A program made the position numbers and the translations under genes. From IMG/VR virus record IMGVR_UViG_3300037156_000291, positions 1-24,356 of that record: a stretch of 24,356 nucleotides of DNA. One strand, 5' to 3'. This DNA comes from a virus. Position 1 is the first letter of the stretch. Each line of letters opens with the position of its first letter. The notes under the pieces were generated by a model. The model saw only the letters and a program-made list of their open reading frames with translations. It had not been told where the DNA came from and ran no database searches. This document shows, piece after piece, positions 1 through 24,356 of the stretch.

Positions 1-7
1 TGCTCAT
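1..7 (-). CDS. First codons of the next tail gene (probably tail sheath), cut by window edge
   Basis: An ATG lies at 7-5 on the minus strand and reads Met-Ser before the window ends. AAGG sits six bases upstream, a reasonable ribosome binding site. The gene starts 8 bases after the stop of the DUF2635 gene. In Mu-like phages the gene after gp37 and the DUF2635 protein is usually the contractile tail sheath (Mu gpL). That identity is inferred from gene order only. Confidence 0.35.
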
Positions 8-15
8 GGCTGACC

Positions 16-324
16 TTACTTGCTAAGAGGTGGCATAGGGGCAGCCGCAGCCGCAGCAGGAACGGCGGGAGCCGCAGCAGGAACGACGGCCGGCGCTGCG
101 GGAACAACGGGCGAATCGCTGGCGATGGGTGCGGGAATGGTGTTGCCAGCCAACACCTTCACCTCGACGATGTCGCCGCACTGCTGCGCGCGAAACCAGT
201 GCGGATCGTCAAGATCGACCTCAAAGCCCGTGCTGTCGGCATCGTCGATGCTGGGCAGCACCGCCTGGGTCTTGGGATCGCGCAGGCGGCAACCTGCGGC
301 AGTCTTCACCAAAATTGTCGTCAT
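16..324 (-). CDS. DUF2635 family phage protein with Ala/Pro-rich tail
   Basis: This 102-residue protein starts MTTILVKTAAG. Residues 1-55 carry the features of the DUF2635 family: a short beta-rich protein with a central PxxWFRxxxxGDIVEV-type segment (here DPHWFRAQQCGDIVEV). The family sits between Mu gp37 and the tail sheath in many Mu-like phages; its function is not established. From about residue 64 the protein becomes a low-complexity Ala/Pro tail ending PPLSK. The start is the ATG that overlaps the upstream gp37 stop (ATGA), so translation is probably coupled. A longer frame reaching back into gp37 is a shadow. Confidence 0.8.
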   Translation of the reverse strand: MTTILVKTAAGCRLRDPKTQAVLPSIDDADSTGFEVDLDDPHWFRAQQCGDIVEVKVLAGNTIPAPIASDSPVVPAAPAVVPAAAPAVPAAAAAAPMPPLSK

Positions 325-953
325 GAACCGGCTCCTGTGTCGGGCAAGGCAATCGAAAGCGTGTTGTTGGCGGGATCGTTGATCGCGGCGCCGCCATCGA
401 ACTGGGCGGCGAATATCGCGACGATCTCTGCCAGTCCGGCGCCGATCGGATCGGCAACGGTCGAGCGCGTGGTCGAATAGCGGGTGCTGAACTGCAGCCC
501 GGTCACCGAAAAGAAATGCTGCCCGCCGGCGCCGCCCGCCTGGCCCGAATAAAGCTCGTCGATCGACACCGGCTCCAGCGCCGTGATCGGCAGGCCCAGC
601 TGCTGCGCCGACAGAATATCGCGGACCAGCTCGGCGATCTGGCGCGAGCCCAGCTCGATCGAGGCGACGCCGCCGACGCGCGACGCTAGCGTCTGGGTTC
701 GGCGACTGGTCGAACCGCACAGCACGGTAAAATCGCCCTGCCATTGCGAGCCGGTGCTTGAGCTTTGCAGCACTTGCGACCGCGTGTGGGCCAGCAGCAC
801 GAACGGCGCCATGGTAACCAGCTGGTCCATGTTCTCGGCACCAAACTCGCCCGAATAGCGATCGACCGCCTTCAAGAGATTGCCGAAATTGGGGACCGAG
901 TTGACCTGGGAGATGCGCGCGATCATCGCGTTCTCGATCTGGGTGATGATCAT
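321..953 (-). CDS. Mu gp37-like protein (DUF1834)
   Basis: The product has 210 residues and resembles the DUF1834/gp37 family of Mu-like phages, found at the head-tail junction of the gene map just before the tail sheath. The N-terminus (MIITQIENAMIARI) is typical of the family, which opens with an amphipathic helix. A central segment includes an SVTGLQFSTRYS stretch. The protein is probably a structural or assembly component of the neck or tail; a specific role is not known to me. One base separates its ATG from the stop of the virion morphogenesis gene, and its own stop overlaps the DUF2635 ATG. Confidence 0.8.
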   Translation of the reverse strand: MIITQIENAMIARISQVNSVPNFGNLLKAVDRYSGEFGAENMDQLVTMAPFVLLAHTRSQVLQSSSTGSQWQGDFTVLCGSTSRRTQTLASRVGGVASIELGSRQIAELVRDILSAQQLGLPITALEPVSIDELYSGQAGGAGGQHFFSVTGLQFSTRYSTTRSTVADPIGAGLAEIVAIFAAQFDGGAAINDPANNTLSIALPDTGAGS

Positions 954-954
954 C

Positions 955-1509
955 TCAGCCCCCCATCACGAATTTGTGCACCAGCGCGTTGATCGTGCGT
1001 TCGTCCGCCGCCGACACGCCCAGCGCCTGGCGCCCAGGGATGGTGATCGCATGCGCGCCCACTTTGTGCTCGGTGGCGAAGTCGCTTTTGGACTTCTTGA
1101 CGAACCGCGACTTGCCGCGCGCCAGATCCTTGGTGCTGCGATAGATCGTCGTCGTGCGCTCGGGCTGCTTGATCGTGCCGCCCAGGAACTGGATGCGCGC
1201 ATAGATCAAATTGGTGCCCACTTCGACCTGGTTGGACGTCGCGGCAAAAGTCATCGACAGGCGCAGGCGTCCCGACGCCAGCAGCGCCTTGGCACTCGGC
1301 CCGCGCTTCTTCAGCGTCGCCTTCGACAGCGCCGCCCAGGGCGAACCATCGGGCGCGGTCTGCGTCGAAAAGCGGCGGATGGTCGACGACACCAGGCTCT
1401 GGCCCACGGCGGACATCAGATCCTTGCCCTTGCCCATGCGCTGGGCAATCTGGAACAGGACCTTGGTCATTTCGTCTTCGACCGTCGCGGTCAGCAGCAA
1501 GCCGGCCAT
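955..1509 (-). CDS. Phage virion morphogenesis protein (Mu gpG/P2 gpS family)
   Basis: The 184-residue product has the marks of the phage virion morphogenesis (tail completion) family. These are a basic N-terminal half with FSTQTAPDGSPWAALSKAT, which is the family's F-x-x-x-x-P-D-G-x-x-W signature, followed by KRGPSAKALLASGRLRLSM. Members help complete the tail or join it to the head. The start at 1509 is the ATG overlapping the stop of the gp36-like gene (ATGA). A longer open frame upstream of it is the shadow of that gene. In Mu, G sits between F and I. Here the family member lies after gp36 instead, which may explain the missing gene next to F. Confidence 0.85.
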   Translation of the reverse strand: MAGLLLTATVEDEMTKVLFQIAQRMGKGKDLMSAVGQSLVSSTIRRFSTQTAPDGSPWAALSKATLKKRGPSAKALLASGRLRLSMTFAATSNQVEVGTNLIYARIQFLGGTIKQPERTTTIYRSTKDLARGKSRFVKKSKSDFATEHKVGAHAITIPGRQALGVSAADERTINALVHKFVMGG

Positions 1510-1943
1510 CAGAAGTGCCTCAGGCTGCAGGACGTGAAGACGCGCGGGCCGCCGGAGATCTCGATCGCATCGCCTTCGACGGCGATGCCGACATCGGCGA
1601 TGCCATTGGCCTGCAGCACCAGCTTGCCCAGGCGCGCACGCTCCAACTGGTCGAGCGCATCGGTATAGGCCAGGCGGTCTTCGTCGCGGGGTGAAAACTG
1701 CAGCTTGTACCAGGCGATGGCGCAGGCCCAGCCCAGCACGATCCCGGTCACCGGGGTCAAGGGCAGCGTATAGCGCTCGCCCAGATAGCCATCCATCAGC
1801 TCGGTCGCATCGGCACACGCCGCCGTCACCAGCGCGGTATTGACCACGCCCAGCCCATCGCGATCCGACGCCTGCAGCAACGCTTCGTCGCCATAGCGCG
1901 TGGTCAGATCGGCACTGGCGCAATAGGCGTAGCTGTCGGCCAC
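1509..1943 (-). CDS. Mu gp36-like protein (DUF1320)
   Basis: The 144-residue protein matches the DUF1320/gp36 family by length, by position after the major capsid gene, and by its opening (YCASADLTTRYGDEAL), which is the family's usual Tyr-rich start followed by a helical bundle. Such proteins are thought to act as head completion or neck components. The start is GTG at 1943, supported by AGGAA seven bases upstream. It follows the capsid gene after an 86-base gap that holds a hairpin, so its dose may be set lower than that of the capsid protein. Confidence 0.85.
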   Translation of the reverse strand: MADSYAYCASADLTTRYGDEALLQASDRDGLGVVNTALVTAACADATELMDGYLGERYTLPLTPVTGIVLGWACAIAWYKLQFSPRDEDRLAYTDALDQLERARLGKLVLQANGIADVGIAVEGDAIEISGGPRVFTSCSLRHF

Positions 1944-1969
1944 AGGGTAGTTCCTATCGGATGATGCTG

Positions 1970-1999
1970 CCCCTGCCGGCCCGGATCGACCGGCAGGGG
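1970..1999 (-). terminator. Strong hairpin downstream of the major capsid gene
   Basis: CCCCTGCCGG at 1970-1979 pairs perfectly with CCGGCAGGGG at 1990-1999 around a 10-base loop. It lies between the end of the capsid T gene (2030) and the start of the gp36-like gene (1943). No U-run follows it on the minus strand, so a full intrinsic terminator is unlikely. An attenuator, or an mRNA processing or 3'-stabilising structure that favours capsid expression, fits better. Confidence 0.6.
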
Positions 2000-2029
2000 G
2001 TTGGCGTCGTCGGCGGGGGCGTTATGCGA

Positions 2030-2953
2030 TTACCAGGTGATGCGCGGCGTCATCACGACGTCGGCGGTGCCCTTCCAGATGTTGCTTGGCGCAGCGCCGC
2101 CGCCGCCAGCGAGGACGACGATCGTCTGACCTTCGATGATGGTTTTGGCCGCACCTTCGTTGCTGGGGCCCACCAGCAGCGTGTCGGGCACGAGGTTCCA
2201 CGGCTGACCATTGTCGCGCAGGAAGCTCATCATCTGCACGCGCGCAGCTTCGTAATTGTCAGCGGTCAGTGGCTGCTGCGAGCGGATTGCGGTCTGCCAC
2301 AGGCCAAAACCAACGTTGCTACGGCCATCCACGCCGAAATCGAACTCATCGCGCTTGAACACGTTGGGGTCTTTGAGATCGACCAGCGCGGTGAAATTAT
2401 AGGGGCGCCGCTTCTGGAACATCAGCGGCTTGATCACCTGCTTGGTGCACATCAGATACCAGGTTGCCCCGGCGCCCCCCATGTCATTCGAATAGGTGGT
2501 GTTGCGCTTCGCGGCGGTTTTGCCCGGGTGCGCGCCCGAGAAGAACGGCTGCCCGTCAAAGCACAGCAGCGCGCCGGCCTGCTGCAGTGCCTGGAAGGTC
2601 AGCACATCCGGGTGCTCGGAGGCGTCCTTGCCCAGCTGCGCGAACATCGGATTGAAGACGCCATACCGGTCGTCCTCGATCGCGTCGCGGGGGATCGATA
2701 CCGAGTTCTCGAACTTCTTGTTTTTGATCGCGTAGCTATGCACCGACAGGTTCTGCATGACGCGATCGCCAACCCACTCGCGGAAACCCGTCGACTGGCC
2801 CAGCCAGGGATAGAGTTCCTCGCTGGTGGTGGAATTGTTCTCGGTGCACAGGCGCTGGTAAATCACCGCTGGCGCATAGGCATTGAAGGCGTTCTGATAG
2901 ATCGCCTGCACGCCAGTGGTCAGGATCTGCAGGTTGGCGGTATTGAGGTCCAT
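2030..2953 (-). CDS. T: Major capsid protein (Mu gpT family)
   Basis: The 307-residue protein is a clear Mu-like major head subunit. It starts MDLNTANLQILTTGVQAIYQ and has the family block ending ATSEEL-type (here NSTTSEELYPWLGQ), then FREWVGDRVMQNL, and a DDRYGVFNPMFAQLG segment. It also has the late GLWQTAIRSQQPLTADNY and TLLVGPSNEGAAK elements. It forms the icosahedral shell with the HK97 fold expected for the family. The ATG at 2953 has AAAGG about ten bases upstream. It follows the protease/scaffold and decoration genes, the usual order for maturation and capsid genes. Confidence 0.95.
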   Translation of the reverse strand: MDLNTANLQILTTGVQAIYQNAFNAYAPAVIYQRLCTENNSTTSEELYPWLGQSTGFREWVGDRVMQNLSVHSYAIKNKKFENSVSIPRDAIEDDRYGVFNPMFAQLGKDASEHPDVLTFQALQQAGALLCFDGQPFFSGAHPGKTAAKRNTTYSNDMGGAGATWYLMCTKQVIKPLMFQKRRPYNFTALVDLKDPNVFKRDEFDFGVDGRSNVGFGLWQTAIRSQQPLTADNYEAARVQMMSFLRDNGQPWNLVPDTLLVGPSNEGAAKTIIEGQTIVVLAGGGGAAPSNIWKGTADVVMTPRITW

Positions 2954-2986
2954 GGGATGCTAGCCTTTCAGACGCGCTGGGGGCGC

Positions 2987-3412
2987 TCAGATGATCTCGA
3001 TGAATGGATTGCCGCTCACCGCGTCGATGTCGTAGATCCGACCCGCGACCGAGCGCGTGGCCGCGCCACCGCCGCCGCCATTGGTCAGGCCCACGGTGTT
3101 GTCGTCGATGATGTAGGCGATGGCGCCGATGTTGGCCTCGGTGATGGCATCGCCGCCGGCTCCCGAGTTCCAGGCAACGGGGCCGCGCCGGACCTTCACG
3201 CTCAGCGCGCCAGCCGCCCCGCCGGTGTTATCCACCGTGTGCTCGGCGCGGCCGACCGCGATCAGGCCGAGGGCCGTGCTGCCAGGCGCGGCGTAGCCGG
3301 CGTTCATGACCACCAGCGCGCCGGCATAGATCTTCACCCCGGCCGCGACCGGGATCGAGCGGAGCTTGCCATCGACATAGGGGGCATCGAAATCTGCGGT
3401 GAGAGCCGTCAT
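2987..3412 (-). CDS. DUF2190-like capsid decoration/stabilising protein
   Basis: The 141-residue product is Gly/Ala/Val-rich, with repeated beta-strand-like segments such as VAAGVKIYAGALVVMNAGYAAPGS. It resembles DUF2190-type head decoration proteins that often lie beside capsid genes. Segments of the form IAVGRAEHTVDNTGGAAGALSV and YIIDDNTVGLTNGGGG fit that family. It probably sits on the outside of the capsid as a trimeric stabiliser. It lies between the protease/scaffold gene (stop at 3416) and the capsid gene (start at 2953). The assignment rests on composition, length and position. Confidence 0.7.
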   Translation of the reverse strand: MTALTADFDAPYVDGKLRSIPVAAGVKIYAGALVVMNAGYAAPGSTALGLIAVGRAEHTVDNTGGAAGALSVKVRRGPVAWNSGAGGDAITEANIGAIAYIIDDNTVGLTNGGGGGAATRSVAGRIYDIDAVSGNPFIEII

Positions 3413-3415
3413 GGC

Positions 3416-3901
3416 TTAGGCAGCCTTCTGCTTGGAGGCGGTGTAGTCCGCCGGGGTGATGGCCAGCTGGGCGCAAACGGCCAGCTCGGCCGGGGTGAGA
3501 GCGCCGGTTTCGATCTTGCCGGCTTCAGCGGCGGCAGCGGCAACGGCGGGATCGATGCCACCGGCCACGATCACCGGTGCAGCGGCAACCCATTGGCCAA
3601 AGCCGTCCGGGTTCTGGCTGGCGTAGGACAGCCCCCAGTCACGCATCGCCGGGGTCAGCTTGCCAGCCTTCGACGCGGCATTGACCAGGCTGCTGGCATG
3701 AGCGACGCTGGCGCTTTCGCGCAGCGTGCCGACCTGCGTCTGCAGTTCGGTGAACGCGGCCATCGGCACATAGAGCGACGGATCGGGCGCGCCGGTGGCG
3801 AGGGTGCGGTTGGCCTCGGCATGCGTCACAATCGCATCGACACTGACATCGCTGGCCAGGCCGAGTGCGGCGGCAAGGCGAGCTTGCAATAGCTTATCCA
3901 T
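3416..3901 (-). CDS. Possible internal in-frame scaffold start (Mu gpZ-like)
   Basis: An in-frame ATG at codon 170 of the I gene would yield a 161-residue protein starting MDKLLQARLAAALGL. GGAG lies about 11 bases upstream. Mu is known to make a scaffold protein (Z) from an internal start in I, in the same frame. The break between protease-like and helical Ala-rich parts falls at this point, and the preceding HHVQPGDSSP reads like a linker. The ribosome binding site is only moderate. Confidence 0.45.
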   Translation of the reverse strand: MDKLLQARLAAALGLASDVSVDAIVTHAEANRTLATGAPDPSLYVPMAAFTELQTQVGTLRESASVAHASSLVNAASKAGKLTPAMRDWGLSYASQNPDGFGQWVAAAPVIVAGGIDPAVAAAAAEAGKIETGALTPAELAVCAQLAITPADYTASKQKAA

Positions 3902-4408
3902 TGGGCTGGAGTCTCCGGGTTGAACATGGTGGGCAGAGATCGCGCGGAGCTGCGCGTTGATTGCGGGCAGCTCGGTCAAATTGGGGGCGTTCACCAGGCC
4001 GGCGCTGACCAGGCGTTCCACGCGGCCAGCCTTGTCATGCTTGAAAGCAGGACTGACGTAGCGGTATTCCTTGCTGGCCACGGCCAGGCGCCCGCGCTCG
4101 GTCCAATCGATATGACCCCAGATCGCGCCATCGCGCACGTCGAGCTGGTCGATCCATCCCGACGCCGGGCTTTCCTGGCCCTGCAGCGAAGCGAACACCG
4201 TCTGGTGATTGTAATCGAAGGCTAGCGGACGCCCGCTCTCCATCGATGCCGCGACGACGGCGGCAGGCCGATCGAGATTGTAAGGGCCGCGCCCATCGAC
4301 ACCGCGACTGACCCCTGCTGGCAGCAGCATCAGCCATTCGGGCACAGCGCCGTTCTCGCCGTTCGGCAGGATGGAGCAGACTTCCAGAAAGCTGACTTGG
4401 TGAGTCAT
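3416..4408 (-). CDS. I: Mu gpI-like head maturation protease with scaffold C-terminus
   Basis: The 330-residue protein matches the Mu I family, a prohead protease with a fused scaffold. The N-terminal half includes GPYNLDRPAAVVAASM, then PLAFDYNHQTVFA with the His-containing block typical of the family, then AAGWI-like PASGWIDQLDVRDGAIWGHIDWTERG. The YRYVSPAF motif follows near residue 117. The second half (from residue 170) is Ala-rich and helical, as expected for a scaffold. The ATG at 4408 lies 67 bases downstream of the PI-like element and is the first gene of the putative late transcript, as in Mu. Confidence 0.9.
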   Translation of the reverse strand: MTHQVSFLEVCSILPNGENGAVPEWLMLLPAGVSRGVDGRGPYNLDRPAAVVAASMESGRPLAFDYNHQTVFASLQGQESPASGWIDQLDVRDGAIWGHIDWTERGRLAVASKEYRYVSPAFKHDKAGRVERLVSAGLVNAPNLTELPAINAQLRAISAHHVQPGDSSPMDKLLQARLAAALGLASDVSVDAIVTHAEANRTLATGAPDPSLYVPMAAFTELQTQVGTLRESASVAHASSLVNAASKAGKLTPAMRDWGLSYASQNPDGFGQWVAAAPVIVAGGIDPAVAAAAAEAGKIETGALTPAELAVCAQLAITPADYTASKQKAA

Positions 4409-4427
4409 GGTGGCGGGATTGGCCTTG

Positions 4428-4455
4428 CAAGGGTGCGTCTATTGAGACACCCTTG
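4428..4455 (-). other. Leader stem-loop between PI-like element and gene I
   Basis: CAAGGGTG (4428-4435) pairs with CACCCTTG (4448-4455). The stem can be extended by TCT/AGA across a two-base bulge, leaving a four-base loop. It lies between the late-promoter-like repeat and the I start codon, so it would form near the 5' end of the I transcript. A similar stem occurs beside the second copy of the promoter repeat. It may protect the mRNA end or bind a regulator. Confidence 0.5.
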
Positions 4456-4474
4456 TGCAACGCCGCCTATCGCC

Positions 4475-4510
4475 CTGTATGGCTGAAACGCTTCAGGCAG
4501 AGCCCGCTAA
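4475..4510 (-). promoter_or_regulatory. Putative activator-dependent late promoter element (PI-like)
   Basis: This 36-base element has a near copy at 13749-13784. The first 23 bases match at 22 of 23 positions, and the remainder matches with one gap in each copy, ending in GCTAA on the plus strand. It contains the dyad CTGAA-N4-TTCAG. It lies 67 bases upstream of gene I, where Mu has its C-activated promoter PI. A weak -10 candidate (GATAGG on the minus strand, 4469-4464) lies just downstream and there is no good -35, as expected for an activator-dependent promoter. The likely activator is the Mor/C-family protein at 13790-14212. Confidence 0.65.
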
Positions 4511-4846
4511 GAGCGCCCGGCGCGCGCGCCCCACAAAGCCTCTGTAAGCCCCGTCCGCCGTCCTTGGCTACCCATGGCCGGATTTTCGCCGAGACCCACC
4601 TCTCAGTGGCCTCTCACGTCCCCCATTTTGCCGTTCGACCCGACCAGCCCGGTGACGATTGCACCAGGACGCGCATCAGGCAGGTCAGTTTGAACGCAGA
4701 GCCACCCTGCGGCGGCGCCGGGCGGATTGCAGTATCGCTTTGCAACGTTGCCGGTCAGCCACCTTGCGGTTGTCCGGGCGTAGCGATCCCATGCTGCGTT
4801 AGTGGGGGTCGGCCTATCTCCTACCGTCCTCACTCCGCGTTCAAAC
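4511..4846. other. Apparently non-coding gap between F and PI-like element
   Basis: No convincing gene fills this stretch. A minus-strand open frame of 94 codons (4603-4887) overlaps the end of F, uses several AGA and AGG codons unlike its neighbours, has no clear ribosome binding site and matches nothing I recognise. The plus-strand frame here is Cys/Pro/Arg-rich and looks like chance. In Mu gene G lies in this position, so the gap may mark its loss, since a G-family gene occurs at 955-1509 instead. Confidence 0.5.
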
Positions 4847-4887
4847 TCACCTGTCTGCGCTGCCCTCCCACACCGTCTCATAGCCAT
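4603..4887 (-). CDS. Doubtful 94-residue ORF between F and I
   Basis: The frame begins MAMRRCGRAAQTGEF and ends GSNGKMGDVRGH, with three Trp and four Cys residues. It overlaps the last 41 bases of the F gene in another frame. Codon use is atypical (AGA, AGG, ACA, GCA) and no Shine-Dalgarno sequence precedes it. It could be a recently acquired small gene or simply chance in a GC-rich gap. I list it because nothing else accounts for the region. Confidence 0.2.
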   Translation of the reverse strand: MAMRRCGRAAQTGEFERGVRTVGDRPTPTNAAWDRYARTTARWLTGNVAKRYCNPPGAAAGWLCVQTDLPDARPGAIVTGLVGSNGKMGDVRGH

Positions 4888-6091
4888 GCGCGTCGGGCAG
4901 CAAGAGCAGGCGCTGCATCGCCCCGGTAGTGAACGGTGTAGCGCTCTGCGCCGTCGCCACGCTGACCTCCATCACCGGGTTGCCAACCTTGCCAGGCCTG
5001 GGCGGAAACACATAGAGCAGCTTGCGTGTCGCCTTGTCCCACAGCACGCGATCGGGCTTAGCCACCAGATCGGGCAACCGCATGAGATAATCTAGATTGG
5101 CCGCCGCGATCGAGCGATCCTCGATCGTGATCGCGCCCGACAGCGGCGTCGCGCCCTTGGCATCCAGGAAGTCGAGCGCGTCCTGGCTGATCGCGCCCAC
5201 CACCCGCCGATCGCCGATCGTGCGGCCCGAGCTGGTGACGCCATTGACCCATTCGCCGAAGCCCTTGGTCAGCGCATCGAGCATGAAGGTCACGCTCTGC
5301 GCCGAGGCGGCAGCTGCCAGCTCGGGCGGCGCCGACACCCATTTGGCGGCCGCGACACGCGCCTGGTGAATGTCGACCGCGACCTTGCCCGGGTTGTAGC
5401 CAAAGCCGGGGTCGACGCCGATCGGCACCTCGGTCACCTCACCGGTGCGTGCGTTGACGTATTGCCGGGTAGGCGAAGGCGGCGGCGACGCCACGGCTAG
5501 CCCTTCATCCTTCAGCTCGATATCCGACAGGAAGCGCCAGGTGCAGCGGCAGCCCCATCCGCACGGCGTCGCATGCGTTTGCGCCCACTCGCTGTCCATC
5601 GGCACCACAGTGCCATCCCAGGCACGATGCTCGGGCCGCGTGTGGTCATCATGGATCGCGCAATACTGGCCATAGGGGTGCGTGGCCTTGGTGGCCTCGG
5701 CCTTGGTCCATTTGCCCGCCGCATAGGCCATGCGCATGTTGACATCGAAGATCGTCTGCAGCCGGCGCGGACTGCCCAGCTGCGCCGACTTCACCTCACC
5801 GGTCACCGGGTCAGGCGCCAGCCCGCGTCCCCACCAGCCCTTGGCCTGCAGGAACGGTGTCAGGTTCTGCTTGAAGTCGGCAAAGGTGGTGCCGTTCTCC
5901 AACGCATCGACCAGCCCGGAATGGATCTCGGACAGGATATCGAACCCGGCCGACTTCGCCACGGTGAACGCGGCGGCATGATCGGCCTGCCACATATCGC
6001 GCCAGTCATAGGTCGGCGACAGCGCAAAGCCCTTGGCCTTGAGATAGGCCACCGCCTCTGCCGGCGGGAGGGATTTAAGCTCGATCGGCAT
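4847..6091 (-). CDS. F: Mu gpF-like minor head protein with C-terminal nuclease-like domain
   Basis: The 414-residue protein has the Mu F/SPP1 gp7 head morphogenesis domain at about residues 50-190. The conserved segment CAIHDDHTRPEHRAWDGTVV is followed by PCGWGCRCTWR (177-186). After a linker, residues 262-414 resemble the Barnase/EndoU/RelE-like nuclease domains (PBECR type) found fused to phage head proteins. Evidence is RRVVGAISQDALDFLDA, the DRSIAAANLDYLMRLPDLV block and VLWDKATRKLLYVF. The start is ATG 6091 with GGGAA upstream; a longer frame overlaps the DUF2786 gene and is less likely. It probably acts in head assembly near the portal and may be injected. Confidence 0.9.
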   Translation of the reverse strand: MPIELKSLPPAEAVAYLKAKGFALSPTYDWRDMWQADHAAAFTVAKSAGFDILSEIHSGLVDALENGTTFADFKQNLTPFLQAKGWWGRGLAPDPVTGEVKSAQLGSPRRLQTIFDVNMRMAYAAGKWTKAEATKATHPYGQYCAIHDDHTRPEHRAWDGTVVPMDSEWAQTHATPCGWGCRCTWRFLSDIELKDEGLAVASPPPSPTRQYVNARTGEVTEVPIGVDPGFGYNPGKVAVDIHQARVAAAKWVSAPPELAAAASAQSVTFMLDALTKGFGEWVNGVTSSGRTIGDRRVVGAISQDALDFLDAKGATPLSGAITIEDRSIAAANLDYLMRLPDLVAKPDRVLWDKATRKLLYVFPPRPGKVGNPVMEVSVATAQSATPFTTGAMQRLLLLPDAHGYETVWEGSADR

Positions 6092-6770
6092 GGGCCAGCG
6101 CTTTCCCGCCACCGACGCTGGTGCCGACTGCACCATGCAGTTCGACCTCGCGGCCACGCTCATGGCCAGCCCAATAATCAGAAGAAACGTCGCGGCCCTT
6201 GGTCGATGCTGCGCGATGCGTTGTGGTCGTCAGCGCGCCGCCATAGCGACGTTCGATCCACTGCTGCACGCGCTCATCCAAAGGTTGCCGTGGCATCAGC
6301 TTTTTGACCTGGCTGTAGACGGCAGTTGCCCATGCCTCGCAAAACACATCGGCGCGCTGGCGCTTACGGGCCAGTGAACAACGCTTCAGGCGGGTGCGGG
6401 TGTATTCGGCCCTCTGCGCCTTCAGCTTGCGAAACAGCACTGCAAAGGCATAGACGGCCACGGTTGGAGCAGCGCCTGGTCCAATGTAATTGCGCTCGCC
6501 ATCGGCGCCGATGATCACACTGACACCCAGCGCATGCTGGACCGTCTGGCAAAGCGCCACCTCCCACAGCGGCGCGCGCTGGGCGCAGTTGCCCTTGACG
6601 CTTTCCATGCTGATTTCCGAGAGCGCCACATCCTCATGCGTGATGCCATGGGCATCCATCAGCTCGCGCGCCTTGCCCATCGCAGCGGCGGCTTCATGTT
6701 CGTTGCTGCTCTTGCCCAGGGCGAAGCATTTGCGGATACGGGCCAGCAAGTCTGCTTTGGCGTCGTCCAT
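6075..6770 (-). CDS. DUF2786 family protein
   Basis: This 231-residue protein begins with a DUF2786 domain at residues 1-45: DLLARIRKCFALGKSSNEHEAAAAMGKARELM, then HGI. This is the family's pattern of a helical pair with L-x-x-S-x-N-x-x-E-A-x-x-A-x-x-K-A. The rest is basic and helical, with a final AGHERGREVELH-type segment. The family's function is unknown. It lies between portal and F genes, an unusual spot for a non-structural protein. ATG 6770 is chosen over the upstream TTG because GGAG lies seven bases before it. It overlaps F by 17 bases. Confidence 0.85.
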   Translation of the reverse strand: MDDAKADLLARIRKCFALGKSSNEHEAAAAMGKARELMDAHGITHEDVALSEISMESVKGNCAQRAPLWEVALCQTVQHALGVSVIIGADGERNYIGPGAAPTVAVYAFAVLFRKLKAQRAEYTRTRLKRCSLARKRQRADVFCEAWATAVYSQVKKLMPRQPLDERVQQWIERRYGGALTTTTHRAASTKGRDVSSDYWAGHERGREVELHGAVGTSVGGGKALAHADRA

Positions 6771-6772
6771 GA

Positions 6773-8446
6773 TCAAACTCCCGCAATCGGCGCGCCGGTC
6801 AGCGCGGCCAGGCGCGCAGCGAAGTTGGCCTGGGCCAGCGACTGGGCCAGCTTCACCGGGTCCTGCTCCTTCAGCAGCCCGGCCAGCCCCGCCTGAAATT
6901 CCTCAGCAGTGGTGCAGCGCTCCAGCAGCGCCATCAGCGGATCGGTCAGCTGACCCACCAGCGGCTGCCAGTCGTCGAGCTGCTCGGCCTGCAGCGTATC
7001 CAGCGCATCGTTCACCGGTGCAGCGGCTTGCGGCAGTTGGGTGGCGACGGCCAGGCCATCGCCCTTGCCAGGCGCAGCACCAGGCACAGCCGGATCGTCT
7101 TCAGCGCCATCCTCGCCGTCCTGGCCCATGCCTGGTGCAGCCGGTGGCGCAGGCGCGTTCAGCACAGGCTCGCCCGGCTCCGGCGCCGGCACGCCCAGCT
7201 TGGCCGCTGCCCAGGCTTCGCCGACCTTCCCGCCCAGCGAGACGAAGGTCTTGATATTGACGAACAGCGCGGTGACATCCTCGCTGTCCGGCTCGCCGAT
7301 CGTGACCTTGGGCAGCGCCACACCCGCGCCAAAATTGTACATGACCACCGGCCGCACCAGATCGCGCGACAGCGTGCTGGCGAGCTGCGCCGCGTCGTCG
7401 TCCTTGATATCCGCGCGGACATGCTCATGCGCGTCCGCCGTGCCGACATAGGCGGCGGTGTCCGACGTGCCGGTCTGGCCCAGCACCAGCTTGGACACCT
7501 GGTCATTCCACCAGTTCAGATTGCCCATGTGCAGCTCGCCGCCCGTCGTCGCGCCCGCATCGATAAACTCGATCGACATATTGGCGGGGATGATCGCAGC
7601 CGCATCGGTCGAGATCGAGCGCACCGCTTTCAGCAGCGTCGCCTTCTCGGCCTTCGATGCCGAATTGTCGTATTTGCCCACGCGCAACGGATGGCCATAG
7701 ACTTCCAGGAACACCGCCCAGCTCTTGACCGTGAAGTTCTGGAACATATACGCCCAGGCCGCCGGCCGGCTCAGCGCGCCCCGGATCGGGATGCCGCTCT
7801 TCGACCGGTGGACGTGCGTGACGTATTTGCCGAAAGCCAGCGGCGTTCCGAAATTGCCGCGCATCGCCTCGGCCGGGTCGATCTGCAACGACGATGACCC
7901 GTCGCCAGGCCCGCCGCGCAGCAGGATCGTGGTGCCATCCACCCGGTCAGGCACGAACCACTGCGGCCGGCGCCACAGCAGCTTGTCAGGCCGCCATTCG
8001 CTCCCCTGCAGATCCCATATGATCTCCGATACCGAATAGCCCTTGCCGGTCGCGTCCAGCACATCGAACAGCGCGCCCTTGACCACCGCGCTCTCCAGCA
8101 CCTCGCGCACCAGGTCGGCCGCGCGCTGGTCGATCGCGCTGGTCGATGCCGCCTCGACCTGAATGGGCAGCGCCGACACCTGCAATTTGCGCGTGGCCAG
8201 CACCGATCGGTAATGCAGGAATTTCTCCTCCATCGACTCGGCCAGGTCGAGCGCCGGGATGACGTCGCCCATCTCGGCGCCCTTCAGGATCATGGCCAGG
8301 CGCTGCGGATCGAGGCCTTCTTCCGGATGGCCCGAGATGATCGTGCGGATGCCCGCGATCGTCGCCGCGCTCTCTTCGTTCTTCAGCACCTCGGGATCAG
8401 GCTTGGTCCAGCCGATCGCCGCCATCGCCCTGTCGAACAGTCCCAT
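6773..8446 (-). CDS. Portal protein (DUF935, Mu gp29/H family)
   Basis: The 557-residue protein fits the DUF935 portal family of Mu-like phages: RLAMILKGAEMGDVIPALDLAESMEEKFLHY near residues 50-80, then ASRPAAW-type SRPAAWAYMFQNF with KSWAVFLEVYGHPLRVGKY. The portal forms the dodecameric ring through which DNA is packaged. A Pro/Gly/Ala/Asp-rich linker at about 425-470 separates the main body from a helical C-terminal region, a feature of many family members. The ATG overlaps the terminase stop (ATGA). An alternative GTG nine bases upstream is less likely. Confidence 0.93.
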   Translation of the reverse strand: MGLFDRAMAAIGWTKPDPEVLKNEESAATIAGIRTIISGHPEEGLDPQRLAMILKGAEMGDVIPALDLAESMEEKFLHYRSVLATRKLQVSALPIQVEAASTSAIDQRAADLVREVLESAVVKGALFDVLDATGKGYSVSEIIWDLQGSEWRPDKLLWRRPQWFVPDRVDGTTILLRGGPGDGSSSLQIDPAEAMRGNFGTPLAFGKYVTHVHRSKSGIPIRGALSRPAAWAYMFQNFTVKSWAVFLEVYGHPLRVGKYDNSASKAEKATLLKAVRSISTDAAAIIPANMSIEFIDAGATTGGELHMGNLNWWNDQVSKLVLGQTGTSDTAAYVGTADAHEHVRADIKDDDAAQLASTLSRDLVRPVVMYNFGAGVALPKVTIGEPDSEDVTALFVNIKTFVSLGGKVGEAWAAAKLGVPAPEPGEPVLNAPAPPAAPGMGQDGEDGAEDDPAVPGAAPGKGDGLAVATQLPQAAAPVNDALDTLQAEQLDDWQPLVGQLTDPLMALLERCTTAEEFQAGLAGLLKEQDPVKLAQSLAQANFAARLAALTGAPIAGV

Positions 8447-10002
8447 CAGTAGCACCCATCTTTGAAACGCAGCTCGCCCGAGCCGCCCGCATCGTCGTCG
8501 TCAAATTCATCGCGCATTTCGGGTGGCAGCGACTTGGCGCTGATGTAGCCGTATTCCAGCACGTCCATGCGGCTTGCGAACACCGCCAGCGCCCCGGCGA
8601 TCGCGCTATCGCCGTGCCGCTTGCCACCATCATTGCCCTTCGTTCTTTCGGGAACGCGGGCGACGCCCTTGACCATGACAATGATGCGGTGGTCAGCGAG
8701 GACATTGGCGTCCTCGGGGATGATGATCATCTGATCTTCAAACGCCGCCTTGTAGCGCGGCATATTGTCGCGATACCATTCCACGGTGGGCATCACCATG
8801 GCGATGCGGTTTGCGCCCCAATGCTGCATCGCCCGCTCAGCCTGGTACTGGCCATTGCCCCGCGCATCGAGCGCGCCTGCCTGAAGCCGGGGCAGCCGGT
8901 CGCCTACGTAATAGAGGATCTGTTCCTGCTGACGGAACGGCACGTTGCGCATCTCGACCACGAAGGGGGTGCGCATCCGCAAATTTTTCTGGATCAGCAG
9001 TGGCCAGATCACCGAAAGGTCACCTGTCCTGCCAAAGTCCTGCCCGAATACGGAGCGCAATTCGGGATCAATAACCCTGAGCAGCGGCAGCAACACCCGC
9101 TCGCACCAGTCTGCGCATTCCGCATCGCGAATATGATCAGATAGCTGGGCAAAGCTGCTGTCGCATTTGTAGAGCACGACCGGAATACCCGGCTCCATGC
9201 ACTTCTCCAGGATCGCCAGGGGCAGGTAAGTACCCGAGCCCTCGCTGGGTATGCAGCCCAGCTCTTCATCGGCGCCGTCCCCGTAAAAGGCGATGATCGA
9301 CGCGCGCCAGGCCTTCTCCTTGGCGGGCGTCCAGGTCTCGCCCTTGGTGAAACAGATCCGCTTGTACAGCCCATCCGCCAGCGCATCGTCAAAGGTACAG
9401 CGCAGCAGCTTGTATGGCTTGCGCCCGGCGCGAATGTCGTTGACCAGCGTGTTGAACGGATTGGCATCGCCATTGTGGGTGGAGATCACGACGACCCGGC
9501 CACCCCAGATCAGCAGCGCGAACGCCGCCGTCAGCAGCTCTTCCAGCTCATCGTGGAACGCCGCTTCGTCGATGATGACCATTCCTTGCATACCGCGCAA
9601 AGAACGCGGCATCGATGGCAGCGCCAGCACCTTGAAGCCGCTGGCGAATTCCACCCGGAACGCCTTGATCTGCTTGTCGGGATGCTCCGGATCGGTGAAG
9701 AACGTCTCTTCCACCGCGACCGCACCTGGTGCCAGCTGCTTCGACCAGTCCGCGACATAGTCGATGAACTCGCGGGCCATCTCCAGATTGTAGCCGACAT
9801 AGAACACGTCCATGCCACCGGCTGCCTTGTCGGCCGCAGCGGTCAATCCGGCCTCGGCCGCAATCGCCCAGGAATAGCCCGTGCGCCGGCTCTTCTCGAC
9901 CACCGTCACCGCCTCGCAGGACACGGTCGACATGAGCAGCTGCTGGTATTTCAGGAAGACATCGAGCGCGGGTTGCGGTGGCGCCTTTTTGGCGGCCGCC
10001 AT
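8446..10002 (-). CDS. Terminase large subunit (Mu gp28-like)
   Basis: The 518-residue protein shows an ATPase part with a Walker A-like EKSRRTGYSW at 36-45 and Walker B MVIIDEAAFH at 141-150 (D145, E146). A motif III-like VVISTHNGDANP follows at 171-182. The nuclease half opens with FGQDFGRTGDLSVIW (D322), the RNase H-like acidic strand seen in terminases. It packages DNA by the headful mechanism from the Mu-type end. The start ATG overlaps the small terminase stop as TAATG, and its own stop overlaps the portal start. Confidence 0.95.
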   Translation of the reverse strand: MAAAKKAPPQPALDVFLKYQQLLMSTVSCEAVTVVEKSRRTGYSWAIAAEAGLTAAADKAAGGMDVFYVGYNLEMAREFIDYVADWSKQLAPGAVAVEETFFTDPEHPDKQIKAFRVEFASGFKVLALPSMPRSLRGMQGMVIIDEAAFHDELEELLTAAFALLIWGGRVVVISTHNGDANPFNTLVNDIRAGRKPYKLLRCTFDDALADGLYKRICFTKGETWTPAKEKAWRASIIAFYGDGADEELGCIPSEGSGTYLPLAILEKCMEPGIPVVLYKCDSSFAQLSDHIRDAECADWCERVLLPLLRVIDPELRSVFGQDFGRTGDLSVIWPLLIQKNLRMRTPFVVEMRNVPFRQQEQILYYVGDRLPRLQAGALDARGNGQYQAERAMQHWGANRIAMVMPTVEWYRDNMPRYKAAFEDQMIIIPEDANVLADHRIIVMVKGVARVPERTKGNDGGKRHGDSAIAGALAVFASRMDVLEYGYISAKSLPPEMRDEFDDDDAGGSGELRFKDGCY

Positions 10003-10565
10003 TACACGGCTTCCTTGCCGAAGATGCTGGCTTTCAGCTTGGCGATCAGCTCGGCCGAAAGGCCTGCCTGCTTCGCCACTTTCTCTACTGCTAGGGCATT
10101 GGCAGCCTTAACCTTGTCGCGCTCTCGCTTCTTGATCAACTCAACGTCGAGATTGATCTTTTCCGACGCGGCCAATTTGTGGATTGAGTTTGTGAGCCAA
10201 TTTGCTTCCTTGAAATCGACCTCGGTGCGGCCCCCTTCCTCGGTGAACATCAGCCTGGTCACCACACCGTGGGCCATCGCCAAATTTGCCCGAGAAAGGC
10301 GATCGTCGGTTTCCTCGCCAAATCGCTCGACGACCGCCCTGCTGATCGCTTCCGAACGGCGAACTTCATCAAGGATTGCAGCTTGCTGTTTGGCCCAGCG
10401 ACCCAGCCCTGAGCGCGAAGGCATCTCGGCCTCGGGCAAGTCCAACTCGTGCAGCTTGGCCATGATCTGTGAATAGGTGCGGTCGCTTTTCAGCAGCTGC
10501 GCGATCAGATCGCGGACTTCCTGTGGAAGCGAGTCGACCTTGCTGTGGCTCCTGGCTCTGGCCAT
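10002..10565 (-). CDS. DUF3486 protein (Mu gp27-like, small terminase candidate)
   Basis: The 187-residue protein opens with SKVDSLPQEVRDLIAQLL, the recognisable DUF3486 start. A helix-turn-helix-like part follows (TYSQIMAKLHEL..PSRSGLGRWAKQ), then a long helical region ending in a Lys/Ala-rich tail. In Mu the equivalent gene lies just before the large terminase and is the probable DNA-recognition small subunit. ATG 10565 is chosen over an upstream TTG because the family usually starts two to eight residues before KVDSLP, and because GGGGGAA lies upstream. Confidence 0.88.
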   Translation of the reverse strand: MARARSHSKVDSLPQEVRDLIAQLLKSDRTYSQIMAKLHELDLPEAEMPSRSGLGRWAKQQAAILDEVRRSEAISRAVVERFGEETDDRLSRANLAMAHGVVTRLMFTEEGGRTEVDFKEANWLTNSIHKLAASEKINLDVELIKKRERDKVKAANALAVEKVAKQAGLSAELIAKLKASIFGKEAV

Positions 10566-10569
10566 CGCC

Positions 10570-10875
10570 CTATTCCCCCGAGGGGCGGGCAACGCCGGTC
10601 AGCCATTCCTCGCCCGATGCCACGCGCTCGCCCTTGGCAGTCAAGGTCACTTCGGACACATGGCTGCCCAGCTCTTCGACGCGCACCGCGCCGCGCATCG
10701 CCAGCCACGCCAGATCATCGGCGATCAGCGCGCGGTCGATGTACTTGTGCCCCCAGGCGCGCACGGCGCTTTCCAGCGACGATGAATTGAGCGCACCCCG
10801 ATAATCGGCCAGCAGCCGCAGGATCACCAGGCGCCGGTCCTCATCGATCTTCTGCTGGACGACGGGGTTACTCAT
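10570..10875 (-). CDS. Mu gp26-like winged-helix protein (VpaChn25_0724-type)
   Basis: The 101-residue protein has RRLVILRLLADYRGALNSSSLESAVRAWG followed by IADDLAWLAMRGAVRVEE and VTLTAKGERVASG. This is the pattern of a small winged-helix protein common between DUF2730 and DUF3486 genes in Mu-like phages. The final TAKGExVA segment is the wing region. Its role in the virion or in packaging is not known. Its ATG overlaps the upstream DUF2730 stop (ATGA), and four bases separate its stop from the next start. Confidence 0.8.
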   Translation of the reverse strand: MSNPVVQQKIDEDRRLVILRLLADYRGALNSSSLESAVRAWGHKYIDRALIADDLAWLAMRGAVRVEELGSHVSEVTLTAKGERVASGEEWLTGVARPSGE

Positions 10876-11321
10876 GATCGGGTCCTTGTTGGGTTGGCCC
10901 GGCCTTCGGCCATATGGCCTTCGACCATGCCCATGGTCAGCCGCTCGATCGGGCGCAGCGCCACTTCCAGCGCCTTCACATCGCCGCGCAGGGCCGCGAT
11001 ATCGACATGCACCCGCTCCATGCGATCAGCGGCGGCATGCGCCTGGTCGGCGGCTTTCGTGGCTTGCTCGGCGGCGGTCTGGACCATGCGGATGGCGCCA
11101 GCGATTTCGGTGAACCGGTTCTCGCCTGCTGCCAGGCGCTTCTCCAGCTCATGATGCTCGACCCCATGATCCTTGAAATAGGCCAGCAGATCATCGCGCG
11201 TCGCAAAGGTGCGGCGGAACAGCAGGACGGCCATTCCCCCGACCATGCCGCAGATCCCGCCAATAACTTCCAGCGCTTGTAGAAAAACATGCGCCCAGGC
11301 GGCGGCGGCTCCGTCACTCAT
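10872..11321 (-). CDS. DUF2730 family membrane-anchored coiled-coil protein (Mu gp25-like)
   Basis: The 149-residue protein has one membrane segment at about residues 14-36 (FLQALEVIGGICGMVGGMAV) followed by a long coiled coil. The coil includes EHHELEKRLAAGENRFTEI and an Ala-rich AAEQATKAADQAHAAADRM stretch, and the protein ends RPIERLTMGMVEGH. This matches DUF2730/gp25, found just before gp26 in Mu. The family is sometimes suggested to act in lysis or in the cell envelope; no activity can be read from the sequence. It ends with an ATGA overlap into the gp26-like gene. Confidence 0.85.
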   Translation of the reverse strand: MSDGAAAAWAHVFLQALEVIGGICGMVGGMAVLLFRRTFATRDDLLAYFKDHGVEHHELEKRLAAGENRFTEIAGAIRMVQTAAEQATKAADQAHAAADRMERVHVDIAALRGDVKALEVALRPIERLTMGMVEGHMAEGRANPTRTRS

Positions 11322-11335
11322 GGGAAGGATCGTCC

Positions 11336-11620
11336 TTACGTGGTGCTGGTGGCGATCTTCGCCTCGATGTCGGTATCCAGCTGCGCCAGCGCGGCATGGG
11401 CATCGGTCTCGTCAATCTGCAGCTGCGCGGCCGTCGCCGGGGTGCCGCTGCTGATCTGGTTCCACAGCGCAACAGCGGTCGGTTCAAGCGCGGCGACGCC
11501 GGTCAGCACCTTGCTGAGCACGGCGATGGTCGCACCGGCCGCAGGATTGGCGATATCGATGATGGGTGAGAGGACGCCAACAGCGGCGTTCACATCGGCA
11601 ACGATGGTATCTACGCTCAT
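11336..11620 (-). CDS. Small helical protein of unknown function
   Basis: The 94-residue product begins MSVDTIVADVNAAVGVLSPI and is rich in Ala, Val, Thr and Asp with no Cys. It has a mildly hydrophobic helix at about residues 20-45 and ends in IEAKIATSTT. I do not recognise a family. ATG 11620 is chosen because AGGGAG lies six bases upstream; a longer frame runs into the lipoprotein gene. It sits between the lipoprotein and DUF2730 genes in the lysis part of the late operon, so it may work with the envelope proteins around it. Confidence 0.7.
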   Translation of the reverse strand: MSVDTIVADVNAAVGVLSPIIDIANPAAGATIAVLSKVLTGVAALEPTAVALWNQISSGTPATAAQLQIDETDAHAALAQLDTDIEAKIATSTT

Positions 11621-11630
11621 CACGATCTCC

Positions 11631-12020
11631 CTAATTGCTCGCGGCGGACGAAGCTGCCGCAGGGGCAGATGCGCCGGACGTGGCAAGCGTGGCCTGGAAC
11701 GCCTGGAAGGCGCCCAGCGCCGCGTTCAAGGCGGTGAAGTCCAGGCTCTGACCATTGCTGGCAGCCGTTTCGAGTGGCGCCAGCGCAGCGCTAACCGCGT
11801 TGGACAGCGCCAGGCCTTTCAGCAGATTGGCTTTCGAGATGGCGACCGTGTTGACGATCGTATCCGCGCCGTTCGCCACCAGCTTGGTGGCCTTTTCGGC
11901 ATCGTCGAGCGTGGTCACCTGGGCAGGCGTACTGCTGGCCAGGTTGGTCGACAAAGTGGCGCAGGCCGTCACTGACATCACCAGGCAGGTAAGGGCGGCG
12001 CAAAGTAAATTCTTCTTCAC
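11631..12020 (-). CDS. Small lipoprotein in the lysis cassette
   Basis: The 129-residue protein has a lipoprotein signal: MKKN, a hydrophobic stretch, then the lipobox VTAC with the acylated Cys at residue 20. The mature part is helical and Ala/Ser/Thr-rich, with a tail APAAASSAASN. Thr after Ala-Cys-Ala suggests outer-membrane sorting rather than retention. The start is GTG 12020 with AGGAG six to seven bases upstream. It could be an outer-membrane spanin subunit, but it is larger than usual Rz1 proteins and not Pro-rich. An exclusion or envelope role is the alternative. Confidence 0.75.
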   Translation of the reverse strand: MKKNLLCAALTCLVMSVTACATLSTNLASSTPAQVTTLDDAEKATKLVANGADTIVNTVAISKANLLKGLALSNAVSAALAPLETAASNGQSLDFTALNAALGAFQAFQATLATSGASAPAAASSAASN

Positions 12021-12041
12021 GAAGGTCTCCTGAGATTGAGG

Positions 12042-12066
12042 GCAGCCCGATCAGGCCGCGGGCTGC
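12042..12066 (-). terminator. Hairpin across a stop codon in the lysis cassette
   Basis: GCAGCCCG (12042-12049) pairs with CGGGCTGC (12059-12066) over a nine-base loop that contains the stop codon of the Pro/Ala-rich gene. No U-run follows on the minus strand, so it is more likely to slow ribosomes or protect an mRNA end than to terminate transcription. The next gene (lipoprotein) starts 22 bases beyond the stem. Confidence 0.4.
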
Positions 12067-12554
12067 ACCGGGGGCACAGCGACGACGGCGTCCGGATCGA
12101 CAGGCGGGACCGCAGCGGGCGCAGTCTCGGCAACCGGGGCAGCATCGCCCTGGGGTGCATCCGACGGCGCCTCGGCAGGCGGCGGCGGTGCCAAGTCCTG
12201 GGCGGTACCGCCTGCGCCGGCAGCTGCGGTCGCGTCGGGCTGCACAGGTGGCAGCGGCGGCGCAACGATCTGGGCCGCATCGGCCAGCGGTACCTTCGAA
12301 TACGGCGCGATGGCATAGTCGCCATCACGCGGCACCATCACCAAATCATAGACCACGCCAGGCTTCAGGAAATCGAACGCATCGGGATTGGTGATGGTGA
12401 ACTCGAAACCAGCCGAGGCCGTGTACTTCGAAAAGCTGTAGTTCGGACTGGCCGGATCGTTCGAATGCACCGGCTCAAGCCGCGCGCGAACACTGTCCAC
12501 CGCCAGGGTGATGGTACTGGCGGCAAGGCGAAAGGATAGGGCAGCAAGGGTCAT
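12051..12554 (-). CDS. Unknown protein with long Pro/Ala-rich C-terminal tail
   Basis: The 167-residue protein has a folded-looking N-terminal part (about residues 1-88) with beta-type segments. These include ASAGFEFTITNPDAFDFLKPG and VVYDLVMVPRDGDYAIAPYS. The tail from about 92 on is Pro/Ala/Val/Asp-rich without Lys or Arg. I do not recognise a family. The sheet-like part ending in a YDLVM strand could be a small virion or envelope domain on a flexible arm. It lies 24 bases after the putative holin gene and 30 bases before the lipoprotein gene, so it is expressed with lysis genes. Confidence 0.7.
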   Translation of the reverse strand: MTLAALSFRLAASTITLAVDSVRARLEPVHSNDPASPNYSFSKYTASAGFEFTITNPDAFDFLKPGVVYDLVMVPRDGDYAIAPYSKVPLADAAQIVAPPLPPVQPDATAAAGAGGTAQDLAPPPPAEAPSDAPQGDAAPVAETAPAAVPPVDPDAVVAVPPVQPAA

Positions 12555-12578
12555 ATCGTCAGTTTCCTTCGGATGAAA

Positions 12579-13121
12579 TCAGAGGCCGGAGAATGGTGCG
12601 ATCGTCGCCGCCGCCGGCACAGGGGCAGCCACAGATTCAGGCGCAGCCGCAGCCACCGGGGCAGCAACCGGCTGCACGGGCGGCGTTGGCGCGGGTGCAG
12701 GCGTTGGCGCAGGCGCCGCCACCGCAACCGGCGCGGGCGCCACCACAGCCGGTACGACCACTGTAGCATTGCTGGTCGCCGCCGCCTGGATGGCCGCGGC
12801 AATCAGGTCGAATTTGTCGGAGATGTTGCCCGTCGCCGCAGCCAGCACCGGCGTCATGCTGACATGGCTCAGCACCGTCTGCAGATCGCTGCGGATCGCC
12901 GCCATGTCGGTATCGCTCAGCAGCGCTGAAGCAGTCGCGGACAACATCGCCGGATTGCCCACCGGCGTGGTGGTGATCTGGCGCAGCAAGATCGCGCCGA
13001 TTCCCCAGGTGGCGACGAACACATCGACCCAGTTGTTGGCGGCGATGGGGCTGACCTTCCACCCGATCATGCCCGCCATGGTCATGAGAGCGGAAAAGAT
13101 GATGGTACGATAACCCTTCAT
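12579..13121 (-). CDS. Putative holin-like membrane protein with Ala/Pro tail
   Basis: The 180-residue protein starts MKGYRTIIFSALMTMAGMIGW, which gives a first membrane segment at about 6-22. A second follows at about 31-46 (WVDVFVATWGIGAILLRQ), then TTTPVG. This pair resembles small two-helix phage proteins found beside endolysins, which makes a holin the best guess. Residues 60-115 are helical, and the rest is an unusual Ala/Pro/Val tail with APTPAPAPTPP. AGGA lies eight bases upstream of the ATG. It follows the lysozyme gene by 13 bases. The long low-complexity tail is not typical of holins. Confidence 0.65.
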   Translation of the reverse strand: MKGYRTIIFSALMTMAGMIGWKVSPIAANNWVDVFVATWGIGAILLRQITTTPVGNPAMLSATASALLSDTDMAAIRSDLQTVLSHVSMTPVLAAATGNISDKFDLIAAAIQAAATSNATVVVPAVVAPAPVAVAAPAPTPAPAPTPPVQPVAAPVAAAAPESVAAPVPAAATIAPFSGL

Positions 13122-13134
13122 TTGGGCAGTCCTT

Positions 13135-13695
13135 TCAAGCGTTGGCGCGGGCTATCCAGCCCTTCAGGAAGGTTTGGGAGGCGGGGCGCGCTTCGACGAT
13201 GCGCTCGTAATTCACGACCAGGGCGCGCTTGAGCCAGATCAGCAGGCGCACCGGATCGACCTTGTTGATGAGCGCGACGGTAGACGCGCCGATCGGGCCC
13301 GGCACCGCGCTACGCTGGCCATTGGCGACCAGCGCATTGCCGCAGATCCGGCCCATGCCCGTGGGGCCCAGATTGATCGACTCATCCAGCAGCTTGGCGG
13401 CGACCTTGGCGTCCAGCACCTGGTCCAGGCATTGCGGCAGCCAGACGAATTCGCGGTAGAACGCCACCGCGAACGGGCGGCTCATCTTGCGGATATCGTT
13501 CACATCGATGTGGCCATCATGGTCGACATCGAGGTCGAGGCCATCATGGACCAGCCCATAGCGATGCGCGAAGTCCTGCAGCGTCACCAGCGTGATGCCG
13601 AAATTGGTGGCGCCGCCCGGATCGCGCGGATCGTCGACATAGCCACCTTCGTGGCTGAGCGCGAAATCGATAGCTGCGGAGTAATTGTCGCCCAA
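13135..13695 (-). CDS. GH108 endolysin (lysozyme) with Ca-binding-type loop
   Basis: The 186-residue protein is a glycoside hydrolase family 108 muramidase. It has HEGGYVDDPRDPGGATNFGIT at residues 15-35, with E16 as the expected catalytic acid. An EF-hand-like loop at 56-67 (DVDHDGHIDVND) lies between the two halves. WLPQ, LLDESINLGPTG and a C-terminal peptidoglycan-binding-type helical region follow. The start is TTG 13695 with AGGGG about seven bases upstream, an unusual start that would lower expression. It is the first gene after the Plys-like element. It degrades peptidoglycan at the end of infection, helped by the membrane protein that follows. Confidence 0.93.
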   Translation of the reverse strand: MGDNYSAAIDFALSHEGGYVDDPRDPGGATNFGITLVTLQDFAHRYGLVHDGLDLDVDHDGHIDVNDIRKMSRPFAVAFYREFVWLPQCLDQVLDAKVAAKLLDESINLGPTGMGRICGNALVANGQRSAVPGPIGASTVALINKVDPVRLLIWLKRALVVNYERIVEARPASQTFLKGWIARANA

Positions 13696-13723
13696 GGCCA
13701 GGCCCCTGATGTGGTGGTCTGGC

Positions 13724-13749
13724 GCACCCTAGATGGGGCGATAGGGTGC
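13724..13749 (-). other. Leader stem-loop between Plys-like element and lysozyme
   Basis: GCACCCTA (13724-13731) pairs perfectly with TAGGGTGC (13742-13749) around a 10-base loop. It abuts the late-promoter-like repeat on its downstream side. A comparable stem with an AGGGTG/CACCCT core lies downstream of the PI-like element. No U-run follows, so a terminator for the Mor gene is not the best reading. Confidence 0.5.
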
Positions 13750-13784
13750 TGTATGGCTGAAAGGCTTCAGGTCAGAACGGCTAA
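13749..13784 (-). promoter_or_regulatory. Putative activator-dependent late promoter element (Plys-like)
   Basis: This is the second copy of the 36-base element described at 4475-4510. It begins five bases beyond the end of the Mor-like gene and lies 54 bases upstream of the lysozyme start. Mu places its C-dependent Plys in the same position. The dyad CTGAA-N4-TTCAG is kept exactly, while the four spacer bases differ by one. On the minus strand a CATACAG segment shared with the other copy follows the dyad. No good -35 hexamer is visible, as expected when an activator recruits polymerase. Confidence 0.65.
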
Positions 13785-13789
13785 TCTTT

Positions 13790-14212
13790 TCAGAATGGAA
13801 GGCTCATCTGGCGCGGGTCCGGCGTGGCGCGATCCTCGGCCAGGACGTAATAGACATTGCGCTCGGTCATGCCCAGCATCAGCGCGACATCGGCAATCTT
13901 GATGCCTTCCGCGCGCAGGCGCAAGACCCGGATGTGGCGGCGCATTTCGAGGGTGCGGCCCATGCGCGGAATGTCGATCCGCAGCAAGCCATCCCGCGCC
14001 GCACGATCAAAGATCGCACCGATGACATGACCGCCGACGACATCCAGCAGCGGACATTTGCGCCGCGATTTCGGACCCAACGAAATCCGCGTGCCGCCCA
14101 GCGTGGACACGATCTTGAGCATGATATCCTCGCCCACCGTCTCGATCAGCATGACCAGCGGCGCGGGCAGATAGCCGAACCGATCGCGATAGGAGGGATC
14201 GGCCTCAGCCAT
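13790..14212 (-). CDS. Mor/C-family late transcription activator
   Basis: The 140-residue protein fits the Mor transcription activator family: a helical dimerisation part (LVMLIETVGEDIMLKIVSTLGG), then RISLGPKSRRK and a C-terminal helix-turn-helix at about 95-125 (RAEGIKIADVALMLGMTERNVYYVL). Mor and C bind dyads as dimers and recruit RNA polymerase to middle and late promoters. Only one family member is seen here, so it probably drives late genes directly. ATG 14212 is used; a GTG nine bases upstream is possible, and neither has a good ribosome binding site. Its start overlaps the end of the Gp16-like gene. Confidence 0.92.
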   Translation of the reverse strand: MAEADPSYRDRFGYLPAPLVMLIETVGEDIMLKIVSTLGGTRISLGPKSRRKCPLLDVVGGHVIGAIFDRAARDGLLRIDIPRMGRTLEMRRHIRVLRLRAEGIKIADVALMLGMTERNVYYVLAEDRATPDPRQMSLPF

Positions 14213-14807
14213 GTTCGCCACGCACGGCTCGGCCTAGTATGGTGATCAAGCTGTCCAAATAGAGGCTATCGCGATTGTCGAGGGTAGCGCGCACACCCGG
14301 CAGGCGTTCATCGTAACGTGCTTCACGGCCGTTTTTTACGTCGATCAGGAAAATCTGCCGTTCAATCACGCACCGGCGCGGATCGGCATGCGCTGCCCAA
14401 TCCACGCCGAGTCGCACGCACCACTGCTTCAGCCCCTCGATCACCGCAAAGCTCTGCGATGGCCGCACAAAGGCCAGATCATCGACGTGGTGCTGGCGCT
14501 TCACCCAGGCGCGCAACGCCTTCTCAGAGGGGTCTGCGATCCCGCCCAGGGCATGGAGAGAGATCCACAGCGCCCGCGCTTTCTTCGCGGTCGGGCTGGT
14601 GGTCTTTGGCGGCGCAAAGCTGCGGCGATCCCGGCCACCGTTCATGTGATCCAGCACCTGGCGCAACTCGCCTTCCGACAGATCCTTGGCCGACGACTTT
14701 CCCGTCAGCCGCCCCAGCATCGCCCGATAGGTGTCCTCATCCAGATCGGTGGCCTTCTTCGCGGCATGCACCGCGCCGATCAGCCGGTTACGCTGCGGAG
14801 CGGCCAT
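14205..14807 (-). CDS. Gp16/GemA-like regulatory protein (DUF1018)
   Basis: The 200-residue protein opens with MAAPQRNRLIGAVHAAKKAT and continues LDEDTYRAMLGRLTGKSSAKDLSEGELRQVLDHM. This is the DUF1018/gp16 signature (K-x-L..D-x-Y-x-x-x-L...T...S-x-x-x-L-t-x-x-e-l). A C-terminal segment contains ALWISLHALGGIADPSEKALRAWVKRQ. Mu GemA (gp16) is reported to affect host gene expression and DNA gyrase. ATG 14807 has an ideal AGGAGG five bases upstream and replaces a longer frame that is a shadow. It is followed by the Mor-like gene, as in Mu. Confidence 0.9.
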   Translation of the reverse strand: MAAPQRNRLIGAVHAAKKATDLDEDTYRAMLGRLTGKSSAKDLSEGELRQVLDHMNGGRDRRSFAPPKTTSPTAKKARALWISLHALGGIADPSEKALRAWVKRQHHVDDLAFVRPSQSFAVIEGLKQWCVRLGVDWAAHADPRRCVIERQIFLIDVKNGREARYDERLPGVRATLDNRDSLYLDSLITILGRAVRGEHG

Positions 14808-15090
14808 GATCGCCTCCTGCTGAAAGGTCTTCTGCCACCACGCCGTCAAACTCCGCAGATACGCCGTTCCACGCGTCGATCGCCGCCTTGCTGCTAAGCT
14901 CGACAGCAAAATAGGCGAGCGGCTTGCGGGGGTCATAGGTGCTCGATCCGTCCTCATGGATCGGCGCACCCACGGGAAAATCGTTTACGCTGATGATGGC
15001 AAAACCCGGAGTGCCCACCGCCAATTTGCGCGCCTGTCCGGCGAGCCAGCGATCAAACACGCTCATGATCTGCATGCTACACTTGGCCAT
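14788..15090 (-). CDS. 100-residue early protein of unknown function
   Basis: The product starts MAKCSMQIMSVFDRWLAGQ and has a beta-type middle (GFAIISVNDFPVG) and a Tyr/Phe pair in LAYFAVELSSKAAIDAW. No family is recognised. ATG 15090 is preferred since GGGAGG lies six bases upstream, while the longer frame starts at TTG. It overlaps the Gp16-like gene by 20 bases and the upstream 57-residue gene by 14 bases, consistent with a tightly packed early operon. Confidence 0.65.
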   Translation of the reverse strand: MAKCSMQIMSVFDRWLAGQARKLAVGTPGFAIISVNDFPVGAPIHEDGSSTYDPRKPLAYFAVELSSKAAIDAWNGVSAEFDGVVAEDLSAGGDHGRSAA

Positions 15091-15250
15091 GTCCACCCTC
15101 CCGCGCCCGCTTCGCATCAACGGCCGTCATGACGGCGACGCGGATTTGTCTGATCTTGAGTTCAGGCTGTGCCAGGATCATCGCGGCGCGCTCGACCGGT
15201 GTCAGGCAGTCGGCACCCACGATCATGACGATGCGCGCTTCCAGCGTCAT
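15077..15250 (-). CDS. 57-residue early protein (short gene)
   Basis: The frame runs from an ATG at 15250 to a TAG at 15079-15077 and encodes MTLEARIVMIVGADCLTP, then VERAAMILAQPELKIRQIRV, and a basic end. Its ATG overlaps the DUF3164 stop (ATGA). Its end overlaps the next gene's start by 14 bases. It fills the otherwise empty space between two genes, which supports it. A helical fold with a basic tail is likely; it could be a small nucleic-acid-binding protein. No family is recognised. Confidence 0.6.
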   Translation of the reverse strand: MTLEARIVMIVGADCLTPVERAAMILAQPELKIRQIRVAVMTAVDAKRAREGGHGQV

Positions 15251-16161
15251 GGGCGTTCACCTTTTGCGAGGGTCAGCGCAGTTTGAAGGTAGCCCTGCAT
15301 CAGGTGTGCTTCTGCTGGACGCAGACGAGTTTCGCCCGTCAATCTGATAACGATGGCAGTTTCCGCATCTGTACAGCGGACGACAAGCCAGTATTGGCCA
15401 TCAATATCTGGCCCGCTAATTTCGAATGCGCCAAGATCTGCAGCAATATCGACCAGATCGGCCTGCAGTTCCGCCACCTGCCGCCGCAAACTCTGCCGCG
15501 CAAACGCCGCAGGGCTCGGCGACACGCCGGCCAGGTCGAGCGGGATCATCTCCATCCGCCCATCGCCGCCCTTGCGGTAAAACCGCAGATACGACTTCGA
15601 CCCGAACACCTTGACGCTGTCGTCGATCGCGCGGGTGATGTCGCCCCACCGATCATCATTCACTTCCAGCCGGCGCAGTGCCAGGATCGAACCGGTATCG
15701 ACCTTGCCTTCCTTGTCCGTCTTGAACGCCTGGGTGACCAGCGCCACCAGCAGTGGATCGGCGCCCTCGGCCCGTTCGATGATCAGCTCATCCAGCAGCT
15801 TCTTTGCCGCCTGCAGCTCGGGCCCGAACACGATCTGGTCGGCCACGCAGACCTTGACCTGGAGCGACCCGTCGAAGCTGGTGAAGCTGCGATTGCCCTT
15901 GGTCGAAGTCTTGGCCTTGACCCCATATTCCTGGTCGAGCAGCGCATCGAAGGCGGCGATGTCGGCATAGGAATGCGACTGGAAACGCGCCAGCTCCGCC
16001 GACAGATCCTCGGCATAGCCGATCGCGCTGCGCACCATGTCATCCTGCAGCAGGTCCATGGCCTTGACGTTGGCAACCGGCGTCAGATCGCCGCGCGCAT
16101 TGCGCAGATAATGGGTGCCGCTGATCTCGACAGCACCGGGATGGATATTGGTCTTAGTCAT
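15247..16161 (-). CDS. DUF3164 protein with about 90-residue C-terminal extension
   Basis: The 304-residue protein carries the DUF3164 family hallmarks in its first 215 residues. These are GTHYLRNARGDLTPVANVKAMD, LDQEYGVKAK then GNRSFTSFDGSLQVKV, LIIERAEGADPLLVALVTQAF, ILALRRLEVNDDRWGDITRAI and SVKVFGSKSYLRFYRK. The family is common in the early regions of Mu-like phages; its role is unknown. Family members usually stop near residue 200. Here a further part (215-304) has a helical segment, then a beta-rich DGQYWLVVRCTDAETAIVI and ends LAKGERP. ATG 16161 has GGAG seven bases upstream. Confidence 0.88.
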   Translation of the reverse strand: MTKTNIHPGAVEISGTHYLRNARGDLTPVANVKAMDLLQDDMVRSAIGYAEDLSAELARFQSHSYADIAAFDALLDQEYGVKAKTSTKGNRSFTSFDGSLQVKVCVADQIVFGPELQAAKKLLDELIIERAEGADPLLVALVTQAFKTDKEGKVDTGSILALRRLEVNDDRWGDITRAIDDSVKVFGSKSYLRFYRKGGDGRMEMIPLDLAGVSPSPAAFARQSLRRQVAELQADLVDIAADLGAFEISGPDIDGQYWLVVRCTDAETAIVIRLTGETRLRPAEAHLMQGYLQTALTLAKGERP

Positions 16162-16432
16162 CAAAATTCTCCAGTTTCAGTTCGGAAAGACGAAGGTCGG
16201 CGGCGCTCCGCCAGCCTTGCAGCAGCTGACCATCCATGTTGGCGGTGCTGCTGACCGCGATGCCCGCACAGCGCAGAACATAGGTGCCGCTCGCGTATCG
16301 ACGGGTCGCGCCGTGTTGTGTGATCAGCCCATTGATGACTGTGTCGGGAAAGTACGGCATCGACGTTTGCTGCTGCACGTAAGCCAGCGCATCGACGGCG
16401 CGATCGCGCATCACGGGGGATAGTGGCTTCAT
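16154..16432 (-). CDS. 92-residue early protein of unknown function
   Basis: The product starts MKPLSPVMRDRAVDALAYVQQ and ends in LRLSELKLENFDD. It includes RRYASGTYVLRCAGIAVSS, probably a small mixed alpha/beta protein. No family is recognised. ATG 16432 overlaps the stop of the 39-residue membrane protein (ATGA), which fixes the start; a longer frame is a shadow. Its first five residues match those of that microprotein (MKPLS), perhaps by chance or by local duplication. Confidence 0.65.
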   Translation of the reverse strand: MKPLSPVMRDRAVDALAYVQQQTSMPYFPDTVINGLITQHGATRRYASGTYVLRCAGIAVSSTANMDGQLLQGWRSAADLRLSELKLENFDD

Positions 16433-16548
16433 AGCAGGCCCTTCCACCAGAAGACGAAAACCCAGCAGCCACCGATGAAAATGGCGTAGGCGGCGCCGGC
16501 CAGCCCGCCCTGGATGAAGCTCCTGGCGTTGCGCGACAGCGGCTTCAC
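16429..16548 (-). CDS. 39-residue single-pass membrane microprotein (second of a pair)
   Basis: From GTG 16548 the frame reads MKPLSRNARSFIQGG, then a hydrophobic stretch LAGAAYAIFIGGCWVFVFW, ending WKGLL. Lys and Arg at the N-terminus suggest it stays inside. The GTG overlaps the stop of the upstream microprotein (GTGA) and its own TGA overlaps the next ATG (ATGA). That double coupling is the main support, as the gene is too short for statistical evidence. It could be a Kil-like or host-interfering membrane peptide. Confidence 0.6.
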   Translation of the reverse strand: MKPLSRNARSFIQGGLAGAAYAIFIGGCWVFVFWWKGLL

Positions 16549-16664
16549 AGCCGCGCCACGGACGCAAAGAGCACGCTCCAGAAGCCGACGATGAATACGA
16601 TCAAGCTCAGCAGGGCCAGCGAGCCAAAAATGAAATGGCGTTCCTCAGGTTCTGGCGCTCTCAC
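16545..16664 (-). CDS. 39-residue single-pass membrane microprotein (first of a pair)
   Basis: From GTG 16664 the frame reads MRAPEPEERHFIFGS, then LALLSLIVFIVGFWSVLFAS, ending VARL. An acidic N-terminus is followed by one membrane segment. The GTG overlaps the TGA of the HTH gene (GTGA), and the stop overlaps the GTG of the second microprotein. GAGG lies about eight bases before the start. Two adjacent membrane peptides of equal length suggest a paired function at the inner membrane. Confidence 0.6.
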   Translation of the reverse strand: MRAPEPEERHFIFGSLALLSLIVFIVGFWSVLFASVARL

Positions 16665-16879
16665 AATGCCACCCTCGCGGCCAGCACGCGGTCGCGCAGC
16701 ATGTCGCTGCTGCGCTTCATCGCCGCGATGTACTGCCGGTTCGGACCATTGCTGGTCGCATCGCAAACCCGGTTCTTCACATAGCTGTAGCTCAGGTCCA
16801 GCTGGGCCGCGATCTGGCCGATCGAAAGCCCAGCCTTCCAGGCATCCATGACTTGTTGTTCTCTTGGGGTACCAACCAC
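16661..16879 (-). CDS. Small helix-turn-helix protein
   Basis: The 72-residue product starts MVGTPREQQVMDAWKAGLSIGQIAAQLDL followed by SYSYVKNRVCDA, a helix-turn-helix of the LuxR/sigma-region-4 type (AGLSIGQIAAQLDLSYSYVKNRV). The remainder is basic and helical. GTG 16879 is supported by GGAG seven bases upstream. It follows the MuB-like gene by 11 bases. It may regulate early transcription or modulate DNA binding of the transposition complex. Confidence 0.75.
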   Translation of the reverse strand: MVGTPREQQVMDAWKAGLSIGQIAAQLDLSYSYVKNRVCDATSNGPNRQYIAAMKRSSDMLRDRVLAARVAL

Positions 16880-16890
16880 GATACTTCTCC

Positions 16891-17868
16891 TTACGCGACC
16901 AGGGCATCGCCCAGCTGGTTGAAGGCCTTGGTGATCGACGCCTCGCTCAGCGCATCGCTGCCGTCACCGGCGGCTACGATCGAGGCGAGCTTCAGCGTCT
17001 TGGTCAGCACCCGCAGCGCGCCTGGACGCATCGCGATCTTCTGGACCAGGCGCATTACCTTGGGATCGATGATGCCCCAGGCTGAAGCCAGCAACGTCAC
17101 ATCCTCGGGCCGTGGCCGCGCCTGCTTCATGCGCATGCCAACCCGGCTGAACAGCTGAGCCAGATTGCCGTCGCGCCCCTTGCCCTCGATCCGGGTGAAG
17201 ACTGAAGGAGGCCCGACCAGCGCCAGCCCGCAATTCCACAGATCGTAAAACCGGCGCAGCTCTTCCAGCGCATTCGTTGTCAGATGCTGCGCCTCATCGA
17301 CGATGATCAGGGCCTGCCGCCCCTTCAGCTTCATGCCGATCGCGCGGCTGAGCTTGGACGTGAGCTTTTCCTCGACGCCCAGTACCATCGCTAATTCGGC
17401 CAGCATGTTGTGTGCGCTGCTGAGCGATGGGCAGCCCGTGATCAGGTAAACATTGGGATGCGTGCGCTGATATTCCTCCGACGCCGTTGTCTTGCCGACG
17501 CCAGGGCCGCAGGAGATCACCACGACATCGGGTGCACTTTGCGCAAAGGTCAGCAGCGAAGTGACCTGCCGCGCAGTCGTCGTCTCGATATACTTCGGCG
17601 CCGCCGCGATCGTGGCCACCGTCGCTGCCCGTTCGGCGCGTGATGCCAGCCACTGGCTGACCTGCCCGGCGATGCGGTGGGTGGGGGCGTCATAGGTTCC
17701 GCCTTTCCAGTTGGTGAAACTGCCAGGCGCAATGCCGGCTTCCTTGGCCATCGCGGCAAACGTCATGCCCTCGGCATGAAGCGCCATCACCGATGCCCGC
17801 AGATCATCCTCATTATATAGCGATTTTTGCTCTTCTGGTGCCGGAATTACTGCTGCTTCACTCATCAT
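16891..17868 (-). CDS. B: Transposition target-selection ATPase (MuB family)
   Basis: The 325-residue AAA+ protein has an N-terminal HTH-like part (about 23-55, MTFAAMAKEAGIAPGSFTNWKGG), a Walker A GPGVGKTT at 121-128 and a Walker B ALIIVDEAQH at 186-195. A sensor-like ALVGPPSVF follows, and the helical C-terminal region ends ALSEASITKAFNQLGDAL. MuB binds target DNA in an ATP-dependent way, stimulates MuA and directs insertion away from the phage itself. Tandem ATG codons at 17868 and 17865 are both possible; the second has better spacing from the GGGGG upstream. It follows the transposase gene by 28 bases. Confidence 0.95.
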   Translation of the reverse strand: MMSEAAVIPAPEEQKSLYNEDDLRASVMALHAEGMTFAAMAKEAGIAPGSFTNWKGGTYDAPTHRIAGQVSQWLASRAERAATVATIAAAPKYIETTTARQVTSLLTFAQSAPDVVVISCGPGVGKTTASEEYQRTHPNVYLITGCPSLSSAHNMLAELAMVLGVEEKLTSKLSRAIGMKLKGRQALIIVDEAQHLTTNALEELRRFYDLWNCGLALVGPPSVFTRIEGKGRDGNLAQLFSRVGMRMKQARPRPEDVTLLASAWGIIDPKVMRLVQKIAMRPGALRVLTKTLKLASIVAAGDGSDALSEASITKAFNQLGDALVA

Positions 17869-17896
17869 GTACCCCCTTCAAAAATAGGTTTTGAAC

Positions 17897-19885
17897 TCAG
17901 AAATTGTCGTCCCGCTCGACCAGCGACAGGCCCTTCTGGAAACTTGCCAGGAACGCGTCCTGGTCGTGCGCCTGCTCGGTCGCCGTCACTTCCATCGCCG
18001 CAAGCGCAGCCGATCCATTGGTGCGGAACACATGCTGGATAACGACATGCTCGGTCTCTGGCGGTTCGCTGGTCGGCGGCGCAGGCAGCAGCTTGGCCAT
18101 CTGCAGCGCGCTCATCGAGCGCTCGGCTTCCAGCATGACCTTGCCGGCGCGCATATGCAGCGCGCGCTGGCGGGCATGTTCGCGGGCCGCGGCAACATCG
18201 TCGAAGCCCTTGGCTTCCATCACCAGTGCAAAGCCCAGATACCGCTCCGCCGTGTCATAGATGGACACCCCGGCATGCACGTTCTGCGGATCGAACCGCA
18301 CGATCAGCTTTTCGCCGGCATGCTGGCTCAGCCACCCATCCCAGAATGTGTTGTCCAGGATCTTGACCGAGCCATCCTTGCGGTGTGCGCTGATCCCCTC
18401 GGCAGCCAGCCGCCATTGCCGCATCATCGCCTCGCTGGCCTGGTGGATCAGCGTGCCGTTCGCCGCATAGCTCTCGGCAAACACCGCATCGAACGACCGG
18501 CCTTTAGCCACATCGGTGCGCCGTCCCTCGCGGGCGTTCCAGGCATGGATTTCCTGGCCCGCGATCCGCACGAAATCATCGAATGGCACCGCCGCGTTGC
18601 CGTAATTTTCCGGCTTGGCCATTGGGCTGTTGCCGACATAGGCCCCGGCAAAGGCCGGATGCTTGGCGATATCGCCGGCCATATCGCGAAACGACCGCTC
18701 GATCGGCTTCGACTGTCCCGAATAGGGCAGGGTGAAATGCACGCCGATCCCCATCGCCTCGCACAGCCCGATCGGGTCTTCCTCGCGGATCGTGAAGCGG
18801 AACCGCCATTTGGCGCCGGCAGTCAGGGCCTTGTTGGCAAAGGCGCGGGTATTATCGAAGTATATCTTGCCCGGAATGCCGAACTGTTCGACCACGTCGC
18901 CCAGTGCCAGCCGGATCGCATCCTTGTTTTCGCTGCGGTCGAACCGCCAAGCCAGCATCTTGTTTGAATACAGATCCTGCAACGCCACCATCATCGGGCG
19001 CCCGATAGTGCCATCGGGAAACTTGACGAAAACATCCCACTTGTGACCGTCGCCGTTGATCGCTTCCAGCGCATGAAAGTGGGACCGGTCCCGCTTCATC
19101 GGCGGCATCGTCGCCTTCAGGGCCGATAAGCCCTCGCGTGCCAGCACCAGCACCGTGCGGTGGATCGTGCGCTCGATCTTGCGGCCGATCGTCTTCTCGT
19201 GCGGCAGCTGCCAGCCATGCTGCTCTGCACTGCGCTGCAGGCGACGATAGCAGGCCGACAGCGTCGGCGCTTCCAGGCGCAGATAATCCGCCTTGAACAA
19301 TTCCCAGGCATCGGGCTCCAGCTCGGCACCGGCGCCGCCACCGGCATGCGCAGGTGCCAGCGCCGGCAGCCAGTTGTGCCGGTCAATCCCCGCTACGGCT
19401 GAAAACCAGCGCCATATCGAGCGCGGCGAAACCTTCTTTTCGCCCATCGAACTGACCAGTGCGACCGCGACATCGCGGGTGTGACCATGGTCGACCAGGG
19501 CTTCGACCTGGCGCAACATATCCTCGCGCTCTTTTGCCTTGGCCTTGGCTTGGGCTGGCTGACGATCGTACCATTCCCAGTCCTGCTGGCTCTGCAGCGC
19601 CGCGCGCTGCGCTGGCGCCGGTTCAGTCCCGGTAGCCGCCTCGCCGCAGACGATCATCACCTTGACCTGCGCATCTGCACCCAGCAGCGACAGGTGATAT
19701 TCCACCCCGCCGCCGCGCCCGGTGCGCTTGCGCCAAATCCCTTTTGGGTTGCTCGCCGCATCCCACGCGCGGTCGGGATCGTTCCAGCCCATGCGCTCGG
19801 AAAAGCGCAGCAAAGCCGTGCGATTGCTCGGCATCCCCGGCAGCGTCATGGCGGCCAATTCAGCGGCGGTGAACCATTGCTTCAT
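17897..19885 (-). CDS. A: DDE transposase (MuA family)
   Basis: The 662-residue protein starts MKQWFTAAELAAMTLPGMP, the Mu domain I winged-helix entry (enhancer binding). Iβ/Iγ-type DNA-binding regions follow. The catalytic core contains INGDGHKWDVFV (D279), IYFDNTRAFA (D344) and YSGQSKPIERSF (E396), close to Mu D269, D336 and E392. The C-terminal part has the beta barrel and ends with an acidic tail near ERDDNF. It excises, inserts and replicates the phage. ATG 19885 lies five bases after the preceding stop; a GTG 21 bases upstream is an alternative. Confidence 0.97.
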   Translation of the reverse strand: MKQWFTAAELAAMTLPGMPSNRTALLRFSERMGWNDPDRAWDAASNPKGIWRKRTGRGGGVEYHLSLLGADAQVKVMIVCGEAATGTEPAPAQRAALQSQQDWEWYDRQPAQAKAKAKEREDMLRQVEALVDHGHTRDVAVALVSSMGEKKVSPRSIWRWFSAVAGIDRHNWLPALAPAHAGGGAGAELEPDAWELFKADYLRLEAPTLSACYRRLQRSAEQHGWQLPHEKTIGRKIERTIHRTVLVLAREGLSALKATMPPMKRDRSHFHALEAINGDGHKWDVFVKFPDGTIGRPMMVALQDLYSNKMLAWRFDRSENKDAIRLALGDVVEQFGIPGKIYFDNTRAFANKALTAGAKWRFRFTIREEDPIGLCEAMGIGVHFTLPYSGQSKPIERSFRDMAGDIAKHPAFAGAYVGNSPMAKPENYGNAAVPFDDFVRIAGQEIHAWNAREGRRTDVAKGRSFDAVFAESYAANGTLIHQASEAMMRQWRLAAEGISAHRKDGSVKILDNTFWDGWLSQHAGEKLIVRFDPQNVHAGVSIYDTAERYLGFALVMEAKGFDDVAAAREHARQRALHMRAGKVMLEAERSMSALQMAKLLPAPPTSEPPETEHVVIQHVFRTNGSAALAAMEVTATEQAHDQDAFLASFQKGLSLVERDDNF

Positions 19886-19890
19886 CGGGC

Positions 19891-20133
19891 TCAATCCCTC
19901 AGCCACCAGCTCGTGGGGCGCTCACCCGGCTCAGCCGGCGCGGCGATGGCGCCGATCGGCGCCGACATCTTCGCCGCCAACCGCTTACTGGCCTCGCGTG
20001 ACCGCTCCATCGCCGCTTCATGCCGCAGCTTTTCCTCAGCCTCGCGCGGCGTGATGCCCAGCTGCTGTGCCATCGCGAAAGCGGCGGCATGCTGACGCCA
20101 GCGCTCGGCCTGTGTCGAAAGGGGTAATGTCAT
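19891..20133 (-). CDS. Small helical protein upstream of the transposase
   Basis: The 80-residue protein is charged and helical (QAERWRQHAAAFAMAQQ, then LGITPREAEEKLRHEAAMER). A Pro/Ala linker follows and it ends SWWLRD. No family is recognised. Its ATG overlaps the preceding stop (ATGA) and its stop precedes the transposase ATG by five bases. The position suggests a helper for transposition or simply operon filler. Confidence 0.65.
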   Translation of the reverse strand: MTLPLSTQAERWRQHAAAFAMAQQLGITPREAEEKLRHEAAMERSREASKRLAAKMSAPIGAIAAPAEPGERPTSWWLRD

Positions 20134-20600
20134 AGCCGTTGCCCCGCCTTTGCCTTGCGCAAGGCAGCAGACCGCAAGGTGGCCACCTCATCGCTGTGTT
20201 CGGAAAGTCGCCCGTAATCGATCCATGGCAGGTGGCGGTCTTCGACCACCGAATGGCCAAAAATCTCGGCGATCATCTGCAGGATGCGCAGATCGCCCGT
20301 GGCATGGATCAGTGCGATCAGCCGCAGCAGCGAGATGACATGATCCTCGCGCGCCTGGCTGGCATAGGCATCCAGCAGGTTCTTGCTGACTTCCTCGCCC
20401 AGCCAGGCGCCCATGGCCTCGGCGATGGCATCGCGGTCGATTTCCGCGCCCTTCAGCGTCTCCGCCACGCCCATCGCGATCTTCTGGCGTAAATTGGCTG
20501 CCCGCACCCGCGTGTCGTCAAAACGCTGGACCACCTCTGGGGGCTGCCAGTCGGCAAACAGGTCCAATGTGCGTGTGTCGCGGGGGCGGGCCACTGGCAT
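20130..20600 (-). CDS. Unknown early protein
   Basis: The 156-residue protein has TLDLFADWQPPEVVQRF near the start, a motif often seen at the N-termini of phage proteins of unknown function. A helical middle (VAETLKGAEIDRDAIAEAM) and LLRLIALIHATGDLRILQMIAEIFG follow. It ends in a basic tail. No known fold is evident. Both ends overlap neighbours through ATGA, linking it to the ParB-like gene upstream and the 80-residue gene downstream. Its place beside ParB-like and MuA genes suggests a role in early replication. Confidence 0.7.
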   Translation of the reverse strand: MPVARPRDTRTLDLFADWQPPEVVQRFDDTRVRAANLRQKIAMGVAETLKGAEIDRDAIAEAMGAWLGEEVSKNLLDAYASQAREDHVISLLRLIALIHATGDLRILQMIAEIFGHSVVEDRHLPWIDYGRLSEHSDEVATLRSAALRKAKAGQRL

Positions 20601-21472
20601 CAGCCCTCAGCGCCCAGCGTATAGTCGTCGAGCGCACCCGCCGAATGCAGATGGTCCAGGAACCGCCCGCGCGCCTTCGCCGACGCCCGCGTCCACTGCG
20701 ATACCAGCGCCGCGAAGGATTTCTCATCGGGCGATACTGGCGCTGCTACCAGCCCGCGCATCTCGGCAATGGCGCTGGCCACGTTCTTGGCCGGATTGTC
20801 CTCGCGTAGCATGAGGGCCAGCGCTTCCGCGCGATCGGCGCCGGGCACGCGCGCCAGCGCCTTCAGCTGGCCCTGGTGATCCTCTAGCCACGTCCCACGT
20901 ACCAGCTCGATCACGTCAGGGGTGAGCGAAAGCATGCGGAACAGCTTCACATCCATCTGGATCGAGCGTTGCGATAGCCCCACCTTATCGGCGGCATCGG
21001 ATGCAAACGAAAACGTTTCGCTTTCTTCGACGCTGTGCCAGCGCGCCTTGGCGCTGCCCTTGCGGCCATCCTTCTCGGGATACATCTCGCGCCAGATACG
21101 GTCACGCTCGGTCAGGAAAGCTGCGCGATCGAGCGCATTCAGCTCATTGCGACACAGGTTCTCATCGATCTCCATGAGCCGTGCCTGGAGATCATCCAGG
21201 TCGCGTACGATCGCATCGATCTCATGATCGCCCAGCAGCTCGCATGCAGCGAGGCGATGCGCACCCGCGACCAGCTTCCAGCAATCCTCGCCCAGCGAGC
21301 GAACCGTTATCGGCGCCGGGATGCCCTCATTGCCGCCTGCGCGCCAAGCCAGGATGCCCTCAGCGATCAACTGGACCTTGGCCATATCGACCGGGCGCAG
21401 CCGATCTGATGCATCGATCTTGCGGATAGGCAGGATTGACGCGGTCATGGCGGTGGTTTTGGCGCGGCTCAT
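20600..21472 (-). CDS. ParB-like nuclease-fold protein
   Basis: The 290-residue protein has a ParB/Srx-type N-terminal domain. IPAPITVRSLGEDCWKLVAG leads to the GAHRLAACELLG motif (70-81, H72 R73). A ParB-type middle follows: IDENLCRNELNALDRAAFL, then SDAADKVGLSQRSIQMDVKLFRML, a helix-turn-helix near residue 165. ParB proteins use CTP in partition; phage versions may act on DNA. Such a gene is found near transposases in Mu-like phages of alphaproteobacteria. Its ATG overlaps the preceding stop; an ATG at codon 9 is an alternative. No partner ParA is present in the window. Confidence 0.85.
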   Translation of the reverse strand: MSRAKTTAMTASILPIRKIDASDRLRPVDMAKVQLIAEGILAWRAGGNEGIPAPITVRSLGEDCWKLVAGAHRLAACELLGDHEIDAIVRDLDDLQARLMEIDENLCRNELNALDRAAFLTERDRIWREMYPEKDGRKGSAKARWHSVEESETFSFASDAADKVGLSQRSIQMDVKLFRMLSLTPDVIELVRGTWLEDHQGQLKALARVPGADRAEALALMLREDNPAKNVASAIAEMRGLVAAPVSPDEKSFAALVSQWTRASAKARGRFLDHLHSAGALDDYTLGAEG

Positions 21473-21720
21473 CGGCCACCGCCCAGCACGTCGCGCATGG
21501 TTTCCGCGATCGCGCGGAAGTTGGCATCAACATGCTCTGGCATCGAGAAAGGGACGAAAGGACCAGCCAACTCCGCAGGCGTGATGATCACCACCAGATG
21601 CGGGCGAACCATCTCGCCTGCAGGCCCCATCACCATGGCATCCAACCGGCAACCGTCCACGATCATGGGGCCAGGTAGCGAGAAGGCCTGCGCGGTCACC
21701 ACTTTTTCACTTAACGGCAT
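21469..21720 (-). CDS. Small early protein of unknown function
   Basis: The 83-residue product starts MPLSEKVVTAQAFSL and has a beta-rich GPMIVDGCRLDAMVMGPAG, then VRPHLVVIITPAEL. It ends ETMRDVLGGGR. No family is recognised. ATG 21720 is preferred over TTG 21738, though neither has a clear ribosome binding site. Its stop overlaps the ParB-like ATG. The 33 bases before it hold nothing I can support. Confidence 0.6.
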   Translation of the reverse strand: MPLSEKVVTAQAFSLPGPMIVDGCRLDAMVMGPAGEMVRPHLVVIITPAELAGPFVPFSMPEHVDANFRAIAETMRDVLGGGR

Positions 21721-21753
21721 ACGTCCACTTTCGTACAAATAGAGGGGTGATCA

Positions 21754-21864
21754 TCAGTGTCCCGGCGCGACGGCACAAGCACCGGCAGTAATGATGTAAA
21801 AGCCAGCCATGATTGCCAGCATGGTCAAGTATTTGCCGACAGTAACGCGGGGCTCGATGTTCAT
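21754..21864 (-). CDS. 36-residue membrane microprotein
   Basis: From ATG 21864 the frame reads MNIEPRVTVGKYL, then TMLAIMAGFYIITAGACAV, ending APGH. It has one membrane segment preceded by Arg and Lys. The ATG overlaps the stop of the upstream 203-residue gene as TAATG, the same coupling used by the terminase genes. It has no Shine-Dalgarno of its own, so it would depend on coupling. It is too short for statistical support. Confidence 0.5.
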   Translation of the reverse strand: MNIEPRVTVGKYLTMLAIMAGFYIITAGACAVAPGH

Positions 21865-22475
21865 TAGCTTGCGCCGTTTGAACGGTGCGCATCGCGTTTT
21901 GCTGCGGTATCAGCAGGGCGAAGTTTCTCGCTGCGGTGATTCTCCGCAGCCCGATGAAGGGCCTGGCACAATGGATCTGAGCAAATATGAACAGCAGGCA
22001 AAAATTGATGCCGCTTGGTGGCTAGCGCGTCTTGAAAAATATGATGCTCTAGTCGTGCTAGCTGTTGCCGAAAAAATATCCGAAGGTCACAGTCCATGTG
22101 AAAATCTGGATCACGAAGTGTCTGTACAAGATCTTCTATCCTTGCCTTATAAACAGCGTCTTTCTCGGATAGATAAATTATCTCTTCCCGATCGGATTGG
22201 CGTATTGCTTCATGCATGGCGTCATGTGCGCGGCGCTCAGCTTCTTCTTCGGCAGATGGCGCTGTACAATCTGACAACCCCTGAGAAGGAGCTTTCTCCT
22301 CGGGGGCCGCTGGACCCATATCGCGGCCCGTTTCTTGGTCGGGTAGGGGAAGCAGCGATTGCGGTCCGTGAAGGATTTCCTGAGCTTTGGACTCTGTATG
22401 GTGTTGATGACCGTGCGATTGAGGTGATTGACCCACCTCGCCCGTGGCCTGCAGGCTGACTTCCGCGTCACTCAT
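21864..22475 (-). CDS. Unknown 203-residue early protein; opposite strand also open
   Basis: The frame begins MSDAEVSLQATGEV and is hydrophilic, with a His/Gln-rich start, EEEAERRAHDAMHEAIRQ, then IYLSEKDAVYKARIEDLVQTL, and a basic tail. Its ATG overlaps the Ner/Cro-like stop (ATGA), and its TAA overlaps the next ATG (TAATG), which fits the early operon. However, a plus-strand frame (21809-22459) is open over the same stretch and looks equally protein-like. Counting 162 plus-strand codons gave about 72, 42 and 41% GC at positions 1, 2 and 3, symmetric for both readings. Coupling decides for minus. The stretch is more AT-rich than its neighbours. Confidence 0.55.
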   Translation of the reverse strand: MSDAEVSLQATGEVGQSPQSHGHQHHTESKAQEILHGPQSLLPLPDQETGRDMGPAAPEEKAPSQGLSDCTAPSAEEEAERRAHDAMHEAIRQSDREEIIYLSEKDAVYKARIEDLVQTLRDPDFHMDCDLRIFFRQQLARLEHHIFQDALATKRHQFLPAVHICSDPLCQALHRAAENHRSEKLRPADTAAKRDAHRSNGAS

Positions 22476-22735
22476 TTATCATTCCTCTTTGCCGCGGCAC
22501 GACGGCCACGGGGGGTATCTTCAGGGTAGATGTCGGGGCGCAGCAGGTGGCGGGAGACGCCCGTGGCGGCTTCAACGCGCAGCACGTACTCAGCCGGCAG
22601 GCGCCGGGATTTGGATTGGTTGATCCAGCGCCAGACAGTTGGTTGGCTGACGCCTAAATCGACAGCCATGGCGTTCTCAGAGCCATAAATGTCGCATGCG
22701 GTCACGAGCGCTTCGAGGGGACTGGGGGACTTCAT
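22472..22735 (-). CDS. Ner/Cro-like helix-turn-helix regulator
   Basis: The 87-residue protein has a YdaS/Cro-type HTH at about 20-50: SENAMAVDLGVSQPTVWRWIN, followed by LPAEYVLRVEAATGVSRHLLRPDIYP. The basic tail is RRAAAKRNDK. It is transcribed divergently from the repressor, as Ner is in Mu, and probably tunes the early promoter. AAGGG lies a few bases before the ATG. The first operator (22747-22762) is only 12 bases from its start. Its stop overlaps the next gene (ATGA). Confidence 0.88.
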   Translation of the reverse strand: MKSPSPLEALVTACDIYGSENAMAVDLGVSQPTVWRWINQSKSRRLPAEYVLRVEAATGVSRHLLRPDIYPEDTPRGRRAAAKRNDK

Positions 22736-22744
22736 TTGTCCCTT

Positions 22745-22771
22745 CTAATACGTTTTCGTATTAGCCGTCAA
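22745..22771 (-). promoter_or_regulatory. Candidate early promoter
   Basis: On the minus strand TTGACG (22771-22766) could be a -35 box. TATTAG (22750-22745) would be the -10 box with a short 15-base spacer, or TTAGAA with 17. The -10 lies in the first operator and the -35 in the gap and second operator, so repressor binding would block it. The exact boxes are uncertain. Confidence 0.45.
22747..22762. promoter_or_regulatory. Operator O1
   Basis: Perfect dyad AATACG-TTTT-CGTATT between the divergent repressor and Ner/Cro-like genes. It is the first of three units whose starts are 23 bp apart (22747, 22770, 22793). Confidence 0.75.
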
Positions 22772-22785
22772 TACGCAAACGCTAA
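22770..22785. promoter_or_regulatory. Operator O2 (degenerate)
   Basis: Left half AATACG and central CAAA are followed by CG, but the rest of the right half is altered (CGCTAA, with TAATT one base later). It lies exactly 23 bp from both flanking units, which supports it as a weaker site of the same array. Confidence 0.6.
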
Positions 22786-22792
22786 TTCCCTC

Positions 22793-22808
22793 AATACGAG
22801 ACCGTATT
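22793..22808. promoter_or_regulatory. Operator O3
   Basis: Perfect dyad AATACG-AGAC-CGTATT. It ends two bases before the ATG at 22811 and contains part of a TATTAT -10-like box, so occupancy probably shuts down the repressor gene itself. Confidence 0.75.
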
Positions 22809-22810
22809 AT

Positions 22811-23491
22811 ATGGAGGTCGTGTCAGATCATCGGATTGATAAATTTCGGCTGTCTCAGCTCATTCAAAAGGCTGGATTTACCCATGCGGAGCTGGCGCGC
22901 CGGGTCGGCGTCCAGCAGCCAACAATCACGCGTCTGGCGACAGGAGAGCAGGCTGGCTCTAAACACCTTCACAAGATCGCCCGCGAACTTGGCACCTCGC
23001 CAGCCTATTTGATGGGCGATGGCGACGATCCCAGCGAAGGCTATGTGCCCGCGCCGTCGTTCGAAGCGATGGCAGATGAGCTGGGCCTCATTCCGATACC
23101 CCAGCTCGACCTGGGCTTCGGCATGGGTGCGACGTTCCTTGATGTGCCGGTGACCGAGAATGTGCGCCACTTCCCGCGCGATTGGGTGCGCCAGTACACC
23201 CATGCCGCGCCCGACAAGCTGATGTTCGTCCAGGGCGTCGGTGACTCGATGTTTCCGACGCTGCTCGACAGCGATACGCTGCTCATCGACTGCTCGGTGC
23301 AGGTGATGACAATGGCCGATCGGATCTGGGCCTGCACCTATTGCGGCATGGGGATGATCAAACGCCTGCGGCCGACCAACGATGGCGGCATGCGCATCAT
23401 GTCCGACAATCCCAACGTCAGCGAGAATATCGCTTATGACGGCGAACTGCAGCTGCTAGGCCGCGTCGTCGGCGTGTTCAGGAAGATGTGA
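22811..23491 (+). CDS. Phage repressor, HTH plus S24/LexA-like domain
   Basis: The 226-residue protein has an HTH at about 13-60 (QLIQKAGFTHAELARRVGVQ, QPTITRLATGE), a linker, and an S24 peptidase-fold domain. That domain has S146 in QGVGDSMFPTLLDSD and K184 in GMIKRLRP, the expected Ser/Lys pair. The usual Ala-Gly cleavage site is not obvious; the region has LGFGMGATFLD, so self-cleavage is uncertain. It maintains lysogeny by binding the adjacent operators. ATG 22811 lacks a Shine-Dalgarno and GTG 22820 has GGAGG too close, so a leaderless mRNA is possible. Confidence 0.93.
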   Translation: MEVVSDHRIDKFRLSQLIQKAGFTHAELARRVGVQQPTITRLATGEQAGSKHLHKIARELGTSPAYLMGDGDDPSEGYVPAPSFEAMADELGLIPIPQLDLGFGMGATFLDVPVTENVRHFPRDWVRQYTHAAPDKLMFVQGVGDSMFPTLLDSDTLLIDCSVQVMTMADRIWACTYCGMGMIKRLRPTNDGGMRIMSDNPNVSENIAYDGELQLLGRVVGVFRKM

Positions 23492-23498
23492 GCGAAAA

Positions 23499-24194
23499 AT
23501 GGACGGTCTAATCGCACTCTTCAGTCTTGCGAGCATACTGGCCTTGATCGCTGGGCTGGTGATGTTTCTGCCGATCGAGAAATTTAAGCCAAAACGAATA
23601 TTGGCTCGGCGCCTATTGATATCCGGGGCCATAGGTTTCGCCATCGCGATGGTCATCGTACCGACCAGGCCCTCATACAAAGCCCAGCAAGCTGCGGCTG
23701 CCGAAAGCCCTGCACCCGTAGCGACCAGCGATCCAACGCCAACGCCCAGCCCGACTGCAGATCCATCACCGGCACCCCCGTTGGTAACGCACAATTACCA
23801 GCAGAAGATCGGCGATGTGTACTACTATACAGGTGAGACTGAACCGGGAGAGGGCGCTGCCAAGGTCCATGGCTTTAAATATGTCGGCGAGTTGTACCAA
23901 AAAGGCCAGTTTATGGTTTGGGCTGTAAATGGCATGGGCATGCCGCTCTACGATGCATCTTGCGCTAACCCCTGCTCCATCATTCATTTGAGCACCGGGG
24001 AGATGCTGGCCTATGATCCTGACTCGGTCATCGGCGCGGTGTTTCAGGATGTGATGAACGGCCAGCTTGAAAGACTGCCCGTCAAAATCTCCCATCCCGA
24101 GAGCCGCTTCTATTATGGCAAAGTCAAACCGACCAGCATCTACTCGCCGGGTTCCGCCGCGCCGGACGTGGACAGCTCAGCGAGCCAGCCTTAA
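23499..24194 (+). CDS. Membrane-anchored protein co-oriented with the repressor (possible moron)
   Basis: The 231-residue protein has two membrane segments at about 4-24 and 37-55, with a basic loop FKPKRILARR between them. This suggests both ends face the periplasm. A Pro/Thr/Ser linker (about 69-95) leads to a globular domain of about 135 residues with CANPC (C155, C159), YYYTGETEPGEG, and repeated Tyr. I do not recognise the fold. It starts seven bases after the repressor stop, so it is probably co-transcribed in the lysogen. An exclusion or host-benefit role is inferred from position and topology only. Confidence 0.8.
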   Translation: MDGLIALFSLASILALIAGLVMFLPIEKFKPKRILARRLLISGAIGFAIAMVIVPTRPSYKAQQAAAAESPAPVATSDPTPTPSPTADPSPAPPLVTHNYQQKIGDVYYYTGETEPGEGAAKVHGFKYVGELYQKGQFMVWAVNGMGMPLYDASCANPCSIIHLSTGEMLAYDPDSVIGAVFQDVMNGQLERLPVKISHPESRFYYGKVKPTSIYSPGSAAPDVDSSASQP

Positions 24195-24224
24195 CCAGTT
24201 TCAACCAAGTCAAGCAAAAACAGG

Positions 24225-24353
24225 GCGACAGTTGCAAATCGGCTCAATCCTGCCGCGCTCTGACAAAGCTCATATTTTTCAACGCAATATCAAACTGTCG
24301 CCGTTCATTCGTTCTGTCGCTATCGGGCGACAGAACAATTTCAAAACTGTCGC
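24225..24353. repeat. Cluster of transposase-binding-type sites at the phage end
   Basis: Five copies of CTGTCGC or its complement occur: 24225-24231 (complement), 24295-24301, 24314-24320, 24327-24333 (complement) and 24347-24353. Most carry AA or TT just outside the core. Copies three and four form a 10-bp inverted repeat, GTTCTGTCGC (24311-24320) with GCGACAGAAC (24327-24336). Mu attL has three MuA sites in this place. The stretch 24195-24224 holds nothing else I can support. Confidence 0.75.
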
Positions 24354-24354
24354 A
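24339..24354 (-). other. Candidate phage terminus (5'-TG end)
   Basis: Read on the minus strand from 24354 the sequence begins TGCGACAGTTTTGAAA, giving the 5'-TG typical of Mu-family ends, directly followed by a complete site of the end repeat. Only two bases, CG, lie beyond it. That would be host DNA if this is the exact end. Confidence 0.55.
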
Positions 24355-24356
24355 CG

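Follow-up and report, generated by a model that had tools for sequence, protein, structure and literature searches.

What is the role of a 36-base element that stands twice among the late genes of a Mu-like virus, and which protein, if any, acts on it? The stretch of DNA analysed here, a 24,356-base IMG/VR virus record hereafter denoted the window, carries a Mu-like gene order on its minus strand: MuA (17897-19906), MuB (16891-17868), a DUF3164 gene, GemA (14205-14969), a Mor/C-like late activator gene encoding 140 amino acids (13790-14212), a lysozyme gene (GH108 endolysin; 13135-13695; Pfam PF05838, 3.4e-17; phrog_315), the portal and F-like protein genes, gene I for the head maturation protease (3416-4408; Pfam PF10123, 1.7e-64; phrog_328), and the major head protein gene. 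The Mor-like and I proteins of a second record, IMGVR_UViG_3300050132_000322, are identical to those of the window. Between the F-like gene and gene I there is also a 25-nt inverted repeat (4677-4701 / 4833-4857; 88% complementary), overlapped by a 94-aa minus-strand ORF (4603-4887) with no family match.

The two copies of the element lie at 4475-4510 and 13749-13784, each reading CTGAAGCNTTTCAGCCATACAG on the minus strand, which is the functional strand. The first-pass annotation had described a 36-base repeat with copies 9.2 kb apart, agreeing at 22 of the first 23 bases, with no other copy seen; both copies were recovered at these coordinates with that agreement, and a search of the window allowing up to three mismatches returned exactly these two places, one upstream of gene I and one upstream of the lysozyme gene. 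The 22-mer CTGTATGGCTGAAANGCTTCAG likewise matched only 4475-4496 and 13749-13770 in the window (≤3 mismatches), and gave no match in 100 dinucleotide shuffles. The lysozyme copy occupies the gap that separates the Mor-like ORF from the lysozyme gene, whilst the other ends 75 bases ahead of the gene I start, so that the proposed placement before I and before lys on the late strand, as for PI and Plys of Mu, holds. Within both copies there is an exact dyad, CTGAA-N4-TTCAG. The PI dyad, CTGAAGCGTTTCAG (4483-4496, minus strand), is a candidate Mor/C-type activator site that is also found upstream of I in two other loci (G001 and L025); the Plys dyad, CTGAAGCCTTTCAG (13757-13770, minus strand), follows the Mor-like ORF at a distance of 20 nt.

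The element is the top-scoring same-strand repeat of the whole window (score 20 under +1/-2 scoring; next 18), a margin that makes the repeat by itself notable, not overwhelming. As a plain repeat it thus tops the list narrowly, as might a functionless duplicated stretch left by chance or recombination; the case for the element rests on its position and its dyad, beyond the repeat score. In G001, a 34.5-kb record whose I protease and Mor-like protein are respectively 71% and 69% identical to those of the window, CCTGAAGNNTTTCAGCCAGAC occurs twice, 9.6 kb apart, behind the Mor-like gene and before I, with the core alone conserved; the search of related Mu-like genomes for the element, suggested in the first-pass annotation, gave a pair at the same two places. 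The outer GCTAA, described earlier as a kept part, is present in both window copies and absent from G001, and is probably not part of the element. Since G001 has the same two places, and since many phages have the same layout with other arms, a chance repeat or recombination scar is refuted in practice by conservation in relatives, and we give it almost no credence. No third near-consensus copy in the expected orientation was seen in the 34.5 kb of G001; a PP-like promoter with the same site is thus not seen there, and a diverged one may be present.

In Mu-like loci with a Mor-like gene, the DNA following that gene was compared with the DNA preceding I. Many Mu-like phages carry a 14-bp dyad (5-4-5) of their own at both places, immediately after the Mor-like gene and upstream of I, and in several loci phage-specific dyads are common to the two stretches, for example CTGACAGGTGTCAG (L021), CCGAC-N4-GTCGG (L011), CGGAC-N4-GTCCG (L023) and CGGAA-N4-TTCCG (L058). 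Mor-like genes were then taken from bacterial genomes and dyad pairs were searched with neither arm sequence nor promoter preset. Of 80 loci, 21 had a pair of a post-Mor and a distal dyad scoring at least 22, compared with 1.7% of 2209 control windows drawn from those loci; by this strict search roughly three in four of the Mor-bearing loci yielded no pair. In many of the loci with a pair, the ORF after the proximal copy resembles a cell-wall-acting enzyme in sequence, and that after the distal copy a Mu-like I protease, with profiles run for some. A genome scan with two Mor proteins returned nothing usable, and tblastn of Mor in named phages one weak match only. One locus (L034) has a long common stretch, GCAACTGTGAAATAAGCC, behind a weak Mor-like gene and before I, with no 5-4-5 dyad.

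Across 40 sites from 20 of these loci, the -10-like pattern NAnnnT has its first base at an offset of exactly 26 from the dyad in 31 (77.5%), whereas at other offsets in the same sites its mean frequency is 2.9% and its maximum 10%. The dyad pairs of these sites were found without using the -10; one locus with CTGGC arms (L191), which passed the dyad score and failed the -10 pattern, was afterwards excluded from both counts, that of the -10 and that of the covariation, which slightly favours the result. At Plys the candidate -10 is TAGGGT (13726-13731, minus strand, offset 26-31 behind the dyad) and at PI it is the weak CACAAG (4452-4457, minus strand, same offset), which has three of six matches, retaining the A of NAnnnT and missing the T; a -10 hexamer approximately 31-33 bases behind the dyad centre is present at Plys, as in the 31 sites, whereas PI has CACAAG only. 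The PI hexamer is poor in the window and its closest relatives alike (CACAAG, AACAAG in G001, and GAGATC), and PI is accordingly the less certain of the two promoters. Neither copy has a recognisable -35 (at most three of six matches to TTGACA at 16-18 bp spacing). Late transcripts are predicted to start at 13719 for Plys and, from the Mor geometry with the site centred at -43.5 (PMC4390567), at 4445 for PI, both on the minus strand. The predicted leaders are 24 nt for the lysozyme gene, which has a TTG start and AGGGG in its leader, and 37 nt for gene I.

Two side observations concern the same region. The inverted repeats CAAGGGTG...CACCCTTG (4428-4455) and GCACCCTA...TAGGGTGC (13724-13749) overlap both candidate -10 regions. 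In 14 of the 40 sites an ATG follows the dyad at a distance of 37-39 bases, compared with a mean of 1.7 and a maximum of 7 in other 3-nt windows, the loci with the ATG being L132, L137, L141, L155, L023, L180, L185, L197, L203 and L206; an ATG right at the predicted transcription start suggests leaderless late mRNAs there, from which the window genes differ in their predicted leaders.

The dyad might instead act as RNA, forming a terminator or leader hairpin between operons, given that one copy comes directly after the Mor-like gene and the other falls in the gap preceding I, with further hairpins nearby (4428-4455 and 13724-13749). We regard this as highly improbable: the stem is 5 bp and lacks a U run, the two copies agree at bases within and next to the spacer, the distance to the -10 hexamer is fixed, and the arms track a DNA-binding helix, as described below.

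The protein expected to act on the dyads as a promoter site is encoded at 13790-14212, the only Mor/C gene in the window. Its match to phrog_836 (late transcriptional activator; 7.7e-17) spans residues 14-138, and it aligns with Mu Mor and C, sharing a GG motif and a C-terminal helix-turn-helix; Pfam at a threshold of 0.001 gave no match. The AlphaFold2 model has a mean pLDDT of 73, and its best PDB match is Mor (1rr7), albeit a weak one (E = 0.33), with Mor in complex with RNA polymerase (9l0y) ranking fourth. The secondary structure of this model, together with the alignment and the covariation, places the recognition helix at residues 117-127 (13832-13864, minus strand), within which R118, Y121 and Y122 are proposed as base readers. 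A single Mor/C gene was seen in the window, in G001 and in each of four further virus records, which suggests a one-step early-to-late cascade, bearing in mind that the records may be fragments.

Comparison of aligned recognition helices, described by the pattern xxR-a-b-c-d, with the dyads of the same phages revealed that phages with Arg at position d have C as the inner arm base and those with another residue there have A, which held in all 25 phages and in both of two added later (27/27). In the 25-phage set these changes coincide at several points of the tree, although close relatives are included (L147 and L148 are 83% identical), so that the counts are not all independent. Predictions were written before looking in three rounds, leaving 18 of the 27 phages blind; the inner base was right in 10/10, 6/6 and 2/2 by round, and the second arm base in 8/10, 5/6 and 0/2 (13/18, wrong in five). 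The second position is only partly predictable from the helix, with Glu at position c accompanying C at arm position 2 in all six cases. Only two loci passed the filter in the third round, position 2 being wrong in both; L220 (CTGAA) agrees with the rule and was left uncounted because it did not pass the -10 filter, whilst L207 came from an earlier score that included the -10 and not from the dyad-only list. Many loci with no pair were left out of the covariation, and exceptions could be hidden among them. In a further case, single and noticed afterwards, the Arg of the other proteins corresponds to Asn in Mu Mor, and the G of their sites to A in the Mu site.

This covariation bears on the possibility that the dyads are instead operators through which the phage repressor or Ner silences lys and I in the prophage. 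A short exact dyad is of the type bound by helix-turn-helix repressors, and repressor-like and Ner-like ORFs are present at 22472-23491. A repressor operator is nonetheless very unlikely in our view, since the early control region has no copy nearby (≤3 mismatches), the arms change in step with the recognition helix of the Mor-like protein, and the distance from dyad to -10 fits an activator site and not an overlap with the core promoter.

The element is, very probably, the operator of two σ70-type activator-dependent late promoters, Plys and PI, worked by the 13790-14212 protein. The earlier proposal of a late-promoter role with a Mor/C specificity of its own gains support, at the level of sequence comparison, from conservation at both places in G001, the phage-specific dyads elsewhere, the -10 at a fixed distance, and the helix covariation. 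In the mechanism that we propose, the early operon would make the activator, a dimer of which would bind the two 5-bp arms CTGAA/TTCAG and stand in for the missing -35 contact, such that host RNA polymerase would start approximately 38 nt downstream of the dyad and the lysis and head/tail operons would presumably be turned on together. Each related phage would pair its own dyad with its own activator through the recognition helix. We favour, with rather less assurance, the broader reading that the Mor/C helix xxR-a-b-c-d is a readable DNA code, in which G at arm position 3 is recognised by the conserved Arg, the inner base by d (C if Arg, A for any other residue) and position 2 by c together with a (C if c is Glu); each phage would then keep an activator-operator pair of its own, confined to two late promoters, and related phages in one cell would not cross-activate.

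The closest known system is the Pm promoter of Mu, where two inverted repeats of 5 bp, centred at -43.5 and occupied by a Mor dimer, take the place of a -35 (PMC4390567, PMC4287176). Primer coordinates from the former place the Mor site at 674-689 of the Mu locus (L090), 3 nt behind the mor stop. Pm and the window promoters share an activator of one family, two 5-bp inverted repeats, a -10 (weak at PI) lacking a -35, and, for Plys, a site just behind the activator gene. They differ in that the Pm site is AGTAA-N6-TTAAT, with a 6-bp spacer (4 bp in the window) and four of five bases paired, that its -10 is approximately 2 bp closer, and that Mor drives the middle promoter for C whereas the window promoter would directly drive lysozyme. 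The likeness to Plys and PI of Mu lies in location (one site following the activator gene and preceding lys, the other preceding I) and in the use, proposed for the window, of one activator for both (PMC4461284). Mu, however, also has PP, Pmom and a separate Mor step, in contrast to the single Mor/C gene of the window and to the 34.5 kb of G001, in which no third copy of the element was seen. The Mu lys and I promoters have only short matches in common, and a scan of the Mu late promoters for a 5-4-5 dyad gave no clear site and did not recover the Mu C sites.

Promoters dependent on Mor/C are a known kind, and the family record of late transcriptional activators that the window protein matches (PHROG 836) carries no DNA specificity. 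A literature search, confined mostly to papers outside subscription and hence weak evidence of novelty, returned no account of paired dyads, of the helix-arm relation or of a recognition code for the Mor/C family; as far as the literature found goes, Mor/C specificity has been worked out for Mu only. The approximately 27 natural activator-operator pairs make site choice testable by swaps of single residues against single bases, and the paired dyads offer a route from sequence alone to the late promoters of uncharacterised Mu-like phages.

The arrangement of Mor-like genes also varies among the loci. Two tandem copies are present in L182 and at G829:C1:1532106-1533042; in L229, L231 and L233-L236 the Mor-like match lies within an ORF that ends in a common tail of the CPCCGRxYKLTPP type; and in L060, L061, L063, L066, L067 and L068 the Mor-like gene lies directly upstream of I, at a few tens of bases, and not before lysozyme.
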